From the NCBI GenBank assembly GCA_014650475.1, contig BMVA01000003.1:310001-374000 (forward strand): a DNA stretch of 64,000 bases, given 5' to 3'. A program made the translations under genes and the position numbers. Shown here piece by piece: positions 1 through 64,000 of this stretch (its first letter is position 1; each line of letters starts with the position of its first letter). The DNA is from Streptomyces albogriseolus (GTDB lineage: Bacteria; Actinomycetota; Actinomycetes; Streptomycetales; Streptomycetaceae). The notes under the pieces were generated by a model. The model was given only the letters and a program-made list of their open reading frames with translations. It made no database searches and was not told the origin of the DNA.

Positions 1-204
1 CGTGCCTATGACCGCGCCTGGCAGGTCCAGGAAATCCTCACCGAGCGCGGACAGCACCGCAGTGCCGGAGCCGTCGACCTCGTGGTCGCCGCCACGGCCG
101 AGTTGCAAGGGCTGACCCTCCTGCACCGCGACCGGGACTTCGAGTGCATCGCCGCCGTCACCGGCCAGGCACTTCAGTGGTACGGACCGGACGCCGGCAA
201 GTGA
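1..204 (+). CDS. PIN-domain (VapC-like) ribonuclease toxin, 3' part only
   Basis: The last 67 codons of a gene that begins before the window. The visible part fits the C-terminal half of a PIN-domain ribonuclease: the helix AVDLVVAATAE and the segment LLHRDRDFECIA carry the acidic residues that bind Mg in VapC toxins. VapC proteins cleave tRNA or rRNA and pair with an upstream VapB antitoxin, which would lie outside the window. A strong hairpin follows the TGA. Function is inferred from half a domain only, so the subfamily is open. Confidence 0.7.
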   Translation, partial: RAYDRAWQVQEILTERGQHRSAGAVDLVVAATAELQGLTLLHRDRDFECIAAVTGQALQWYGPDAGK

Positions 205-257
205 GACGGGACAAGTGACGACTGCAGCTGGTGATGACGCCGGGCGGGCAGCGAGGC

Positions 258-298
258 GCGAGGCCGTGACCGGTCCTCCGTTCCGGTCACGGCCTCGC
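258..298. terminator. Bidirectional hairpin terminator between convergent genes
   Basis: Perfect 16-bp inverted repeat (arms 258-273 and 283-298, 9-base loop) between the stop of the PIN gene and the stop of arsI, which converge here. There is no T-tract, as is usual in Streptomyces. Confidence 0.75.
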
Positions 299-324
299 CG
301 GTGTGCGGGTCGGCCGTCGGCGGG

Positions 325-786
325 TCAGCAGCAGCCGGCGGCGTCGGCCGGTCCCTCGGCACCGGCGTCGGCGTCGGCGTCGGCGTCGGCAGAGCCGGCG
401 CTCCGCTTGGTCAGGGTGTCGGCGTCGGCCTTGACCACGTAGACCTCCCAGGGTTCCTGGCCGGGGCCGTGGACCCAGACCTTGTCCTGGAGGGCGTAGC
501 AGCAGGCCGTGTCGTTCTCCTCGGCCGTCGCCAGTCCCGCTTCGCTCAGCCGGGTGGTGGCCGCGTGGACGGCTTCCGTGCTGTCGACCTCGACCCCGAG
601 GTGATCCATACGTGTCGCCGTGCCCGGCTCCCCTTCGATCAGGACGAGCTTGAGCGGGGGTTCGGCGATGGCGAAGTTGGCGTAGCCGTCGCGCAGTTTG
701 GCGGGTTCGACGCCGAAGAGCTTGGTGTAGAAGGCGAGGGAAGCGGAGAGATCCGGGACCCGTAGGGCGAGTTGCACGCGGGACAT
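325..786 (-). CDS. arsI: ArsI C-As lyase, VOC-fold organoarsenical dioxygenase
   Basis: 153-residue protein of the vicinal-oxygen-chelate fold. ArsI is a cytosolic Fe(II) enzyme that cleaves the carbon-arsenic bond of trivalent methyl- or aryl-arsenicals and releases arsenite. The ligand set is visible: Gln5, His62 and Glu114 as metal ligands and the vicinal pair Cys95-Cys96 that binds the arsenical. This is the spacing of Thermomonospora ArsI shifted by three residues. The C-terminal tail is an Ala-Asp repeat ending in Gly-Cys-Cys, which may bind extra metalloid. A clear GGAGG precedes the ATG, 27 bases downstream of arsO, so the two are probably one transcript. The CadI/ArsI name is also used for cadmium-induced relatives. 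Confidence 0.88.
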   Translation of the reverse strand: MSRVQLALRVPDLSASLAFYTKLFGVEPAKLRDGYANFAIAEPPLKLVLIEGEPGTATRMDHLGVEVDSTEAVHAATTRLSEAGLATAEENDTACCYALQDKVWVHGPGQEPWEVYVVKADADTLTKRSAGSADADADADAGAEGPADAAGCC

Positions 787-813
787 GGTGAACCTCCTGG
801 AGGGGAGTGGTTG

Positions 814-2169
814 TCAGCAGCCGCCGGAGGCGGCCGGGGCGCCGGTGCCGATCTGCAGGGTGGCCGGGGCCGCGCAGCAGCCGCCGCCCTCGTCGCTCTG
901 CGCGGTGCCGGGTTCGTCGAACAGGCCGGCGCCGCCGCACACACCGGTCTCCGGCAGGGTCAGCTCGACGCGCTCGGCGGCCTCGTGGTCGCCGGCCAGG
1001 GCGGCGGTGATGGAGCGGACCTGCTCGTACCCGGTCAGGGCGAGGAAGGTGGGGGCGCGGCCGTAGGACTTCATGCCGGCCAGGTAGACGCCCTGCTCCG
1101 GGTGGGACAGCTCCTTCACGCCGTGGGGGTAGACCGTGCCGCAGGAGTGGACGTTCGGGTCGATCAGCGGGGCCAGCGCGGTCGGGGCCTCAAGGCGCTC
1201 GTCGAGACCGAGGCGGAGCTCGGAGAGGAAGGAGAGGTCGGGGCGGAAGCCGGTCAGGACGATGACCTCGTCGACCGGGTCCAGGCGCCGGCCGTCCTCG
1301 GCGACCAGGACCAGCCGGTCGTCGTCCCGTTCGACGGCCTCCGTGCGGAATCCGGTGACGGCGCTCGCGTGTCCCTCCTCGACGGCCGCCTTGGCCCGCA
1401 GGCCGAGTGCGCCGCGGGCCGGGAGCTGGTCGGCCTCACCACCGCCGTACGTGGCCTCGCCGATGCCCCGGCGCAGGATCCAGACCGCGTGCGTGCCCGG
1501 CTCCTCCTTCGCCAGGTCGGCCAGCAGGGCGAGCGCGGTGAAGGCGGAGGCGCCGGAGCCGACGACCGCCGTGCGCCTGCCGGCGTACCGGGCCCGGACC
1601 GCCGGGTCCTTGAGGTCCGGGACGCGGTAGGAGACGCGGTCGGCCGCCGTCCTCTCCCCCAGGGCGGGCAGGCCGTTGGCGCCCATCGGGCCGGGGGTGG
1701 ACCAGGTGCCGGAGGCGTCGATGACGGCGCGGGCGGTGATCCGCTCCTCGCCGCCGTCCGCCGTCCGGATGTGCACGGTGAAGGGCTGCTCCTCGCGGCC
1801 GGAGTCGACGATCCGGTCGCGGCCGGCCCGGGCCACGCCGGTGACGGTGGCCCCGTAGCGGACCTGGTCGCCGAGGGCGTCGGCGAGCGGCTGGAGGTAC
1901 TGCCCGGCCCAGTCGCCGCCGGTCGGGTACGTCGTCCCGTCGGGGCGTGTCCAGCCGGTCGGGGCCAGCAGCTTCTCGGCGGCGGGGTCGGTGACCTCGG
2001 CCCAGGGGGAGAACAGGCGGACGTGTGCCCACTCCCGTACGGCCGTCGCGGCCGACGCTCCTGCCTCCAGCACCAGCGGTTCGATGCCGCGCTCCACGAG
2101 GTGTGCGGCGGCGGCCAGGCCGACCGGGCCGGCTCCGACGACCACGACGGGCAGGTTCTGCTTCTCCAT
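814..2169 (-). CDS. arsO: ArsO-type FAD/NADPH-dependent monooxygenase
   Basis: 451-residue flavoprotein. The N-terminal Rossmann motif VVVVGAGPVGLAAAAHL binds FAD; a second GxGxSA motif (VVGSGASAFTALAL) near the middle should bind NADPH. ArsO proteins accompany ars operons of Streptomyces; the reaction is not firmly known, though oxidation of arsenicals has been proposed. The C-terminus is Cys-rich (GGGCC and GGC), unusual for the family and echoing the Cys tail of ArsI. The ATG at 2169 is chosen over longer frames because GGAAG sits 8 bases upstream and the FAD motif starts at residue 7. First gene of an arsO-arsI unit, divergent from a monooxygenase pseudogene across an operator-like palindrome. 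Confidence 0.8.
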   Translation of the reverse strand: MEKQNLPVVVVGAGPVGLAAAAHLVERGIEPLVLEAGASAATAVREWAHVRLFSPWAEVTDPAAEKLLAPTGWTRPDGTTYPTGGDWAGQYLQPLADALGDQVRYGATVTGVARAGRDRIVDSGREEQPFTVHIRTADGGEERITARAVIDASGTWSTPGPMGANGLPALGERTAADRVSYRVPDLKDPAVRARYAGRRTAVVGSGASAFTALALLADLAKEEPGTHAVWILRRGIGEATYGGGEADQLPARGALGLRAKAAVEEGHASAVTGFRTEAVERDDDRLVLVAEDGRRLDPVDEVIVLTGFRPDLSFLSELRLGLDERLEAPTALAPLIDPNVHSCGTVYPHGVKELSHPEQGVYLAGMKSYGRAPTFLALTGYEQVRSITAALAGDHEAAERVELTLPETGVCGGAGLFDEPGTAQSDEGGGCCAAPATLQIGTGAPAASGGC

Positions 2170-2355
2170 GACGGTGCTTCCTTCGGTTCGTCGCTCGGGG
2201 AGGGAGGTCGGAGCGGTGGACGGTTCAGGGGAGGGGGCGTGCGGTGCCGAGGCACGCTGTGCACTGCGGCGCCGAGCCTGGGCCCGGCAGGTGAGCGGCC
2301 ACGGCTCGCTGCTTCGATGTTCGTCAATGGCTTGCGCCGTCAGCATGGCACCTGT

Positions 2356-2387
2356 TTCGATGAACGTCAAGATAGACATGCATCGAA
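2356..2387. promoter_or_regulatory. Candidate ArsR operator (copy 1), divergent promoter
   Basis: 32-bp imperfect palindrome with outer arms TTCGATG and CATCGAA around GTCAA-ATAGAC, lying between arsO and the divergent monooxygenase gene. A second copy with the same skeleton, TTCGA-N5-GTCAA-N-ATAGAC-N5-TCGAA, overlaps the start of arsR at 3515-3546. Such palindromes are typical ArsR/SmtB operators. That ArsR from 3539 binds both is inference. Confidence 0.65.
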
Positions 2388-2405
2388 ATCGGGAGGGTGC
2401 GAGCC

Positions 2406-3487
2406 ATGGAGTATGTGGATGTCGCAGTGATCGGAGGCGGGCAGTCCGGCCTGGCCACCGCACACGCACTACGCGGACAGGGGCTGGAGCCGGTGGTCCT
2501 GGAGGCGTCGGCACAGGCGGCCGGGTATGGCCGCGGTACTACGACAGCCTCACCCTGTTCTCCCCAGCCGGCCACAGCTCGCTGCCCGGGCTGCCGTTCG
2601 GCGGCGATCCGGAGCGCTACCCGCACCGGGACGAGGTCGTCGCCTACCTGCTGCGTTACGCCGACCGCCTGGACGCCGACATCCGCACCGGAGTGCGCGT
2701 CGCGGAGGTGGCCACCGCGGACGGGGGCTTCACCCTCACCCTGGAGGACGGCGGCCGCCTCTCGGCCCGGGGCGTCGTGGCGGCGTCCGGGACCTTCGGT
2801 CGCCCCTATCGCCCTGCTCTTCCAGGACTGGAGAAGTTCGCGGGGGCCGTGCTGCACGCCGCCGACTACCGAGCGCCCCAGCCCTCCGCCGGACCGGGGG
2901 TCCCCCCGGCCGGAGGCCGGGGGAGGGTGGTGGTCGTCGGGGCCGGGAACTCCGCGGTGCAGATCGCCGCCGAACTGGCGGCACACGCCCGGGTCACCCT
3001 CGCGGCGCGCCATCCGGTGCGCTTCACCAGGCAGCGCGTACTGGGCCGGGATCTCCACTGGTGGCTGAAGGTGACAGGAATCGACGTTCTGCCCGTGGGC
3101 CGTTTCCTGCGCACGCCGCCGGCGCAGCCGGTGATCGACGACGGCCGCTACCGCGCCGCCGTCACGGCCGGCGCCCCGGACGTGCGCCCCGTGTTCCGCG
3201 AGATGGAGGGCACGAAGGTGACCTGGACCGACGGCAGCACCGAGGAGGTGGACACCATCGTCCTCGCCACCGGCTACCGCCCCGACCTCGGCTATCTGCG
3301 CCCGGTCGGCGCCCTCGACGCCGAGGGCCGCCCGCGGCACCGGGAGGGCGTGTCGGCCACCCACCCCGGCCTCGCCTACGTCGGACTGGAGTGGCAGCGC
3401 AGCCTCTCCTCCAACTCCCTGCGAGGGGTCGGCAGGGACGCCACCCGCATCGCCGCCCGTCTCGCCGCCCGGCTTCGCGCCCGCTGA
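2406..3487 (+). pseudogene. Flavin monooxygenase (ArsO-like), broken by a one-base frameshift
   Basis: The frame opens at ATG 2406 behind GGAGG with an FAD motif (DVAVIGGGQSGLATAHAL), runs 40 codons to a Gly at 2523-2525, then leaves homology. The rest, beginning WPRYYDSLTLFSPAG, continues in another frame from 2528 to the TGA at 3487, including the NADPH motif VVVGAGNSAVQIAAELA and the ATGYRPD segment. One base is missing around 2526-2527: the neighbouring arsO-type gene at 3995-5059 aligns straight through this point (GGAWQHTWDSLHLFSPA). It is either a true pseudogene or a sequencing error; the rest of the frame is undamaged, so the lesion is recent or artefactual. It probably shared a transcript with arsR. 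Confidence 0.82.
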
Positions 3488-3514
3488 CCCCGACCCTGAC
3501 CCTGGGCACCTTGG

Positions 3515-3546
3515 TTCGACGTGTGTCAACATAGACGTATGTCGAA
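3515..3546. promoter_or_regulatory. Candidate ArsR operator (copy 2), overlapping the arsR start codon
   Basis: 32-bp palindrome with arms TTCGAC and GTCGAA, matching the copy at 2356-2387 in all conserved positions. It covers the ATG of arsR at 3539, and no ribosome binding site is present, so arsR is probably translated from a leaderless transcript and autorepressed by a protein sitting on its own start. Confidence 0.65.
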
Positions 3547-3904
3547 CGTCAAGGCGCTGCCGCTTCTGGAACCCGAGGGCCCCGACGCCGTGGCGCCGTG
3601 CTGCCCGCCGTTGAGTGAGCGCCCCTTCACCGCCGAGGAGGCCGAGCGGACGGCACGCATGTTCAAGGCGCTCGGGGACCCGGTACGACTGCGCCTCTTC
3701 TCGGCCGTCGCCTCCCACGAGGGCGGTGAGGCGTGCGTGTGCGACATCTCCGACGTCGGCGTCTCCCAGCCGACCGTCTCCCACCACCTCAAGAAGCTCA
3801 AGGAGGCCGGCCTGCTCACCTCCGAGCGGCGCGGCACCTGGGTCTACTACCGGGTCGAGCCGTCGGTGGTGGCCGCGATGGGACAACTGCTCGCCGTCCG
3901 GTAG
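3539..3904 (+). CDS. arsR: ArsR-family arsenite-responsive repressor
   Basis: 121-residue winged-helix repressor. The recognition helix is in VSQPTVSHHLKKLKEAGLL, followed by the beta-wing RRGTWVYYRV. Vicinal Cys21-Cys22 in the N-terminal arm plus Cys66/Cys68 in ACVCDI give the three-thiol arsenite site of the Corynebacterium-type ArsR. Arsenite binding releases the protein from DNA. The ATG at 3539 is preferred over an in-frame GTG at 3521 because residue 1 then lies on the family start; neither has a Shine-Dalgarno sequence. It lies 51 bases after the broken monooxygenase gene. Confidence 0.85.
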   Translation: MSNVKALPLLEPEGPDAVAPCCPPLSERPFTAEEAERTARMFKALGDPVRLRLFSAVASHEGGEACVCDISDVGVSQPTVSHHLKKLKEAGLLTSERRGTWVYYRVEPSVVAAMGQLLAVR

Positions 3905-3994
3905 CCCCGCTCGGCCACGCCCTTCCCGACCAACGCCCCTCATCGCCGCGTCCGCGCCCTCGCGACGGATCGCCCGCGGATCACCTCGTCACGG

Positions 3995-5059
3995 TCAGCT
4001 TGCCGCGCCGAGGAGTTCGGCGACAGCGCGGGCCGCGTCGCGGGCCGGTCGTCCGACGCCGATGAGTGTGGCGGAGGCGGGGCCGGTCCAGTCGCCGTAG
4101 CCGAGGAGGTGCAGACGTGGCTCGTCCACGGCCCGTGTGCCCAGCGTGGCGATGTGCCCGCGCCGGCCGCGCAGGCCGAGGGGCGCCAGGTGTGAGAGGG
4201 CCGGGCGGAAGCCGGTGCACCAGATCACCGCGTCGGCGGGCGCCCGCGTGCCGTCGGCCCAGACGGCGCCCTCAGGGTCGAGGCGTTCGAACATGGGCGA
4301 CGCCTTGAGCCGCCCGGCGTCGCGCGCCTCGCGCACCGGCGGTACGGCGACGATGTCGCCCAGTGAGGCGACGCCTCCCGTGTCGGGGCGGCCGGCGTCG
4401 AGGGCGCGGCGGCGGGCGGTCGCCGCGTCGAAGAGGGCACGGCCGTCGATGTCGTCGGGGAGGTAGCGGGGCGGACGCCGGGTCACCCAGGTCAGTTCGG
4501 TGTCGTACGCGAGGTCGGCGGCGATCTGGGCGCCCGAGTTGCCGCCTCCGACGACGATCACGCGCCGGCCCGCGAAGTCCCGCGGTCTGCGGTAGGAGAC
4601 GGTGTGCAGTTGACGGCCCTGGAAGTCGTCGCGGCCCGGGACGGCGGGGAGGAAGGGGCGCCACCAGGTGCCGGTGGCGCTGATCACCGCGCGGGCGTGC
4701 CAGGTGCCGGAGTCGGTCTCGACCCTCAGCAGCCGTCCGTCGTCGTGCACGCCGATGACCCGGACCGGCCGTTGTACGGGGAGGTCGTACCGCTGCTCGT
4801 AGTCGCTCAGGTAGGCCACCACGTGCCCGGCCTCGGGGTATTCCTCGCCCGGCTGCGGCGGCATGAGGCGGCCGGGAAGGGAGGAGAAGGCGGCGGGGGA
4901 GAACAGGTGCAGGGAGTCCCAGGTGTGCTGCCAGGCTCCGCCGGGGGCGGCCTGGGCGTCGAGGACGACGAAGTCCAGGCCCTGGCGGCGCAGGTGGTAG
5001 CCGGCGGCGAGCCCTGCCTGGCCGCCGCCGATCACCACCACATCGGTGTGCTGTGTCAT
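3995..5059 (-). CDS. arsO: Second ArsO-type flavin monooxygenase
   Basis: 354 residues with FAD motif VVVIGGGQAGLAAGYHL at the N-terminus, NADPH motif VIVVGGGNSGAQIAADL near residue 180 and the late motif WCTGFRPALSHL. It is collinear with the frameshifted gene at 2406-3487 and shorter than the Cys-tailed arsO at 814-2169. The start at 5059 puts the FAD motif at residue 7; the ribosome binding site is weak (GGGCGG). It lies 133 bases downstream of acr3 on the same strand and is likely the third gene of the arsR2-acr3 unit. Substrate is not provable from sequence. Confidence 0.72.
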   Translation of the reverse strand: MTQHTDVVVIGGGQAGLAAGYHLRRQGLDFVVLDAQAAPGGAWQHTWDSLHLFSPAAFSSLPGRLMPPQPGEEYPEAGHVVAYLSDYEQRYDLPVQRPVRVIGVHDDGRLLRVETDSGTWHARAVISATGTWWRPFLPAVPGRDDFQGRQLHTVSYRRPRDFAGRRVIVVGGGNSGAQIAADLAYDTELTWVTRRPPRYLPDDIDGRALFDAATARRRALDAGRPDTGGVASLGDIVAVPPVREARDAGRLKASPMFERLDPEGAVWADGTRAPADAVIWCTGFRPALSHLAPLGLRGRRGHIATLGTRAVDEPRLHLLGYGDWTGPASATLIGVGRPARDAARAVAELLGAAS

Positions 5060-5192
5060 GCCGCCCGCACCGCCGCGCACGCGGTGCACCGGACGGTGCG
5101 GGCCGTGACCTCGCCGGGTCGTCCGGAGAGGGTCCCCTCACGCACGACGGCCGTGCCGGTCGTTCCCTGTGCGCGGCGGTCCAGGCGGTGCA

Positions 5193-6311
5193 TCAGCGGT
5201 CCCTGCCCTCAGTGCCCTCGGTGGTCAGGGCGGACGGGGCGAACTTCTTGCGCCAGGCCAGGGACACGTAGACCAGGCCGATCAGGACGGGCACCTCGAT
5301 GAGCGGTCCCACGACGCCGGAGAGGGCCTGGCCGGAGCTGACGCCGAAGGTGGCGATGGCGACGGCGATGGCCAGCTCGAAGTTGTTGCCGGCGGCCGTG
5401 AAGGCGAGGGTGGCCGTGCGGTCGTAGGCGAGGCCGATCGCCTTGCCCAGCAGGAAGGTGCCGGCCCACATCACGGCGAAGTACACCAGCAGCGGCAGGG
5501 CGATGCGGGCGACGTCGAGAGGCTGGGAGGTGATGGTCCTGCCCTGCAGGGCGAAGAGGATGACGATCGTGAAGAGGAGGCCGTAGAGCGCCCAGGGGCC
5601 GATCTTCGGCAGGAAGCCGGACTCGTACCTCTCGCGGCCGAGCTTCTTCTCGCCGACGCGGCGGGTGAGGAAGCCGGCCAGCAGCGGGACGCCGAGGAAG
5701 ATGACGACGTTCACCGCGATCTTCCCCATGGAGATGTCGAGGTGTTCGCCGTCGCCCAGGCCGAGCCAGCCCGGCAGCAGGTCGAGGTAGAACCAGCCGA
5801 GCAGGCCGAACGCCAGGACCTGGAAGACCGAGTTCAGCGCGACCAGGACGGCCGCCGCCTCGCGGTCGCCGCAGGCGAGGTCGTTCCAGATGATGACCAT
5901 GGCGATGCAGCGGGCCAGGCCGACGATGATCAGACCGGTGCGGTACTCGGGCAGGTCGGGCAGGAAGATCCACGCGAGCGCGAACATCACCGCCGGGCCG
6001 ACGACCCAGTTGATCACCAGCGACGACGCCATGAGCCTGCGGTCGCCGGTGACGGCGTCGAGCCTGTCGTAGCGGACCTTGGCGAGCACCGGATACATCA
6101 TGATCAGCAGGCCGATGGCGATCGGCAGCGAGATGCCGCCGACCTCGACCTTGGCGAGGGTGTCGTTCAGGCCCGGGACGGCCCGGCCCAGACCGAGGCC
6201 CACCGCCATGGCGATGAGGATCCAGACGGCGAGGAAGCGGTCGAGCGTCGACAGCTTCGCGACGACGGAGGACTCCTCGGCGGTCGTCGCGGGTGCGTCG
6301 GTGCGGGTCAC
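5193..6311 (-). CDS. acr3: ACR3-family arsenite efflux permease
   Basis: 372-residue inner-membrane carrier with about ten hydrophobic spans. The family-defining Cys is in LARCIAMVIIWNDLACGD (fourth span) and the essential Glu in FTAAGNNFELAIAVAIATFG (ninth span). ACR3 exports arsenite using the proton-motive force. GTG start at 6311 overlaps the arsR2 stop by four bases (GTGA), so expression is translationally coupled to the repressor gene. This is the arsenite exit route for the arsenite made by ArsC and ArsI. Confidence 0.92.
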   Translation of the reverse strand: MTRTDAPATTAEESSVVAKLSTLDRFLAVWILIAMAVGLGLGRAVPGLNDTLAKVEVGGISLPIAIGLLIMMYPVLAKVRYDRLDAVTGDRRLMASSLVINWVVGPAVMFALAWIFLPDLPEYRTGLIIVGLARCIAMVIIWNDLACGDREAAAVLVALNSVFQVLAFGLLGWFYLDLLPGWLGLGDGEHLDISMGKIAVNVVIFLGVPLLAGFLTRRVGEKKLGRERYESGFLPKIGPWALYGLLFTIVILFALQGRTITSQPLDVARIALPLLVYFAVMWAGTFLLGKAIGLAYDRTATLAFTAAGNNFELAIAVAIATFGVSSGQALSGVVGPLIEVPVLIGLVYVSLAWRKKFAPSALTTEGTEGRDR

Positions 6312-6616
6312 GGACAGGCCCTCTTGTTCTCGGCGGCGGTGCGGGCGGACTCGGCCAGCTCGGCGAACTGGCCGGCGAGCGAGGCGATGACGTCCGGACG
6401 GAGCTTGTAGTACGTGTAGCGGCCGCACGGCTCCGTATCGACGACACCGGCCTCGCGCAGCACCCTCAGGTGGTTGGAGAGGTTGGTCTGCCGGGCGCCC
6501 GTCTCCTCCACGAGGTGGGTGGTGCACAGCGTCTCTTGGGCGAGCAGAGTCACGATCCGCAGCCTGAGCGGGTCCGCCAGAACCCGGATCAGGTCAGTGT
6601 CGACTGACATCATCAT
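6308..6616 (-). CDS. arsR: Second ArsR-family repressor
   Basis: 102-residue winged-helix protein. Helix-turn-helix around RQTNLSNHLRVLREAGVV, wing around GRYTYYKL. Cysteines are at 31, 64 and 101, a different layout from the first ArsR, so its metalloid site evolved separately. The gene begins with three Met codons (6616, 6613, 6610) and no Shine-Dalgarno, suggesting a leaderless message. It heads arsR2-acr3 and is divergent from arsC, so one operator in between may control both. Confidence 0.85.
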   Translation of the reverse strand: MMMSVDTDLIRVLADPLRLRIVTLLAQETLCTTHLVEETGARQTNLSNHLRVLREAGVVDTEPCGRYTYYKLRPDVIASLAGQFAELAESARTAAENKRACP

Positions 6617-6708
6617 GTGCTGATACTGTCACATCAGTGGTGGCTGACACCACCAGGTGCTGACCTCATGAGCGCCCGATGCCGTCGCGAGACAAGAGAG
6701 ACCTCCTG
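6617..6708. promoter_or_regulatory. Divergent arsR2/arsC control region
   Basis: 92 bases between the two genes. It holds the inverted repeat CTGAT-N8-ATCAG (6620-6637) and an overlapping TGTCA-N13-TGACA (6627-6649), the best candidates for the ArsR2 operator. The sequence differs from the 32-bp palindromes at 2356 and 3515, so the two ArsR proteins probably have separate targets. Confidence 0.5.
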
Positions 6709-7116
6709 ATGTCCGACAAGCCCTCCGTGCTGTTCGTCTGTGTCCACAACGCCGGTCGCTCGCAGATGGCCGCCGCGTGGCTGACCCACCTGGCCGGGGA
6801 CCGCGTCGAGGTCCGTTCCGCCGGCTCGAACCCGGGCGACAGCGTCAACCCCGCCGCCGTCGAGGCGATGCGCGAGGTCGGCATCGACATCTCCGCCGAG
6901 GTGCCGAAGATGCTGACCGTGGACGCGGTCAAGGAGTCCGACGTCTGCATCACCATGGGCTGCGGCGACACCTGTCCGGTCTTCCCGGGCAAGCGGTACC
7001 TGGACTGGCAGCTGGACGACCCGGCCGGCCAGGGCGTGGAGGCCGTCCGCCCGATCCGCGACCAGATCAAGGTGCTGGTGGAGGGGCTGATCGAGGAGAT
7101 CGCGCCGGAGGTCTGA
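6709..7116 (+). CDS. arsC: Thioredoxin-linked arsenate reductase
   Basis: 135-residue low-molecular-weight phosphatase-fold reductase. The P-loop CVHNAGRS has catalytic Cys11, the redox relay is Cys80/Cys85/Cys89 in CITMGCGDTCPVFPGK, and the Asp-Pro acid lies near 104. It reduces arsenate to arsenite, which ACR3 exports, and is recycled by thioredoxin. The start at 6709 has GAGAGA upstream and fits family length; an ATG at 6679 would add ten residues. The last codons of the gene are tandemly repeated downstream. Confidence 0.93.
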   Translation: MSDKPSVLFVCVHNAGRSQMAAAWLTHLAGDRVEVRSAGSNPGDSVNPAAVEAMREVGIDISAEVPKMLTVDAVKESDVCITMGCGDTCPVFPGKRYLDWQLDDPAGQGVEAVRPIRDQIKVLVEGLIEEIAPEV

Positions 7117-7159
7117 AGGAGATCGCGCCGGAGGTCTGAGCGAGGAGATCGCGCCGGAG
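7095..7159 (+). repeat. Tandem 22-23-bp repeat of the arsC 3' end
   Basis: The unit GGAGATCGCGCCGGAGGTCT plus GA, which encodes the end and stop of arsC, occurs at 7095-7116, again at 7118-7139, and as a 16-base partial copy at 7144-7159. This looks like slipped-strand duplication. Confidence 0.85.
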
Positions 7160-7167
7160 CCGCGGTC

Positions 7168-7272
7168 ATGAGCGCCCCGACGGACGTCCGCGACGTCATC
7201 GTCATCGGCTCGGGCGCAGCGGGCCGCGCCCGCGGCAGGACGAACGGCCAAACGGTCGTTGCTGCGTCGTAG
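7168..7272 (+). pseudogene. Thioredoxin reductase (ArsT/TrxB) 5' remnant
   Basis: A 34-codon frame starting MSAPTDVRDVIVIGSGAAG. This is the N-terminus and FAD-binding GxGxxG of a thioredoxin reductase, the gene usually found after arsC in Streptomyces ars clusters. Homology stops after the Gly motif and the frame closes at TAG 7270-7272; about 90% of the enzyme is missing. The deletion endpoint near 7225 marks a recombination junction with the toxin-antitoxin region. The 120 bases after it (7273-7392) hold nothing I recognise. Confidence 0.65.
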
Positions 7273-7392
7273 AACCTGTGCGGGACAACCGGGCACGCGC
7301 CGTGGCAGCCCTGCACCGCCTGCCCGTCCCGAAGGACTCCGGACGCACCCCGCTCATCGCGCATCTCGACAAGAGGGAACACAACTCCCGCG

Positions 7393-7836
7393 TCAGAGCG
7401 GAAGATCGTCCGGGAGTACCCGGAACACCTTGTGACGGCCCAACGGCCGTACGGCCCGGAAATCCCGTCGGTCGAGAGTGAGGATCGCGTCCGTGTCGTA
7501 GTCGGCCGCAAGCGCCACGTTCACCGCGTCGGCGAGGTCCAGGTCGAGCCCGCCGTAGCGGACCCGGACGGACTGGGCGGCACCCAAGTGGTCCTCCGTG
7601 ATCTCCGGCACCACGACACGACCCCGGCTCATCCAGCGCCGCAGGTCGTCGACCGCGCTCAGAGCGGCCTCGCGCCCCAACTCACGCGTGGCCACGTGAT
7701 CAAGTTCCGCCAGGAGGAGCGGGGACATGATCAGAAGACCGGCCGCCATGATCGACTCGTTCGCGCCCCTGTGCTCCGGGTGGGTCGCGTCAAGAGCGGC
7801 CAGAAGGCCGGATGTATCAGCGATGACGATGATCAC
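7393..7836 (-). CDS. PIN-domain toxin of a type II toxin-antitoxin pair
   Basis: 147-residue VapC-type ribonuclease. The four acid clusters of the PIN fold are present: IADTSGLLAAL with Asp near 7, the LLLAELDHV helix with Glu/Asp, DLDLADAVNVALAA, and ILTLDRRDF. The start overlaps the upstream antitoxin stop by four bases (ATGA), the standard coupling of such pairs. The target RNA cannot be told from sequence. Confidence 0.85.
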   Translation of the reverse strand: MIIVIADTSGLLAALDATHPEHRGANESIMAAGLLIMSPLLLAELDHVATRELGREAALSAVDDLRRWMSRGRVVVPEITEDHLGAAQSVRVRYGGLDLDLADAVNVALAADYDTDAILTLDRRDFRAVRPLGRHKVFRVLPDDLPL

Positions 7837-8093
7837 TGAGCAGTTCCGGAGTCCGTCTCGCGGCGGACCGCGTCAGCGACCGTGTCACGGACCTCAGCCT
7901 TGGACGGCGTACGCCCTGGCCCCTCGAACGTCCGCGAGAACAACGGTTCGTCCCAGACCCGGTTCGCCATCGCCGCGAGGTGAATCCCCTGACGGATGAT
8001 TTCGGCCTCGCTTATGCCCCGCCTCTTGGACGCCTCCTTGATGATCGCCAGGTCCTCGGGATCGGCGTAGACGTTCGTGCGCTTCATGGACAT
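7833..8093 (-). CDS. Ribbon-helix-helix antitoxin partner of the PIN toxin
   Basis: 86-residue protein beginning MSMKRTNVYADPEDL. The beta-strand followed by two helices (IIKEASKRRGISEAEIIRQGI) is a CopG/Arc ribbon-helix-helix DNA-binding domain. The C-terminal 40 residues would wrap the toxin. It should autorepress the operon; two CATGTACCAA direct repeats lie right at its start. ATG 8087 is an alternative start. Confidence 0.8.
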   Translation of the reverse strand: MSMKRTNVYADPEDLAIIKEASKRRGISEAEIIRQGIHLAAMANRVWDEPLFSRTFEGPGRTPSKAEVRDTVADAVRRETDSGTAQ

Positions 8094-8118
8094 GTACCAA
8101 GCGTAGCCCATGTACCAA
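8091..8118. repeat. CATGTACCAA direct repeats at the antitoxin promoter
   Basis: Identical 10-mers at 8091-8100 and 8109-8118, 18 bases apart, overlapping the antitoxin start. Two helical-face-shifted half sites of this kind are plausible ribbon-helix-helix operator repeats. The rest of 8119-8332 shows no recognisable gene. Confidence 0.5.
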
Positions 8119-8332
8119 ACTGATGTATGTGGGCCGGTCGAGAGAGACATACGGTGCCTCCTTCGCCTCGAGAAGGAACTCCGCCGTGGCGGCACGATCA
8201 CCCCACCACTGGCCGCGGTCACGCCACGGGCTGCTCAACGTGGGGCTACGGCGGTGATTTCCGGTCGGCTGTCTCGTCTCTGTATGGGGCGGGTGCTTTC
8301 GCACCGGCTCGACCACCCACAGAAGGAGTGCC

Positions 8333-9151
8333 ATGCTGCGACAGGTCGCGGAGGGTGTGCTGATCCACCGGAGCGAGTTGCTCGAGAACAACGCCGTCGT
8401 GGTGCAGGGCCCGACCGGGGCACTGCTCATCGACCCCGGGCTCACCGTTGCCGAGATGACCTGCCTCGCGGACGACCTTCGCCGGCTGAACCAGAGCGTG
8501 GAGGCGGGCTTCGCGACGCATCGTGACTGGGACCACGTGCTCTGGCACCCCGAGTACGGCGACGCGCCCCGGTACGGCACCGACCGCTGCGCGGCGCATG
8601 TGCGAGAGGTGCGGGCGGCTCCCGACTGGAAGGCGCGCGTCGCTGAGGGGTTGCCGCCGGAGATCGCCCAGGAGACACCGCTGGACCTGTACGGCCTCAT
8701 CACCGGTCTGCCGGCCGGGGCGGCACAGATTCCCTGGAACGGCCCTTGTGCCCAGATCATCGAGCACCCGGCGCATACGCCGGGGCATGCGGCGGTGCTG
8801 ATCGCAGAGCGCGGGGTCCTCGTCGCCGGCGACATGCTGTCCGACGTCCTCGTCCCGAACTTCGACGAGTTGAACGACACCAATGACCCTCTCGGGGAGT
8901 ACCTCACCGGTCTGCGTCTGCTCGAGGATGTCGCAAGCGATGTCGCCGTCATGGTCCCCGGCCACGGATCGGTCTGCGGAGCCGATGAGATACGCGCACG
9001 GATCGAGCAGGATCGGGCGTACGTCCTGACCGTGCGTGCGGGCCGTGTCCCCAGCGACCCGCGAGTCGGCCCCACGGCCAAGCCCGGCTGGGAGTGGACC
9101 ACCGACATATCCGTCGCCCACGTGCAGCGCCTCGCTGAAAGAGCCGGATGA
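8333..9151 (+). CDS. Metallo-beta-lactamase-fold hydrolase with atypical metal motif
   Basis: 272-residue protein of the MBL superfamily. Visible are the first metal box THRDWDH near residue 63, the HTPGHAAV His box near 148, AGDML with the bridging Asp near 163, and VPGHGS with the last His. The canonical HxHxDH has become HxDxDH, His2 replaced by Asp. Glyoxalase-II-like and RNase-Z-like relatives hydrolyse esters, thioesters or phosphodiesters; the substrate here is unknown. AGAAGGAG precedes the ATG. Monocistronic by spacing. Confidence 0.75.
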   Translation: MLRQVAEGVLIHRSELLENNAVVVQGPTGALLIDPGLTVAEMTCLADDLRRLNQSVEAGFATHRDWDHVLWHPEYGDAPRYGTDRCAAHVREVRAAPDWKARVAEGLPPEIAQETPLDLYGLITGLPAGAAQIPWNGPCAQIIEHPAHTPGHAAVLIAERGVLVAGDMLSDVLVPNFDELNDTNDPLGEYLTGLRLLEDVASDVAVMVPGHGSVCGADEIRARIEQDRAYVLTVRAGRVPSDPRVGPTAKPGWEWTTDISVAHVQRLAERAG

Positions 9152-9160
9152 GGGGAGCGC

Positions 9161-9217
9161 AACGGCACGTGGTTCTGCTCACGAGAATCGACAGCAGATG
9201 TTCAGCAATGTCGACAG
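9161..9217 (+). repeat. Diverged 57-bp repeat, copy 1
   Basis: Aligns without gaps to the reverse complement of 10444-10500, with roughly three quarters of the positions the same and a solid core TCACGAGAA-N-CGAC-N-GC followed by ATGTTCA. Lies just after the MBL gene; the surrounding 9152-9314 shows no supported gene. Confidence 0.6.
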
Positions 9218-9314
9218 CACCCCGGCGCGCTTCTTGTTCGATAGAGGCCAGGTCCGAGCCCCGACTTCCGGCCGCGGCAGCAGCCGAGCCGAGCGGTGGC
9301 GCCGGGCGACCGAG

Positions 9315-10382
9315 TCAGGACGTCCAGCAGGTGTAGGTGAGCCAGGTTTTGACCTCGTCGGCGGACAGCACACGGGTTAGCTCGGCCGTCCCCGGGAGCA
9401 TCGGGAAGAACCGGTCGGCGTTCCAACTGCGCGAGTACATCGGCTCGTCCAGCACGAGTAGGCGTCGTCCCTCCACAACGGGGATGTCGTCGGGCAGCCC
9501 TTCGTTCCAGATCCGCTCCCCGTCCGGGGCGAGGAGTTCGAAGGCCCCGGACGCGATGGCCCCGGTGCGCCCCTGGGCGGGCTCGGGGTCCGTGGCCAGG
9601 CGGACGCTCTCCGCCGACGGTGCAGTGCCGGGCACGTGGCCGCCACCGATGAGCACGTGGGCGAGCAGAGTGTGCAACTGGAAATTGTCCCCGATGCCGC
9701 CGATGCGCACTTCGAACCCGGTCCCGGTGGGCCGGTGCAACACCACCAGCGGCTCGTCGTCCAGGATCGCCAGCGCGTAGGCCAGGCACTTGAGGTCGTG
9801 CCGGTCCAGGGCCGCCAGGTTGCGGCAGGCGGGGAGGATCGCGGATGCGTGCCGACGGCGCACCTCGGCGCTGCGGCACAGCACGGCCAGCGCGGGGGGC
9901 TGCCACTGCTCGACCGAGCACCAGGCCAGCGCCAGCCGCAACGCCTCGTGCGCCTCGCCTCCCAGCCGGGCTATCAGCGCGTCGTCGATGATCTTCTCGT
10001 CGGCCTCCGGCAGTTCGTCCCCGGCACCGCCGGCGACAGCCCAGCGGCGGGCGAACTCCAGGGCGTCGAGCAGGTCCTGGTAGGTGCCGTTGAGGATCGG
10101 CTCCGCACAGGCCGCCGGATCGGCACCGCGTTCTACGCAGAAGCCGGCCATCGTCGCCAGCATCGGGCGCGGACCGGTAGGCGGAAAGGCGGGGAGTAGC
10201 GCGGCCAACCGGGGTCCTACCGGCACGCATTCGGTGCCCGTCGCCGACTGCAGACCACTCATCGCCGCGTTGAACGCACGCTCGGTGCGGTCACCGTCGC
10301 GAGCGGCCACTGCCTGCTCCAGCTCCGACATGACGGCGGCCAGGTCCGCGGGCTTCTGCTTCCTTCTGAAGATCACCGGCAC
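9315..10382 (-). CDS. Conserved hypothetical protein, about 355 residues
   Basis: 355 residues, no signal peptide or membrane span. It opens MPVIFRRKQKPADL, has a helical middle with an Ala/Leu-rich repeat-like stretch (LARLGGEAHEALRLALAWC), and ends with a beta-rich part containing LLVLDEPMYSRSW. I do not recognise a family. Its length and codon bias are those of a real Streptomyces gene. It is flanked on both sides by inverted copies of a 57-bp repeat, so it may have arrived as a unit. Confidence 0.6.
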   Translation of the reverse strand: MPVIFRRKQKPADLAAVMSELEQAVAARDGDRTERAFNAAMSGLQSATGTECVPVGPRLAALLPAFPPTGPRPMLATMAGFCVERGADPAACAEPILNGTYQDLLDALEFARRWAVAGGAGDELPEADEKIIDDALIARLGGEAHEALRLALAWCSVEQWQPPALAVLCRSAEVRRRHASAILPACRNLAALDRHDLKCLAYALAILDDEPLVVLHRPTGTGFEVRIGGIGDNFQLHTLLAHVLIGGGHVPGTAPSAESVRLATDPEPAQGRTGAIASGAFELLAPDGERIWNEGLPDDIPVVEGRRLLVLDEPMYSRSWNADRFFPMLPGTAELTRVLSADEVKTWLTYTCWTS

Positions 10383-10707
10383 ACCCTAGGCCTGAGGCCT
10401 GAAAGGTGTCATCCACCGTCGTTCGACGATTCCGGACCGCTCCGTGCCGTCGAAACCAGTGAACATTCGCCGTCGGTTCTCGTGAACAGAGCCACATGGC
10501 GTTGAACAGCAGGCTGGGACACCGGCCTTCGTGCAACCGCTCGAACGCGGCGTCGGCCTCCCTCCGGTCGGCAGCGTGACGTTCGAGAGCAGCAGCACGC
10601 TCGGCGGGATCCGGTGAGATCAGCCCCCTGGCCCACGTCAGAACATCGACCCACGCACGGTCGTCCTCATCGCCTTCCCCGGCCTCTTCCGTCACGGGAG
10701 CAATCAT
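10291..10707 (-). CDS. Small hypothetical protein, 3' end doubtful
   Basis: A 138-residue frame from ATG 10707. The first half (WARGLISPDPAERAAAL and following) reads like a normal acidic-helical Streptomyces protein. The second half crosses the 57-bp repeat (NAMWLCSREPTANVHWFRRH) and then overlaps the start of the 9315-10382 gene by 92 bases. That overlap and the repeat suggest the original 3' end was lost and replaced. No function can be named. Confidence 0.35.
   Translation of the reverse strand: MIAPVTEEAGEGDEDDRAWVDVLTWARGLISPDPAERAAALERHAADRREADAAFERLHEGRCPSLLFNAMWLCSREPTANVHWFRRHGAVRNRRTTVDDTFQASGLGCAGDLQKEAEARGPGRRHVGAGAGSGRSRR
10444..10500 (-). repeat. Diverged 57-bp repeat, copy 2 (inverted)
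   Basis: Inverted partner of 9161-9217. Reads GTTCACGAGAACCGACGGCG then AATGTTCA on the minus strand. The pair encloses about 1.2 kb including the 355-residue hypothetical gene. Confidence 0.6.
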
Positions 10708-10743
10708 CCCGTGGGCAGGTGCGCGGCGCGGCAGGATTGCGGC

Positions 10744-11493
10744 ATGGCGCTCACTGACTTGTCCCGCTTGCCGTTGCCGAGCGCGTGCCACGAGGCTCTT
10801 CGCGAGCCCCGGTGTCAGCGGATCGACGACCACGCCGTTCCCCTAGCCGCGGCGTGGTGGAATGCCGAGACTGCCGCCGCGCGTCTGCCTGGTGCGCCTG
10901 TCGCTGCTCCCGGGGTCACTCACCTCAGTCGCGGTGACCTGTTCGCGGACGCGGTGGACCTGTGGGCGCGGTCCGACGAAGAGCTTCTTCGGTTCACGTG
11001 GCGTGTCCTCGCCTGGGGCAGCGGCATGAAGCTTCGGCTCAACCGGAGGCGCATACGAGCCGTGGCGGACGACACGGCCTCCGTCGTGAAGACGCTGCGG
11101 CGGGCTCTGGAGGCCGCGACGGCGGATCCGACGCCGGCCTATGAGGTGCTGCATCCGAAAGGGCGCAATGCCGTTCGCTATCTGGGCCCCGCGTTCTCGA
11201 CCAAGCTTCTGTACTTCGCCGGCGCGGGAGCGGTCCGTCACCCCTGTGCGATTCTCGACTCGCGTGTGGCCACGACGCTGAAGAAGAGCTGCGGGTGGGC
11301 CTCCCTTGGGCACGGCCGTTGGCCGACGTACACCTACGGCCGGTACTGCACGCTCCTGTCCCGCTGGGCCCACGAGGAGAGCGAGCGGCTCGGGCGTGAC
11401 GTCGGCGTCGACGAGATCGAGCGCTGGCTGTTCGACTCGGCCGGCGGTCAGGCGCGCAAGCAGGTCAGCACCGCCGGCACCCGGCGGTGCTGA
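10744..11493 (+). CDS. Conserved protein resembling the OGG-fold glycosylase-like family
   Basis: 249 residues. The middle segment GPAFSTKLLYFAGAG followed by a conserved ILDSRVATTL is the signature I associate with the actinobacterial family annotated as 8-oxoguanine-glycosylase OGG fold; the helix-turn with Asp in ILDSRVA would match its helix-hairpin-helix region. No catalytic Lys can be assigned with certainty, so glycosylase activity is unproven. Starts at the second in-frame Met (MALTDLSRL). No operon partner. Confidence 0.5.
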   Translation: MALTDLSRLPLPSACHEALREPRCQRIDDHAVPLAAAWWNAETAAARLPGAPVAAPGVTHLSRGDLFADAVDLWARSDEELLRFTWRVLAWGSGMKLRLNRRRIRAVADDTASVVKTLRRALEAATADPTPAYEVLHPKGRNAVRYLGPAFSTKLLYFAGAGAVRHPCAILDSRVATTLKKSCGWASLGHGRWPTYTYGRYCTLLSRWAHEESERLGRDVGVDEIERWLFDSAGGQARKQVSTAGTRRC

Positions 11494-11677
11494 CGACCCA
11501 CCTCCGGGTCGACCAACTGAGGTTTGTTGTCGCCGGTCCAGCGTGGAATGCCGGCCGCTCAGCGTGTCTCATGACCTGTGTCCGCCACCGCCTCCGGGAT
11601 TCGACTCAGCATGCGCCGGGCGCGCTGACGGCTCCCGGCCCATGGCGCAGGGCGGCCACGGACTCCGTCAGTCCTGA

Positions 11678-11971
11678 CCGTTCCAGCTGGCCCACCCGCC
11701 GCCCGCGACCCGGAAGATCGTCGTCGCCGCGGCCATCGACGGCGCGGCCACCTTCGGCACGGTCGGCGCGATCCAGATCGGCGCTGCCCCCGGCAGCAGC
11801 GGGGCGCCCGTGGCCCGGGCCACCCTGGACGCCGCCACCACCGAACGCACGATGCTGCTCGCCGAGATCTACCGCCGTGGCCCGCTCTGGCGTCTCCGCG
11901 CCGCCGGCCAGGGCTACGACCACGCGCTCGACGTCCTCGCCCGCCGCTACGGGGTGGCCGTCGCCGACTGA
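11678..11971 (+). pseudogene. TerD-family protein, 3' remnant
   Basis: Open frame from a stop at 11675-11677 to TGA 11969-11971 without a usable start. It reads ATRKIVVAAAIDGAATFG, then RATLDAATTERTMLLAEIY and LWRLRAAGQGYDHALDVLA, which is the C-terminal half of a TerD/TerZ tellurite-resistance-type domain. The N-terminal calcium-binding half is absent. Nothing recognisable lies in 11494-11677. Confidence 0.6.
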
Positions 11972-12028
11972 ACGGGACAGCGGAGGGAGGCCGGCGTGCT
12001 CTCGGGCGCGCGCAGGGCCGCCCGGCGC

Positions 12029-12060
12029 GCAGGGCCCGGGGCCGACGCCCCGGGCCCTGC
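12029..12060. terminator. Strong hairpin terminator
   Basis: Perfect 14-bp stem (12029-12042 with 12047-12060), loop CGAC, just after the stop of the lamin-tail gene. It also faces the TerD remnant, so it can serve both strands. Confidence 0.8.
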
Positions 12061-12081
12061 CGTGCTGAGGCCGGCGTGCCG

Positions 12082-12585
12082 TCAGCCGTGGTACTTGATG
12101 TAGCCGTTGCCGTCCTTGTCGTGCGCCTTCTTGGTGTAGGCGTGGATGTCGGCCGGCGTGCCGCCCGGCTTGTAGAGGTAGATCGTGTCCTTGTCGTTGT
12201 TCCAGATGAAGTTGCAGTTCTGGCGGTACACGACGTTCTTGCCGTCCGAGTCGGTGCCCCGGCCTCCGCGCAGGTGGACGTAGTCACCCGGCTCGAGGAT
12301 GTGGCTGGACTTGAAGACGAAGGTGTTGCCGGCCCGGTCCTTGACCTTGTACCCCTTCAGGTTCACCTTCGACTTCTTCGAGTAGTTCTTGATCGTCAGG
12401 TACTCGTTCCTCGTGTTCCCGCCGGAGCACTTGTTGGAGTCCCGCCCGGGGGCGTCGTACTGCACGCCCTTGATCTTGAGCGCCGAGGAGTACTCGGCGG
12501 CGTGCGCCGGTATCGCCGCCGTGAGGGCGAGCGCGGCGACGGCGGCGGTGGTGGCGGCAGCGGTCACGGTGCGCCGGATGATCAT
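12082..12585 (-). CDS. Secreted lamin-tail-domain (LTD) protein
   Basis: 167 residues. Sec signal peptide with hydrophobic core and AHA cleavage near residue 28, then one beta-sandwich LTD domain: RNEYLTIKNYSKKSKVNLKG, YKVKDRAGNTFVF, LEPGDYVHLRGG and CNFIWNNDKDTIYLYKPGG are its successive strands. Two cysteines (CSGGN and QNC) can form the usual disulfide. Secreted LTD proteins are often found with nucleases or on the cell surface; the role is unknown. GAGGGG precedes the ATG. The 194 bases upstream contain its promoter but no gene. Confidence 0.8.
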   Translation of the reverse strand: MIIRRTVTAAATTAAVAALALTAAIPAHAAEYSSALKIKGVQYDAPGRDSNKCSGGNTRNEYLTIKNYSKKSKVNLKGYKVKDRAGNTFVFKSSHILEPGDYVHLRGGRGTDSDGKNVVYRQNCNFIWNNDKDTIYLYKPGGTPADIHAYTKKAHDKDGNGYIKYHG

Positions 12586-12779
12586 GAGGTTCCCCCCTCA
12601 GTGATGCGAATGGAGCATCCGGAGCCTACCTAAAGTGTTCATACGATGATGCTGATGTGAAGAAGATGTGACAGCCCTTGGCCGGTGATGCCCCGCAGCG
12701 CCAGGCGTAGAGGAACGGAACGTCGACCAGGCCCCACGGTCGGGGGGCGAGTCGCCGGTCAGCCGCCTGCACCTCCGCA

Positions 12780-13346
12780 CTACAGACCCCCCGCCTCCGT
12801 CGACGGTTTCGCGGGGCAGGCCGACGTCGGGGACGTCATCGTCCAGGACGGGCCTGTCAGCTGGAGGGTGGGCGCCGGAAGGGTCGCTTCCTCGGCCGAC
12901 GGGCGGGGGACCGCCGTGGGAGCCGGCGGGGAGGCGTGGCGGACCGTGCAGGTCAGTTGGAGGAGGGCCTCGCGGGACACCGGTGTGGGGGTGTCCGGGA
13001 GGGTCACCGTGATCGTGACGCCGTCGGTCACCGTCACCGAGGGGGCGCCCGTCAGGCGCGGCAGGTCCGTCGTCGCCGACGCCGCCCTCTCCTTCTCGTT
13101 CGGGCCCTCGAGGAGGAGGCGGACCACCGAGGTCAGGTCGCCCGCGTCCGTGGCCGGGCGGGGGTACGCCGTCGGTTCGCCGTCCTTCAGGAAGAAGAGG
13201 GGGACGGTGGCCGGCTCCGCCAGGGTCCTGGTCGGGGCCGGCCCCGGCATCCCGCTCGCCGGGGCGCCCGTCTCGATGACGTCGGACGTCGGGACTCCGC
13301 ACCCCGTCAGCGCCATCATCAGCGCCGCAGCGCCCAGCCGCCTCAC
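12780..13346 (-). CDS. GerMN-domain lipoprotein of a two-component operon
   Basis: 188 residues. GTG start overlapping the kinase stop (GTGA). The lipobox LMMALTGC gives a lipidated Cys near 16. The remainder (VPLFFLKDGEPTAYPRP, then SVVRLLLEGPNEKE and VTVTDGVTITVTLPD) is a GerMN/sporulation-type beta-alpha domain. As third gene after a response regulator and a sensor kinase it recalls the lipoproteins that modulate CseC- and AfsQ2-like kinases (CseA role), an inference from order. Confidence 0.8.
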   Translation of the reverse strand: MRRLGAAALMMALTGCGVPTSDVIETGAPASGMPGPAPTRTLAEPATVPLFFLKDGEPTAYPRPATDAGDLTSVVRLLLEGPNEKERAASATTDLPRLTGAPSVTVTDGVTITVTLPDTPTPVSREALLQLTCTVRHASPPAPTAVPRPSAEEATLPAPTLQLTGPSWTMTSPTSACPAKPSTEAGGL

Positions 13347-14899
13347 TCCGTATCCCCCTCGTCGTCCAGGTCCAGCGGGAGCTCCACCGTGAAGACCGCC
13401 CCGCCGCCCGGGCGGTTCGCCGCGTGGATGCGGCCGCCGTGGAGGCGGACGTTCTCCGCCGTGATGGCCAGGCCGAGGCCGCTGCTGTCCCCGTCGCCGC
13501 TTCCGGTCCCGCTCCTCGCCCGTGACGTGCTCGCCTTGTAGAAGCGCTCGAAGATGTGCGGCAGTGCTTCCGGAGCGATGCCCGGGCCCGTGTCGGTGAC
13601 TTCGAGGACGGCCCGGCCGTCCCGTGCCTCCAGCGTCACCCGGACCGGCGGTTCGCCGTGGCGCAGGGCGTTGCCGACCAGGTTGGCGGTCACCACGTCG
13701 AGCCGGCGCGGGTCGACGCGGGCGCGGAGTCCGCCCGGTGCGGGCAGCCGCAGTTCGACCTCCTCCGGGCGCCAGCGGGAGGCGACCGTACGCCGGACGG
13801 ACTCGGCGAGGTCGATGTCGTCGCGGTGGAGCCGCGCCGCGCCCGCGTCGAAGCGGGAGATCTCCATCAGGTCCTCGACCAGCACGCTCAGCCGCTGCGT
13901 GCCCTCGCTGACGAGCCGCAGCGCCTCGCCCGTCTCGCCCTCCACCCGCTGGTCCAGTACGTCGGTGACCGCCGTCATCGCCGCCAGCGGGGTGCGCAGT
14001 TCGTGGGACACGTCCGCCACGAAACGGCGGCCCCGCGCCTCCAGACGCCGCAACTCGGCCACCGTCCGCTCCAGTTCGGCGGCGGTCTCGTTGAAGGAGC
14101 GGGACAGCTCGGCCAGTTCGTCGGAGCCGGTCACCTTCAGCCGTACGTCGAGCCGGCCCGCGGCCATCTTGCGCGTCGCCCCGCGCAGCGCCCGTACGGG
14201 GCGCAGCACGCCGCTCGCGGCCAGCAGCGCCAGGACGACGGCGAGGCACAGCGCCACCAGGGTGGCCCGTTCGATGCCGCTGACCATCGCCTCGACGTAC
14301 CCCTCCTCCGCGGTCTGCGGCACCTCCAGGTACATCACCACCCCGGAGAGCCGCTGCACCTGGTACTCGTCCGTCGTGTACGTCACGGGCATGCCGACGA
14401 GGAGACGCGGGCTGCCGTCGACGTTCACCCGCTGGAACACCGCCGCTCGCCGTGTCCGCACGGAGCGGAGCATCTCGGGGCTGGGCTCCGTGAAGCGGGG
14501 CGTGGGGGCGTACGCGCGCCGGTCGCCGTAGGTGGCCATGACCCGCCAGCCCGACAACCGGTTCGCGTGGATCACCTCGTTGACCGCCCACTGGAGGTCC
14601 GAGGCGGCGGGGTTGTGCGGGACGGCGGGCGCGACGGTCTCGACGCTCGCGCGGAAGCGGTTGATGACGGAGTCCTGGCTCTGCTGGAGCACCCCCGTGC
14701 GCGCCTCCCGGAAGGCGAGGGCGCCGGTACCCAGGGAGCTTGCCATGGCGACCAGGACGAAGGAGATCAGAAGGCGGGAGCGCAGGCCGCGGAGGGGGAG
14801 CGGGATGCGGGACACCACGGCGCGGAAGAGGCGGCGGGGGCCGGCGGGCGGCGCCGGGTCCGGGGTGCTCCGCGGCTGCGCGGACGGGTCGCCGTTCAC
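13343..14899 (-). CDS. Membrane sensor histidine kinase
   Basis: 518 residues. Membrane span 42-64, extracytoplasmic sensor of about 145 residues, second span 211-230, HAMP 230-283, HisKA with His299 in DVSHELRTPL, then HATPase with N box NLVGNALRHG, G1 DTGPGIAP and G2 SGLGLAI. A Ser/Gly-rich insertion (about 12 residues) sits in the ATP lid just before G2. The GTG start overlaps the regulator stop by four bases. It should autophosphorylate on an envelope signal and pass phosphate to the cognate regulator at Asp52. Confidence 0.9.
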   Translation of the reverse strand: MNGDPSAQPRSTPDPAPPAGPRRLFRAVVSRIPLPLRGLRSRLLISFVLVAMASSLGTGALAFREARTGVLQQSQDSVINRFRASVETVAPAVPHNPAASDLQWAVNEVIHANRLSGWRVMATYGDRRAYAPTPRFTEPSPEMLRSVRTRRAAVFQRVNVDGSPRLLVGMPVTYTTDEYQVQRLSGVVMYLEVPQTAEEGYVEAMVSGIERATLVALCLAVVLALLAASGVLRPVRALRGATRKMAAGRLDVRLKVTGSDELAELSRSFNETAAELERTVAELRRLEARGRRFVADVSHELRTPLAAMTAVTDVLDQRVEGETGEALRLVSEGTQRLSVLVEDLMEISRFDAGAARLHRDDIDLAESVRRTVASRWRPEEVELRLPAPGGLRARVDPRRLDVVTANLVGNALRHGEPPVRVTLEARDGRAVLEVTDTGPGIAPEALPHIFERFYKASTSRARSGTGSGDGDSSGLGLAITAENVRLHGGRIHAANRPGGGAVFTVELPLDLDDEGDTE

Positions 14900-15588
14900 G
14901 CGCGGCCGGTGCCGAAGCGGTAGCCGAAGCCGCGGACGGTCTGCACGTAGCGCGGGTTCCTGCCCTCGCCGAGCTTGCTGCGCAGGCGCTTCACGCAGGC
15001 GTCCACGAGGCGTATGTCACCGTGGTAGCCGTGCTCCCAGACCGCCTCCAGCAGTTGCTGGCGGCTGAACACCTGGCCCGGGGACGCGGACAGGGTGAGC
15101 AGCAGGCGGAGTTCGGAGGGGGCGAGGGTGACGGGCTCGCCCCGGTGGGTCACCACCAGCCCGGCGCGGTCGACGACCAGGTCGCCGTGCGTCTCCGGCC
15201 GGGGCCGGGCGCCGTCCGGCGGGGGCGCGTCGTGCCGGCGCAGGACGGCGCGTATGCGCGCGTCGAGGACCCGCGCCTGTACGGGTTTCACCACGTAGTC
15301 GTCCGCCCCCGTCTCCAGGCCCAGGACGACATCGATGTCGTCGCCCCGGGCCGTGACCATGATGATCGGCACCTGGTCGCGCTCCCTGATCCGGCGGCAC
15401 ACGTCCAGGCCGGACATGCCGGGCAGCATCAGGTCGAGCACGACGACGTCCGGACGGACGGCGTGGAGCTGCTCCAGCCCCTCCTCGCCCGTCTCCACCG
15501 CGACGACCTCGTGCCCCTGATGCCGCAGGCCCAGCCGCACGGCCTGCCGCACGATGGAGTCGTCCTCGACGATCAGGATGCGTGGCAT
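14896..15588 (-). CDS. OmpR-family response regulator, CseB/AfsQ1-like
   Basis: 230 residues. Receiver domain with acidic pair EDD at 8-10, phospho-acceptor Asp52 and Lys in YVVKPVQARVLDARI. Winged-helix DNA-binding domain from about 130, with RLVDACVKRLRSKLG as recognition helix. The VKPVQ-RVLDARIRAVLRR linker is characteristic of the CseB/AfsQ1 group, which respond to envelope stress and control sigma factor or antibiotic genes. First gene of a regulator-kinase-lipoprotein operon; no sigma gene is adjacent, unlike the sigE-cse and afsQ loci. Confidence 0.88.
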   Translation of the reverse strand: MPRILIVEDDSIVRQAVRLGLRHQGHEVVAVETGEEGLEQLHAVRPDVVVLDLMLPGMSGLDVCRRIRERDQVPIIMVTARGDDIDVVLGLETGADDYVVKPVQARVLDARIRAVLRRHDAPPPDGARPRPETHGDLVVDRAGLVVTHRGEPVTLAPSELRLLLTLSASPGQVFSRQQLLEAVWEHGYHGDIRLVDACVKRLRSKLGEGRNPRYVQTVRGFGYRFGTGRA

Positions 15589-15719
15589 TGCCGCAGTGTA
15601 GGCACGGCGGGTGCACGGCAGGCGCGGCCGGCCTCGGCCTCCGGACGCCTGACCGTCGTTACCGTTCCGTCACCTCACGGGCTCAGGGCGATCAACTGGG
15701 ATGACCAGATTGACCTGTC

Positions 15720-16610
15720 ATGCGTTCGGTACGAGAGAGGCAATCCGCACCCCCCGCCGGCAGCAGGGCGACCGCTCGCCGCACCGGCGGACGACGGCCG
15801 TCCTCCCGCCGCCGCCGGGTACGCCCGCGCAGACGGGGGCGCGTGCTGCTCACCTGCCTGCTCGCGGTCGCGCTCCTGGGAGCGGCGGCGCTCCTGCGGG
15901 CCGAATTACGGGACGAGGGCGGCGCACGGCAGGACGCGCCGGACGCACGGCCCCCGCGGGCCGCGCCCACGCCCCCTCCGTCCCCCGCCCCCACGCCCAC
16001 GGCGCCCTCCCCCTCCGCGACCAGGACCACGATCGAGGTGCCGGAGCGGGGCAGCGGGACGTTCGTCACCGCGCGGGCCGACGGGGAGACGGTGGGCGAG
16101 GGGTCCCGGCCCCTGCGGTACGTCGTGGAGGTCGAGGACGGGCTGGACGTCTCGCCGTCCGAGGCGGCCAGGGAGATCGCCGCGATCCTCGCCGCCCCGC
16201 GCGGCTGGACCCACGACCCCGAGAACGCGTTCCGCCTGGTCGGCGCGGGCGCCCCGCACGACCTCTCGATCAGGATCGCCACCCCCGCCACGGCGGACGC
16301 CCTGTGCTGGGACGGGATCCGGCAGGACACCGGCGGCGAGTACAACTGCGAGGTGCCGGACGGGGTGGTGGTGAACCTCAGGCGCTGGGTCGAGGGCTCG
16401 CCCACCTTCGACGGGCCGATCCACGACTACCGGGCGCTGATCATCAACCACGAGATGGGCCACTTCCTCGGTCACTCCCACATGACCTGCGGGGGCGAGG
16501 GACGGCTCGCGCCCGTGATGATGCAGCAGATCAAGGGCCTGAACGGCTGTGTGGCCAACGCCTGGCCGTACGACGAGGACGGCGACCTCGTCACGGGACC
16601 GGCCGCGTGA
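15720..16610 (+). CDS. DUF3152 metalloprotease-like membrane-anchored protein with a TTA codon
   Basis: 296 residues. Very basic N-terminus, one span near 42-60, a Pro/Thr/Ala-rich linker to about 103, then a DUF3152 ectodomain. That domain contains NHEMGHFLGHSHMTC, an HExxHxxGxxH zinc-metzincin signature. The only TTA leucine codon I found in the window is at 15906-15908 (Leu63), so translation should depend on the bldA tRNA and be delayed to late growth. No Shine-Dalgarno is visible before the ATG. Substrate unknown; relatives are uncharacterised. Confidence 0.8.
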   Translation: MRSVRERQSAPPAGSRATARRTGGRRPSSRRRRVRPRRRGRVLLTCLLAVALLGAAALLRAELRDEGGARQDAPDARPPRAAPTPPPSPAPTPTAPSPSATRTTIEVPERGSGTFVTARADGETVGEGSRPLRYVVEVEDGLDVSPSEAAREIAAILAAPRGWTHDPENAFRLVGAGAPHDLSIRIATPATADALCWDGIRQDTGGEYNCEVPDGVVVNLRRWVEGSPTFDGPIHDYRALIINHEMGHFLGHSHMTCGGEGRLAPVMMQQIKGLNGCVANAWPYDEDGDLVTGPAA

Positions 16611-16669
16611 CGCGGATCTGAGTACCCGTACGGATGTGCGCCGGGCCCAGGGCGGCGGAGAGTGGGCGT

Positions 16670-17404
16670 ATGCGTCGACTCCTGCTGCTCGCACCGGTGT
16701 TGCTGGCCCTGACGGGGTGCGGGGTGATCCAGTCGGGCGACGAGAAGGCGACCGACGCCGCACGCGCGGAAGCCACGAGGGCCGGCATGCGCCTGGACAG
16801 CCAACGGCCGCGCACGGCCGACGAGGTGGGGTACGCGGCGTCGACCCTGGACGGGGTGGAGGTACTGCGGGTCACGGGCGCCGCCACGCACGACGGGGAC
16901 GGTGTCGAGCTGATCGTCCGCACCACCGGCACGGCCCTCGAGTCGGGACTCGACCCGCAGACGATCACCGTGCGGCGCTGTTTCGCCCTACGGGTGTCCC
17001 CGCGGACGGAGTGGGGCGAGGAGGCCCGGGAGACCGACTGCCCCGACGGTCCGCCCCTCCGCTTCGCCCCGCCGCCGGAACCGCCCCAGGTGCCGTTCGA
17101 CGCGGTCGGCTCGCGCCTGCCGCGCGTCCCGGAGAGCGGCCGCGTGGACGAGGCCGAGGTGCGCCGGGTACTCGCCTCACTGGACATGGACCCGGCGATC
17201 ACGACACAGGTGAAGACGGAGGACGGCCGCGTCGGCATCCTCCTGTCCCCGCCGTCCGACGGCTACTCCCCGACGGACTGCGTCCTCGCCGTCGTCGCCC
17301 CCGGCGACACCAGCGTCTGGATGCCCTCCCGCATGCAACGCATGCCCGGCGAAGGCGGCTGCTCGGTCGGCAACGCCCTGCACCCCCTGCCGCCGCCGCA
17401 CTGA
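16670..17404 (+). CDS. Hypothetical lipoprotein
   Basis: 244 residues with lipobox LLALTGC (lipidated Cys about residue 17) after MRRLLLLAPV. The exported part has two Cys pairs and no domain I can name. GGAGAG before the ATG. Lies 59 bases after the DUF3152 gene and may be co-transcribed. It ends at a very strong terminator. Confidence 0.7.
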   Translation: MRRLLLLAPVLLALTGCGVIQSGDEKATDAARAEATRAGMRLDSQRPRTADEVGYAASTLDGVEVLRVTGAATHDGDGVELIVRTTGTALESGLDPQTITVRRCFALRVSPRTEWGEEARETDCPDGPPLRFAPPPEPPQVPFDAVGSRLPRVPESGRVDEAEVRRVLASLDMDPAITTQVKTEDGRVGILLSPPSDGYSPTDCVLAVVAPGDTSVWMPSRMQRMPGEGGCSVGNALHPLPPPH

Positions 17405-17412
17405 CGCGGACA

Positions 17413-17459
17413 CCCGCGTGGGGCTGCCCCGGCCGTATGCCGGGGCAGCCCCACGCGGG
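17413..17459. terminator. Bidirectional terminator, 21-bp perfect stem
   Basis: Arms 17413-17433 and 17439-17459 with loop CGTAT, between converging genes (lipoprotein and CsbD-like). The strongest hairpin in this part of the window. Confidence 0.88.
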
Positions 17460-17473
17460 CGTGTCGAAGCAGG

Positions 17474-17647
17474 TCAGTGCTTGAACGCGTCCTTCGTCTT
17501 CTCCTTGGCCTCGCGGGCGTCGCCCTTGCTCTTCGTGGCCTGGCCCTGCGCCTCCATGCGGTCGTTCCCGGTGGCGCGCCCCAGGGCCTCCTGGGCCTTG
17601 CCCTGCGCCTGCTCGGTCTTCGCCTTGGCCTTCTCACCGGCACTCAC
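17474..17647 (-). CDS. CsbD-like small stress protein
   Basis: 57 residues from GTG 17647 behind GAGGAGG. Almost entirely charged and Ala/Gln/Lys: repeats of EKAKAKTEQAQGKAQEALG and the conserved NDRMEAQGQ are the CsbD signature. Family members are abundant, probably partly disordered general-stress proteins; biochemical role unknown. Confidence 0.85.
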   Translation of the reverse strand: MSAGEKAKAKTEQAQGKAQEALGRATGNDRMEAQGQATKSKGDAREAKEKTKDAFKH

Positions 17648-17784
17648 GGAACACGCCTCCTCGTAGCGTTCGGGCACTGCGTCGTGAGCCCCCGAGTGCC
17701 CGCACTGTTCCTTCACAAACAAGGTGACGGTGAGGTGTGCGGCTGCGGGTCGAGGGCAAACGGAGCGGCAGGAGGTCGATAACT

Positions 17785-17955
17785 ATGGTTCCCTTGCTGC
17801 TCGTTCTGCTTCTCGCCCTGATCCTGTTCGGCGCCGGCTTCGCCGTGAAGGTGCTGTGGTGGATCGCCATCGCGGTCCTCGTGATCTGGCTGCTCGGCTT
17901 CGTCATGCGCTCCACCAACGCGGGCGGTGGTCGCGGCCGCTGGTACCGCTGGTGA
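17785..17955 (+). CDS. Small hydrophobic membrane protein
   Basis: 56 residues: two closely packed hydrophobic stretches (LLLVLLLALILFGAGFAVKV and IAIAVLVIWLLGFVM) and a Gly/Arg tail. GGAGG is 10 bases before ATG 17785. This kind of hydrophobic protein is common in Streptomyces, often beside stress genes, as here next to the divergent CsbD gene. Confidence 0.75.
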   Translation: MVPLLLVLLLALILFGAGFAVKVLWWIAIAVLVIWLLGFVMRSTNAGGGRGRWYRW

Positions 17956-17988
17956 CGCGGCGCACCCCGACGCCGCACCACCCCCCGG

Positions 17989-18016
17989 GGGCCCGGTCAC
18001 CACGGTGACCGGGCCC
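17989..18016. terminator. Hairpin terminator after the hydrophobic protein gene
   Basis: 12-bp perfect stem GGGCCCGGTCAC / GTGACCGGGCCC with loop CACG, 34 bases past the stop. Confidence 0.75.
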
Positions 18017-18050
18017 TCGGCCCGTGCGGTCGCCCCTGTTCTGTCCTCGA

Positions 18051-18098
18051 ACGTCCCCGGATGTGTCCGTGATCGGTAACGGACGCATCCGGGGACGT
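18051..18098. promoter_or_regulatory. Long inverted repeat upstream of the deacetylase gene
   Basis: 20-bp arms matching at 19 positions (18051-18070 and 18079-18098) with an 8-base centre GATCGGTA. It lies after a separate terminator and about 85 bases before the deacetylase start, so it is more likely an operator or a leader RNA hairpin than a second terminator. Binding factor unknown. Confidence 0.55.
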
Positions 18099-18183
18099 CC
18101 GTCTCCCGTCCTGCCCAGTGGTTCCCGGGGATTCCGGGACACCGGCGAGCGACGACGGACGACAGCGGAAAGCGGGGCGGGAC

Positions 18184-18951
18184 ATGGCGCGGCACAGCGG
18201 TGGACGAGGCTGGTACGGCAAGGTGGCCGGGGCCGCGCTCGGGGTGACGATGCTCGCCGTCGGCGCCTCGGTGTACACCGCCCAGGCCGACGTCGTGAGC
18301 GGCGCCCCGCAGGCCGGCGCGTCCGCGACCCCCGCCGCCGTCGAACGGGTCTCCCCCACGATCGCGCACGCCTCCGACGCGGGCCCGCGCGGCGTCAACA
18401 TCACCATCGACGACGGCCCCGATCCCCGCTGGACGCCCCAGGTGCTGGAGCTGCTGCGCGCGGAGGGCGTGAAGGCCACCTTCTGCCTGACCGGGATCCA
18501 GGCGCAGGCGCACCCCGGCCTGGTCAAGGAGATCGTCGCGGACGGGCACGTCCTGTGCGACCACTCCGTCTCCCACGACACCGCCATGGACCGGAAGTCC
18601 GAGGCGTACCAGTCGAAGGAGATCCTCGACGCCGAGCGCATGATCACCGAGGCGTCCGGCGGCGTCCGTCCCCTCTACTACCGCGCGCCCGGCGGGGCGT
18701 TCACCCCGCACAGCCGCGCGGTCGCCGCCTCCCGCGGCATGCGCCCGCTGGGCTGGAACGTCGACACCAAGGACTTCGAGCAGCCGGGCGCGGACTCCAT
18801 CGTCGAGACCGTGCAGCGGGAGCTGCCCAACGGCCCGACCATCCTCTTCCACGACGCGGGCGGCGACCGCGCGCAGACCGTCGAGGCGCTGCGCCGCGTG
18901 CTGCCCTGGCTGAAGGAGGAGGGCTACTCCTTCGGCTTCCCGGTGCGCTGA
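18184..18951 (+). CDS. Secreted polysaccharide deacetylase (NodB fold)
   Basis: 255 residues. An N-terminal signal-like segment (VAGAALGVTMLAVGASVYTA) ends near 38, then a CE4 NodB domain. Motif 1 is TIDDGPDP with the base and metal Asp, motif 2 HSVSHD with two metal His, motif 3 YRAPGGAF, motif 4 GWNVDTKDF, motif 5 ILFHDAGG. All zinc ligands are present, so it should remove N-acetyl or O-acetyl groups from peptidoglycan, chitin or xylan outside the cell. The HDAGGDR ending is the usual Streptomyces form. A long inverted repeat lies in its upstream region. Confidence 0.88.
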   Translation: MARHSGGRGWYGKVAGAALGVTMLAVGASVYTAQADVVSGAPQAGASATPAAVERVSPTIAHASDAGPRGVNITIDDGPDPRWTPQVLELLRAEGVKATFCLTGIQAQAHPGLVKEIVADGHVLCDHSVSHDTAMDRKSEAYQSKEILDAERMITEASGGVRPLYYRAPGGAFTPHSRAVAASRGMRPLGWNVDTKDFEQPGADSIVETVQRELPNGPTILFHDAGGDRAQTVEALRRVLPWLKEEGYSFGFPVR

Positions 18952-19054
18952 CCGTCCACAACGATCGCGATTCAGGGCAGACCCGCCTGTTCAGGATGGA
19001 GCGCTGCCAGGCAGACTCAAAGCCGTACACCCGTCGACGAAGGATGGCTCGTTC

Positions 19055-19639
19055 ATGATCACGCTGACCAAGGAAGACGGCCCCGCGGACCTGGACGGGG
19101 TCACGCACCTGTCCATCGGAGTCTCCTGGGACCCGACCGCCGGCGCCAGCGGCGGAGTGCTCGGCAAGCTGCGCCGCAAGACCGGTACGGACCTCGACCT
19201 GATCGCCGTCGCCATGTCCGGCAGCGACCCGGTGCGCCTGGCGGGCCTGGACTCGCTCGACCCGATGGGCAACGGCTCCCTCCTGCACAGCGGCGACAAC
19301 CAGACGGGCCACGGCGACGGGGACGACGAGACGGTGACCGTCGAGTTCTCCCGGCTGCCCGGCGCCATCACCTCGATCGTGTTCGTCGCGGCCGCCTACA
19401 AGAAGGGCAGCTCCTTCCAGAAGGCCCGCAACATCAGCTTCAAGGTCTACGACGCCACCGGCGGCAGCACCCAGCAGGTCGCCGACATCTGGCCGAGCAT
19501 GCTCAGCCAGGACAACGGCTGCGCCGTCGCCAAGGCCGTCAAGGTGGGCAACGGCTGGAAGCTCCAGGTCATCAACGAGACCGGCAAGATCAAGCAGGGC
19601 GACGAGCACGCCCTGATGCGGTTCGCCGTCAGCAAGTAA
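19055..19639 (+). CDS. TerD-family tellurite-resistance/stress protein
   Basis: 194 residues, one full TerD domain: an N-terminal GVSWDP strand, DLDLIAVAMSG with calcium-binding acids, and the loop DGDDETVTVEF. The middle VFVAAAYKKGSSFQKARNI and the C-terminal MRFAVSK complete it. TerD proteins are cytoplasmic calcium-binding beta-sandwiches implicated in envelope stress and tellurite resistance. Single gene here, without the tlp/ter operon partners; a separate truncated TerD remnant is at 11678-11971. Confidence 0.85.
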   Translation: MITLTKEDGPADLDGVTHLSIGVSWDPTAGASGGVLGKLRRKTGTDLDLIAVAMSGSDPVRLAGLDSLDPMGNGSLLHSGDNQTGHGDGDDETVTVEFSRLPGAITSIVFVAAAYKKGSSFQKARNISFKVYDATGGSTQQVADIWPSMLSQDNGCAVAKAVKVGNGWKLQVINETGKIKQGDEHALMRFAVSK

Positions 19640-19714
19640 CGGCGCGGCGGAAGAGAGCGGAAGAGAAGCGGGCGGCCACGGCACCATGAGAGGTGTCGTG
19701 GCCGCCCTCCCCCG

Positions 19715-20422
19715 TCAGGGAAACTGCGCGTAGACGCCGCCCTCGGTGTCGCGCACGGTGACCCGCCCCAGGTCGTCGGTGTCGGCGACGGCGTACCAGA
19801 CGCCCCAGCCGGGACGGCCGGGCAGCTCCAGCAGCTCGCCGCGCACCGGCCCGTCCTCCGACGCGACCTCGACCACCGACGCCGTCCCCGCACCGCCGTA
19901 GTAAAGGCCCGAGAGCAGCGCCCTGGTGGGCGACGACTCGGACTGCACCGTGACTCCGGGGACGTCCCGGTCGATGTTGTCGCTGTTCACGCTCCGGAAC
20001 TGCGGCTCGGGACTGTCCGGCGTCGTCCAGTGCTTCCCCTCCTCCGTCAGCCACAGGACGAACCCCGGCGCCGCCGTCACCCGCTCGCCCGGTGCGACGA
20101 CGCGCGGCGTCGGCGCGGGCGCGCTCGGTGAGCGGGAGGGCACGGGTGAGGCGGACACCGTGGCGGCCGGGCGCGTGACCCGGTCGCCGTCGTCCGGGCC
20201 GTGCAGCGAGACGAAGGCCAGCGGCGCCAGCAGCACGGCGCAGCCCGCGCCCAGCACGGTCGTACGGCGCCTGCGGCGGATCAGCCGGCCGCGGCGTTCC
20301 ACGGCGGCCAGCGGCACACGGGACGGGGTGACGTCGTACGCGGCGGCGGCCAGCGCCTCGCGCAGCCGTCCGGCCCCGGCGGGCTCCGCGTCCGGTTCTG
20401 CTTCCGGGTCGAGGTGGTTCAT
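19715..20422 (-). CDS. Membrane-anchored partner (putative anti-sigma factor) of the SigE-family factor
   Basis: 235 residues. Cytoplasmic N-terminus of about 50 with an Arg cluster (RRRRRTT), one span near 53-75, a Ser/Pro linker, then an extracellular domain ending GGVYAQFP. The ATG overlaps the sigma factor stop (ATGA), so they are made together. The extracellular domain has a close copy in the secreted protein at 21044-21640, with 64 consecutive identical bases. No ZAS zinc motif is visible, so anti-sigma function rests on gene order and topology. Confidence 0.7.
   Translation of the reverse strand: MNHLDPEAEPDAEPAGAGRLREALAAAAYDVTPSRVPLAAVERRGRLIRRRRRTTVLGAGCAVLLAPLAFVSLHGPDDGDRVTRPAATVSASPVPSRSPSAPAPTPRVVAPGERVTAAPGFVLWLTEEGKHWTTPDSPEPQFRSVNSDNIDRDVPGVTVQSESSPTRALLSGLYYGGAGTASVVEVASEDGPVRGELLELPGRPGWGVWYAVADTDDLGRVTVRDTEGGVYAQFP
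19782..19845 (-). repeat. 64-bp exact repeat inside the membrane partner gene
   Basis: Identical to 21138-21201 at every base, including codon third positions. It encodes the segment around ELLELPGRPGWGVWYAVAD. The rest of the two genes is clearly diverged, so this stretch may have been homogenised by gene conversion. Confidence 0.85.
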
Positions 20423-20970
20423 GGGCGGGCTCCGGGAAGAGGGTGCGGGCGCTCGGCGGCGGCGAACGCGGGATGGGAGCGCAGAGCCTCGAGACCGCGC
20501 CGCGCATGCGTCTTGACCGTGCCGAGCGAGCAGTTGAGCACCTCGGCGACGGCGGCCTCCGGCAGGTCCTCCCAGTACCGCAGCACCAGCACCGTGCGCT
20601 GCCGGGTGGACAGCGAGCCGAGCGCCTCGGTGATCGCGGCGCGGGACTCGACGGACTCGGCGTGGCCCTGGTCGGACTGGTGCACCCGCTCCGGCAGGAA
20701 CGGCATCAGAAGGTGCGTGACCCGGCGTCTGCGGGTCCGGCTGATGTTGTTGTTGACCAGGGAGCGCCGGACGTAGAGGTCGATGTCGTCGGGCGGGACG
20801 CGCCCCCAGCGGGCGTACACCTTCGCCAGGGTGGTCTGGACGAGATCCTCGGCCTCGTGGAAGTCCCCGGTGAGCAGGAGCGCGGTCCGCACCAGACGGG
20901 CCCAGGCCGCACCCGCGTAGGTGGCGAAGTCGGGGTGTGCCGGGAAGGCGGCGGATGTCTCGTGCGGCAC
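20419..20970 (-). CDS. SigE-family ECF RNA polymerase sigma factor
   Basis: 183 residues. Region 2 lies at about 22-85 (LLLTGDFHEAEDLVQTTLAK and ISRTRRRRV). Region 4 lies at about 118-170 (LSTRQRTVLVLRYWEDLPEA with helix-turn-helix SLGTVKTHARRGLEAL). It directs RNA polymerase to a small regulon, probably its own promoter and the neighbouring secreted protein. First gene of the pair with the membrane partner. Confidence 0.85.
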   Translation of the reverse strand: MPHETSAAFPAHPDFATYAGAAWARLVRTALLLTGDFHEAEDLVQTTLAKVYARWGRVPPDDIDLYVRRSLVNNNISRTRRRRVTHLLMPFLPERVHQSDQGHAESVESRAAITEALGSLSTRQRTVLVLRYWEDLPEAAVAEVLNCSLGTVKTHARRGLEALRSHPAFAAAERPHPLPGARP

Positions 20971-21043
20971 GGACCGGTTCCTCTGCGTCGGGTATGGGGG
21001 GAGAGCCGGGGCGGGGGACCGGCCGGTCCCCCGCCCCGCGGGG

Positions 21044-21640
21044 TCAGCGCAGCGACAGCGAGGCGTAGACCTTGCCCTTGGTGGTGCGGACCGTCACCTC
21101 GGAGACGAAGTTCCAGGAGCCGTCGTTCGCCACGGGATCGGCGACGGCGTACCAGACGCCCCAGCCGGGACGGCCGGGCAGCTCCAGCAGCTCGCCGCGC
21201 AGCGGTCCTGCCTGCGTCTCGAGCTCGACGACGGACGCGGTGCCCTTGCCGCCGTAGTACAGGCCGGAGAGGTAGACGCGCTCCGGGGTGCCCTCGGACT
21301 GGACGGAGACGCCGGGAGTGCCCAGGTCGATGTTGCCGTCGACCACGCTGCGGAACTGTCCCTCTGGCATGTCCGGCGTGGTCCAGTGCTTGCCCTCGGG
21401 CGTCAGCCACAGCTCGAAGCCGGGCGCGCCGGTGACGCGCTCGCCCGGCTCGACGATGCGGGGCGTCGGGGCGTGCTTCTTCGCGGCGGCCGGAGCCGCG
21501 GCCGGAGCGGCGGCCGTCACCGTCGCGGAGTGCGTGGCCCGGCCGGCCGTGTCGTGGGGCGCCGCGTACGACATCGTGGCCATGCCGGCCACCGCGGCCG
21601 TGACGGCCGCACCGGCCAGGTACTTCAGTGTCCGCTTCAT
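21044..21640 (-). CDS. Secreted paralogue of the sigma partner's extracellular domain
   Basis: 198 residues. Sec signal peptide (MKRTLKYLAGAAVTAAVAGM to about 26, AYA-type end), Ala/Pro linker, then the same domain as the ectodomain of the protein at 19715-20422: RIVEPGERVTGAPGFELWL, GKHWTTPDMPEGQFRSV, YLSGLYYGGKGTASVVELE and GELLELPGRPGWGVWYAVAD. Lies 73 bases upstream of the sigma gene on the same strand. It could compete with, or signal to, the membrane partner by sharing its ligand. Confidence 0.75.
   Translation of the reverse strand: MKRTLKYLAGAAVTAAVAGMATMSYAAPHDTAGRATHSATVTAAAPAAAPAAAKKHAPTPRIVEPGERVTGAPGFELWLTPEGKHWTTPDMPEGQFRSVVDGNIDLGTPGVSVQSEGTPERVYLSGLYYGGKGTASVVELETQAGPLRGELLELPGRPGWGVWYAVADPVANDGSWNFVSEVTVRTTKGKVYASLSLR
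21138..21201 (-). repeat. 64-bp exact repeat inside the secreted paralogue gene
   Basis: Same sequence and orientation as 19782-19845. Confidence 0.85.
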
Positions 21641-21854
21641 GCGGGCGACTCCTCGTGGAACACGGGTCCTCGCGGGCCCAGGCGATCTGATGGACGGAGG
21701 GCGCCTCTCCATCCGTACAAACCCCGGACCGCCGCCCGCCGGATGACACCCGCCGTGAAGTTTCTCCGGACCGTCCGGCCGAGTTGCCGCGCGCGGGTGA
21801 TGCGAGAAGGTGAGAGAAGGCCGGGAGGGGAATGGCCCGCGAAGGAGGTGCGCC

Positions 21855-23936
21855 GTGCCGGACGGCCCCGCCGACGACAGCGCGGTGCTGGACGCGCTGT
21901 TCGCCGGCTCGCCCCAGGGCCTGTTCCTGCTCGGCGCCGACCGCAGGGTCACCCGGTACAACCCGTCCGCGCGCGGGGTGCGCGGCCTTCCGGCCGACGA
22001 CGTCGTCGGCCACGACGTACGGGACTTCGCGCCCGATCTGGAGCCGGAGCTCGACCGTCTGATCGACGAGGTGCTCACGACCGGCGAGCCGATGCGCGGA
22101 CGGCTGCTGCGCGGACGGTCCCCGTCCGGACCACACCGGACGCTCGCCGTGGAGGTGTCGCTGTTCCCGCTGCGCGACGGCCCCGGGGTGGTCGGCGTGG
22201 TGGAGGACGTGACCGGGCGGCAGGCCGCCGCGGACCGCCTGGCCGTGCTCAGCACGGTGCACCGGACCGTCGGCGCCACCCTCGACGTGCAGGCCACGGC
22301 GGACGCCCTGGTCGAGGCGCTGGTGCCGGACCTCGCCGACGCGGCGACCGTGGACCTGCTGGACGACGCCCCCGCCGGAGCGGCGCACCCGCCCGGTCCC
22401 CTGCCGACGTCCGTGCCGCTGCGCCGGGTCGCGTTCGCCGCCCCCGACACCGTCGAGCCGGTCCGGCGCACCGGCGACAGCCGTCCCTTCCCGTTCCCCA
22501 CGCCGTACACGCAGGCCCTCAGCGACGGGCGAGCGCGGCTGGTGCAGGTCACTCCGGACGATCCATGGCTGGCGACCGACCCGGACGGCTTCGCCGCCCT
22601 GCTCGGGCGGGAGGTCCACTCCATGATCGTCGCGCCGCTCACCGCGCGGGACACCGTGCTGGGGCTGCTGACGCTGTACCGCGGCCGGGTCGACGCCTTC
22701 GAGGAGGCGGACCTGGACGTGGCCCGGCAGGCCGCCGCGACCGCGGCCGTGCACCTGGACAACGCGCGCAGCTACCGCCGTGAGCACGCGGTGGCGTCCA
22801 CCCTCCAGCGGCGGCTGCAGCCGGGCGTGACCCCGCGGCTGTCGGCGGTGGAGACCGCGCACGTGTATCTGCCGGAGAGCGCGGGCGGGGCCTGGTTCGA
22901 CGTCATCCCGCTGTCCGGGACCCGGGTGGCGCTGGTCGTCGGGGACGTCGCCGGCCACGGCATCGAGGCGGCGGCCACCATGGGGCAGCTCCGCGTCGCG
23001 CTGCGCACCCTGGCGCTGCAGGACCTGGAGACCGACGAGGTGCTGACCCACCTGGACGAGGTCGCCGGGCAGCTCACGGCCGTCGACACCCGCGAGGCGC
23101 ACCCCTACCTGGCGACCTGCGCGGTCACCGTCTACGACCCGGTCTCCCGGCAGTGCACCATGATGCGGGCCGGACACCCCGCCCCAGTCCTGGTCGACCC
23201 GGACGGCTCGCCGATCGACGTGGACGTGCCGCTCGGCCCGCCGCTGGGCGCGGAGGGCGGGGCCGCCTTCCGCCCGGCCGTCGCGCAGCTCCCGCCGGGC
23301 TGCCTCATCGCGCACGTCACCAACGGGCTGCTGGGCTCCGAAGGGAGCGGCGACGACGAGGCGGACGCCGTGCACCGCCTGGAGCATGTGCTGGCGACCC
23401 CGTCCCAGCCGCTCCAGGAGCTGTGCGACACCGCCGTCTACCGCATGACGCCCTCGCGGTACGACGACGCCGTCCTGCTGCTCGCGCGCACCGAGTGCCT
23501 GCCGCCGGACCGGGTCGCCGACTGGACGCTGCCCGCGGACACCTCCGTGGTCGGCACGGCCCGCCGGCTCGTCGGCCAGCAGCTCGCCGCCTGGGACCTC
23601 GGCGACCGCGCCTTCACCACCGAGATCATCGTCAGCGAGCTCGTCACCAACGCGATCCTGCACGGCGAGGGCCCGGTCCGGCTGCGCCTCATCCACGACG
23701 GTGAGCGCCTGCTGGCCGAGGTGACGGACGCGAGCAGCGCGGGTCCTCACCTCCGCCACGCCCGGGCCGGCGACGAGGGCGGGCGGGGGCTGTACATCGT
23801 GATGCGGCTCAGCGCCCACTGGGGCGTACGGCACGGCCGCGAGGACAAGACGATCTGGTCCGAACAACGCCTCGGGGAAGACGTCCCGGAGGACCTCCTC
23901 GCGACGGTGGACGTGTTCGACACGGCGGGGGCGTGA
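21855..23936 (+). CDS. PAS-GAF-SpoIIE-ATPase regulator with degenerate phosphatase
   Basis: 693 residues from GTG 21855 behind GAAGGAGG. Order: PAS (about 8-122), GAF (about 132-305), SpoIIE PP2C (about 315-545), HATPase anti-sigma-kinase-like domain (about 555-680, N box SELVTNAILHG). Such proteins normally dephosphorylate anti-sigma-factor antagonists and can also phosphorylate them. Here two metal acids of the PP2C core are gone: GGDW/FYD has become GGAWFD (Ala346) and TDG has become TNG (Asn490), while GDVAGHG (Asp364) and YDDAV remain. The phosphatase is therefore probably weak or dead, leaving sensing and kinase or binding roles. Confidence 0.85.
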   Translation: MPDGPADDSAVLDALFAGSPQGLFLLGADRRVTRYNPSARGVRGLPADDVVGHDVRDFAPDLEPELDRLIDEVLTTGEPMRGRLLRGRSPSGPHRTLAVEVSLFPLRDGPGVVGVVEDVTGRQAAADRLAVLSTVHRTVGATLDVQATADALVEALVPDLADAATVDLLDDAPAGAAHPPGPLPTSVPLRRVAFAAPDTVEPVRRTGDSRPFPFPTPYTQALSDGRARLVQVTPDDPWLATDPDGFAALLGREVHSMIVAPLTARDTVLGLLTLYRGRVDAFEEADLDVARQAAATAAVHLDNARSYRREHAVASTLQRRLQPGVTPRLSAVETAHVYLPESAGGAWFDVIPLSGTRVALVVGDVAGHGIEAAATMGQLRVALRTLALQDLETDEVLTHLDEVAGQLTAVDTREAHPYLATCAVTVYDPVSRQCTMMRAGHPAPVLVDPDGSPIDVDVPLGPPLGAEGGAAFRPAVAQLPPGCLIAHVTNGLLGSEGSGDDEADAVHRLEHVLATPSQPLQELCDTAVYRMTPSRYDDAVLLLARTECLPPDRVADWTLPADTSVVGTARRLVGQQLAAWDLGDRAFTTEIIVSELVTNAILHGEGPVRLRLIHDGERLLAEVTDASSAGPHLRHARAGDEGGRGLYIVMRLSAHWGVRHGREDKTIWSEQRLGEDVPEDLLATVDVFDTAGA

Positions 23937-24067
23937 GGGACGCGTCCGGGCGACCTCGCCAGCGCGATCACCCCGGCGCGGGTACGGGAGGCGTGCACCT
24001 CGACGGACACCGGGCCGAACGGGCCGACGCAAGCCGTGCCTACGTACGGCAGCGTGTCCGGCGCGTG

Positions 24068-24394
24068 TCAGCGCGTCGGGCCGCCGCGCAGCCTGCGTGA
24101 GCACCAGCCGATGACCGCCGCGTTGACCAGCGCGCCCATGACCACGGCGAACACGAACGTCGGCAGGCCGCCCGGCAGGGCGAGGCCGACGAGGCTCGCG
24201 GGGGCGGTGGCGAGCACGGGGATGACGCCCGCGAAGGACGCGTCCTCGTTCTCGCCGGCGCTCGCCACGAACGCCCAGACGGTCAGGGCGGCGCAGAGGC
24301 CCAGGTAGACGAGGGCGAAGACGTCGCCGTAGAGGTGGCGCAGGCGGGCGAGGAGGGTGCGGTCGGAACGTCCGGTCATCGTGGTCATGTTCAT
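24068..24394 (-). CDS. Small membrane protein (SCO4225-like)
   Basis: 108 residues, three hydrophobic segments (VYLGLCAALTVWAFVASAG, GVIPVLATAPASLVGLALPG, FVFAVVMGALVNAAVIGW) and an Arg-rich C-terminus. Resembles a small Streptomyces family annotated SCO4225. Downstream of the two-component pair on the same strand. The preceding 90 bases carry a run of GGTTGCG-like repeats. Nothing is recognisable in 23937-24067. Confidence 0.65.
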   Translation of the reverse strand: MNMTTMTGRSDRTLLARLRHLYGDVFALVYLGLCAALTVWAFVASAGENEDASFAGVIPVLATAPASLVGLALPGGLPTFVFAVVMGALVNAAVIGWCSRRLRGGPTR

Positions 24395-24484
24395 GATCCT
24401 CAGGTCGGTGTGGTCGGTACAGGTCGATGAGGTGCGGTTGCGGTTGCGGGTGCGGGGGTCGTGGAGGCGTACGGGACGCCGGGG

Positions 24485-25159
24485 CTACACGGCGCTGCCG
24501 GGCGGGTGGGGTCGGGCGAGGCCGAGGTCGTAGGCGAGGATCGTCGCCTGCACCCGGTCCCGCAGCCCCAGCTTCCGCAGCAACGCGTTGACGTGGGACT
24601 TCACGGTGCCGACGGTGATGCCGAGCTGGTCGGCGATCTCCGCGTTGGTCAGTCCGGCGGCGACCAGCGTGAGGACGCCGCGTTCCCGGCCGGTCAGGCC
24701 GGACAGCTCGGGGACCGGCGCCGCGGGCCCGCCGCCCGCCGCCGCGTAGTGGGAGATGAGCCGGCGCGTCGCGGACGGGGCGAGGACGCTCTCCCCCGAC
24801 GCCACCACCCGGATCCCGCGCAGCAGTTCGGAGGCGTACACGTCCTTGAGCAGGAAGCCGGAGGCGCCCGCCCGCAGCGCGTCGAAGACGTAGGCGTCGA
24901 GGTCGAAGGTGGTCAGCACCAGCACCCGGGGCGCGCCGGCGCGGCCGGTGATGATCCGGGTCGCGGCGATGCCGTCCAGCTCGGGCATCCGTACGTCCAT
25001 GACCACGACGTCCGGCGCCAGTCGCTCGGCGAGCCGCACGGCGGCGGCCCCGTCGGCGGCCTCGCCGACGACCGTCATGTCCTCCTCGGCGTCGATGACG
25101 GCGGCGAATCCCGCGCGCACGATGCCCTGGTCGTCGGCGACCAGCACCTTGAGGCTCAT
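24485..25159 (-). CDS. NarL/LuxR-type response regulator
   Basis: 224 residues. Receiver with Asp9-Asp10, phospho-acceptor Asp55 (VVVMDVRMPE) and Lys105 (GFLLKDV). LuxR helix-turn-helix at about 150-212 (LTGRERGVLTLVAAGLTNAE, GTVKSHVNALLRKLGL). ATG overlaps the kinase stop (ATGA). Cognate partner of the double-length kinase encoded upstream. Confidence 0.9.
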   Translation of the reverse strand: MSLKVLVADDQGIVRAGFAAVIDAEEDMTVVGEAADGAAAVRLAERLAPDVVVMDVRMPELDGIAATRIITGRAGAPRVLVLTTFDLDAYVFDALRAGASGFLLKDVYASELLRGIRVVASGESVLAPSATRRLISHYAAAGGGPAAPVPELSGLTGRERGVLTLVAAGLTNAEIADQLGITVGTVKSHVNALLRKLGLRDRVQATILAYDLGLARPHPPGSAV

Positions 25160-27552
25160 CGTTCCCTCTCCTCCCCGTCGCCCGGTGCGAGGGGCAGCAG
25201 GAGACGGACGGTGTCCGCCGGTCCGGTGGTCAGAGCGCCGTCGAGCGCCGCGACGCGCGCGGCCAGCCGCTCCCGCACGGCCGGGTGGGCGGCGGACGGC
25301 ACCCCGGTGGCCGTGAGCGTCAACGTACCGTCGGAGGCGTCGAGTTCCAGCGTGGCGGGCTGCTCCCCGCCGGTGGTGAGCACGGTCTCGGCGGCGTGGT
25401 AGGCGGCCAGGTCCACGGCGGCGGGCAGCCGTCCGGGCACCCGACCGGTCAGGCGTATCTCCACCTCGCGCCCGGCGGCCCGGCACTGACGGGCGAGCAG
25501 GTCCAGCGCCTGGAGCGTGGGCTGCGGACGCAGCGCGGGCCCGGCCTCGCCGTCGCGGACCGCGTCGAGCAGGGCGCGCATCGCGGCCAGCGCCTCCCGG
25601 GCGCGCTCGGCGGCCGCCTCCAGCCTGCCCGCCTCGGCCTCGGCGACCATGCCGGCGGTCCGGGCCAGCACGGTGGTCTCCAGCCCGTCGGCGATCCGGC
25701 GCCGCTCGGCCCACGCATCGCGGACGGCCTCCCCGGTCAGCGCGCCGAGGCGTCCGTCCCGTTCGGCGCGGGTCGCCTGTGCGCGGCGGGCGCGCAGGGT
25801 GCCGACGCGATGGGCCGCGTACATGACCGGGGCCGTCCCGGCGAGGGCCGCGGTGGCGACCGCCCAGGCGGGCGCGCCGGTCCCCCGGTCCAGCACGGCA
25901 GTGGTGACCGCGGCCGTGTGCACCGTGATCGCGCCCGCGAGGAGCACCGGGCGGGTGAGCGGGCGGCTGCGGCGCCGTCGTGGCCGTTCGCGCAGTTCCC
26001 CGCGCCCCTGGGCGGGCTGCCCGACCGGCGCCCCCAGGGGGCGCGGGGAACTGCGCGACCAGCCCCCACCGGCCCGCACCGCCCCGTCCACGGCAAGCGC
26101 CGCGCAGGTGGCGAACGCGCCCAGCACGGGCGGCAGCAGCACCGGCCCGGTATATCCGCCGGAAACCGCCGCCGCGGGCCACAGCAGGGCGAGGACGCCC
26201 AGAACGCCGTACGCGATGCGCGGAGCCCTCCGCAGCCACAGCAGCGTGACCGCCTGGGCGGCCGCGAGCAGCGCGAACAGCACGCCCGCCGACACGTGCG
26301 ACCCCGTCGGCGTCTCCTCCGCGCGGATCGCCAGCACCGGCAGCAGCGGCTGGAGGACGAGTCCTGCGGCGGCCGTCACCTGGGCGGCGCGGTAGCCGCG
26401 CGCACCCGGCCGGTCCCCGGCGCCGGCCATCCGGCCGGGCAGCACCGCCCGCACCTCCCAGCCGCCGTCCTCCGTCGGCCCGGTGGTCAGGGTGCCGCCG
26501 GCCTCCCGGGCGCGGGAGCGCAGGATGCCCTGGCCGCGTCCGCCGCCGAGGTCCGCGGCGTGCGCGGGGGCGCCCGGCAGCGGTGCGCCGCTGGTGACCA
26601 CGACGTCCGTACGGTCGTCGCCGTACCGGCACCGCACGGTGGTGGCCGCGCCCGGCGCATACCGGGCCACGTTGGTGAGCGCCTCCCGCACGATGCCGTA
26701 CGCGGCGTCGGCGACGGCGCCCTCCGGCAGCGGATCGATCGCGCAGTCGACCGGCTGGCCGATCCGCCGGAACCCGTCGACCAGGCCGAGCAGCCGCTCC
26801 TCGGGGGCGGGCAGACCGCTGTCCGAGGGGGCGGGAGCCCGCAGCGTGCCGAACGCCCGGGTCACCTCGTGCCCGGTGTCCACGGCGAACCGCAGTGCCT
26901 CGTCGGCGAGTTCGGGCCGCCGGTCGCGCAGCCCCAGGGCGGCGCCCGCGGTGACCACCACAGCGGTCAGATGGTGGGCGCTGACGTCGTGCAACTCCCT
27001 CTCCATCCGCCGCCGTTCGACGGCGGGCAGCCGGCGCCGCTCGGACTCCGCGCGGCGCAGCAGGTCGTCGGACGCGCGCCGCGCGCTCCGGGACCGCCGG
27101 GCGAGCATCCCGGCGCCGCACGCGGCCGCGTACAGCAGGGCGGTGAGCACCAGGTCCAGCCCGTCGCGGTCGCTGAGCCGGTGCAGGGTCAGCCCGTACA
27201 GGAGCTGCCAGACGGCGAGGGACACCCCGCACACCACGGTGGTGAAGGCGTCCCGTTCGGTGGCCACGGTCCACAGGGCCAGCGCGACCCCGGCGGTCCC
27301 GAGCACCGCCGTCGCCCCGACGGGCAGCGGACCGGCGCCCAGCGCGCAGGCGACGGCGACCACGACGAGGGCGGTCACCGGGCGGCTCCGGCGCAGCGCC
27401 AGCACGGCGGTGACAGGCCCGGCGACCAGCACGGCCACGAGCAGGGCGTACGCGGACGGGACCTCGCCGCGCACCAGTGCGGCCCCCGGCCACACCACGG
27501 CCTGGGCGCACAGCAGCAGGACCGGCGCCGGCCGGTCGTCGATGCGTTTCAT
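25156..27552 (-). CDS. Double-length sensor histidine kinase, second kinase module degenerate
   Basis: 798 residues, about twice the usual NarX/DesK-type kinase. Module 1: five spans to about 150, HisKA_3 with His188 in ERELHDVSAHH, and HATPase with a recognisable N box (REALTNVARYA) and G boxes. Module 2: further spans (about 390-570), then a dimerisation-like helix ERRRIADGLETTVLARTAG in which the phospho-acceptor His position is Glu, and a C-terminal ATPase-like domain without clear G boxes. It looks like an internal duplication in which only the first half kept catalysis. A Streptomyces palindromic repeat lies inside the coding sequence between the modules. Confidence 0.82.
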   Translation of the reverse strand: MKRIDDRPAPVLLLCAQAVVWPGAALVRGEVPSAYALLVAVLVAGPVTAVLALRRSRPVTALVVVAVACALGAGPLPVGATAVLGTAGVALALWTVATERDAFTTVVCGVSLAVWQLLYGLTLHRLSDRDGLDLVLTALLYAAACGAGMLARRSRSARRASDDLLRRAESERRRLPAVERRRMERELHDVSAHHLTAVVVTAGAALGLRDRRPELADEALRFAVDTGHEVTRAFGTLRAPAPSDSGLPAPEERLLGLVDGFRRIGQPVDCAIDPLPEGAVADAAYGIVREALTNVARYAPGAATTVRCRYGDDRTDVVVTSGAPLPGAPAHAADLGGGRGQGILRSRAREAGGTLTTGPTEDGGWEVRAVLPGRMAGAGDRPGARGYRAAQVTAAAGLVLQPLLPVLAIRAEETPTGSHVSAGVLFALLAAAQAVTLLWLRRAPRIAYGVLGVLALLWPAAAVSGGYTGPVLLPPVLGAFATCAALAVDGAVRAGGGWSRSSPRPLGAPVGQPAQGRGELRERPRRRRSRPLTRPVLLAGAITVHTAAVTTAVLDRGTGAPAWAVATAALAGTAPVMYAAHRVGTLRARRAQATRAERDGRLGALTGEAVRDAWAERRRIADGLETTVLARTAGMVAEAEAGRLEAAAERAREALAAMRALLDAVRDGEAGPALRPQPTLQALDLLARQCRAAGREVEIRLTGRVPGRLPAAVDLAAYHAAETVLTTGGEQPATLELDASDGTLTLTATGVPSAAHPAVRERLAARVAALDGALTTGPADTVRLLLPLAPGDGEERER
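25988..26058. repeat. Palindromic Streptomyces repeat inserted in a coding sequence
   Basis: 21-bp exact inverted arms (25988-26008 and 26038-26058) around CTGGGCG-type loops. The arm GGGGCGCGGGGAACTGCGCGA is one I recognise as a very common intergenic palindrome of Streptomyces genomes. Here it is translated in frame as a Ser/Arg/Pro-rich, low-complexity linker of the kinase. Confidence 0.75.
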
Positions 27553-27677
27553 GACCCGTTCAGGCTAGGCCGGGACTACGTGCCTCCCCCTCCGGCGCAA
27601 GGGGGATCCGGGTCTCTGTCGCTGGTTGCAGAAACGGGTGCGGGGCGTCCGACCCGGACGCCTTTCCGCAGGCCGAA

Positions 27678-27698
27678 GGCCCGCCGGGGAGGCGGGCC
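27678..27698. terminator. Hairpin downstream of the flavoprotein gene
   Basis: 8-bp GC stem GGCCCGCC / GGCGGGCC with a 5-base loop, 36 bases past the stop of the minus-strand flavoprotein gene. The remaining 27553-27733 shows no gene. Confidence 0.55.
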
Positions 27699-27733
27699 CT
27701 GGTGAGTCCCTGGTGGGTGTGCCCTGGTGCCGC

Positions 27734-28945
27734 TCAGGCCGCCGTCTCGGGCGCCGGCTCCGCGGTGGTCGCCAACGGCGCCGGGGCGGGGTGGGTGATC
27801 CGGCGACGGCGGCCGGGGAGGCCCAGGGTCGGGTGGGCGACGGCCCAGGCCGCGCCCTTGCAGACCAGTTCCTTGTAGAGGGCGGCGACGCGGCCGGTCA
27901 GCGCGGCGTTCACCGCGCGGTCGTCGGCGGTGACGTACTGGATGAGTCCGTCCTTGCGGCCGAGCGAGACGCACTGGTTGAAGTATCGCAGCGGCACGTG
28001 CGGCAGCTTGCCGCCGGTGAGGCGGGCCGCGATCGCGTCGGCGGCCTGCCACGCGGTGGGCGTGCCGGTCGCGCACGACATCCGCAGCGGCTTGTCGCCG
28101 GGCCCCCGCACCAGCGCCGCGTCGCCGACGGCGTACACGTCCGGGTGCGAGACCGAGCGCATGGTGCCGTCGACCACGATCTGCCCGGTGTCCCCGACCT
28201 CCAGGGTCGTCGCGCGGGCGATCGGGTGGACGGCGAACCCGGCGGTCCACACGGTGAGCGCGGACGGCAGGACCGTCCCGTCGGCGGTGACCACACGGCC
28301 GTCCTCCACGGCCGTGACCTCGGTGTTCTCCCGCGCGGTGATGCCGAGCCGGTCGAACACGGCCCGCAGGTGACCCTGGCCCTTGGGCGACAGCCAGTCG
28401 CCGAGGCCGGCGCGGGCGGCGAGGGTGACCTCCAGGTCCGGACGCGACTCGGCGATCTCGGTGGCCGCCTCCAGGCCGGTGAGTCCGCCGCCCACCACGA
28501 CCACGGGCTGCCCGGCGGCGAGCCCGGCCAGCCGCTCGCGCACCCGCAGCGCGCCGGCCCGCCCGGCGATCTCGTACGCGTGCTCGGCGGCGCCCGGGAC
28601 GCCGTGGTCGTTCCAGCGGCTGCCGAGGGCGTAGAGGAGCGTGTCGTACGCCAGTTCCTCGGCGCCGCCGTCGCCGGTGACGGCGACGACCTTGCGGTCG
28701 ACGTCGACGGCGGTGACCCGGGCGACCTTCAGCGCGACGCCGGTCCCGGCGAGCACGTCGGTCAGCGGCCGGTGCGGGAGCCGGCGTCCGGTGGCCAGCT
28801 CGTGGTTCCGGACACGTTCGACGAAGTCGGGCTCGGCGTTGACGAGGGTGAGGGAGACGTCGTCGCGGTGCAGCCGCCTGGCCAGGCGTCCGGCGGCGGA
28901 GGCTCCGGCGTATCCGGCTCCGAGGACGATGATGCGGTGCTGCAT
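27734..28945 (-). CDS. NDH-2-like FAD-dependent NAD(P)H oxidoreductase
   Basis: 403 residues. FAD motif IIVLGAGYAGASAAGRLARR at the N-terminus, NAD(P)H motif VVVVGGGLTGLEAATEIA near 160-180, late FAD motif DVYAVGDAALV near 290. No C-terminal membrane helix. The family oxidises NADH and passes electrons to quinone or a small acceptor; the acceptor here is open. It lies directly downstream of an ECF41-type sigma factor on the same strand, and ECF41 factors commonly control an adjacent oxidoreductase. A symmetrical Crp-like site sits in its promoter region. Confidence 0.82.
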   Translation of the reverse strand: MQHRIIVLGAGYAGASAAGRLARRLHRDDVSLTLVNAEPDFVERVRNHELATGRRLPHRPLTDVLAGTGVALKVARVTAVDVDRKVVAVTGDGGAEELAYDTLLYALGSRWNDHGVPGAAEHAYEIAGRAGALRVRERLAGLAAGQPVVVVGGGLTGLEAATEIAESRPDLEVTLAARAGLGDWLSPKGQGHLRAVFDRLGITARENTEVTAVEDGRVVTADGTVLPSALTVWTAGFAVHPIARATTLEVGDTGQIVVDGTMRSVSHPDVYAVGDAALVRGPGDKPLRMSCATGTPTAWQAADAIAARLTGGKLPHVPLRYFNQCVSLGRKDGLIQYVTADDRAVNAALTGRVAALYKELVCKGAAWAVAHPTLGLPGRRRRITHPAPAPLATTAEPAPETAA

Positions 28946-29014
28946 GGCAGGCTCCTGTCGTCGACTGGTTCGCCCCTTGAACCGGGCGGCCCGCCGATCC
29001 CTGACACCTTCACC

Positions 29015-29032
29015 ATGTGACCTACGTCACAT
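29015..29032. promoter_or_regulatory. Crp/Fnr-like palindromic site upstream of the oxidoreductase
   Basis: Perfect 7-bp arms ATGTGAC-N4-GTCACAT, 70 bases upstream of the oxidoreductase start. It fits TGTGA-N6-TCACA and the GTG-N6-GNCAC motif reported for Streptomyces Crp. A shorter sibling, GTGACCTGTGTCAC, lies at 30349-30362. Confidence 0.55.
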
Positions 29033-29046
29033 CTATCGTCGTCGGG

Positions 29047-29994
29047 TCAGAAGGCGGCCCGGACCAGCGGCTCCCCGTGGTCGACGGCGGCCCACCGCTC
29101 CGTCACGCGCTCCAGCTTGTCGGGGTTGACCTGGCTGCGGACCGCCGCGATGCCGTCCTCGGTGACCTCCAGGCACATCACGCCGACCACCCGGCCGTCG
29201 ACGACCGCCACCACGGCGGGATCGCCGTTCGCGGTCGCCGCGTACAGCTCGGGCGACCCGCCCGCCACGGCCCGCTTGCCGGGACCCGGCGTGAACAGAC
29301 CCCGCAGGAACGTGGCCACCGCCTTGACGCCCTCGAACGCCTTGGCCCGCGCCGGCACCTTCCCGCCGCCGTCGCCGACCGCGACCGCGTCCCGCGTGAG
29401 CAGCGCCACCAGCGGCTCGGTCCGCCCGCTGGTGGCGGCCGCGAGGAACTCCTCGACGACCCGCCGGGCCTCGGCCTCGTCGATCTCCCGGCGCGCCCTG
29501 CCCTGCGCCACATGCTTCCTGGCCCGGTGCAGGATCTGCTGGCTGGCGGCCTCGCTGACGTCGAGCATCTCGGCGATCTCCCGGTGCGGGTAGCCGAACG
29601 CCTCCCGCAGCACGTACACCGTGCGCTCGTCCGGGGACAGCCGCTCCAGCAGCACGAGCATCGCGAACGACACCGACTCCCGCTGCTCGGCGGTGTCGGC
29701 GGGCCCCAGCATCGGGTCCCCGGCGACCAGCGGCTCCGGCAGCCACTGGCCCACGTACGTCTCGCGCCGGGCGCGGGCCGAGGTGAGCTGGTTGAGGCAG
29801 AGGTTGGTGAGCACCTTCGTCAGCCATGCCTCGGGCACCTCGATCCGCCCGGTGTCCGCGTCCTGCCAGCGCAGATACGTCTCCTGCACGGCGTCCTCGG
29901 CCTCGCTCGCGGAGCCGAGCAGCCGGTAGGCGATGGCCTCGAGACGGGGCTTGGCGGCCAGGAACCGGTTCACGTCGCTCGTACGCGCAGACAT
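29047..29994 (-). CDS. sigJ: ECF41-type sigma factor (SigJ) with C-terminal SnoaL-like domain
   Basis: 315 residues. Sigma region 2 at about 10-75 (RLLGSASEAEDAVQETYLRW), region 4 at about 108-165 (LSPDERTVYVLREAFGYP and SEAASQQILHRARKHV), then an NTF2/SnoaL-like extension of about 120 residues. The three hallmarks of ECF41 are present: WLPEP in the linker, DGGGKV in the extension and NPDKL near the C-terminus. In this group the extension works as a built-in regulator instead of a separate anti-sigma factor. The likely target is the adjacent oxidoreductase operon. Confidence 0.9.
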   Translation of the reverse strand: MSARTSDVNRFLAAKPRLEAIAYRLLGSASEAEDAVQETYLRWQDADTGRIEVPEAWLTKVLTNLCLNQLTSARARRETYVGQWLPEPLVAGDPMLGPADTAEQRESVSFAMLVLLERLSPDERTVYVLREAFGYPHREIAEMLDVSEAASQQILHRARKHVAQGRARREIDEAEARRVVEEFLAAATSGRTEPLVALLTRDAVAVGDGGGKVPARAKAFEGVKAVATFLRGLFTPGPGKRAVAGGSPELYAATANGDPAVVAVVDGRVVGVMCLEVTEDGIAAVRSQVNPDKLERVTERWAAVDHGEPLVRAAF

Positions 29995-30060
29995 GCCGCG
30001 ATCCTAGGCCCGTCCCCGGCGTCCCCGCCCGGGATCACGCCCGGTCGCCGCGCCCCGCGG

Positions 30061-30267
30061 TCACCCCTTCTCCGCGAGGGTGTGGGCGACCAGGGCGTTG
30101 GCGTGCCCGTGCCCCAGGCCGTGCTCGGTCTTGAGCCAGGTGACCAGATCCATGTGGCGGGTCAGCGGCGAGGAGCGGATGAGCTCCTTCCACTCGGCCA
30201 CGGGGCGGCCGTACTTCTTCTCGATCGACGGGAAATAGCTGGCCGGGCCCTTCACCTGTGCGCTCAT
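30061..30267 (-). CDS. DUF4287-family small protein
   Basis: 68 residues: KGPASYFPSIEKKYGRPVAE, WKELIRSSPLTRHMDLVTWL, then a helix GHGHANALVAHTLAEKG. This is the DUF4287 module found alone or fused to DUF5655 proteins. Compact, soluble, function unknown. A Crp-like palindrome lies 82 bases upstream. Confidence 0.8.
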   Translation of the reverse strand: MSAQVKGPASYFPSIEKKYGRPVAEWKELIRSSPLTRHMDLVTWLKTEHGLGHGHANALVAHTLAEKG

Positions 30268-30348
30268 GACGACCGGTCCTTCCTCCGCTCGCGGACACCT
30301 ACGCCCATGAAGACCGGAGGGAGGACCCGAACTGGTCGGTGACCGGAC

Positions 30349-30362
30349 GTGACCTGTGTCAC
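30349..30362. promoter_or_regulatory. Second Crp/Fnr-like palindrome
   Basis: GTGACCTGTGTCAC, arms GTGAC/GTCAC, upstream of the DUF4287 gene and right after the stop of the sugar-binding gene. It shares GTGACCT-N2-GTCAC with 29015-29032. Confidence 0.45.
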
Positions 30363-30364
30363 TC

Positions 30365-31495
30365 TCAGCCGAGGAGCCCGATCTCCGCGCAGTCGTCCGC
30401 GTGCGCCGGGGTGCAGATGTCCTTGACGGTGTAGACGCCGTCCGCGATCACCGTGTCCTCGATGTTCTCCCGGGTGAGGGCGACCACCGGCACCAGCATC
30501 GCCGGGATGTCCTTCTGCGACCGGCTGTCGATCACGTCCTGCGCCAGCGCGTCGAACTGGATCGCCCGGTCCTGCACCTTGGCCACCGCCATGTCCGCGG
30601 CGCCGGTCGCCTCCAGCAGGAAGGACTTGTACACGGTCATGTACTGGGTGCCCGAGACGACCCGGCGCACCGCCTCCAGGTCCGCGTCCTGCCCGGTCAC
30701 CGGCGGCAGTTCGGTGAGCCCCGCCTGCTGGAGCTCCTCGATGACGGCGCCGGCCATGCCGTCGTTCGCGGAGTACACGGCGGCGACGTTCCCCGCGCCG
30801 ACCTTCCTGATCGCCTTGCGCATGTTCTCCGCCGCGACCTCGGGCAGCCACTTCCTGGTGTCGTACGACGCGGCGATGTCCACCGCGCCGTCCAGCTCGC
30901 CCAGCGCGCCCTTCTTGAACAGCGCGGTGTTGGGGTCGGCGGGCTCGCCGTTCATCATGACGACCTTCTTGTGCTCGGCCTTCTCGCCGAGCGCGTTGAC
31001 CAGGGCGCGGCCCTGCACCTGGCCGACGAGTTCGTTGTCGTGCGAGACGTACGCGTCGATCGGGCCCTCGGCGAGCCGGTCGTAGGCGATGACGGGTATG
31101 CCCGCCCGCTTGGCCAGGCGTACGTCCGGCGCGACGGCGGACGCGTCCACCGCGTCCACGAGGATCACGTCGACGTTCCGGCCGATCATCTGGCGGAACT
31201 GCTCGCTCTGCTTCTCCTTGCTGCCCTCGGCGTTGGCGTAGACGACCTCGCCCTGCTTGTTGGTCTGCGAGGCGATGCGCTCCTTGATGAGCGGGTAGTC
31301 GAACTGCTCGAACCGCGCCGTGTCCCGGTCGGGCAGCAGCAGCCCCACGGTGATGTCGTCGTCGGCGCGCGTGTCCGAGGTGTCGTCGTCGCCCGATCCG
31401 AGTGCACCGCAGCCGGTGAGGGAGAGGGCCGTCAGGGAGGCGGTCAGCAGCAGGGCGCAACGGCGTGCGGCGGCAGCGGTGGTACGGGGCTTCAC
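30365..31495 (-). CDS. Xylose/ribose-type ABC transporter substrate-binding lipoprotein
   Basis: 376 residues from GTG 31495, chosen because GGAAGG lies 11 bases upstream; an ATG at 31522 lacks one. Lipobox ALSLTGC with lipidated Cys near 27. Periplasmic-binding fold type I: DITVGLLLPDRDTARFEQFD, VDVILVDAVDASAVAP, IPVIAYDRLAEG, AVYSANDGMAGAVIEELQQ, VTGQDADLEAVRRVVSG. These are typical of XylF/ChvE-like monosaccharide receptors. No ATPase or permease gene is adjacent, so it must work with a transporter encoded elsewhere or act as a sensor subunit. Confidence 0.85.
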   Translation of the reverse strand: MKPRTTAAAARRCALLLTASLTALSLTGCGALGSGDDDTSDTRADDDITVGLLLPDRDTARFEQFDYPLIKERIASQTNKQGEVVYANAEGSKEKQSEQFRQMIGRNVDVILVDAVDASAVAPDVRLAKRAGIPVIAYDRLAEGPIDAYVSHDNELVGQVQGRALVNALGEKAEHKKVVMMNGEPADPNTALFKKGALGELDGAVDIAASYDTRKWLPEVAAENMRKAIRKVGAGNVAAVYSANDGMAGAVIEELQQAGLTELPPVTGQDADLEAVRRVVSGTQYMTVYKSFLLEATGAADMAVAKVQDRAIQFDALAQDVIDSRSQKDIPAMLVPVVALTRENIEDTVIADGVYTVKDICTPAHADDCAEIGLLG

Positions 31496-31805
31496 AGTGG
31501 GGGGCGCCTTCCGGGCAGGCATGCGGCATGGGGGGTGGAGCTGGACGGCCGACGCGGCACTCCGTACGGCGCCAGGGCCGACGTCCGGCCGGGCCCAGAA
31601 CATCGCACAGCAGTGTGTCCGTTGTGCGGTGGTGCGGCACGCGTGCTCACGACCTTCTCCCCTGGCACGCCGAGAATGTGCGCAGGAGCGGCACACGGAC
31701 TGCACACGGCGGGCCGTGGGCCTGGCTAGCGTGGCTGTTCCCTGCCCGGACCGGGCCGGCCGCGCCTGCGCGGACGCCCGGTACGACACCTCAGGAAGAC
31801 AGCGG
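31496..31805. other. Divergent intergenic region
   Basis: 310 bases between the sugar-binding gene (minus) and the SCO2400-like gene (plus). I see no gene. A TAGCGT at 31727-31732 is a fair -10 element for the plus-strand gene. No operator-like palindrome stands out. Confidence 0.4.
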
Positions 31806-32831
31806 ATGGACTACTGCTCCACGTGTCGCCGGCACCTGAACGGCGCCCTGGTCTGCCCGGGTTGCGGCGCCTACGCCCCCGACATCGCCCCCGGCGTGGC
31901 GGACGGCCACCGCGTCCCCGGACCGGCGGCGACGGCGTCCGGCACGGCGGGCGCGGCGGGCGCGGCGCACCGCGCCGACGCCGAACGGCCCGCGGAAACC
32001 GGCTGGTTCACCGCGCCCGCACGGCCCGACGAGGTCGCCCGGTCCTCCGACACCACGTGGCCCGTGGGCGCCGGACGGCCCACCGAGACCCCGCGCCCCG
32101 CCGGCGCCGCGTCGTCCGCCGGCACCGCACAGCATGAGGAAACCGGCGGCCCCGCCGCCGACGCCCCGCGCGCCCTGCCGGCAGGCGCCGGCACCGGACG
32201 CGCCGCGCGGCGGCGGCAGTTGGCGCGCTGGAGGAAGACACAGCGGCGCGCCCTGGTCGCCACGGCCGTGGCGCTCGTCGGCGGCGGCATCACCCTCGCC
32301 TCGACGGACCGGGGCGGCAACGACCGTGCCCAGGCCGCCACCGCCCCCGACCTGCACGGCATGGGCGGCACCGGTGGCACCGCGGACGACCAGGCCGGCG
32401 CCCCGTCCGCCGCCCCGGACCGCACGACCGTTCCGCCGCGGGCCGACGGCCGCCGCGGCGCGGCGCGCCCCGAGGCCGCGCCCACCACCGCGCCCCCGTC
32501 CCGCCCCCACACCGACGGCGCGGCCGCCACCGAGGTGCCCGCCGGGGGACGTACGGACGCGCCCGAGTCCGTCTCCCGCTCCGGCGACCGCTCCGAGGCG
32601 AGCCAGGACACCAGCCGCGACGCACCGGACACCGGCGACTCCACCACCCCCACGCGCCCCTCCTCGCCCCCGCCCGCCGACGACGACGGCGCCGGGAGCG
32701 GTGACACGGGCGGCGACGGCGGCCCGGACCAGGGCGACGGCTCGACCGCCCAGCCGGCGCCCAGCACCCCGCCGCCCGCCGACGAGCCGCGCGACCCCCG
32801 TCTCTGCCTGCTGGTGATCTGCCTCGGCTGA
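31806..32831 (+). CDS. SCO2400-family zinc-ribbon membrane protein
   Basis: 341 residues. It begins MDYCSTCRRHLNGALVCPGCG, a four-Cys zinc ribbon, followed by a long Ala/Pro/Thr-rich disordered stretch, a basic patch, one membrane span (ALVATAVALVGGGITLA, about 150-167) and an exported Pro/Ser/Thr-rich tail. The extreme C-terminus is DPRLCLLVICLG. The order ribbon-linker-span-tail is that of the Streptomyces SCO2400 family, of unknown function, proposed only by topology to connect cytoplasm and wall. Confidence 0.8.
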   Translation: MDYCSTCRRHLNGALVCPGCGAYAPDIAPGVADGHRVPGPAATASGTAGAAGAAHRADAERPAETGWFTAPARPDEVARSSDTTWPVGAGRPTETPRPAGAASSAGTAQHEETGGPAADAPRALPAGAGTGRAARRRQLARWRKTQRRALVATAVALVGGGITLASTDRGGNDRAQAATAPDLHGMGGTGGTADDQAGAPSAAPDRTTVPPRADGRRGAARPEAAPTTAPPSRPHTDGAAATEVPAGGRTDAPESVSRSGDRSEASQDTSRDAPDTGDSTTPTRPSSPPPADDDGAGSGDTGGDGGPDQGDGSTAQPAPSTPPPADEPRDPRLCLLVICLG

Positions 32832-32882
32832 CCGCGCCGCCCCGACCGGCGGTCCGCACGGGGGCTGCGGGACAATCACGAC

Positions 32883-33203
32883 ATGAGCGTCGTCAAGATC
32901 AACGTACTCACGGTTCCCGAGGACCAGCGCGAGACCCTGGAGCAGCGGTTCGCCGCGCGGGCCGGCGCGGTGGAGAACTCGGACGGCTTCGAGTGGTTCG
33001 AGCTGCTGCGCCCGGTCGAGGGCACCGACACCTACCTCGTCTACACGCGCTGGCGCAGCGAGGAGGACTTCGAGCGCTGGAGGGACGGGCGGGGCCAGGC
33101 CGCCCACGCCGGCGCGCAGGGCGACAAGCCGCGCCCGGCGGCGACCGACGCGACCCTGTGGTCCTTCGAGGTGGTCCAGCAGGCGGCGCCCCGCCAGGAC
33201 TGA
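32883..33203 (+). CDS. Antibiotic biosynthesis monooxygenase (ABM) domain protein
   Basis: 106 residues, single ferredoxin-like ABM domain: VKINVLTVPEDQRETLEQRF, GFEWFELLRPVEGTDTYLVY and RWRSEEDFERWRDG. Members include heme-degrading IsdG/MhuD enzymes and quinone monooxygenases. The pattern FEWFELLRP resembles the heme-oxygenase-like actinobacterial branch, but no His ligand can be assigned with certainty. Confidence 0.8.
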   Translation: MSVVKINVLTVPEDQRETLEQRFAARAGAVENSDGFEWFELLRPVEGTDTYLVYTRWRSEEDFERWRDGRGQAAHAGAQGDKPRPAATDATLWSFEVVQQAAPRQD

Positions 33204-33213
33204 CCGGGGGACG

Positions 33214-34134
33214 TCACCGCAGCACGTCCAGCACCCGCCGCGCCGCCTCCGCCACCAGCTCGTCGCTGGGGGACGCGGCGCGGTCGGGGCGTTCCGTCAG
33301 CACCGACAGCACCAGCGGCGGGCGTCCGCCGCCGGGCCACAGCACGGCCACGTCGTTGCCCCGGCCCCACTCGCCGCTGCCGGTCTTGTCGCCCACCCTC
33401 CAGCCGCGGGGCGCGCCCGCCCGGATGCGGCGGTCGCCGGTGGTGTTGCGCACCAGCCAGTCGGTGAGCAGGGCGCGCCCGGCGGCGGGCAGCGCGTCGC
33501 CGAGCACGAGGGCGCGGTGGTCGGCCGCGATCGCGCGGGGCGTGGTGGTGTCGCGCGGGTCGCCGGGCGGGTTGCTGTTCAGCTCGGGCTCGGTGTGGTC
33601 CAGCCGCGTCACCCGGTCGCCCAGCCGGCGCGCGTACGCGGTGAGGCCGCGCGGGCCCCCGATGTCCCGCAGCAGCAGATTGGCGGCCGTGTTGTCGCTG
33701 TACCGGACGGCCGCGTCGCACAGCTGCCGCAGTGTTATGCCCTCCCCGGTGTGCTTCTCGGTGACGGGCGAGTACGGCACCAGGTCGGCCGTGCCGTAGG
33801 GGATCCGTTCGTCCAGGCGGGCGCCGGGGCGCCGGTCCAGGACCGCGGCGGCGGCGAGGGTCTTGAAGGTCGAGCAGAGCGCGAAGCGTTCGTCGGCGCG
33901 GTGGACGACGGTGGCGCCGTTGCCGGTGTCGACGGCGAACACCCCGAGGCGGGCGCCGTACTCGCGTTCCAGCGCGGCGAGGTTCCGCGGGCTGACCGGG
34001 GACGGTGTGCCGCGGCCGGGGGTCGCGGAGGCTCCGGAGGCCGGAACGCGGTCCGGGGCGTCGGTGGCGCAGCCCGCCACGGGGGCGAGGGCGGCGGTCA
34101 GCAGCAGGGAGCGGCGGGAGAGGCGTGCGGTCAT
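33214..34134 (-). CDS. bla: Class A beta-lactamase, exported lipoprotein
   Basis: 306 residues. Signal SRRSLLLTAALAPVAGC combines a Tat-like RR with a lipobox (Cys22). Catalytic elements: Ser88 in STFK, Ser146-Asp147-Asn148, Glu182 in EPELN on the omega loop, Lys250 in KTGSG. All are intact, so it should hydrolyse penicillins on the outer face of the membrane. It lies 32 bases downstream of the penicillin-binding protein gene and 1.7 kb from a divergent LysR gene, an arrangement like the regulated bla loci of Streptomyces cacaoi. Confidence 0.93.
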   Translation of the reverse strand: MTARLSRRSLLLTAALAPVAGCATDAPDRVPASGASATPGRGTPSPVSPRNLAALEREYGARLGVFAVDTGNGATVVHRADERFALCSTFKTLAAAAVLDRRPGARLDERIPYGTADLVPYSPVTEKHTGEGITLRQLCDAAVRYSDNTAANLLLRDIGGPRGLTAYARRLGDRVTRLDHTEPELNSNPPGDPRDTTTPRAIAADHRALVLGDALPAAGRALLTDWLVRNTTGDRRIRAGAPRGWRVGDKTGSGEWGRGNDVAVLWPGGGRPPLVLSVLTERPDRAASPSDELVAEAARRVLDVLR

Positions 34135-34166
34135 GACGGGACGTCCTTCCAGGTACGGGGCGCGGG

Positions 34167-35795
34167 TCAGGAGCGGGGCGCGGCGGACAGCAGGGCGTGG
34201 AGCACGGGTCCGGCCGAGCCGCCGCCGGTGACGCCCTCCTCGACGACGCAGGCCACGGCGACGCCGTCGCGGTGGGCGACCATCCAGCCGTTGTTCTCCT
34301 GGTCGTCGGAGACCTCGGCGGTGCCTGTCTTGCCGCCGACCTCACCGGCCAGCGGGGCCAGGGCGCGCGCGGTGCCCTCGGTGACCGTGGCCCGCAGCAG
34401 CGTGCGGAGCTGGGTGACGACGCGGGGCGGCAGCGGCTCGGTCCCGGTGGTGTCCTCGGTGCCGGCGACGAGGACGGGCTGGTGGAAGCGGCCGGAGACG
34501 GCCGTCGCGGTGACCGACGCCATGATCAGCGGGTTGGCCTGCACCCGGCCCTGGCCGATCATCGACGCGGCCTTCTCCGTCGCGTCGCGCGGCTCGGGCA
34601 CGGACCCGTCGTACGAGGGGACGCCCACGTGCCAGGTCTGGCCGACTCCGAAGTACCTCTTCGCGACCTCCCCGAGCTCGCCGTCGCCGAGCCGGCTCCG
34701 CAGGCCGATGAAGGCGGTGTTGCAGGACTCGGTGAACGCCTTGCGGAAGGTGGCGCCCGGGTGGGCGGAGGTCTCGACGTTCTGGAACCGCTTGCCGACG
34801 GTGAGGTAGCGGGGGCAGTCCACGACGTCGTCCGGGGCGACCGCGCCCTTCAGCAGCAGGGCGCTGCTGGTGACGATCTTCCAGGTGGAGCCGGGGGCGT
34901 AGGTGCCGGAGACGGCGCGGTTGAAGCCGTCGGCCGGGGAGTTGGCCACGGCGAGGATCTCCCCGTCGTCCACACGCAGGGCGACCAGCGCCGCGTTCTT
35001 CCCGCCGGCCTGCTCCAGGGCCTGCTCGGCGGCCGCCTGCCAGCGGGCGTCGAGGGTGGTGCGTACGGGTCCCTCGTCCTCGGGCGTCTCGGAGCCGAAG
35101 GCCGCCTCGGTGCGGCGGACCTCTCCGGTGACGCGGTCGACGAGCAGCACCGCCCCGCGCGGCCCGCCGCCGTCCGTGGAGCGGGCCAGCTGGGCGAGGA
35201 CCGGGCCGAGGGAGGGGTGGGCGGCCGCCGACAGGGTGCGGCCGGCCCGGTCGTCCGCGCGGACCGGCTCGGTCTCCTCCCGCTCCAGGCGGAACTTCTC
35301 CGTCCCGCTGAGCCGCGGATGCACCAGCGACAGCCGCCAGTCCACCTTCCACTCGCCGCCCCGCTCCCGCAGCGGCAGTTCGGATGCGTACGTCCAGGTG
35401 TCGAGGCCCGTGACGGGCATCCGCGCGGTGTACGGCACGGTGACGGCGCGCCCGCCGGACTCCTCGTCCTCCACCGGCTTCCCGGCCGTGAGCACCGGTT
35501 TCCCGAGGTCGAGGCCGGCGGTGAAGCTGCTCAGCACGTCCTGGGCGCGGTCGGGTCTGGTGGTGCGGGCGGCGGCGTCCGGGAGGCGTCCGGCGGCCCA
35601 GTCGGCGAGGAACGCGCGGGCCTCGGCCATCGCGTCCGGGTCGGGGCCGGACTCGCCCGCGAAGGGCCCGAGCCCGGCGCCCCAGGCGCCGCCGACGGCG
35701 ACCGCGGCGGCCGCCGTGACGGCGACGAGCGCCTTGAACGCCGTCCGAGGGCGACGACGGTGACCGGAACGGGGAAGGTCGGGAAACGTGTTCAT
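34167..35795 (-). CDS. Penicillin-binding protein with MecA-type N-terminal domain
   Basis: 542 residues. One N-terminal span (about 22-42), NTF2-like MecA_N domain (about 50-160), linker, then transpeptidase with STWK in APGSTWKIVTS, SCN in TESCNTAFIGL and KTGTAE near 490. Class B transpeptidases of this layout cross-link peptidoglycan, and the MecA/PBP2a branch is often poorly sensitive to beta-lactams. Between bla and its probable LysR regulator, it may be the tolerant target co-induced with the lactamase. Confidence 0.88.
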   Translation of the reverse strand: MNTFPDLPRSGHRRRPRTAFKALVAVTAAAAVAVGGAWGAGLGPFAGESGPDPDAMAEARAFLADWAAGRLPDAAARTTRPDRAQDVLSSFTAGLDLGKPVLTAGKPVEDEESGGRAVTVPYTARMPVTGLDTWTYASELPLRERGGEWKVDWRLSLVHPRLSGTEKFRLEREETEPVRADDRAGRTLSAAAHPSLGPVLAQLARSTDGGGPRGAVLLVDRVTGEVRRTEAAFGSETPEDEGPVRTTLDARWQAAAEQALEQAGGKNAALVALRVDDGEILAVANSPADGFNRAVSGTYAPGSTWKIVTSSALLLKGAVAPDDVVDCPRYLTVGKRFQNVETSAHPGATFRKAFTESCNTAFIGLRSRLGDGELGEVAKRYFGVGQTWHVGVPSYDGSVPEPRDATEKAASMIGQGRVQANPLIMASVTATAVSGRFHQPVLVAGTEDTTGTEPLPPRVVTQLRTLLRATVTEGTARALAPLAGEVGGKTGTAEVSDDQENNGWMVAHRDGVAVACVVEEGVTGGGSAGPVLHALLSAAPRS

Positions 35796-35850
35796 GCCCC
35801 GACCACAGCAGTGCGGGCGGCCGTCCGTCCAAGTCCGCTATCAATCATGG

Positions 35851-35867
35851 ATCGATAAACACTCGAT
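35851..35867. promoter_or_regulatory. Candidate LysR binding site in the divergent promoter
   Basis: Inverted repeat ATCGA-N7-TCGAT in the AT-richer 85-base gap between the PBP gene and the divergent LysR gene. Position and symmetry fit an autoregulated LysR site; the LysR gene lacks a Shine-Dalgarno and may be leaderless. Confidence 0.5.
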
Positions 35868-35880
35868 ATGATGACTGGTC

Positions 35881-36849
35881 GTGGACCTGGTGCGGCACCT
35901 GGAGTGCTTCGTGGCTGTTGCAGAAGAGTCACACTTCGGCCGTGCCGCCGCCCGTCTCGGCATGGCCCAGCCTCCTCTCTCACAGCGCGTCCAGCGGCTC
36001 GAACGGGAGCTGGGCGTGCGGCTGTTCGAGCGCACCAGCCGTCAGGTGCGGATCACGGAGGCCGGGACGCTGCTGCTGGCCGAGGCGCGGGAGGTGCTGT
36101 CCCGCACGGAGTCGTTCCTCGCCGCCGCGCGCCGGGTGCGCGACGGCGAGACGGGACTGCTGCGCGCCGCGCTGCCCCCGGACCTCTCCGGTGAGACCGT
36201 CGCCGCCCTGCTCGCGGACTTCGGGGAGCGTCACGCCGGACTGGAGCTGGAGCTGCACGAGCTGTCCACGGCGCAGCAGCTCGACCGGCTCGCGGCGCAC
36301 GACCTGGACGTGGGCGTCGTCCATCACCCGTGCGACGTGACGGGGCTGGAGCTGGGCCCGGTGCTGCGCAGGGAGCTGGGGGTGCTGCTGCCCGCCGGCG
36401 CCGCGGCGGCCGCCCTCGCCGAGGTTCCGCTGCCCGCGCTGTCCGGCCGCGACCTGATCCTCTTCCCCCGCGCGGCGGCCCCGGCCCTGTACGACGAGCT
36501 GCTGACCACCTGTGCCCGCGGCGGCTTCACCCCCGCCGCCGTACGCCACGGCCAGGGCGCCAGTTTCGTCCAGGGCCTGGTGCTGTCCTCGGGGGCCGTC
36601 GCGCTGTGCCCGCGTGACGCGGCCCCGCCGGGGCAGGGGAGCGGGGAGGGGGACGTCGTGTGGCGTCCGCTGACCGGCGGGGCGCCCGCGCTGCGGCACT
36701 CCGCGGCCTGGCCGAAGGGGCGCGGCGACGCCGCCGTGCAGGCGTTCGCGGAGGCGGCCACGCACGCCCTGCGCACGGCCGCCGGCGCGGTGCCCGACGC
36801 TCCGGCCCGTCCCCTGCATCTGCGACCCGCATCGGAGTACTGGCTGTGA
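35881..36849 (+). CDS. blaA: LysR-family regulator, BlaA-like
   Basis: 322 residues. Helix-turn-helix at about 1-60 (SHFGRAAARLGMAQPPLSQR, VQRLERELGVRLFERTSRQV) and a type 2 periplasmic-binding-fold effector domain from 90. The gene overlaps the next one by four bases (GTGA) and is divergent from PBP-bla. In S. cacaoi a LysR activator (BlaA) and a penicillin-interactive-like protein (BlaB) encoded in this same arrangement induce the lactamase. The effector is unknown; homology to BlaA is inferred from context. Confidence 0.75.
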   Translation: MDLVRHLECFVAVAEESHFGRAAARLGMAQPPLSQRVQRLERELGVRLFERTSRQVRITEAGTLLLAEAREVLSRTESFLAAARRVRDGETGLLRAALPPDLSGETVAALLADFGERHAGLELELHELSTAQQLDRLAAHDLDVGVVHHPCDVTGLELGPVLRRELGVLLPAGAAAAALAEVPLPALSGRDLILFPRAAAPALYDELLTTCARGGFTPAAVRHGQGASFVQGLVLSSGAVALCPRDAAPPGQGSGEGDVVWRPLTGGAPALRHSAAWPKGRGDAAVQAFAEAATHALRTAAGAVPDAPARPLHLRPASEYWL

Positions 36850-37736
36850 CGGACGCCGTCGCCCGCATCCACGCGGCCCTCGCCGACGCCGGGGTCACCG
36901 GCTGGCTGCACGCCCTCGACATCGACTCCGGCGAACAGCTCGACGCCGGGGCCGACCAGCCGGTGTGCACGGCCAGCGTCCACAAGCTGTGTCTGCTGGT
37001 CACGCTGCACGAGCAGGCGGCGCGCGGCGCGCTGGACCTGGCCGAGCAGGTGGAGGCCGTGCCGGAGGGGCGCACGGCGGGGCCCACGGGGGTGGCGGCG
37101 ATGCTGGACGCGGCCCGGATGTCCCTGCGCGACCTGGCCTATCTGATGATGGCGGTCAGCGACAACGCGGCCGCCGACCTGCTGCTGCGCCGGGTGGGTC
37201 TGGACGCGGTGAACGCGACGACGGCCCGGCTGGGCCTCACCCGGACGCGGGCCGTGCACACCTTCGGCGAGATGCTGGCCACCGTCAGGGAGGACGCCGG
37301 GCCGGACGGGGCGCGGGCGCTGGCCGACCCGCGGGTGGTGAGCCGGCTGCGGGCGCTGGACCCGGCCCGCTCCAACCGCAGCACCCCGCGGGACATGACC
37401 CGGCTGCTGGGCGCGGTGTGGCGGGACGAGGCGTGCACCCCGGAACACGGCGCGGCCATGCGGCGGATCATGGGGCTTCAGGTGTGGCCGCACCGTCTGG
37501 CCTCGGGTTTTCCTTTCGACGACGTCCATGTCGCCGGAAAGACCGGCAGTCTGCCGACCCTGCGCAACGAGGTGGGGGTGGTCGAGTATCCCGACGGGGG
37601 CCGTTACGCGGTCGCCGTCTTCACCCGGACCGCGCACACGGCGGCGACCCTTCCGGCGGCCGACGCGGTGATCGGCACGGCGGCGCGGATCGCGGTGGAC
37701 GCGCTGCGCGCGAGGGCGTTCCGCTCGTCGCGCTGA
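36846..37736 (+). CDS. blaB: Serine beta-lactamase-fold protein, BlaB-like regulator
   Basis: 296 residues, no signal peptide, so cytoplasmic. Active-site motifs of the serine penicillin-recognising fold are kept: Ser44-x-x-Lys47 (SVHK), Ser105-Asp106-Asn107 and Lys232-Thr-Gly. The omega-loop ExxLN with the deacylating Glu is missing. It should therefore bind without hydrolysing, consistent with the BlaB role as a non-catalytic inducer-side regulator in S. cacaoi. Translationally coupled to the LysR gene. It could instead be a D-Ala-D-Ala peptidase. Confidence 0.78.
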   Translation: MTDAVARIHAALADAGVTGWLHALDIDSGEQLDAGADQPVCTASVHKLCLLVTLHEQAARGALDLAEQVEAVPEGRTAGPTGVAAMLDAARMSLRDLAYLMMAVSDNAAADLLLRRVGLDAVNATTARLGLTRTRAVHTFGEMLATVREDAGPDGARALADPRVVSRLRALDPARSNRSTPRDMTRLLGAVWRDEACTPEHGAAMRRIMGLQVWPHRLASGFPFDDVHVAGKTGSLPTLRNEVGVVEYPDGGRYAVAVFTRTAHTAATLPAADAVIGTAARIAVDALRARAFRSSR

Positions 37737-37792
37737 TCGTCATGCCGGGCGCGGCGGAAACGGTACGGGGAAAAACGTTTGGGAAAAACGAG

Positions 37793-37829
37793 GAGCGGGT
37801 GCCCGCACGAAACGTGCGAGCACCCGCTC
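37793..37829 (-). terminator. Intrinsic terminator of the cold-shock gene
   Basis: Hairpin with outer arms GAGCGGGTG / CACCCGCTC and inner GCACG/CGTGC. On the minus strand it is followed by CTCGTTTTTCCC and a second T5 run, one of the few terminators here with U-tracts. It serves the cold-shock gene ending at 37858. Confidence 0.85.
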
Positions 37830-37857
37830 ATCCAAACCTGCGTGCAGGTCAGGAAGG

Positions 37858-38061
37858 TCAGGCGGGAACGATGTTCTCCGCCTGCGGGCCCTTCTGGCCC
37901 TGGGTGACGTCGAAGGTCACCTTCTGGCCTTCCTGGAGCTCGCGGTAGCCCGAGGTGGCGATGTTCGAGTAGTGGGCGAACACGTCAGCGCCGCCGCCGT
38001 CCTGCTCGATGAAGCCGAAGCCCTTTTCCGAGTTGAACCACTTGACCGTACCGGTGGCCAT
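37858..38061 (-). CDS. Cold-shock protein (CspA family)
   Basis: 67 residues, [18 protein letters not shown] with RNP1 (KGFGFI) and RNP2-like DVFAHYS, ending [10 protein letters not shown] five-strand OB fold that binds single-stranded RNA and DNA and melts secondary structure. GGAGACA precedes the ATG 9 bases upstream. The roughly 140-base AT-richer stretch upstream (38062-38200) is probably a long structured leader, as is usual for csp genes; the rest to 38299 shows no gene. Confidence 0.95.
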
Positions 38062-38299
38062 ATTTGTCTCCTGAGACAGTGCCGGGAAACGCACTTTACG
38101 AATCCCTACATCGTCGCGATGATCACCTGCCCGGAGAACCGGTTCAAACTGGCAACCACAACTGCAACTGACGTCAGCCTAGCACGGAATGCGTTCTCGG
38201 CAAGCGAGGAAAATCACTGGAATAAACCCGGACGGCGTGTTTAACGAAAGGAATTTCTCGCGGGCGGGGCGGAAATCCTGTGCCGGCCGGAACAGATTT

Positions 38300-38680
38300 T
38301 CATCGGTGCCCCTGCACCGTGTCGGCGCCCTGTCGGCGGAGCTCCTCGTTCGTCCGTTCGGCCTGCTCGAGCTGGTCCTCGAGGCTCACGATGCGGCACG
38401 CGGCGTCCACCGGCGTGCCCTGGTCGACCAGCTCGCGGGCGCGGGCGGCGAGCCGCAGCTGGTGGCGCGAGTAGCGCCGGTGCCCGCCGTCCGAGCGGGT
38501 CGGGGTGATCAGCCGCGCCTCACCGAGGGCGCGGAGGAACGCGGGTGTGGCTCCGACCAGTTCGGCGGCCCTGCCCATGGTGTAGGCCGGGAAGTGGTCG
38601 TCGTCGAGCCGGTCGGCGACGGGAGGCCGGTCCTGGTCCGGCTGCCGGCCGTCGGCGTACGGCTGACTTTCCGAGGGCAT
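38300..38680 (-). CDS. MerR-family helix-turn-helix regulator
   Basis: 126 residues from ATG 38680 behind GGAAAGG. Winged helix-turn-helix at about 32-100: FPAYTMGRAAELVGATPAFL, RALGEARLITPTRSDGGHRR, YSRHQLRLAARARELVDQG. Then a short dimerisation helix (SLEDQLEQAERTNEELRRQG). No Cys or ligand domain, so it is a short MerR-like factor. It lies upstream of the cold-shock gene on the same strand. Confidence 0.82.
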   Translation of the reverse strand: MPSESQPYADGRQPDQDRPPVADRLDDDHFPAYTMGRAAELVGATPAFLRALGEARLITPTRSDGGHRRYSRHQLRLAARARELVDQGTPVDAACRIVSLEDQLEQAERTNEELRRQGADTVQGHR

Positions 38681-38795
38681 ACGCACCTTTCCGCGGACCA
38701 CAGCGGTCACGGTCCGCCACGGGGACAGGTTCCCCACCGTCAAACTCTAGTCGCCTCGACGGAAAATCTGTCGCGGCCCGTACAGATGTCCTCGA

Positions 38796-39524
38796 TTACA
38801 CCTGATGGCCCGCCGCGGCACCGCCGGCTGACCCGTCCGTGGGCCTGGCCCGGTGCGGTCCCATCTCTCCGAGCACCTGACCCAGTTCCTCCTCGTCGAG
38901 CGGCCGTCCGGGCAGCGGGCGGGGCTCGCGCCCGGGGCCGCGCAGCCCTTCGAGGAACAGGGCGAGGGGGCGGCGCCAGGCGTCGGGGCCGGCGGCGACG
39001 GCCAGCGGCGGCACGGCACGGCCCAGTGCCGCCAGGGCGAAGAGAAGATCCTCGGTGGTGACGTCGGCGCGCACGCTGCCCTGCGCGCGGGCGCGCTCCA
39101 GCAGCACGTCGACGGTCTCGCGGTTGTGCGCGTGCACCGCGCCGAGCGTCTCGACGTCCGGCAGACGGGTGGTCATCAGGTCGTTGGTGCCGCGATCGGC
39201 CGCAAGGGTGACGAACACGGCGTCGAGGTAGCCGGCCAGACCGGCCCACGCGTCGGGTGCGCGGCGCGCGCGTTCACCCGCCTCCATGGTCCCCGTGAGC
39301 TGGTCGCGGAACACGGCGTCCACGAGCGCGGCCCGGGTGGGGAAGTGCCGGTAGAGCGTCGCGTTGCCGACGCCGGCCCGCCGCGCGATCACGTCCAGCG
39401 GCGCCTCCAGACCCTGCTCGGCGAACACGGCGTGCGCCGCCTCCACCAGCCGCTCCCGGTTCCGCCGCGCGTCACGCCGCAGCCGGGGCGGGGCGGGGGT
39501 CTCGGGTTCCTCACCGACGGTCAT
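38796..39524 (-). CDS. TetR-family repressor
   Basis: 242 residues. TetR_N helix-turn-helix at about 20-70 (RERLVEAAHAVFAEQGLEAP, GVGNATLYRHFPTRAALVDA) and a helical ligand domain. Divergent from a cytochrome P450 gene across two GGGGA-N4-TCCCC palindromes, the likely operators. It probably represses itself and the P450; the ligand may be a P450 substrate. Confidence 0.88.
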   Translation of the reverse strand: MTVGEEPETPAPPRLRRDARRNRERLVEAAHAVFAEQGLEAPLDVIARRAGVGNATLYRHFPTRAALVDAVFRDQLTGTMEAGERARRAPDAWAGLAGYLDAVFVTLAADRGTNDLMTTRLPDVETLGAVHAHNRETVDVLLERARAQGSVRADVTTEDLLFALAALGRAVPPLAVAAGPDAWRRPLALFLEGLRGPGREPRPLPGRPLDEEELGQVLGEMGPHRARPTDGSAGGAAAGHQV

Positions 39525-39541
39525 GGGTTCCTCCGTACGAA

Positions 39542-39600
39542 CCGGGGAGCGCTCCCCGGGCGGATGCTATCGTCCCCACGGCAAGTGGGGAGCAGTCCCC
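39542..39600. promoter_or_regulatory. Twin TetR operators between tetR and the P450 gene
   Basis: Perfect 18-bp palindrome at 39542-39559 (core GGGGAGCGCTCCCC) and a related GGGGAGCAGTCCCC at 39587-39600. They share GGGGA-N4-TCCCC and are 43-45 bases apart, close to four helical turns. Confidence 0.7.
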
Positions 39601-39650
39601 GTTTCGTGCTCACCGGCAGATTCGTGGGCACCGGCAGAGAGGACCGCACC

Positions 39651-40883
39651 GTGTGCGCTCACGCCCCCGAAGGACCCGCGCCCCTGGAGTGGGCCCCGGC
39701 GCCCTTCCCCTTCGAGCGGCTCGCGGCCCTGCGCGCCGAGGGACCGGTGCACCGGGTGCGCGTCCCCGGCAGCGGGGACGCCTGGCTGGTGGTGACCCGG
39801 GACGCGGTGCGCGCCGCGCTCACCGATCCCCGGCTGCGCAACGACATCCGGCACTCGGCGGGCTGGGAGACCGACGGCGGGCACGCGGTCGGCCGCAACA
39901 TGCTCCAGAGCGACCCGCCGCACCACACCCGGCTGCGGCGGCTGGTCGCGGGCCACTTCACCCAGGGCCGCGTCGCCGCGCTGCGCCCCCGCGTCGAGGC
40001 CGTGGCCCGCGACCTGCTGGACCGGATGCCGGAGGCGGGCCCCGCCGACCTGGTGGGCGCCTACGCGCTGCCGCTGCCGGTCACCGTGATCTGCGACCTG
40101 CTCGGCGTGCCCGCGGCCGACCGCGCGGACTTCCACAGGTGGTCGGACGAACTGGTCACGCCCACCGGCGCGGAGGCCGCCGCCGCCTCGGCCGCGGCGC
40201 TCGCCGGCTACCTCACCGACCTGATCGCCCGGAAGGCCCGCACGCCCGACGGCACCCTGCTCGCGGACCTGGCCGCCCCGGGCACGCCCGACGCGGAGGC
40301 CGCGCTGTCGCCCGAGGAGCTGCTCGGCATGGCCTTCCTGCTCCTGGTCGCCGGACACGAGACGACCGTCAACCTGATCTCCGCGACCGTCCTCAGCCTG
40401 CTCACCCACCCGGACCAGCTCGCCCTGCTGCGCGCCCGCCCGGAGCTGGCCGGTGCGGCGGTGGAGGAGTCGCTGCGGCTCCACTCGCCGGTGCACGCGG
40501 GCGCGTTCCGGTTCGCGGCGGAGCCGCTGGAGCTGGCCGGCACCGCCGTGGCCGCCGGGGACGCCGTCCTGGTGTCGCTGGCCGCGGCCTCCCGCGACCC
40601 GCTCGCCTTCCCGGACCCGGACCGCTTCGACCTCACCCGCCGCACCCAGGGCCACCTCGGCTTCGGACACGGCGTCCACCACTGTCTCGGCGCCCCGCTC
40701 GCCCGCGTCGAGGCCGCCGTCGCCCTGCGCCTGCTGCTGGAACGGCACCCCGGCCTCGCCCTCGACGCCGCCCCTCGGTCCCTCACCTGGCGCGCCGGCA
40801 CGCTGCTGCGGGGGCTCACCACGCTCCCCGTGCGCCTCGGCGGTCACATCCCGGCCGCCGGGGCCTCCCGGAGCCGGTCCTGA
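39651..40883 (+). CDS. Cytochrome P450
   Basis: 410 residues. GTG start at 39651 with GAGAGGA upstream. I-helix AGHETT, ExxR in EESLRLHSP, heme loop FGHGVHHCLGAPLAR with the thiolate Cys. Standard soluble bacterial class I P450 needing ferredoxin and reductase from elsewhere; none adjacent. Similar in motif spacing to CYP107/CYP105-type Streptomyces enzymes. Probably regulated by the divergent TetR. Substrate unknown. Confidence 0.9.
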   Translation: MCAHAPEGPAPLEWAPAPFPFERLAALRAEGPVHRVRVPGSGDAWLVVTRDAVRAALTDPRLRNDIRHSAGWETDGGHAVGRNMLQSDPPHHTRLRRLVAGHFTQGRVAALRPRVEAVARDLLDRMPEAGPADLVGAYALPLPVTVICDLLGVPAADRADFHRWSDELVTPTGAEAAAASAAALAGYLTDLIARKARTPDGTLLADLAAPGTPDAEAALSPEELLGMAFLLLVAGHETTVNLISATVLSLLTHPDQLALLRARPELAGAAVEESLRLHSPVHAGAFRFAAEPLELAGTAVAAGDAVLVSLAAASRDPLAFPDPDRFDLTRRTQGHLGFGHGVHHCLGAPLARVEAAVALRLLLERHPGLALDAAPRSLTWRAGTLLRGLTTLPVRLGGHIPAAGASRSRS

Positions 40884-41113
40884 GGCCTTCCGTCCGACCT
40901 GCGACGACGGCGTAGCGGCCGGCCGGAGACGGGAAGGCCGGGGCCGGGCCCCGAGCTGCACACGTGGGGACGCGACGGCCCGTCCCGGCCTTCCTCTGGC
41001 CGCAGCCTGCCACCCGGTACGGGGCGCCGCCCCTCGGCACGGTCCGAACGGGGGCGTCGCCAATCCGGACAGATCGGGAGCTTTATCACATTTCCTGGTC
41101 CATACTCGGAAAC

Positions 41114-41485
41114 ATGAACACGGCAACGCTTGTACAGCTGGCCGCCACCGACCACCAGTGGGCCGTGGCAGCGGCCTTCATCGGCGGCATCATCGTGGCA
41201 GGTGCCCTGGTCTGGTCCGTGCGTGCGGGAATGCGGTACATGGACCAGGAGTCGCCGCGCCCCCAGCCCGACGAGCAGCCGAAGCTGCCGGACGGCGGCG
41301 CGGTGCGCGAGATGCGGGAGATGCGTGAGCCCGACGAGATACCCCTCACGCCCCGCACCGGCTCCCGGCTGATGCCGTACGAGCTGCACCACGCCAGCAC
41401 CAGGACGGGCAAGGACCAACAGCGCAAACGCTGGCTGCCGGGCTCCAGCGGGGCCTTCGGCAGCGGCGGGCCGGGGCACGTCTGA
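41114..41485 (+). CDS. Single-span membrane protein, DUF6479-like
   Basis: 123 residues. N-terminal span (WAVAAAFIGGIIVAGALVWSV, about 16-36) followed by a cytoplasmic charged tail rich in Pro, Glu and Arg. CATACT seven bases before the ATG could be a -10 element, giving a nearly leaderless message. The preceding 230 bases (40884-41113) hold no gene that I can support. Function unknown. Confidence 0.6.
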   Translation: MNTATLVQLAATDHQWAVAAAFIGGIIVAGALVWSVRAGMRYMDQESPRPQPDEQPKLPDGGAVREMREMREPDEIPLTPRTGSRLMPYELHHASTRTGKDQQRKRWLPGSSGAFGSGGPGHV

Positions 41486-41497
41486 CTTCGCCGCCCG

Positions 41498-42295
41498 TCA
41501 GCGGGGCGGCATCGCAGGCGCCGCCGAGGCCGCCTTCGGCGCGGGCGAACCCACGGTGATCTGGATCTGCTCGCTCGACGCCGACACGCCGTTCGACGTC
41601 GCCGTCGCCTGGAGCCGGTTCGCCCCGGCGGGCAGATCGCGGCCGGGCGCGCAGCTCCACGAGCCGTCGGACCCGGCCGTGTCCGTGCACACCTCGTTCC
41701 CGTCCTGGTCGGAGACCGTCACCTGCGCCCCCGGGTACGCCGTGCCCGACGCGGCCGGCCGGTGTCCCAGGGGCACCCCCGCCTCGGGCCGGGACAGCGC
41801 CGGCGACGGCAGCCCCACCGTCACCTGGCACCCCCCGCTCGCCCGCGCGACACCCTCCGCGTCCGCGAGCCGCAGCACGCATCCGTCGAGCCGCGTCCCC
41901 GGCTCGGCGTCGGCGGGCACCGCCAGCACGAAGGGGAAGGTCCCGGTCCGCCACGGGCTCTCCGCCGACGTGGCCGTGTACGCGGCGGTACGGCCGTCCG
42001 CGGCCACCTCGCCCCGGTAGCCGGCGGCGGTGAGCGGCACGCCGGTGACCTCGGCCCCGGCCGGGGCGGTCAACGTCAGACGGGAGCCGAACCCGAGGGC
42101 GGGCCCGGACAGCGCCGACACCTCCACGATGCCGTCCCGGCCGGGCGGAATCGTCACGGAGCCCCAGAGCACGCGCTCACCCGGCGGCGGGACGGCCCCT
42201 CCGACGGCGGTCGCGGAGCCGGCGGGCAGCCATCCGGCCGCGAGAATCCCGGCCGCCGTCAGCACGGCGGCCGCTGTCTTGCTGGACCTGTTCAT
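41498..42295 (-). CDS. Secreted protein with Ig-like/carboxypeptidase-regulatory-like domain
   Basis: 265 residues. Sec signal peptide (AAAVLTAAGILAAGWLPAGS, ending near 30), a beta-rich domain to about 175 with a disulfide-capable Cys pair, then an Ig-like repeat (YPGAQVTVSDQDGNEVCTDT, then PAGANRLQATATSNG) of the kind found in surface adhesins. AAGGAG before the ATG. Probably exported to the wall; role unknown. Confidence 0.7.
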   Translation of the reverse strand: MNRSSKTAAAVLTAAGILAAGWLPAGSATAVGGAVPPPGERVLWGSVTIPPGRDGIVEVSALSGPALGFGSRLTLTAPAGAEVTGVPLTAAGYRGEVAADGRTAAYTATSAESPWRTGTFPFVLAVPADAEPGTRLDGCVLRLADAEGVARASGGCQVTVGLPSPALSRPEAGVPLGHRPAASGTAYPGAQVTVSDQDGNEVCTDTAGSDGSWSCAPGRDLPAGANRLQATATSNGVSASSEQIQITVGSPAPKAASAAPAMPPR

Positions 42296-42406
42296 CGTGG
42301 ACGGGCTCCTTGTACGCCGGACGTCGGACACACCTGCGACCGACTCTGACGCCCGCCCTCACCGCCCGCCCGCCCTGCACCCCCGTACGGGTGGCGAGCA
42401 CCGGCC

Positions 42407-42439
42407 GGTGTCGGCGGCACCGTGCGGTGCGCCGACACC
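42407..42439 (-). terminator. Terminator after the alpha-glucosidase gene
   Basis: Stem GGTGTCGGC / GCCGACACC continued by GCACC / GGTGC with loop GTGC; seven bases past the stop on the minus strand. Confidence 0.75.
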
Positions 42440-42445
42440 CTCACC

Positions 42446-44149
42446 TCACCGCGTGAGCCACGCCGTCGTGTCCGGGGGCAGGTGACCGTCCTTCAAGGGG
42501 GCGCTGGTGAGGGCCACCTGGCCCAGGGGGAGGGGGACGGGGGCCGCGGACAGGTTCGTCACGCAGCGCCAGCCGTCGCCGCGGTCGAACTGGAGGACCC
42601 CCTCCGGGGTCTCCTCCGCCCATCTCAGCGTCTCGCCGTCGATCAGCTTGCGGCGCAGGCGCAGGGCCGTGCGGTACAGCTCCAGGGTGGAGTCCTCCGC
42701 CCCGTCCTGCGCCTCCACGGCGTACGCGGCGAAGGACGGCGGCTGCGGCAGCCACGCGCCGTTCGCGCCGAAGCCGTACGACGGGCCGGTCGTGGTCCAC
42801 GGCAGCGGGACGCGGCAGCCGTCGCGGCCCTTGCGGACATGGCCGGTCTGCTCCCAGATCGGGTCCTGGAGGACCTCCGTGGGCAGGTCGGCGACCTCGG
42901 GCAGCCCGAGTTCCTCGCCCTGGTAGACGTACGCCGAGCCGGGCAGCGCCAGCATCAGCAGGGTGGCGGCGCGGGCCCGCCGCAGACCCGCCTCCGGGTC
43001 GACGGCGGGGGCGTGGCCGCCGGACAGCAGCCAGGCGTTGGTGTCCGTGCCGGGCGGCAGCATCAGCCGGGAGGCGTGCCGCACCACGTCGTGGTTGGAC
43101 AGCACCCAGGTCGCCGAGGCGCCGGCCGCCTGCGCGGTCGCCAGCGAGTCGGTGATGACCCGGCGCAGTTCCTCCGCGTCCCACGCGGCCTCGAGGTACT
43201 CGAAGTTGAAGGCCTGGCCCAGCTCGTCCGGACGGGCGTACAGGGCGCGCCGGGCGCCGGGCACCCACGCCTCCGCCACGGCCGTACGGGGCGGGGTGTA
43301 CGTGTCGAAGATCTTCCGCCAGTCGCGGTAGATCTCGTGCACCTCGTCGCGGTCGTAGAACGGATGCGTGCCGGGCGGGAAGTCGGCGAGGGCCGCCTCG
43401 CCGCCCGCCGCGTGGTCGCCGAGGTCGCGCAGCGGCTCCTCGAGGTCCTTGGTGAGGGCGTGCGCCACGTCGACGCGGAAGCCGTCCACGCCCCGGTCGG
43501 ACCAGAAGCGCAGGGTGGTGCGGAAGTCCTCGCGCACGTCCGGGTGGTCCCAGTTCAGGTCGGGCTGCTCGGCGGCGAACAGATGCAGGTACCACTGCCC
43601 GTCCGGCACCCGCTGCCACGCGCTGCCGCCGAACACCGACTGCCAGTCGGTGGGCGGCAGCTCGCCGTTCCGGCCGCGGCCGTCGCGGAAGACGTAGCGG
43701 TCGCGGGCCGGGGAGCCGGGCCCGGCGCGCAGCGCTTCCTGGAACCAGACGTGCTGGTGGGAGGTGTGGTTGGGGACGACGTCGACGATCACCTTCAGGC
43801 CGAGCCGGTGCGCCTCGCGGACCAGCGCGTCGAAGTCGTCGAGGGTGCCCAGGCGCGGGTCGACGTCGCGCGGGTCGGCGACGTCGTAGCCGCCGTCGGC
43901 CAGCTCGGACGGGTAGAACGGGCTGAGCCACAGGGCGTCGACGCCCAGGGCGGCCAGATGCGTGAGGCGCCGCGTGATGCCGCGCAGGTCGCCCAGGCCG
44001 TCACCGTCGGCGTCGGCGAAGCTGCGGGGGTAGATCTGGTAGACGACGGCCTGCCGCCACCAGTCGGGGTCACGGGAGGAGAGGTCGGGCGTGGCGTCGG
44101 GGGCGGGGTGCGGCGGCCGGGGGTCGGCCACGGTGGGGCGGTCGGTCAC
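42446..44149 (-). CDS. aglA: Alpha-glucosidase, GH13 family
   Basis: 567 residues, cytoplasmic. (Beta/alpha)8 amylase fold: region I VDVVPNHTSHQH, region II GFRVDVAHAL with the nucleophile Asp, region III AVAEAWV with the acid/base Glu, region IV LSNHDVVRH with the third acid. The opening WWRQAVVYQIYPRSFADADG is typical of oligo-1,6-glucosidase/alpha-glucosidase. It releases glucose from maltose or short dextrins. In S. coelicolor aglA sits in the malEFG locus, but no mal transporter genes are next to it here. GTG 44149 has GAGGAGA upstream. Confidence 0.88.
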   Translation of the reverse strand: MTDRPTVADPRPPHPAPDATPDLSSRDPDWWRQAVVYQIYPRSFADADGDGLGDLRGITRRLTHLAALGVDALWLSPFYPSELADGGYDVADPRDVDPRLGTLDDFDALVREAHRLGLKVIVDVVPNHTSHQHVWFQEALRAGPGSPARDRYVFRDGRGRNGELPPTDWQSVFGGSAWQRVPDGQWYLHLFAAEQPDLNWDHPDVREDFRTTLRFWSDRGVDGFRVDVAHALTKDLEEPLRDLGDHAAGGEAALADFPPGTHPFYDRDEVHEIYRDWRKIFDTYTPPRTAVAEAWVPGARRALYARPDELGQAFNFEYLEAAWDAEELRRVITDSLATAQAAGASATWVLSNHDVVRHASRLMLPPGTDTNAWLLSGGHAPAVDPEAGLRRARAATLLMLALPGSAYVYQGEELGLPEVADLPTEVLQDPIWEQTGHVRKGRDGCRVPLPWTTTGPSYGFGANGAWLPQPPSFAAYAVEAQDGAEDSTLELYRTALRLRRKLIDGETLRWAEETPEGVLQFDRGDGWRCVTNLSAAPVPLPLGQVALTSAPLKDGHLPPDTTAWLTR

Positions 44150-44327
44150 GCGGGGTCTCCTCTGGGTGTGCGGGTACCGGCAGAGAATCTGTCCACACCA
44201 CCGTAAAAGTGAACACTCCACCGACAGGAGCGATTACTCCGGGTGTCGCCGAGTCGCCTTCATCCCGTTTGCCGCGGTCCTTCCGGGTTACTCACCACGG
44301 GAAGCACGCCCGGCGAGAGGAGCGACC

Positions 44328-44864
44328 ATGGCCCTTCCCCGCACACGCGCCCGGCGCGGCCCGGCGGCGGGCGCGCTCGCGCTCGCCCTCACCCTCGCCC
44401 TGCTGGGCAGCGGATGCGGTGCCGACGACGACTTCTCCCTCCCGGACTGGGACGCGCCGGGCCAGAACGCGCGCGTCGGGGATCTCATGATCCGGTACGC
44501 ACACCTGGCCGAACCGACGGGCGCCCCGTGGCAGCCGGGCGACGACGTCCCCGCGTACCTGTGGGTCTACAACAAGAGCGGCGGGAGCGACCGGCTGGTG
44601 GGCGCGAGTTCGCCGATGGCAGCGTCCGTGGACATCGTCGACGCCGACGGCAAGCGCCTGCCGGACGGCGTGGAACTGCCCGAGAACGACCTGACCGAAC
44701 TGGAACCCGGCAAGCACCACCTGGTCCTGCGGGACGTGCGCCAGGTGATCAGGGGCGGCGACGCCACCGAGATCACCCTGCGGTTCGAGGACGCCGGACC
44801 GGTCACCTTCGGCATCCAGGCGCAGCCGCCCGTCTATGACGAGAGTCCCGTCCCGAAGCAGTGA
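44328..44864 (+). CDS. PCuAC-like lipoprotein lacking copper ligands
   Basis: 178 residues. Lipobox LALLGSGC with lipidated Cys near 30, then a cupredoxin-like PCuAC fold: PAYLWVYNKSGGSDRLVGAS, SPMAASVDIVDADGKRLPDG and PGKHHLVLRDVRQVIRGGD. The copper motif H/M-x10-M-x21-H-x-M is not conserved (Leu for Met, no HxM), so classical copper transfer to oxidase is unlikely. GAGAGGAG before the ATG. Confidence 0.75.
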   Translation: MALPRTRARRGPAAGALALALTLALLGSGCGADDDFSLPDWDAPGQNARVGDLMIRYAHLAEPTGAPWQPGDDVPAYLWVYNKSGGSDRLVGASSPMAASVDIVDADGKRLPDGVELPENDLTELEPGKHHLVLRDVRQVIRGGDATEITLRFEDAGPVTFGIQAQPPVYDESPVPKQ

Positions 44865-44891
44865 TCCGAGCGCCCCGCCCCGGGGGACCGG

Positions 44892-45878
44892 CTATGCCGG
44901 GGAGCGTTCGACCGTCGTCAGGTACAGACGCACGTAGCGCTCCACGTCCACGTCCAGGCCGACGTCCACCAGGGTCTGCTCGCGGGTGCCCTCGTGGAGC
45001 TCCGACTCCCCGATGCGCGGGCGGCGGTCGACGATCGTCTGGCCGCGCGCCGGGCCGGGCGCCAGGGACACCTCGACCGGGAGGCGGTGGGTGGTCAGCC
45101 CCTCCGGGTCGGCGACCGCGCACACCGCGCCCGCGTCACCGAGGCCACCGGAGTCCTCGCCGGGGTCGTCGGGGCGACTGCCCGGGTGGGCGGGGCGGTG
45201 GGCGAGCAGGTCGCCGGCCAGCCGGGCGCCCGGTTCGGCGCTCGCCCGCAGCCGCCGCACGTCGTCGCCGGGGACGACGACCCGGGTGAACACGTCCAGC
45301 CCGTACATGGTGATCGGCACGCCCGCGGTGAGCGTGATCGCGGCGGCCTCCGGGTCGTGCCAGACGTTGAACTCGGCCACCGGGGTGGCGTTCCCGGCGC
45401 CCGCCGCGCCGCCCATGAACACGATCCGCTCGATGTTGCGGGTCACCTCGGGGTGGGTCCGCAGCAGCAGGGCGATGTTGGTGAGCGGTGCGGTGGGCAC
45501 GAGGGTGACCGGGCGGGGCGAGGCGAGGATCTCGCGGCGCAGCAGCGTCACCGCGTCCGCGTCCGCCGGGGTGCGGCGCGGGGCGGGCAGGGCGAGGTCG
45601 CCCATGCCGTCGTGGCCGTGGACGTGGCGGGCGGAGCGCGGCGCCTCGATCAGCGGACGCGCGGCGCCCCGCGCCACCGGCACGTCCGCCGCGCCCGCCC
45701 GCTCCAGCACGGTCAGCGTGTTGCGTACGACGCCGTCCACGTCCGTGTTCCCGGCCACGCAGGTGACGGCCCGCAGGTCGATCCCGGGGTGCCGTACGGC
45801 GAACAGCAGGGCCAGGGCGTCGTCGACGCCGGTGTCGCAGTCGATGATCACCGGGACCGGCTGCCGGCCGTTGCGCAC
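44892..45878 (-). CDS. Inosine/uridine-type nucleoside hydrolase
   Basis: 328 residues from GTG 45878. N-terminal calcium motif IIDCDTGVDDALAL, TAPLTNIALLL and FNVWHDPEAA, the standard nucleoside N-ribohydrolase set. Cleaves the glycosidic bond of purine or pyrimidine ribonucleosides for salvage. The C-terminal His region differs among substrate groups, so specificity is open. No operon partner in the base-salvage pathway is adjacent. Confidence 0.9.
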   Translation of the reverse strand: MRNGRQPVPVIIDCDTGVDDALALLFAVRHPGIDLRAVTCVAGNTDVDGVVRNTLTVLERAGAADVPVARGAARPLIEAPRSARHVHGHDGMGDLALPAPRRTPADADAVTLLRREILASPRPVTLVPTAPLTNIALLLRTHPEVTRNIERIVFMGGAAGAGNATPVAEFNVWHDPEAAAITLTAGVPITMYGLDVFTRVVVPGDDVRRLRASAEPGARLAGDLLAHRPAHPGSRPDDPGEDSGGLGDAGAVCAVADPEGLTTHRLPVEVSLAPGPARGQTIVDRRPRIGESELHEGTREQTLVDVGLDVDVERYVRLYLTTVERSPA

Positions 45879-45915
45879 GACGGACTCCTTCTTCGGGCGG
45901 GTCTGCCCGTCGACC

Positions 45916-47136
45916 CTACGCGGGCTCCCAGAGCGCGGTCCCTCGTGCGCGCACCCGCTGCTCGACGCGTCGCAGGAATTCCGCCGCCGGCAGCACTCCG
46001 GGCCGCCGTCCGTCCCGCAGCCGTACGGCGAGCAGGCCGTCCGCGGCCTCCCGCGCCCCGAGCACCGCCTGGTACGGCACCAGCCGGGCCCGGCGGATCC
46101 GGGCGCCGAGACTGCCGTCGGCGGGGCCGCTCACCTCGGCCCGCAGCCCGAGTGCGGTGGCCTCCCGCACCACGGCGTGGGCGCGCTCCTCCTGGTCCTC
46201 GCCCACCGGCAGCACCACCAGCTGCACCGGGGCCAGCCACGGCGGGAAGGCGCCGCCGTGCTCCTCCAGCAGATGGGCGACGGCCCGCTCCACGCTGCCG
46301 ATGACGCTGCGGTGCACCATGACCGGCCGGTGCCGGGCGCCGTCCGGGCCGGTGTGACGCAGGCCGAAGCGCTCCGGCTGGTGGAAGTCGATCTGGACGG
46401 TGGACAGGGTGGTCTCGCGGCCCGCGGGGTCGGTGATCTGCACGTCGATCTTCGGGCCGTAGAAGGCGGCCTCGCCCTCGACGGCCTCGTACGCCACGCC
46501 GGACGCGTCCAGGGCCTCGCGCAGCAGGGCGGTGGCCCGCCGCCACAGGGCCGGGCCGGCGACGTACTTCCCGCCGCCGCCCGGCAGTGACAGCCGGTGG
46601 CGGGAGGCGCGGATGCCCAGGTCGGCGTAGGCGCGGGAGATGAGCGCGAGGGCCCCGGCGGCCTCCTCGGCGGCCTGGTCCGGGGTGCAGAAGATGTGCG
46701 CGTCGTTGAGCTGGATGGCCCGCACCCGGGTCAGCCCGCCGAGCACGCCGGACCGCTCCGAGCGGTACATGCCGCCCAGCTCGGCCATCCGCAGCGGCAG
46801 TTCGCGGTGGCTGCGGGTGCGGGAGCGGAAGATCAGGGCGTGGTGCGGGCACAGGCTGGGGCGCAGCAGCATCTGCTCACCGCCCAGCTCCATCGGCGGA
46901 TACATGTCGTCGCGGTAGTGGTCCCAGTGCCCGGAGAGCTCGTACAGCTCGCGCTTGCCGAGCACGGGCGAGTACACGTGCCGGTAGCCGGCCGCGCGTT
47001 CCGCCTCGCGGACGTACTCCTCCAGGGTGTGCCGTACGACGGCGCCGTCGGGGAGCCAGTAGGGCAGGCCCGCGCCCATCAGCGGGTCGGTGTCGAACAG
47101 GCCGAGTTCACGGCCGAGGCGTCGGTGGTCGTGCAC
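45916..47136 (-). CDS. thrS: Threonyl-tRNA synthetase paralogue without TGS and editing domains
   Basis: 406 residues against about 650 for the housekeeping enzyme. It starts directly at the class II catalytic core: motif 1-2 region YPPMELGGEQMLLRPSLCPH (zinc Cys) and AELGGMYRSERSG, motif 3 in HRSVIGSVERAVAHLLEEHG. The anticodon-binding domain runs from about 300. The N-terminal TGS and Ser-tRNA-clearing editing domains are absent. Such short duplicates can be self-resistance or stress isoforms. Expression is probably controlled by the leader peptide and hairpin upstream. Confidence 0.85.
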   Translation of the reverse strand: MHDHRRLGRELGLFDTDPLMGAGLPYWLPDGAVVRHTLEEYVREAERAAGYRHVYSPVLGKRELYELSGHWDHYRDDMYPPMELGGEQMLLRPSLCPHHALIFRSRTRSHRELPLRMAELGGMYRSERSGVLGGLTRVRAIQLNDAHIFCTPDQAAEEAAGALALISRAYADLGIRASRHRLSLPGGGGKYVAGPALWRRATALLREALDASGVAYEAVEGEAAFYGPKIDVQITDPAGRETTLSTVQIDFHQPERFGLRHTGPDGARHRPVMVHRSVIGSVERAVAHLLEEHGGAFPPWLAPVQLVVLPVGEDQEERAHAVVREATALGLRAEVSGPADGSLGARIRRARLVPYQAVLGAREAADGLLAVRLRDGRRPGVLPAAEFLRRVEQRVRARGTALWEPA

Positions 47137-47176
47137 GGCGCCCTCCTCGGGGTCGGGAGGCGAGCACCACGCGCGG

Positions 47177-47208
47177 CGAAGCCCCGGGGCACTCGCCCCG
47201 GGGCTTCG
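47177..47208 (-). promoter_or_regulatory. Terminator-like hairpin in the thrS leader (candidate attenuator)
   Basis: Perfect 14-bp stem CGAAGCCCCGGGGC / GCCCCGGGGCTTCG, four-base loop, 40 bases before the synthetase start and seven bases after the leader peptide stop. No T-tract. Its position, between a short leader ORF and the gene, is that of an attenuator. Confidence 0.7.
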
Positions 47209-47215
47209 TCAGTGG

Positions 47216-47278
47216 TCAGCTGTCAGCGCGCCGGGACGGTCTCCGGCTCGTCGTGCGGGACACACGGGCGCGCTGCAT
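47216..47278 (-). CDS. Candidate 20-residue leader peptide of thrS
   Basis: Reads MQRARVSRTTSRRPSRRADS then TGA. It contains two consecutive Thr codons (ACG ACG), the amino acid charged by the downstream enzyme. TAGCGT at 47286-47291 ends seven bases before the ATG, so the transcript would start on the ATG (leaderless). The coding region itself can pair (CAGCGCGCC with GGCGCGCTG), competing with later pairing. Stalling at Thr codons during Thr-tRNA shortage could prevent the terminator hairpin. Existence of the peptide is inferred from layout only. Confidence 0.5.
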   Translation of the reverse strand: MQRARVSRTTSRRPSRRADS

Positions 47279-47468
47279 GAGGCGGACGCTAGCAACGGGT
47301 GGCCGGCGGACGCACGCGGTTTTCGCGGCGCCGGCGGGAGGGTGCGGGGTGCTCACCCGGACGGCTCGCCGCGCTGGTGGGGGGCCTGTCCCGGTGGTGC
47401 CGTAGGAGCACGTCCACCACGACCGCCACGTCCGCCCGTGGACGGCCCGGCTCCCAGGAGGCATCCCG

Positions 47469-48287
47469 ATGACCCGTGCCCCGGCCCGCGCCCGCACCCT
47501 CCTCGCCTCCGCCCTGTCGGTCACCGTCCTGCTGATCACGGCGGCCTGCGCGGGCTCCGGCCGGGACGTGCCGCGGGCGCTGCCCCAGGGGGTGTCCGAA
47601 CCGCCCGCCGCTACCTCGCCCTCCCCGTCGGCGACGGCGTCGTCCTCCGCGGTGACCGGGCGGTCCACACCCGTGCTGAACGACGAGCAGCTGAGGGCCG
47701 CGCTGATCACCGAGGCGGACCTGGGCCCGCCGTGGGCCGCCGCCCAGGGGCCCGCGCTGTGGCGGGACGGCACGCTGAAGGCGACCGCGGACGACGGCGA
47801 CTGCCGGCGGCTGCTGGAGGTCCTCTACACGGAGGAGCCGTTCGGCGTCCCGGTGGGGCCGCGCGCCTCGGTGACCCTGGACGACACCGCCGAGGGCGCC
47901 CAACTGCGCGAGCAGATCGGCGCGCACCGGCCCGACGACGTGGAGCGCGCGCTGGCCTGGCTGGGCACGCTGCCGGAGAAGTGCGGGACCTTCCGCGCGG
48001 CGACCGCCGGGTCCGGCGCGCAGGACGTCGAGGTGACGGAGCTGCCCCTGCCGGACACGGCCGGGGACGCCCGCGCCGCCCTGCGGGTGACGCTCACCGG
48101 CGGTGAGCCGGACGCCGCCCCGGCCCGGCTCACCGTGGACCTCGCGGCGATCCGCGTCGGCGAGGACGCGGTCGTCCTCACCAACGGCGGGTTCGGTGAG
48201 GTGCGGGCCGAGGTCACCCGGGCGATGACCCAGCTCGCCGCGGACCGGCTCGCGGAGGTCGCGCGGCTGGGACGGCTGCGGGTCTGA
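47469..48287 (+). CDS. Hypothetical lipoprotein
   Basis: 272 residues. Lipobox LLITAAC (Cys near 27), Ser/Pro linker, then a mixed domain with two Cys (GDCRRLLEVLY and EKCGTF) and an ending DRLAEVARLGRLRV. Resembles extracellular sensor-like domains of Streptomyces lipoproteins and PknH-type ectodomains in general layout; not assignable further. Confidence 0.65.
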   Translation: MTRAPARARTLLASALSVTVLLITAACAGSGRDVPRALPQGVSEPPAATSPSPSATASSSAVTGRSTPVLNDEQLRAALITEADLGPPWAAAQGPALWRDGTLKATADDGDCRRLLEVLYTEEPFGVPVGPRASVTLDDTAEGAQLREQIGAHRPDDVERALAWLGTLPEKCGTFRAATAGSGAQDVEVTELPLPDTAGDARAALRVTLTGGEPDAAPARLTVDLAAIRVGEDAVVLTNGGFGEVRAEVTRAMTQLAADRLAEVARLGRLRV

Positions 48288-48378
48288 GGGCCGGTGGGGG
48301 CGGGCCCTCAGCGCGCCGGCACGGGGCGACCGCCGGGGACGCGCGATGCCGCCATGGCCGGGAACAGTCGTCCCCGCC

Positions 48379-48654
48379 TCAGCTCATCGCGTCGACGGCC
48401 TGCTTGGCCTCCACCAGGCCCGCGCCGGTGGCCTCGCGGTACAGCTTGATCGCCTGCACCTGCTTGCCGTCCCGCACCAGGGCAAGGATCTCGTCCCTCC
48501 TCGGCACCTCCTCCTCCAGGCCCAGGTGCCGCATCACCGCGTCGAGTTTGCGCTCCACCCGGGCGACGCGGCGGTCGGAACGGGTCAGCTGGGTCTGGAT
48601 CGAGGCAACACCGAGGACCACGACACAGGTGCAGAAGAGGATGGCTATGTCCAT
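48379..48654 (-). CDS. Membrane protein with ribosomal L7/L12 C-terminal-like domain
   Basis: 91 residues. One N-terminal span (MDIAILFCTCVVVLGVASIQ), a coiled linker, then ILALVRDGKQVQAIKLYREA followed by TGAGLVEAKQAVD, the fold of the L7/L12 C-terminal domain. That domain recruits translational GTPases in ribosomes; the membrane-tethered form seen in Streptomyces is uncharacterised. An upstream Met at 48678 is an alternative start. Confidence 0.75.
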   Translation of the reverse strand: MDIAILFCTCVVVLGVASIQTQLTRSDRRVARVERKLDAVMRHLGLEEEVPRRDEILALVRDGKQVQAIKLYREATGAGLVEAKQAVDAMS

Positions 48655-48704
48655 GACCACAAAGCCTAGGCCGCCCACGGCACTTGATCACGGGAGCCGT
48701 GCGG

Positions 48705-49445
48705 TCAAGGTGTGTCGAGACGACGCCCGCGGGCGACGACGTCGAGGGCCGCCTCCAGCACGGTGAGGTCGTGCGCGAAGGCGTCGCCGCGCAGCCGGGC
48801 CAGGGCCTCGCCGGCGCCCACGCCGAGCTGGGCCATGATCATGCCGACCGCCTGGTGCACCCGGTCGTGGCCGGCGGCCAGCCCGCTGAGCCAGCCCTCC
48901 CCGGCGTCCCGCGCGTCGTTCGGCAGGTCCGTCAGCGCGACGGTCATCACGCCGGCCACCAGCAGGGCCACGTGCAGCTCGTGCGCGGTGAGGCTGCCGG
49001 AAGAGGCGCTGTAGAGGTCGAGGGTGCCGACGCAGACGGCGGTGGAGCCGAGGGGAAGCGCGTACACGGCGCGCACGCCGGAGCCCAGGGCCTGCTGCGC
49101 GAACACCGGCCAGCGCTCGGCGCAGGCGGCGTCCGTCAGGTCGCGGGCGAGGACGGGGGCGCCGGTGCGCAGCACGTGGTGGCAGGGGCCGTCACCGAGG
49201 GTGGCCTGAAGCTCCGCCAGCCGCGCGGCGACGTCGCCGGACGCCGCGAGCCGGAGGGGCATGCCGTCACCGCGCAGCGACACGGAGGCGCCGTCCACCG
49301 GCAGCAGTTCCACCGCCACCGCGCACAGCCGCCCGGGCGCGGCGGCCGGCTCGGCGCCGCGCAACTGCGCGGCGATCGCGCCGAGCACCCGCTCGTCGTC
49401 CCTGTTCGGCTCACCCCCCGGGTCGTCCCCGGACCGCACGCCCAC
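48705..49445 (-). CDS. GAF-ANTAR antiterminator-type regulator
   Basis: 246 residues. GAF domain at about 25-165 (VDGASVSLRGDGMPLRLAAS, YALPLGSTAVCVGTLDLYS) and C-terminal ANTAR RNA-binding domain (HDRVHQAVGMIMAQLGVGAG, EALARLRGDAFAHDLTVLEA). ANTAR proteins bind paired hairpins in nascent RNA and prevent termination; the GAF ligand is unknown. Monocistronic. Confidence 0.85.
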   Translation of the reverse strand: MGVRSGDDPGGEPNRDDERVLGAIAAQLRGAEPAAAPGRLCAVAVELLPVDGASVSLRGDGMPLRLAASGDVAARLAELQATLGDGPCHHVLRTGAPVLARDLTDAACAERWPVFAQQALGSGVRAVYALPLGSTAVCVGTLDLYSASSGSLTAHELHVALLVAGVMTVALTDLPNDARDAGEGWLSGLAAGHDRVHQAVGMIMAQLGVGAGEALARLRGDAFAHDLTVLEAALDVVARGRRLDTP

Positions 49446-49747
49446 CGCCTCCTTAGCCCGTTCCCCCCCCGGAAGTGAGCCCCGGTTACCCGTCCTGCCC
49501 CGCTCCGAAACCCGGACATCGGGGCGTTCCCGACCCTCTCACCGGCCCGCACGCGGACGGTGCGACCACCTGTTCCCCAGAGCACGGCATGGTCGATTCG
49601 AGCCATCCCGTACCGTGCCCGGCCGGCCGGAAGGGTCCGGCCCTCAAGTGCCCCACAGGAAGCACATGGGGTGAATCCCTGCGCTTACCCACTGCTTCCA
49701 CAGCCTCGACGACGCCGACATGTTTACGCCATCCTTCTTTACGGATC
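49446..49747. other. Intergenic region, no supported gene
   Basis: About 300 bases. GGGGTGAATCCC at 49668-49679 inside a possible hairpin recalls a fragment of the c-di-AMP (ydaO) riboswitch, but the other conserved blocks are missing. No gene, tRNA or repeat is supported. Confidence 0.4.
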
Positions 49748-49778
49748 TTGCACTCCTCTTTCACCGTCCGCCTATGGT
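49748..49778 (+). promoter_or_regulatory. Candidate promoter of the hydrolase operon
   Basis: TTGCAC (49748-49753) and TATGGT (49773-49778) with a 19-base spacer in an AT-richer stretch. Weak match to a HrdB-type promoter; the palindrome at 49799-49828 lies just downstream, where a repressor would block it. Confidence 0.4.
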
Positions 49779-49798
49779 GACCACCGGACCGACGGAGG

Positions 49799-49828
49799 CA
49801 TTCCATCGAACTGACGTTCGATGGAATG
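49799..49828. promoter_or_regulatory. 30-bp perfect palindrome upstream of the hydrolase operon
   Basis: Arms CATTCCATCGAAC / GTTCGATGGAATG, centre TGAC. Much lower in GC than its surroundings and placed 21 bases after the -10-like element, so a strong candidate operator. The binding protein is not encoded nearby in any obvious way. Confidence 0.65.
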
Positions 49829-49853
49829 ATTGTTGACGGGGGAGATCGTCGCC

Positions 49854-49922
49854 ATGGGAGAAGTCCGCCTTTCACGCCGGTTCCGGCGGCCCGCGCCGGC
49901 ACACCCCGTCTTCCGCCGCTGA
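49854..49922 (+). CDS. Possible 22-residue leader peptide
   Basis: ATG with GGGGGAG nine bases upstream, reading MGEVRLSRRFRRPAPAHPVF then two Arg and TGA. Basic, no signal peptide. It precedes the hydrolase start by about 100 bases. The good ribosome binding site is the only argument for translation. Confidence 0.3.
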   Translation: MGEVRLSRRFRRPAPAHPVFRR

Positions 49923-50024
49923 ACGCACCCGTGGCACCGGACGGCCAGGGACACTCCCCGGGCTGTTCGCCCCTGCGCTCCTCACCTCGCCGAACCGCGA
50001 TCACTCAAGGAGAAGCCGCCCCCC

Positions 50025-52253
50025 ATGGCCGACGAAATGGTTCTCAGCGCCCAGAAGTTCGTCAACCGCGTCTACGGCAGCCGCACAGGAATGACGGTCG
50101 AGGAGAACGGGCGAACCGGGTGGCCGGTCATGTACGCCCTGACCCGCGCTCTCCAGTGGGAACTTGGCATCGACACGCTGTCGAACAACTTCGGCCCCGG
50201 CACGATCTCCGCACTGCAGTCGAGACACCCGGTCATCAACGCCTCCACGGCGCCGTCCGCCGACTTCATCCGCATCATCCAGTCCGGTCTGTACTGCAAG
50301 GGGTACGACGGCGGCGGCATCGACGGGAAGTACAGCGACCGAGTCGCCTCGTCCGTCGCGCGGCTCAAGGCGGACATGGGCGTGGACTCGGTGTACCCCG
50401 GCTCCGACCTGGTGCCGAAGGTCTTCAAGGGCCTGCTGAACATGGACGCCTACGTCACCGTCAACGGCGGCTCGGGCACCATTCGTTCGATCCAGCAGTG
50501 GCTCAACGGGCACTACATCCACCGCAGGGACTTCTTCGTCATCCCCTGCGACGGCCACCACTCCCGTGACGTCGCCAAGTCCCTGCTCTTCGCCATCCAG
50601 TACGAGTTGGGGATGGCCGACGGCACCGCCAACGGCAACTTCGGCCCCGGCACCCAGGCCGGCCTGAGGAACCACACCGTCGCCGTCGGCACCGTCGGCA
50701 CCTGGGCGAAGCTGTTCACGGCCGCGATGGTCCTCAACGCACGCGACGTCCCCTTCGGGAACTTCACCGGTGACGTCAAAGCCGGTGTGGAGGCGTTCCA
50801 GGCCTTCGTGAAGCTGCCCGTCAGCGGCATCGGCGACTTCCAGACCTGGTCGTCGCTGCTGGTCTCCTACGGCGACCAGTCCCGCAGGGGTGAGGCATGC
50901 GACGGCGTCACGCTGATCACCCCCGCACGCGCGCAGACACTGAAGTCCGAGGGCATCAAGTACGTCGGACGGTACCTGTACAACCCGGATCCCACCCCCA
51001 GCGGCGACCTGAGGCACAAGGAGATCCAGCCGGGCGAGCTGAAGACGATCGCCGACAACGGGCTGCGCTGCTACCCGATCTTCCAGACCTTCGCCGACTC
51101 CGCCGACTACTTCCGGCCGGCGCAGGGGACGGCCGACGCCAGGCTGGCCGTGGCCCAGGCGGTGAAGCACGGCTTCAAGCACGGTGCGCGGATCTTCTTC
51201 GCCGTCGACTACGACACCCAGGACTACGAGGTCACCGAATGGGTCATCCCCTACTTCCGGGCCATCGCCCAGGAGATGGCCCGCCTCGACGACGCGTACC
51301 GCATCGGCGTGTACGGGACGCGCAACGTGTGCTCCCGCGTCTCGGCTGCCGGATACGCCTCGGCGTCGTTCGTGTCCGACATGTCGTCCGGCTACTCCGG
51401 CAACCTCGGCTACACCATGCCCGCCAACTGGGCGTACGACCAGATCGTCACCCGCACCGTGGGCTCCGGTGACGGTCTGATCGAGATCGACCACAACATC
51501 GCGTCAGGCCGGGACACCGGGGAGAACAGCTTCGACCCGATCGCCCCCGATACGCTCCTCGACAGCGAGCTCCCGACGGAGGCGCACGAGGCACTGCTGC
51601 TGGAGATCCGGCAGACGATGAAGGACATCGGCATCGGGGAGACCTCGGCCAACACCAAGTGGTCGATCAAGGAGAGCCTCGACCTGGTGCTGCACAACGA
51701 TGCGCTGATCACCGGCATGGCACGGGCTCTGAGGATGCGCAAGTCCTTGATCCAGGTGCCCGTCTTCTGGGAGACCCGCCACTACGACACGTCCCTCGAC
51801 TACCTGGGCGACATCGGCGTCCGCGTCTACCACTCGGGCGTGCAGACCGTCCCGCCGCTCGCGGACAAGTTCATCAAGCGGGACGCCAGCACCGGACCCG
51901 GCCAGATCTTCGCGGCCACCGCCATCAACGCCCGCAATCAGGCCATCAGGGACGGTGTCCTCAGCGGAGCCACACGCGACCCCGGCAGCGACGCCGACGT
52001 GTGGGCGATCTGGCAGCAGCTGAACGAGGACCCCGAGTTCAACATCCGGCAGGTCGGCTACGTGCACCGCTACCACGCGGTCAAGTACGGCGTGCCCCGC
52101 CCCAGCCTGACCTCCTCGCCCCAGAACGTCTTCGACTACCTCAAGTACTACCAGGGCGACACCCCGAACGCCGAGACGGAGGCGGAGAAGCGGCTCCAGG
52201 TGTACGGGACGTTCGAGAAGTACAACGCGCTCGCCCGGGGCGACGTCTGGTGA
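50025..52253 (+). CDS. Multidomain glycoside-hydrolase-like (Rv2525c/DUF1906-type) protein
   Basis: 742 residues, AAGGAGA before the ATG. Two peptidoglycan-binding-like helical repeats (about 35-135 and 150-285, each with a NNFGPGT/GNFGPGT turn). Then a TIM-barrel-like domain (about 290-500): IKYVGRYLYNPDPTPSG, ARIFFAVDYDTQDYE with paired acids, YRIGVYGTRNV and LIEIDHNIASG. The C-terminal 235 residues are unassigned (DVWAIWQQLNEDPEFNIRQV and GYVHRYHAVKYGVPRPS). Relatives with this barrel act on cell walls, yet no signal peptide or lipobox is present. First gene of a coupled operon. Confidence 0.7.
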   Translation: MADEMVLSAQKFVNRVYGSRTGMTVEENGRTGWPVMYALTRALQWELGIDTLSNNFGPGTISALQSRHPVINASTAPSADFIRIIQSGLYCKGYDGGGIDGKYSDRVASSVARLKADMGVDSVYPGSDLVPKVFKGLLNMDAYVTVNGGSGTIRSIQQWLNGHYIHRRDFFVIPCDGHHSRDVAKSLLFAIQYELGMADGTANGNFGPGTQAGLRNHTVAVGTVGTWAKLFTAAMVLNARDVPFGNFTGDVKAGVEAFQAFVKLPVSGIGDFQTWSSLLVSYGDQSRRGEACDGVTLITPARAQTLKSEGIKYVGRYLYNPDPTPSGDLRHKEIQPGELKTIADNGLRCYPIFQTFADSADYFRPAQGTADARLAVAQAVKHGFKHGARIFFAVDYDTQDYEVTEWVIPYFRAIAQEMARLDDAYRIGVYGTRNVCSRVSAAGYASASFVSDMSSGYSGNLGYTMPANWAYDQIVTRTVGSGDGLIEIDHNIASGRDTGENSFDPIAPDTLLDSELPTEAHEALLLEIRQTMKDIGIGETSANTKWSIKESLDLVLHNDALITGMARALRMRKSLIQVPVFWETRHYDTSLDYLGDIGVRVYHSGVQTVPPLADKFIKRDASTGPGQIFAATAINARNQAIRDGVLSGATRDPGSDADVWAIWQQLNEDPEFNIRQVGYVHRYHAVKYGVPRPSLTSSPQNVFDYLKYYQGDTPNAETEAEKRLQVYGTFEKYNALARGDVW

Positions 52254-52666
52254 CGGGTGCGGGACGGGGGGAGAACACGCTCCTGGCCGAACTGCGCACC
52301 ACACGGAGCCGTGTGGCGGCGACCCTCGGTCTCGCCGTCGTCGTCAACCTGTTTCTCGGTTACGTCGGCAACAGCGTCATCGACATGCCGTGGCGTCTCC
52401 TCGAGACGTGGGTGCTCCCCCGGCACGGCTGGGCGGAGCAGCCGTCCCCCGCGGACACGGACGACGGCATGGGACCGGCCGTCGCGGCGATCGTCCTCCT
52501 CACCGTCCCGTACCTGCTGATGTGCGTGTTCGCGAACTACCTGGTCGTCCAGGCGGTCAACGTCTTCCGCGCCTGGTACGCGTTCGTCGCCGCCGCGGCG
52601 CTCATCGCGCCCGCGGTCGCGTTCACGATCGATCCGATGCTGTACGCCGAGATCCCTCGGCCATGA
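52250..52666 (+). CDS. Small membrane protein of the hydrolase operon
   Basis: 138 residues, GTG start overlapping the hydrolase stop (GTGA). Three spans (VAATLGLAVVVNLFLGYVG, VAAIVLLTVPYLLMCVFANY, FVAAAALIAPAVAFTI). No family recognised. It could anchor or export the upstream protein; that is inference from coupling. Confidence 0.65.
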   Translation: MTGAGRGENTLLAELRTTRSRVAATLGLAVVVNLFLGYVGNSVIDMPWRLLETWVLPRHGWAEQPSPADTDDGMGPAVAAIVLLTVPYLLMCVFANYLVVQAVNVFRAWYAFVAAAALIAPAVAFTIDPMLYAEIPRP

Positions 52667-52682
52667 CAGAAAGCTTCCACAC

Positions 52683-53441
52683 ATGCCCATATCGCGTCGT
52701 GCCGCCCTGAAGCAGGCCACCGCCGTCACGGCCGGGATGACTGTCGTCGGCCTCACCGGCAGTCCTGCCTTCGCCGCCACCCCCCTGCCCGCGCCCAGCT
52801 CGCCGGCACCGCCCGCCCCGATCGACATCTCGGAAGCCCTGCGCCGTCACCGGGCCGAGCAGGAACGCGTCCACACCGGCAAGCCGTCCCTCAACGGCTG
52901 GGAGATGGAGAAGGTCGCCGACGACGCCGGCAGCGTGTGGACCTGCCCCGTCCCCGGCACTCCGCTGCGCGGGGTGCGGCTGCGCCTCGGCGACGTCGAG
53001 GCGGTACTGGTGCACGTGATCCGCCGTTTCCACTACGAGGTCGACGAACTCAGAGCCGGCGACGTGATCGGCTGGCGCCACCCGTCGGAGATCCGCGAGG
53101 GCTTCGCCGAGTCCAACCAGGCGTCCGGTACCGCGGTGCAGATACGGCCGGGCTTCTACCCCTCCGGCGCCCGGGGCGGGTTCTTCCCGAACCAGCTCAC
53201 GGTCGTCCGGGACATCCTCGTCGACTGCGCGGGCGTCGTCCGCTGGGGCGGGGACGACACGGTCCCCGACGAGTCCCTCTTCTACATCGCCACCAAGCCC
53301 GGCGACGAGCGGCTCGTCCGTGTGGCGGGCGGGCTCCGCCGCCGGACGGCGGTACCCGGGCAGGGCGCCGGCTCCGGCCCCGACCCCTTCCGGCCCGAAC
53401 GCCGTGAGGCCGCGGAAAGGCTGGCCCGCCGCCAGAGCTGA
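52683..53441 (+). CDS. Tat-exported hypothetical protein
   Basis: 252 residues. Twin-arginine signal SRRAALKQATAVTAG with AFA cleavage near 31. Globular domain with VRLRLGDVEAVLVHVIRRFH, HYEVDELRAGDVIGWRHPSE, GRVLPNQ-like FFPNQLTVVRDILVDCAG and ESLFYIATKPG. I do not recognise the family. Third gene, 16 bases after the membrane protein, so likely part of one secreted or surface complex. Confidence 0.65.
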   Translation: MPISRRAALKQATAVTAGMTVVGLTGSPAFAATPLPAPSSPAPPAPIDISEALRRHRAEQERVHTGKPSLNGWEMEKVADDAGSVWTCPVPGTPLRGVRLRLGDVEAVLVHVIRRFHYEVDELRAGDVIGWRHPSEIREGFAESNQASGTAVQIRPGFYPSGARGGFFPNQLTVVRDILVDCAGVVRWGGDDTVPDESLFYIATKPGDERLVRVAGGLRRRTAVPGQGAGSGPDPFRPERREAAERLARRQS

Positions 53442-53493
53442 CCGGACGGGCCCGACCGAGGAGACCCGTACACGAGGACGAAGGGACCACACC

Positions 53494-53562
53494 GTGCGCG
53501 AGAAGGTCCCGCCTGCCTGGAGGGCTTCCCGTATCTCTCCTGTGGAGGCGCTGCGCCGTTGA
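53494..53562 (+). pseudogene. FtsX/MacB-type ABC permease 3' remnant
   Basis: 22-codon frame VREKVPPAWRASRISPVEAL followed by two Arg and TGA. PAWRAxRxSPVEALR is the hallmark ending of FtsX-like permease domains. Nothing upstream belongs to it, so it is the tail of a deleted transporter gene. Short, hence tentative. Confidence 0.4.
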
Positions 53563-53590
53563 CCGTCCTGCCCGGCTCCGCGCCCGCCGT

Positions 53591-54934
53591 TCACACCGGA
53601 GGCTGCGCCGGCGCGGGCCCCAGGGTCGTCGTGCCCGGGGCCGTGCGGTGGCCCAGGCCGGTGCGGTACGCGTCCAGCGCCGCCTCCACGCGGCCCGTGC
53701 GGCGGAGGAGGTCGCCGAGGAGGCGGCACAGGTCGGCCAGGTCGCCCGCCGCGCCCGCGCGCTCCAGCAGGCTGAGCGCGCGCACGTAGTGCTCCTCCGC
53801 CTGCTCCGTGGCGCGGGCGTCCTCGGCGATGATGCCGAGCAGCCGGTGCGCCGCCGCCGCGTGCACCGCGCCCCGCTCGGGCGAGAGCCCGCCCAGCACG
53901 TCCCGCAGCAGCTCCGCCGCCTCCTCGGACCGACCGCGCCGGTGCAGCACGTCGGCGAGCTCGACGGTGAGCTGGCTGCTGTACAGGGTCGCGCGGGTCG
54001 CGGACAGCATGTGCAGCGCCTCCCGCATCTCCGCCTCGGCCCGCTCCAGTTCGCCGTTCTGCGCGTACACGTACCCGCGCATCCAGTGGCAGTTGGCCAG
54101 CTCGGTGCGCAGATGCAGCCCCCGGTACAGCTCGGCCGCCTTCGCCAGCGACGCGTCCGCCTCCGCCAGACGGCCCTCGGCGAGCAGGGTGCGGGCCACC
54201 GACCGGTGCATGCGCGCCACCAGCGCCGGGTCGCCGGACTGCGGGGCGAGCGCCAGCGCGAACTCCGCGGCCTGCGCGGCCCGCGCGTGCGCGCCCATGT
54301 CCATGTACGGCCCGATGACGCTGGCGTACAGCAGGAGCAGCGCGTCCGGGTCGTGCAGGCCGCCCCGGTTCAGCTCGTCGATCGTGCTCTCCAGCAGATA
54401 CACCGCGTACCGCAGCTCGCCCGCGAGGTAGTGCGCGACGGCCCGGCCGCGCAGCGCCGGCACCCGCGCGGGCAGCGGCGCGTCCGCGAGCCGCGCCTCC
54501 GCCTCCTCGAAGAACCGCCGCCCGTCCGCGAGCTCGCCGGTGTCCAGCGCGCACTCCCCGAGCCCGAGCAGCGCGGCGGCCTGCTCCTCCGGCAGCTCCT
54601 GCGCCTCCGCCTCGGCCAGCAGCGCCGCGTACTGCTCCACCGCCGACTCCGCCTCGCCGACGGCGAGGGCGCGCTGCGCCTCGGTCAGCCGCAGCCGCAG
54701 TTCGGTCACCCGGCGCGCCGAGCGCCCGGTCGCCAGTTCGTCGAACTCGACTCCGAGCCGCTCGGAGAGATGCCGCAGCGCCTCGTCGGAGGGCCGCACC
54801 CGGCCGGCCTCCAGGGTGGAGATGTAGGCCGGGGTGTACACCGGCTCCGCCAGCTGTCTCTGTGTCAGTCCGCGCGCCACGCGCAGCTGCTGCACCCGCC
54901 GTCCGATCGTGCCCGGCTCGTCCCGCTCCCCCAT
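53591..54934 (-). CDS. XRE-TPR transcriptional regulator, RRNPP-like
   Basis: 447 residues. XRE helix-turn-helix at about 9-62 (GRRVQQLRVARGLTQRQLAE, YTPAYISTLEAGRVRPS), then about nine helical TPR-type repeats to 430 (for example AEEHYVRALSLLERAGAAGD and RGYVYAQNGELERAEAEMRE). This layout is that of peptide-sensing RRNPP regulators (Rgg/PlcR/NprR), although many Streptomyces XRE-TPR proteins have no known ligand. It is divergent from a 56-residue secreted-peptide gene 97 bases away. It probably binds the TTAAAC repeats between them. Confidence 0.8.
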   Translation of the reverse strand: MGERDEPGTIGRRVQQLRVARGLTQRQLAEPVYTPAYISTLEAGRVRPSDEALRHLSERLGVEFDELATGRSARRVTELRLRLTEAQRALAVGEAESAVEQYAALLAEAEAQELPEEQAAALLGLGECALDTGELADGRRFFEEAEARLADAPLPARVPALRGRAVAHYLAGELRYAVYLLESTIDELNRGGLHDPDALLLLYASVIGPYMDMGAHARAAQAAEFALALAPQSGDPALVARMHRSVARTLLAEGRLAEADASLAKAAELYRGLHLRTELANCHWMRGYVYAQNGELERAEAEMREALHMLSATRATLYSSQLTVELADVLHRRGRSEEAAELLRDVLGGLSPERGAVHAAAAHRLLGIIAEDARATEQAEEHYVRALSLLERAGAAGDLADLCRLLGDLLRRTGRVEAALDAYRTGLGHRTAPGTTTLGPAPAQPPV

Positions 54935-54982
54935 GCCAACTCCCCCAGTGCCCCTTGCCGTTCGCGTCGGACAGCCCCTAGG

Positions 54983-55012
54983 TTAAACCGCGAATTAAAC
55001 CCGCTTAACCCG
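54983..55012. promoter_or_regulatory. TTAAAC direct repeats between regulator and peptide genes
   Basis: TTAAACCG at 54983, TTAAACCCG at 54995 and TTAACCCG at 55005, preceded by CCTAGGT, which contains a TAGGTT -10-like element. AT-rich against a very GC-rich background. Likely operator and promoter of the divergent pair. Confidence 0.55.
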
Positions 55013-55031
55013 TCGCTGTTGCGAGGTCGCC

Positions 55032-55202
55032 GTGCTGCAACGCACCCGCCCCACCGAGCGTTACGCCCGTGGCTTCATCGCGGCTCTCGCCGCGGTCGCG
55101 GCGCTGGTCCTGGCGGCGAACGCGGGCCCGGCCAAGGCCGTCGGCCCGGACGCCGACCACGGGACCACCGCGCCGGTGGAGGTGGAGGCCGCGGAGCGGT
55201 AG
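55032..55202 (+). CDS. Small secreted peptide precursor
   Basis: 56 residues from GTG 55032. Basic N-terminus (MLQRTRPTERYARG), hydrophobic core FIAALAAVAALVLAAN, cleavage after AKA near 36, mature acidic tail VGPDADHGTTAPVEVEAAER of 20 residues. Secreted, short, and divergent from an XRE-TPR regulator: the layout of a pheromone precursor. No Cys or lanthipeptide features. Start has no strong Shine-Dalgarno. Confidence 0.6.
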   Translation: MLQRTRPTERYARGFIAALAAVAALVLAANAGPAKAVGPDADHGTTAPVEVEAAER

Positions 55203-55223
55203 GACGGCACCCGCCGGAGCACC

Positions 55224-56582
55224 TCAGCCGGGCAAGGCCCGGCGCAGCGCCTCGTCCAGGCGTCGCGCCAGCTCCTCGTCGTCGGCCGAGCCGCCCTCGA
55301 CGAGCGGCCCGAGCTGGGTGATGAGGGTCTGCGTGAACGCACCGTAGAGCGGCGTCCTCGGACGGTGCACGGCCCGCTCCAGCGCCTCCTTCAGCTTTTC
55401 GTCCGGGAAACCGGGACGTCCGTCGTCGCCGCGCGGCACCTCGTCGGCCTCCCCTGTCGGGGAGGGGGCGGGCGTGGCGGAGATCTCGGCGGGGCACCGC
55501 GCCGAACGGCCGAAGGCCGACGCACGGGTCGCCGCGAACCCGGCCTCCAGCAGGCAGCGTTCACTCTGCCGCCCGGTGAGGAACCGGATCAGCTCGGTCG
55601 CCTTCCGCGCCCGCTCCGACGTCGTGGTCACCGCCAGGTTCTGCCCGCCGAGCACCGCCCGCCCGGGCAGCGACGCCACCCCGAGCCGGTCGCCGAACAC
55701 CCGGTACAGCGTGGGGTAGGCGGACGGCCAGGCGCGCAGGAAGGCCGTACGCCCCGCGGCGAACTCGCTGGTCGACTCCGTCTCGTCCTGCTTGCCCGCG
55801 CTCGGGGAGATGTACGCCTGGTCGACGCGGCGGGTGAGTTCCTTCACGCCCCGTCTCAGCTCCTCCACGTCCCCCGTGTAACGGCCGTCCTCGTCCACCA
55901 GCCTCAGGCCGGGCACCGCCGTGGCGAACGCCTCCACCGCGTTGACCGTGCGGCCCTCGTACGGGGCGAGCTGGGTGGTCCAGCCGTTGACGTAGTCGGC
56001 GGCGTCGAGCTTCTTGCCCAGGGCGGCGATGCGCCCGCGCAGCTGCTCCCAGGTGAAGCCCTCCGGGACGTACGGCTTCTCGACACCGGCCTTCCGCAAC
56101 AGGTCGATCCGGTAGTACAGCAGGCCGACGTCGCTGTTGAACGGCACCGCGTAGACCTTCCCGTCCCACCGGGCCGTCCCGGCGACCGGATCGATCACGT
56201 CCGCGTCCACGAGGTCGTCCGGCAGCGCCCGCACCAGCCCTGCCTCCGCGAACTCCGGCACCCAGGTCACGTCCAGGTTCACCACGTCGTACCGGGCGCT
56301 GCCGGACTGGAGGGCGCCCAGCAGCTGGCTGCGCTGCTCGTCCGCGCTGCCCGGCAGCTCCACCAGCCGCGCCTGGTACTCCGAGCCCGCCTCCTGCTGC
56401 GCACGGTTCCACGCGTCGATGAGCCGCTGCCGCACGCCGTTGCTGCCGGTGACGTCCCGGCCGCTGGCCACGACGATCGTGCCGGGCCGCTCCTCGTCGG
56501 CCTGGTCGGGCGTCCCGTCCCCGCCGCCCGTGCAGGCGGCGAGCAGCAGCAGCGCGAGCAGCGCGGTGAGCCGTCGCGGCAT
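55224..56582 (-). CDS. Extracellular solute-binding lipoprotein of the caspase operon
   Basis: 452 residues. Lipobox LLLLAAC (Cys17). Type 1 family solute-binding fold: IVVASGRDVTGSNGVRQRLI, YDVVNLDVTWVPEFAEAG, YAVPFNSDVGLLYYRIDLLR, SEFAAGRTAFLRAWPSAYP, NLAVTTTSERARKATELIRF. The ATG shares one base with the caspase stop (TGATG). No transporter genes accompany it; its partner is the caspase protein, whose ectodomain also resembles a binding protein. Confidence 0.82.
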   Translation of the reverse strand: MPRRLTALLALLLLAACTGGGDGTPDQADEERPGTIVVASGRDVTGSNGVRQRLIDAWNRAQQEAGSEYQARLVELPGSADEQRSQLLGALQSGSARYDVVNLDVTWVPEFAEAGLVRALPDDLVDADVIDPVAGTARWDGKVYAVPFNSDVGLLYYRIDLLRKAGVEKPYVPEGFTWEQLRGRIAALGKKLDAADYVNGWTTQLAPYEGRTVNAVEAFATAVPGLRLVDEDGRYTGDVEELRRGVKELTRRVDQAYISPSAGKQDETESTSEFAAGRTAFLRAWPSAYPTLYRVFGDRLGVASLPGRAVLGGQNLAVTTTSERARKATELIRFLTGRQSERCLLEAGFAATRASAFGRSARCPAEISATPAPSPTGEADEVPRGDDGRPGFPDEKLKEALERAVHRPRTPLYGAFTQTLITQLGPLVEGGSADDEELARRLDEALRRALPG

Positions 56583-59194
56583 CAGTCGTCCCCCGTTCCG
56601 ATGCGGGCGATCTCGTCGTGCAGGGCGGCGCCCACGTCGTCCCCCGCGTCCAGACAGCGCCCGCCGCTCACGTCGGCGATCCGGCGGTCCGGACGGCCCT
56701 CGTCACAGCCCCCGCTTCCCAGGACGGCGACGGTCACCGGCACCCGGCTCGCCTCGGCCCGGTCCAGCACCTCCCTCAGCCGTCCACCGCTCAGGCGGTC
56801 ACCGTGCCGGCCGTCGGTGAGGTGCACGATCAGCTGGGGCCGCCCGTCGTCCCCCCGGTCCTCCATCTCGTCGAACGCCGCGAGCAGCGCCGCGTGCGGG
56901 TCGGCCGAGGCGTCGCGCACCCGCGCCCGCTCGTCGACGGCCCTCTCGGCGTCCTCCCGCGCATGCCTGCCGAACCCCAGCAGCGTCTCGTACGGGCCGT
57001 CACCGGTGTCCGCGACCGACCAGGCGCCGTACTCGTCGTCGGCGCCCAGCCCGCCCAGCGTCTGCCGCAGCAGACCGGGGCCGCCGCTCGGCCCCTGCCA
57101 CACGCCGGCCATGGAACCGGAGCTGTCCAGCAGGAACAGCACCCGGCCGGGACCGCCGTACGCCTGGTAGGCGCTCAGGGCCTGCTCCATCTCGTTCCGC
57201 CCGGCCGACTCGTCGAGGGGGCTCGGCGCGTACTTCACGGCGTCGACGTCCTGGTCCTCGTCGAGCGGCTCCCGCGTGCCGGGGTCGCGGAAGCCGAACC
57301 GGGCGAACACCTCGCGGCCGCCGTCACCGGCCAGCCAGTCGTGGAAGGAGGCCACCGACGCGTCCCGGGCGACGGCGTCGACGTCGCCGTCGTCCCAGCG
57401 CACCCGCACGAACACCGGGTCCATCCCGGGCACGTCGGCGGGGTACAGGGCCGTGCGCGGGGCGCGGGTGATGTCCTCGCAGTCGACCCCGCTGATGAGC
57501 AGGAACTCCGGTACGAGGGCGGCGGTGCGGTCGTCCACGGCGTCGTCGTCGGGCAGGGCGCACAGCAGGTCGCCGGCCGTGGGGGAGGGCGGTCCCGGCT
57601 GCGCGACCATGGCCTCCCCGCGGGCGACGGCCGACGCGTCCCCGTACAGGCCGACGGTGGCGAGCAGCCCCGAGTCGGTGAACTCGGGGTCGGGGCGGCG
57701 CACGGCCGCGTCCTCGGCGCGCACGGTCAGAGCGTCGATCATCGTGGTCAGGGGCCGTCCGGTGACCTCGTTCAGCGGCTCGGGGGCGAGATGGTCGGGC
57801 ACGGCGAGCACGACGGGGGAGTAGGCGAGGGGCGACTCCGCGGGCTCCAGCTCCGCGACGGCGTCCGTGTCCTGCTCCTCCAGCACCCGGTCGACCTCGG
57901 CACGGGAGCCGGGTATCCACACGTCGGGCTGCGGGCCGATGTCGCGCTGCGGGTTGACCTCGTCGCCCTCGGGCTCCTTCCAGTCGTCCGTGTGCCGGCG
58001 CAGCGCGTCGACCACGTCGGAGGACCCGGCGCTGTGGACGGTGATGCCGGTGTGCCGGCAGCCCGCGTCCGTGGTGTTGGCGTCGGAGGTGAGATAGGCG
58101 TCGGCGGCCGTGCGGAAGGCCTCCTCCATGTCCGGGTCGGTCAGCACGCGCAGTTCGAGCGGCGGGTCGCAGTGGGTGTCGTCCCCGCCGGCCAGGCCCA
58201 GCGGCCCGTACAGACCCACGCCGAGCATGCCGAGGGCGAGCAGCACCGGCAGGGCGAGCCGGAACAGGATGCGGCGGGACGGCCGCGTCCCCCCGCCCGC
58301 GCCGGACCGGGAGTGCCGGCGCCGCCGCCGGGCACGGGACCACGCCGCCGCCAGGGCGCGCGGGCGCCGCCACAACGCCGCCGTCCACGCCGGCAGCCGA
58401 CGGCGCGGGGGACGAGGGGGACGCGGGGCCGTGCCGGACGGGCCGGTCCCGTCCGGTGACAGGAGCGGGACCTGCGGGCCTTCCTTCCCCAGCCTCACGG
58501 CGTCGGCGCCCGCGTCGGCGCGCAGCTGCGGCTCCCAGGGTTCGTTGCGCAGGGTGCGGCGCTTCTGCTCGGCCATGCGCTCCCGCAGCCGGGCGGCGAG
58601 CCGGGAGACGGTCGTGCCGTCCTCCTCGCCGAGCAGCTCCGCCAGGTTCTCCGTGTACGGCGTGGGGGTGCCCGGATCGCCCGCGTCGATGCGGTGGTTG
58701 GCCTGCACGCTCATCAGCAGCACGACGCGCCGCTTGTCCTCGAAGTGCTCCCACACCCGGGCCGCGTTGCCCGCGAAGCAGCAGTCGAGGACCACCACGA
58801 CGCGGTCCGCGCGGCTCGTGACCAGCACCGTCCCCATCAGGTCGCTGAACGACACGGCGCCGTTGAACACCGTGTGCTCGCCGGCGAACACCTGGGCGTC
58901 ACGCAGCTGCAGATACAGCTCGTCGCCCCCGCTGGGGATCGCGCCGTGTCCAGCGAAGTAGACCAGCAGCAGCCCGCGGGCCTCCCTGGCGACCCGTTGC
59001 AGCTCCCGTGCCGCCTCGGCGAAGTCGGGCGACTGCAGGGACACGATCTCCTCGTCGGCGAACACCCCCGCACGCACCAGCGCCTCGTGCAGCACGGGCA
59101 CGTTGTGCTCGACGGCCGGCAGCTTGCCCGGCACCCCGTGCGGCCGTTTCGTGAAGCGGTAGTCGGACACACCGATCAGCAGCGCCCGGTCCAT
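56582..59194 (-). CDS. Membrane-anchored caspase-like protease with binding-protein and VWA ectodomains
   Basis: 870 residues from ATG 59194 behind GGGGGAG (a GTG at 59221 is possible). Cytoplasmic C14 caspase-like domain about 1-230: His83 in YFAGHGAI and Cys139 in LDCCFAGNAA form the dyad. Disordered Arg/Pro linker, one span about 309-335, then outside a solute-binding-protein-like region (about 345-655) and a VWA domain (about 680-865) with MIDAS FLLDSSGSM. An outside signal could be read by the ectodomains and trigger proteolysis inside. Co-transcribed with EACC1-like and TPR genes. Confidence 0.85.
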   Translation of the reverse strand: MDRALLIGVSDYRFTKRPHGVPGKLPAVEHNVPVLHEALVRAGVFADEEIVSLQSPDFAEAARELQRVAREARGLLLVYFAGHGAIPSGGDELYLQLRDAQVFAGEHTVFNGAVSFSDLMGTVLVTSRADRVVVVLDCCFAGNAARVWEHFEDKRRVVLLMSVQANHRIDAGDPGTPTPYTENLAELLGEEDGTTVSRLAARLRERMAEQKRRTLRNEPWEPQLRADAGADAVRLGKEGPQVPLLSPDGTGPSGTAPRPPRPPRRRLPAWTAALWRRPRALAAAWSRARRRRRHSRSGAGGGTRPSRRILFRLALPVLLALGMLGVGLYGPLGLAGGDDTHCDPPLELRVLTDPDMEEAFRTAADAYLTSDANTTDAGCRHTGITVHSAGSSDVVDALRRHTDDWKEPEGDEVNPQRDIGPQPDVWIPGSRAEVDRVLEEQDTDAVAELEPAESPLAYSPVVLAVPDHLAPEPLNEVTGRPLTTMIDALTVRAEDAAVRRPDPEFTDSGLLATVGLYGDASAVARGEAMVAQPGPPSPTAGDLLCALPDDDAVDDRTAALVPEFLLISGVDCEDITRAPRTALYPADVPGMDPVFVRVRWDDGDVDAVARDASVASFHDWLAGDGGREVFARFGFRDPGTREPLDEDQDVDAVKYAPSPLDESAGRNEMEQALSAYQAYGGPGRVLFLLDSSGSMAGVWQGPSGGPGLLRQTLGGLGADDEYGAWSVADTGDGPYETLLGFGRHAREDAERAVDERARVRDASADPHAALLAAFDEMEDRGDDGRPQLIVHLTDGRHGDRLSGGRLREVLDRAEASRVPVTVAVLGSGGCDEGRPDRRIADVSGGRCLDAGDDVGAALHDEIARIGTGDD

Positions 59195-59225
59195 CGGCTC
59201 CCCCGCGTCCTCAGGCTGCACCGGC

Positions 59226-59588
59226 CTACCTGTCGTCGCGGTTCACCGGTTCGACTCGGCCCTGCGGCGGTTCGCCGTTCTCGACCTCGCGGCGGTTGTC
59301 CCGCCAGGCCACCACACCGCGCTTGACCCGCTCCAGCAGTTCCTGGAACACCACGGTGGCGCCCGCCGACGTGATGGCGATGACGATCTCCTGACTCGTC
59401 CCCATCGGGGCGCCGTCGTGATCGGCGGCCGGCCGTTCGCGGATCCGCAGCTTCCCGTCCCGCAACAGGTCGTCCAGCGGTTTCTCCCGCTCCAGCCAGT
59501 TGCGCAGGGCGGTGACGTCGCCCTCCGTCGCGCTCCCGTCCAGCCGTACGCGGACGTCCTGGTCGGCCACTCCATCCCCCTCAGCCAT
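59226..59588 (-). CDS. EACC1-like effector-associated protein
   Basis: 120 residues: RVRLDGSATEGDVTALRNWL, a short loop, then a helix EIVIAITSAGATVVFQELLE that may insert in the membrane, and a basic tail KRGVVAWRDNRREVE. This matches the EACC1 component described in actinobacterial caspase/NTPase conflict systems, as I recall it. It sits directly before the caspase gene. Its role there is proposed to be signal transfer. Confidence 0.7.
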   Translation of the reverse strand: MAEGDGVADQDVRVRLDGSATEGDVTALRNWLEREKPLDDLLRDGKLRIRERPAADHDGAPMGTSQEIVIAITSAGATVVFQELLERVKRGVVAWRDNRREVENGEPPQGRVEPVNRDDR

Positions 59589-59597
59589 AACTCCCCA

Positions 59598-60737
59598 TCA
59601 TGGCACCGCGGTCGCCCCCTGGGGAGGGTCCGTACGCAGGTGCCCTGCGGGCATCGCCCCACGCCCCTGCACCTCCCGCAACCGGCGCCGCACATGCTCC
59701 ACGGCCCCCTCCCGGCGCCCCGGCACCCGGCTCCTCAACTCCACGAGTCGCACACCCAGTTCACCCACCCGCACCGGGTCGTCGATCCGGCCCCACTGAT
59801 GGTGGGCGCGGTCCACGGCCGCCTCCACGGCGGGCGCGTCGGCCGGCTGCCCGGCGGCCAGCCGGGTGTCCGCCAGCGCCATCCACGCGCGGCAGCTGCG
59901 CGCCGCGTCGCCCGCCAGCATCGCCAGGTCCGCGCGGACCTCCGTCCAGTGCAGCGCCTCCTCCGACACCGGGCCGTGCGCCAGCCCCGCCGCCTGCTCC
60001 AGCCGCGCGGCCAGCGCGTCCGCCTCCGCGTGCCGCCCCGCGCGCACGGCCGCCGTGACCGCCGCGTGCGGGTCGCCCGGCAGCGGCCCGCGCTGCGCCA
60101 GCACCAGGTCGGCGCCCGCGCCCTCCGGCGCGATCCGGGCCAGCGTCCGCTGGTGCAGCTCCTCGTCCGGCAGCCGCCGCCCGCTGCGCAACAGCGTCGC
60201 CAGCGCCTTCATGTACGCCGGTGCCGCCACCCCACGCCGTGCCGGCGGGGGCGCGACGCGACCGTAGACGGCGGCGTCACGGCCGCAGTCCAGCGGGAAC
60301 GGACGGCCCGGCGCGGGCGGCGCGCACAGCGCCCGCCAGGTGTCCGCGTCGGCGCGCAGATCGAGGAACAGCGTCGTCGCGCCGGCCGGGCGCAGCCGCA
60401 GCTCGTCCCGGAACCAGTGCCAGGGCAGCGCCGTGTACCGCACGGTCGCCGGGGTGGTGCGGGCCAGCGCCAGGTGCGGCAGCCGCTGTCTGCGGTCCAG
60501 CCGCAGCTCCCCCGCCACGTACACGGTCAGCGGGCCGGGCGCCGCGGCCGCCGCGCGGAGCCGGGTCAGCACCGCCTGCGGCTCCAGCGGGTCGGCCAGC
60601 TCCACGACGTTCGCGGTGTCCGCGCCGGACAGCACCGACGGGGGCACCGCCGCGAGCACGGGGAGCACGGACGCCGCGTCCACCAGCCGTCCACGGCCCA
60701 GCGGCGACGCCGCCAGCAGCAGCACGGTCCCGGGCAT
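59598..60737 (-). CDS. TPR-type protein of the caspase operon (CATRA-like)
   Basis: 379 residues, ATG behind GGGGGAGG. N-terminal Rossmann-like segment (TVLLLAASPLGRGRLVDAAS, PLTVYVAGELRLD, LPHLALARTTPATVRYTALP) that recalls a caspase-type fold without the catalytic dyad, then TPR-like helices (about 180-340: DPHAAVTAAVRAGRHAEADA, AGDAARSCRAWMALADTRLA). Resembles the CATRA proteins named for caspase/TPR-associated conflict systems. First gene of the operon, nine bases before the EACC1-like gene. Confidence 0.6.
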   Translation of the reverse strand: MPGTVLLLAASPLGRGRLVDAASVLPVLAAVPPSVLSGADTANVVELADPLEPQAVLTRLRAAAAAPGPLTVYVAGELRLDRRQRLPHLALARTTPATVRYTALPWHWFRDELRLRPAGATTLFLDLRADADTWRALCAPPAPGRPFPLDCGRDAAVYGRVAPPPARRGVAAPAYMKALATLLRSGRRLPDEELHQRTLARIAPEGAGADLVLAQRGPLPGDPHAAVTAAVRAGRHAEADALAARLEQAAGLAHGPVSEEALHWTEVRADLAMLAGDAARSCRAWMALADTRLAAGQPADAPAVEAAVDRAHHQWGRIDDPVRVGELGVRLVELRSRVPGRREGAVEHVRRRLREVQGRGAMPAGHLRTDPPQGATAVP

Positions 60738-60801
60738 GGTCCCCTCCCCCTGTCGATCACCCACGGCAGCACCGTAACCGCTGCGGTCGCAAACGGGGGC
60801 G

Positions 60802-62013
60802 TCACAGCGGTGAACGTCCCCCTTCGCGACGTTCGACCCCCGTGCCCCGGCCGCGCCGCACCGCGAACACGGTGGTGTCGTCCACCAGATGACCCCGGCA
60901 ATGCCGCAGCGTCCCGTCCCGTACGACCCGCGCCAGCCGGCGGGGGGCCGTCAGCCGCGGGTCGGCGGCCACGGCCCGCCGCACCTCCTCGGCGACCTTG
61001 AAGAAGCGGCCCTCCCGGTCCCGGGCCTCCGTCACCCCGTCCGTCACCACCAGCAGCGTCTCGTCGGCGTCCAGGCGCACCCGGCGCACCGGGGGGCCCT
61101 CGGGCGCCAGGTCGCGGTAGCCGAGCGGCAGCCCTCCGGCCACCGGCAGGCGCCGGACCCCCGACGGGCCCACCGCCAGCGGGGGTTCATGGCCGAAGAC
61201 GACGGTGTCGACGGCGTCGTCCTCGTCCGCGGGGAAGGCGAGCAGCACGGCCGTGGCGAACCGGTCGCCGTCCGCGCGGCCGAGGGCGGTCGTGTACGCG
61301 CGGTGCCGCACCATCCGCGCCTCCAGCCGGTCGGCGACCACCGCCAGGTCCGCCTCGTGGAATCCCGCCTCGCGGAACGTGCCGAGCAGCACCGCCGCCG
61401 TCTCCACCGCGCCCAGCCCCTTGCCCTGCACGTCCCCGACGAGGACACGGGTGCCGTGCGGGCCGGGCTGGATGTCGTAGAAGTCGCCGCCGACCCGGGC
61501 CCGGGCGTCGGCGGTGAGATACACGCCCGCGTGTTCCAGGCCGCCCCAGCCGGGCGGCAGCGGCCGCAGCACGGTGCGCCGCACCGTGTCCGTCACGTCC
61601 CGCAGGTGCAGCGCCCGCCGCTCGCCGCGCACCCGCACCGCGCACGCCAGCGTGGCGAGGACGCCGCCGAGGGCGACCAGGATGAAGTCGGGCAGGCCCG
61701 CCTGGAACTGGTGCGGCCAGGCGCTGTCGACGACCGTGTACGTGCCCATGGACAGCACCGCGAACACCGCCGTGCCCCACACCCCGCACAGCGCGGCCGC
61801 GATGCCCGGCACCAGCACGATCCAGGAGATGATCCGGAACTCGCCGGTGGTGTTGTAGTCGGTCACCGCGATCGCGACGAGCAGCAGCAGGGGCGGCACC
61901 CAGGCGACGCTGCGGCCCCGTACCCGCAGCAGTATCTGCCGCTCCACGACGTCGTCCGGGCCGGCCGTCGGGTACGGCTCGGGCAGGGCGTGTCCTGTGG
62001 TGGCCGGACTCAC
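60802..62013 (-). CDS. Membrane SpoIIE/PP2C protein phosphatase, intact
   Basis: 403 residues from GTG 62013. Four to five spans (about 35-135), then a PP2C domain with full acid set: GGDFYDIQP, VGDVQGKGLG, VVTDGVTEARD and DDTTVFAVRR. Contrast the degenerate enzyme at 21855-23936. Should dephosphorylate an anti-sigma antagonist protein. Sixty-five bases upstream of the caspase operon on the same strand and possibly co-expressed. Confidence 0.88.
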   Translation of the reverse strand: MSPATTGHALPEPYPTAGPDDVVERQILLRVRGRSVAWVPPLLLLVAIAVTDYNTTGEFRIISWIVLVPGIAAALCGVWGTAVFAVLSMGTYTVVDSAWPHQFQAGLPDFILVALGGVLATLACAVRVRGERRALHLRDVTDTVRRTVLRPLPPGWGGLEHAGVYLTADARARVGGDFYDIQPGPHGTRVLVGDVQGKGLGAVETAAVLLGTFREAGFHEADLAVVADRLEARMVRHRAYTTALGRADGDRFATAVLLAFPADEDDAVDTVVFGHEPPLAVGPSGVRRLPVAGGLPLGYRDLAPEGPPVRRVRLDADETLLVVTDGVTEARDREGRFFKVAEEVRRAVAADPRLTAPRRLARVVRDGTLRHCRGHLVDDTTVFAVRRGRGTGVERREGGRSPL

Positions 62014-62153
62014 GGCCCCAGCGAAACACGTGCCCGTGACGGCCGCATCCCCTCCCGCCGGGCGCGCGGACCCGGCGGGAGGGCGGTCGAGTTGCCGCAC
62101 GGGCGCGGCAGGTGTGCCCTGGAGGGGCGGGGGACGGAGGAAGGAGTGCTCCC

Positions 62154-62594
62154 ATGGCGCATGCGGCGCCCCGGACCCGGGGCATGATCGAACAGGGCCG
62201 CACCACCGACGTCTTCGACGCCCGCGCCCATCGCGTGGCCCGGGTCGTCCTGCCCGTCCTCGCGGCGCTGGTCTACGGCTTCTGGGCCGCGGCGAACCGC
62301 CGCTACGGCGGTCCCATCACCGGCTGGAACCTGCTGTTCGGCTTCCTCACCGCGCTCGTCTTCGCCGTCGTCCTCATCACCCTGCTCACCGTGGCCCCGA
62401 AACTCCGCCGCGAACTCCACGCCCTGGTCTGGGCCGCCTTCGCCGGCTGCGCGGTCGGCTTCCTCTTCAGCCAGTCCAACGGCAGCATCTACCGTTCGGT
62501 GGCCCTGGGGGTGGGCGTCATGGCCGGCACCTTCGCGATCATGTTCTACCGCTACTACACGAAGGAGGACGCGGAGGGGCACCGCCTGGAGTGA
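62154..62594 (+). CDS. Small membrane protein
   Basis: 146 residues from ATG 62154 behind GGAAGGAG. Four hydrophobic spans (VLPVLAALVYGFWAAANR, LLFGFLTALVFAVVLITLLT, LVWAAFAGCAVGFLF, SVALGVGVMAGTFAIMFY). Unknown family; divergent from the PP2C gene. Confidence 0.7.
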   Translation: MAHAAPRTRGMIEQGRTTDVFDARAHRVARVVLPVLAALVYGFWAAANRRYGGPITGWNLLFGFLTALVFAVVLITLLTVAPKLRRELHALVWAAFAGCAVGFLFSQSNGSIYRSVALGVGVMAGTFAIMFYRYYTKEDAEGHRLE

Positions 62595-62658
62595 GGCGGG
62601 GACCTCCGTCCGCCGCCCGTTCGGGGGTGTACCGCTCGCGGCCGCGGAGGCGGGCCGG

Positions 62659-63612
62659 TTGCCTGGAGGGGTGGCTTCGTGGAGTGGCGCCCGGCGGGTG
62701 CGGGACGGGATCGGGGCGGTGTGCGTCGCCGTCGCGTGTCTGCTCGTGCCGCTCGGCGTGCTCGCCGGGTGGGCCGCGCTGGGGCTCGCCGACACCGGGC
62801 GGTACGTCCGTACCGTGGCCCCGCTGGCCGGCGACCCCGCCGTGCGGGAGGCCGTCGCGGACGCCGTCGGCGACGAGGTCGTACGGGAGCTGGAGACGCG
62901 GACCACGGGCGAGGCCGCCCTCGGGCCGTTCGTACGGGACGCGATCGAGTCGTTCACCCGTACGGACGCATTCCGTACCGCGTGGGAGGCGGGGAACCGG
63001 GCCGTCCACGACGCGGTGCTGCACGCCCTCCGCGACGACGCGCCCTCCGGCGGACCCGTCACCGTCGATCTCGCGCCCGTCACCGCGCAGGTGAAGCAGC
63101 GGCTCGAGGCCGAGCACATGCCCTACGCGCACCGCATCCCCGTCGCGCACACCGAGGTCCCGGTGGTCCCGGCCGAGGAGGTGGCCGGGCTGCGCCAGGG
63201 CTACCGCCTGCTGGACGCCGCCGCCCTCTGGCTGCCCCTCACCGCCGTCGCCCTCGCCGTGACCGGCGTCGCGGTCGCCGCGTCCCGCCGCCGCACCCTC
63301 ACCGCCGCCGGATCGGGCACCGCGCTGGGCGGCGCCCTGCTCGCCCTGGCGGTCGCGGCCGGCCGCCGGCTGACCCTGGCCGACCTCCCGGACACCGTCC
63401 ACCGCCCGGCGGCCGGCGCGGTCTACGACGCCCTCACGGCCACCCTGCGCACGGCGTCCTGGCTGCTCCTCGCCGTGGGCGCGGCGGTGGCCCTGACCTG
63501 CCGGCTGACCGGCGGGCCCGCCCTCCGCCGCGGACGCCCCGCCCCGCCCGCGCCGCCCGCCGCCACCCCGGCCCCGACCGGCGCCCCGGTCACCGCGGAG
63601 CGGCCGAGGTGA
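62659..63612 (+). CDS. Integral membrane protein with large extracytoplasmic loop
   Basis: About 317 residues. One span near the start (IGAVCVAVACLLVPLGVLAG), a hydrophilic loop of about 150 residues (VREAVADAVGDEVVRELETR, FVRDAIESFTRTDAFRTAWE), then three spans (about 190-290) and a Pro-rich tail. The start is unclear: TTG 62659, GTG 62671 or GTG 62698. Function unknown. Confidence 0.6.
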   Translation: MPGGVASWSGARRVRDGIGAVCVAVACLLVPLGVLAGWAALGLADTGRYVRTVAPLAGDPAVREAVADAVGDEVVRELETRTTGEAALGPFVRDAIESFTRTDAFRTAWEAGNRAVHDAVLHALRDDAPSGGPVTVDLAPVTAQVKQRLEAEHMPYAHRIPVAHTEVPVVPAEEVAGLRQGYRLLDAAALWLPLTAVALAVTGVAVAASRRRTLTAAGSGTALGGALLALAVAAGRRLTLADLPDTVHRPAAGAVYDALTATLRTASWLLLAVGAAVALTCRLTGGPALRRGRPAPPAPPAATPAPTGAPVTAERPR

Positions 63613-63631
63613 CCTGGCCGGCGCGAACGGC

Positions 63632-63667
63632 GGTGCGGGCCGCCCCGCGGAGGGGACGGCCCGCACC
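63632..63667. terminator. Bidirectional terminator
   Basis: Arms GGTGCGGGCC / GGCCCGCACC with an inner CCCC/GGGG pairing, between the converging membrane-protein and snapalysin genes. Confidence 0.75.
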
Positions 63668-63685
63668 GGACGGGACGCGCGCGGA

Positions 63686-64000
63686 TCAGCGGCCGGACTT
63701 CTGAAGCGCCTTCTCCGCCTGGTCGAGCGCGGCGGCGAAGCCGTTGGCCCACAGCTGGTTCACCCGCGACCGCTCGGCCGAGTTCGGGTAGGCGTTGGTG
63801 CAGGACGGGCCGGGGCCGCCGCCGGACATCAGCTCGCTGCACGGACCGGAGTAGTGGTCCGGCAGACCCAGCACGTGACCGGTCTCGTGCGCGGTGACCC
63901 GCGTCGAGTCGTAGGTCCGGTTCTGGGCGTAGTCGAGGAAGATGTAGCCGCGGCCGTGGCCGTCGGTCGAGGCGTACGAACCGCGCGAGTCGTTGCCCTC
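63686..64000 (-). CDS. Snapalysin-type (M7) secreted metalloprotease, 3' part
   Basis: The last 104 codons; the 5' end lies beyond the window. Zinc site [16 protein letters not shown] (HExxHxxGxxD, the M7 hallmark), [16 protein letters not shown] with the Met-turn and a disulfide Cys pair, ending [14 protein letters not shown]. Snapalysins are small extracellular neutral proteases of Streptomyces, usually controlled by a divergent LysR regulator, which would be outside the window. Confidence 0.92.

Follow-up and report, generated by a model that had tools for sequence, protein, structure and literature searches.

The caspase locus of Streptomyces albogriseolus is a conserved three-gene cassette. 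It encodes an EACC1-like protein, a membrane protein (P0001) that joins a caspase to a solute-binding-protein (SBP) domain and a VWA domain, and an SBP lipoprotein, while the neighbouring gene for P0004 lies outside the unit. The cassette is a real, conserved and receptor-like version of the already described EACC1-caspase conflict system. It is a movable set carried by some Streptomyces, and appears to couple an external binding domain across the membrane to an internal caspase. In the window (the whole stretch of 64,000 nucleotides analysed) all four open reading frames of an earlier note on this DNA exist and share one orientation, on the minus strand (Table 1). The observations of that note are thus partly confirmed: its reading frames, the domains of P0001 and the catalytic dyad stand, and its four-gene unit, intact MIDAS and TPR/CATRA-like label do not. 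Its interpretation divides in the same way, since the outward-looking ectodomain and the co-receptor idea are retained and the four-gene system is given up.

Table 1. Positions of the cassette genes, the domains of P0001 and the adjoining gene in the window
Feature	Position	Strand	Remarks
EACC1-like protein, cassette gene 1	59226..59588	-	120 aa; alternative start 59570
Caspase-linker-TM-SBP-VWA protein (P0001), cassette gene 2	56582..59221	-	879 aa from GTG 59221; 870 aa from ATG 59194
Predicted cytoplasmic caspase domain of P0001, residues 1-240	58475..59194	-	His83 codon 58946-58948; Cys139 codon 58778-58780
Linker and single predicted TM helix of P0001 (TM about residues 309-334)	58193..58474	-	Variable, low-confidence, Arg/Pro-rich
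Putative extracytoplasmic substrate-binding-protein domain of P0001, residues 335-680	57155..58192	-	Like sulfate-binding protein
VWA domain of P0001, residues 681-867, incomplete MIDAS	56594..57154	-	DxSxS and D kept, Thr lost
SBP lipoprotein, cassette gene 3	55224..56582	-	452 aa; lipobox LAAC ending at Cys17
P0004, resident neighbour outside the cassette	59598..60737	-	ATG at 60737; ORF 59598-60764

The locus sample comes from a scan of genome contigs with six peptide patterns, which gave 68 loci and is not a census. Loci added from whole genomes bring the number gene-called and labelled with a codon-bias script to 121 (L001-L068, L078-L130). Of these, 77 carry a strong ectodomain, scoring at least 150 bits. 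The 44 loci without one comprise five that end after the caspase part (L043, L045, L047, L048, L054), and weak relatives, a remnant or cassette-free sites. The 77 include five second copies (L089, L112, L121, L128, L129), leaving 72 distinct loci; L112, L121 and L129 are identical in the ectodomain.

The order of the genes is well conserved across these loci. The caspase shares its called gene or run with the ectodomain at 75 of the 77, and is located just upstream by tblastn in L050 and L052. EACC1 is directly upstream of the caspase gene at 72 loci and fused to it in the gene call of L055. At the other four it is seen as two tblastn pieces (L031), called further upstream (L050, L052), or recognised by Pfam with 30.8 bits (L127). 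The GTG at 59221 sits 4 nt past the EACC1 stop, a spacing that homologues commonly share. The lipoprotein gene is directly downstream of the caspase gene at 74 of 74 testable loci, the sequences of L032, L041 and L089 ending at that point; its start overlaps the caspase-gene stop in the window, and the ends often overlap in other loci. P0004 is labelled anywhere in 34 of the 77 ectodomain loci, adjoining EACC1 in 29, and is not seen in 43, where tblastn finds pieces of it in two (L018, L055) and some flanks are short. Among 20 further cassette loci, 19 show the EACC1, ectodomain/caspase and lipoprotein labels in order and no P0004, and in the twentieth (L127) EACC1 was recognised later by Pfam. 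The genome-neighbourhood survey suggested for all four genes therefore has a divided outcome, in which EACC1 and the lipoprotein stay linked to the caspase gene and P0004 does not.

The product of the third gene, which the earlier note called an orphan, is indeed an SBP lipoprotein, but one that is a strict downstream partner of the caspase gene. It matches SBP_bac_8 (7e-27, 95 bits, cut-off 27). Cys17 is kept in 90% or more of 26 lipoproteins, and the lipobox pattern is found in 19 of the 26 gene calls. Its best solved relative is 7cae (1e-22), named a solute-binding protein, and three of the four best are named trehalose-binding LpqY (E 1.5e-21 to 8.8e-21), a kinship by which the ligand would probably be a sugar. 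The likeness to LpqY is one of sequence, and the cassette protein differs in being linked to a caspase gene. Orthologues (E<=1e-60, a limit placed where the list has a gap between 1.1e-61 and 1.9e-53) are present in 24 of 101 genomes (G000-G100), exactly the 24 with an ectodomain, and in none of the other 77, the handles of 21 genomes without any match being deduced from the numbering. The lipoprotein and ectodomain genes are adjacent in 23 of the 24 genomes and lie on separate contigs in G022. The lipoprotein could also be the binding protein of a sugar importer, unrelated to the caspase and placed beside it by hitch-hiking, as its membership of an ordinary SBP family with sugar-binding relatives would allow. 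Its position next to the caspase gene at every testable locus, often with overlapping ends, and this all-or-none co-occurrence make such an origin extremely improbable. A direct profile link between the lipoprotein and the ectodomain was rejected, the match being a 31-column SBP-like stretch (probability 4.3).

P0001 unites Pfam matches to Peptidase_C14 (7e-9), SBP_bac_11 (6e-10) and, weakly and below the cut-off, VWA (0.007). Its score against the NCBIfam model of EACC1-associated caspases, NF047832 (114.8 bits, E 4e-33), is under the curated cut-off of 140, so that the protein is related to this subfamily, on sequence evidence, and is not classed in it. PADLOC gives one weak 'caspase' match (E 2e-4). 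The caspase fold is strongly predicted, and the His83/Cys139 dyad proposed in the earlier note is kept in 41 of 41 sequences of an alignment made up of P0001 and 40 of 47 full-length gene calls. Residue 31, which aligns with a metacaspase Asp, is Asn in 34 of the 41 and Asp in two. The metacaspase Asp is presumably part of the S1 pocket; the pocket of the cassette caspases thus looks altered, and neither caspase specificity nor self-cleavage can be assumed. Between the two halves of P0001 lies a linker that is long and variable across the family and Arg-rich in the window protein, with pLDDT under 50 at residues 239-280, 293-313 and 325-339. One TM helix is predicted, in agreement with the single membrane span described earlier (KD 2.13 from residue 309). 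The net charge is +10 before the helix and -3 after it, and this positive-inside pattern is found in 40 of the 41 sequences.

The C-terminal half of P0001 holds binding-type folds and looks extracytoplasmic, a topology suggested by its conserved cysteines and by the charge pattern. Six ectodomain cysteines are invariant in all 41 aligned sequences, and two of the 41 have an odd number of ectodomain cysteines (9). The proposal that the sensing half faces outside is consistent with both features. The MIDAS of the VWA domain, by contrast, is not intact as had been claimed: D690, S692, S694 and D794 are invariant in the 41 sequences, but 8 of 8 aligned family members have Ala in place of the Thr. 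The ectodomain layout is shared by the five generic SBP_bac_11 + VWA proteins that were scanned with Pfam; a difference is that 8 of 8 aligned generic relatives retain the Thr. At the weak-ectodomain loci L078-L088, a caspase or linked-lipoprotein label is found in 0 of 11, five of these loci being under 4 kb with few neighbours visible. In one locus (L083:3932-6559, -) a PNP_UDP_1 phosphorylase domain and one TM helix precede the same SBP-VWA ectodomain, an arrangement that would be expected of an ectodomain serving as an exchangeable sensor.

The small protein encoded by the first gene scores 20.2 bits against Pfam EACC1 in the window, under the cut-off of 23.6, yet 21 of 26 aligned cassette proteins match this family (E<=0.1, best 1.1e-11) and that of L127 exceeds the cut-off, in support of the EACC1-like label. 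For EACC1, Kaur et al. (2020) describe a conserved TM helix with small residues; the 26 sequences show a moderately hydrophobic stretch containing Gly/Ala, with a best 17-residue KD mean ranging from 1.09 to 2.09.

In their main text, Kaur et al. (2020; PMC7159879) describe the EACC1-caspase pair as a two-gene membrane conflict system (System 4), found in 671 organisms according to their Table 1. The C-terminal domains are of up to 50 types; a MoxR-independent vWA is described separately, and in some of the proteins an extracellular PBP domain lies downstream of TM helices. The cassette shares with System 4 the 5' EACC1 gene and the 3' gene with an N-terminal caspase and a variable C-terminal part, which is SBP+VWA here and nSTAND1+SBP_bac_3 in a Streptomyces plasmid (L131; NZ_CP108083.1). 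It differs from System 4 in its strict third gene and in the combined SBP+VWA ectodomain with six invariant cysteines. A lipoprotein partner is not named in the main text of PMC7159879, where the word occurs once, in the references; the figures and supplements of that paper may show such a layout. Within the library searched, no paper combines caspase, von Willebrand, solute-binding protein and Streptomyces. At the plasmid locus, as in the cassette, EACC1 (114 bits) precedes a caspase protein with an SBP domain at its end, so that SBP ends on EACC1-linked caspases recur; the locus differs from the cassette by a STAND NTPase with SBP_bac_3 and by having no VWA match. Its caspase-nSTAND1-SBP_bac_3 protein is encoded at L131:3507-8342 (+), and the product of the next gene has 305 residues and no Pfam match.

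The C-terminal domain of these proteins is read by Kaur et al. (2020; PMC7159879, main text) as an effector deployed by autoproteolysis, and not as a sensor. Applied to the cassette, this published model would have EACC1 sense a disturbance of the membrane and the caspase cut its own linker, freeing the SBP-VWA part as an effector that perhaps acts at the surface with the lipoprotein. The long, variable and Arg-rich linker would suit such a release. The extracytoplasmic appearance of the C-terminal half, with its binding-type folds, speaks against it, and the strictly linked SBP lipoprotein suits ligand sensing better; we consider effector release unlikely.

P0004 had been labelled TPR/CATRA-like, a description that is replaced here. 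The protein has no Pfam match and is predicted to be a catalytically dead caspase-fold domain (residues 1-220) followed by helical repeats. It scores 31 bits against the NCBIfam model of EACC1-associated caspases, more weakly than P0001. Comparison of P0004 with a caspase profile by hhalign gives a weak result (probability 0.8, low diversity), and its profile finds no relative by sequence among solved structures (best E 0.19). The proposed caspase kinship is therefore drawn from the NCBIfam match and the predicted fold. The His/Cys dyad is carried by 0 of 30 P0004 sequences, the replacing residues being Gln/Glu and mostly Leu-His. In c-FLIPL and the pseudo-orthocaspases (for the latter, PMC6426788) a caspase fold likewise lacks the dyad, with Tyr and Ser as the replacing residues.

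The four-gene reading would make P0004 a c-FLIP-like pseudocaspase regulator of the adjoining caspase. The P0004 family matches 204 of 295 genomes at E<=1e-6. Counts made by hand place it in 42 of the 62 genomes that carry the cassette and in 162 of the 233 that do not, and at E<=1e-100 in 30 of 62 against 131 of 233. Its presence is unrelated to that of the active caspase, and P0004 is a resident neighbour. Twenty P0004 loci without an adjoining cassette were fetched, 17 from genomes lacking a strong ectodomain and three (G095, G146, G151) from genomes with an ectodomain elsewhere; the EACC1, caspase and lipoprotein labels are found at 0 of the 20. In a midpoint-rooted ectodomain tree of 65 distinct sequences (from 68 long-enough rows), the position beside P0004 is confined to one part, the deep branches being loci placed elsewhere, and needs seven changes, at least five of them forced by supported branches. 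A dedicated regulatory role for P0004 in a four-gene system is accordingly very unlikely. The distances of P0004 and of the cassette proteins correlate in the 30 P0004-side loci (r 0.69-0.88), so that the two were probably co-inherited once the cassette had arrived.

The cassette-free P0004 loci outline the site in its simple form. P0004 is followed by an XRE gene in 10 of the 20, with or without a small peptide ORF; other genes precede the XRE gene in seven (L100, L101, L105-L107, L109, L110), and it is not seen in three (L102-L104). In the ten simple sites, synteny joins the end of P0004 (about 59,690 in the window) to a point at about 55,130-55,206 (54,706 for L108), and in the other genome these two points are about 60 to 540 bases apart, L094 having 60. 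What follows P0004 in this slot varies: in L020, L023, L047 and L051, P0004 and EACC1 are separated by an oppositely oriented gene encoding 643-655 aa. In the window, an XRE-TPR regulator (53591-54934, -) is divergent from a small ORF (55032-55202, +) for 56 aa with a hydrophobic stretch. This ORF, labelled in 7 of the 20 cassette-free loci, could encode a signal peptide for the TPR regulator. Upstream of P0004, the window encodes a SpoIIE-type phosphatase (60802-62013, -), which is directly upstream in 15 of the 20.

The distribution of the cassette is patchy. Strong matches to the ectodomain model (E<=1e-60) occur in 62 of 295 same-genus genomes, and weak ones in eight more. Among 396 genomes from the phylum, five match strongly, all belonging to the same genus, and five outside the genus match weakly. 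The relatives are Streptomyces, with two fetched loci from Actinacidiphila, and the cassette sits at differing genomic positions. A broken remnant of the whole cassette is present at L090:4448-6494 (+), with EACC1/caspase, ectodomain and lipoprotein fragments in order. Among plasmid records, 0 of 20 have a P0001 match covering 80% of P0001, and 533 hold a lipoprotein-like sequence, all under 60% identical.

PADLOC models were compared with 122 genes lying within three of the cassette at 24 loci away from P0004, proteins of <60 or >900 aa, cut or holding N being dropped. At 1e-5, 13 families with 14 member matches were found, including a type IV restriction enzyme (3e-290), MzaB, mads_2 (two members) and PbeA. 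The controls gave nine families with 11 member matches for 59 window genes, and 90 families for 89 of 95 far-flank genes, where the 25 listed are DNA methylases with three members each. Counted as families and member matches, not as distinct proteins, and without a formal test, the defence models near the cassette show no clear excess over the controls, and neither enrichment nor its absence is claimed. Elsewhere in the window, positions 50025-52253 (+) encode a 742-aa protein with an Rv2525c-like glycoside-hydrolase-type domain and a peptidoglycan-binding domain.

The cassette might alternatively serve development and not defence, the ectodomain-lipoprotein pair reading a sugar or an envelope fragment and the caspase adjusting the timing of differentiation or hyphal death. 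The kinship of the lipoprotein to trehalose-binding LpqY, the occurrence of the relatives in Streptomyces, a developing genus, and the want of a clear defence-gene excess nearby are in keeping with a nutrient or cell-wall sensor. The patchy spread (62/295), the varied positions and the decay in L090 fit an accessory conflict module better than they fit a core developmental gene, and this role also seems unlikely.

Bacterial caspase systems are mostly read as intracellular sensors, and we know of no experimental test of the large class of EACC1 systems. The combination of two binding-type folds outside, an enzyme inside, one TM helix between them and a dedicated lipoprotein suggests that sensing is extracellular and proteolysis intracellular. 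The idea that the lipoprotein acts as a co-receptor is reasonable, given an ectodomain that looks outward and a lipoprotein strictly tied to it (74/74 loci; 24/24 against 0/77 genomes). The reading we favour, tentatively and at somewhat less than even confidence, is that this three-gene variant, present at many genomic places, acts as an outside-in, ligand-gated caspase receptor. The lipoprotein would bind a small extracellular ligand, probably a sugar, and would then dock on, or compete at, the SBP-VWA ectodomain. The change would be relayed through the single TM helix and EACC1, clustering or releasing the cytoplasmic caspase, which may cut cytoplasmic targets or its own linker and so lead to death, dormancy or a developmental change. 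Within this receptor reading we infer the class of ligand, the docking, the direction of the signal, the mode of activation, the targets and the outcome. Counted against it are the degenerate MIDAS, the altered-looking S1 pocket and the odd cysteine number in two of 41 sequences, as well as the effector view of Kaur et al. and the defence matches that are no clearer than in the controls.

A stronger form of the receptor reading is a 'death receptor', in which an external ligand, through the dedicated lipoprotein co-receptor, activates the caspase of the same polypeptide across the membrane in Streptomyces hyphae deciding on regulated proteolysis. c-FLIP tunes the threshold of caspase-8, and the resident pseudocaspase would do the same in those strains where it adjoins the cassette; we regard this extended form as quite improbable. 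The sensor and the protease seem to occupy the two sides of a single membrane protein that is accompanied by a dedicated binding lipoprotein, which makes a concrete ligand search possible, and the widespread pseudocaspase beside the cassette is a second testable lead. If the outside-in direction is true, the cassette would form a prokaryotic counterpart of animal death receptors and be informative about which way EACC1 systems signal, and the question of what triggers bacterial caspases would become a binding assay.
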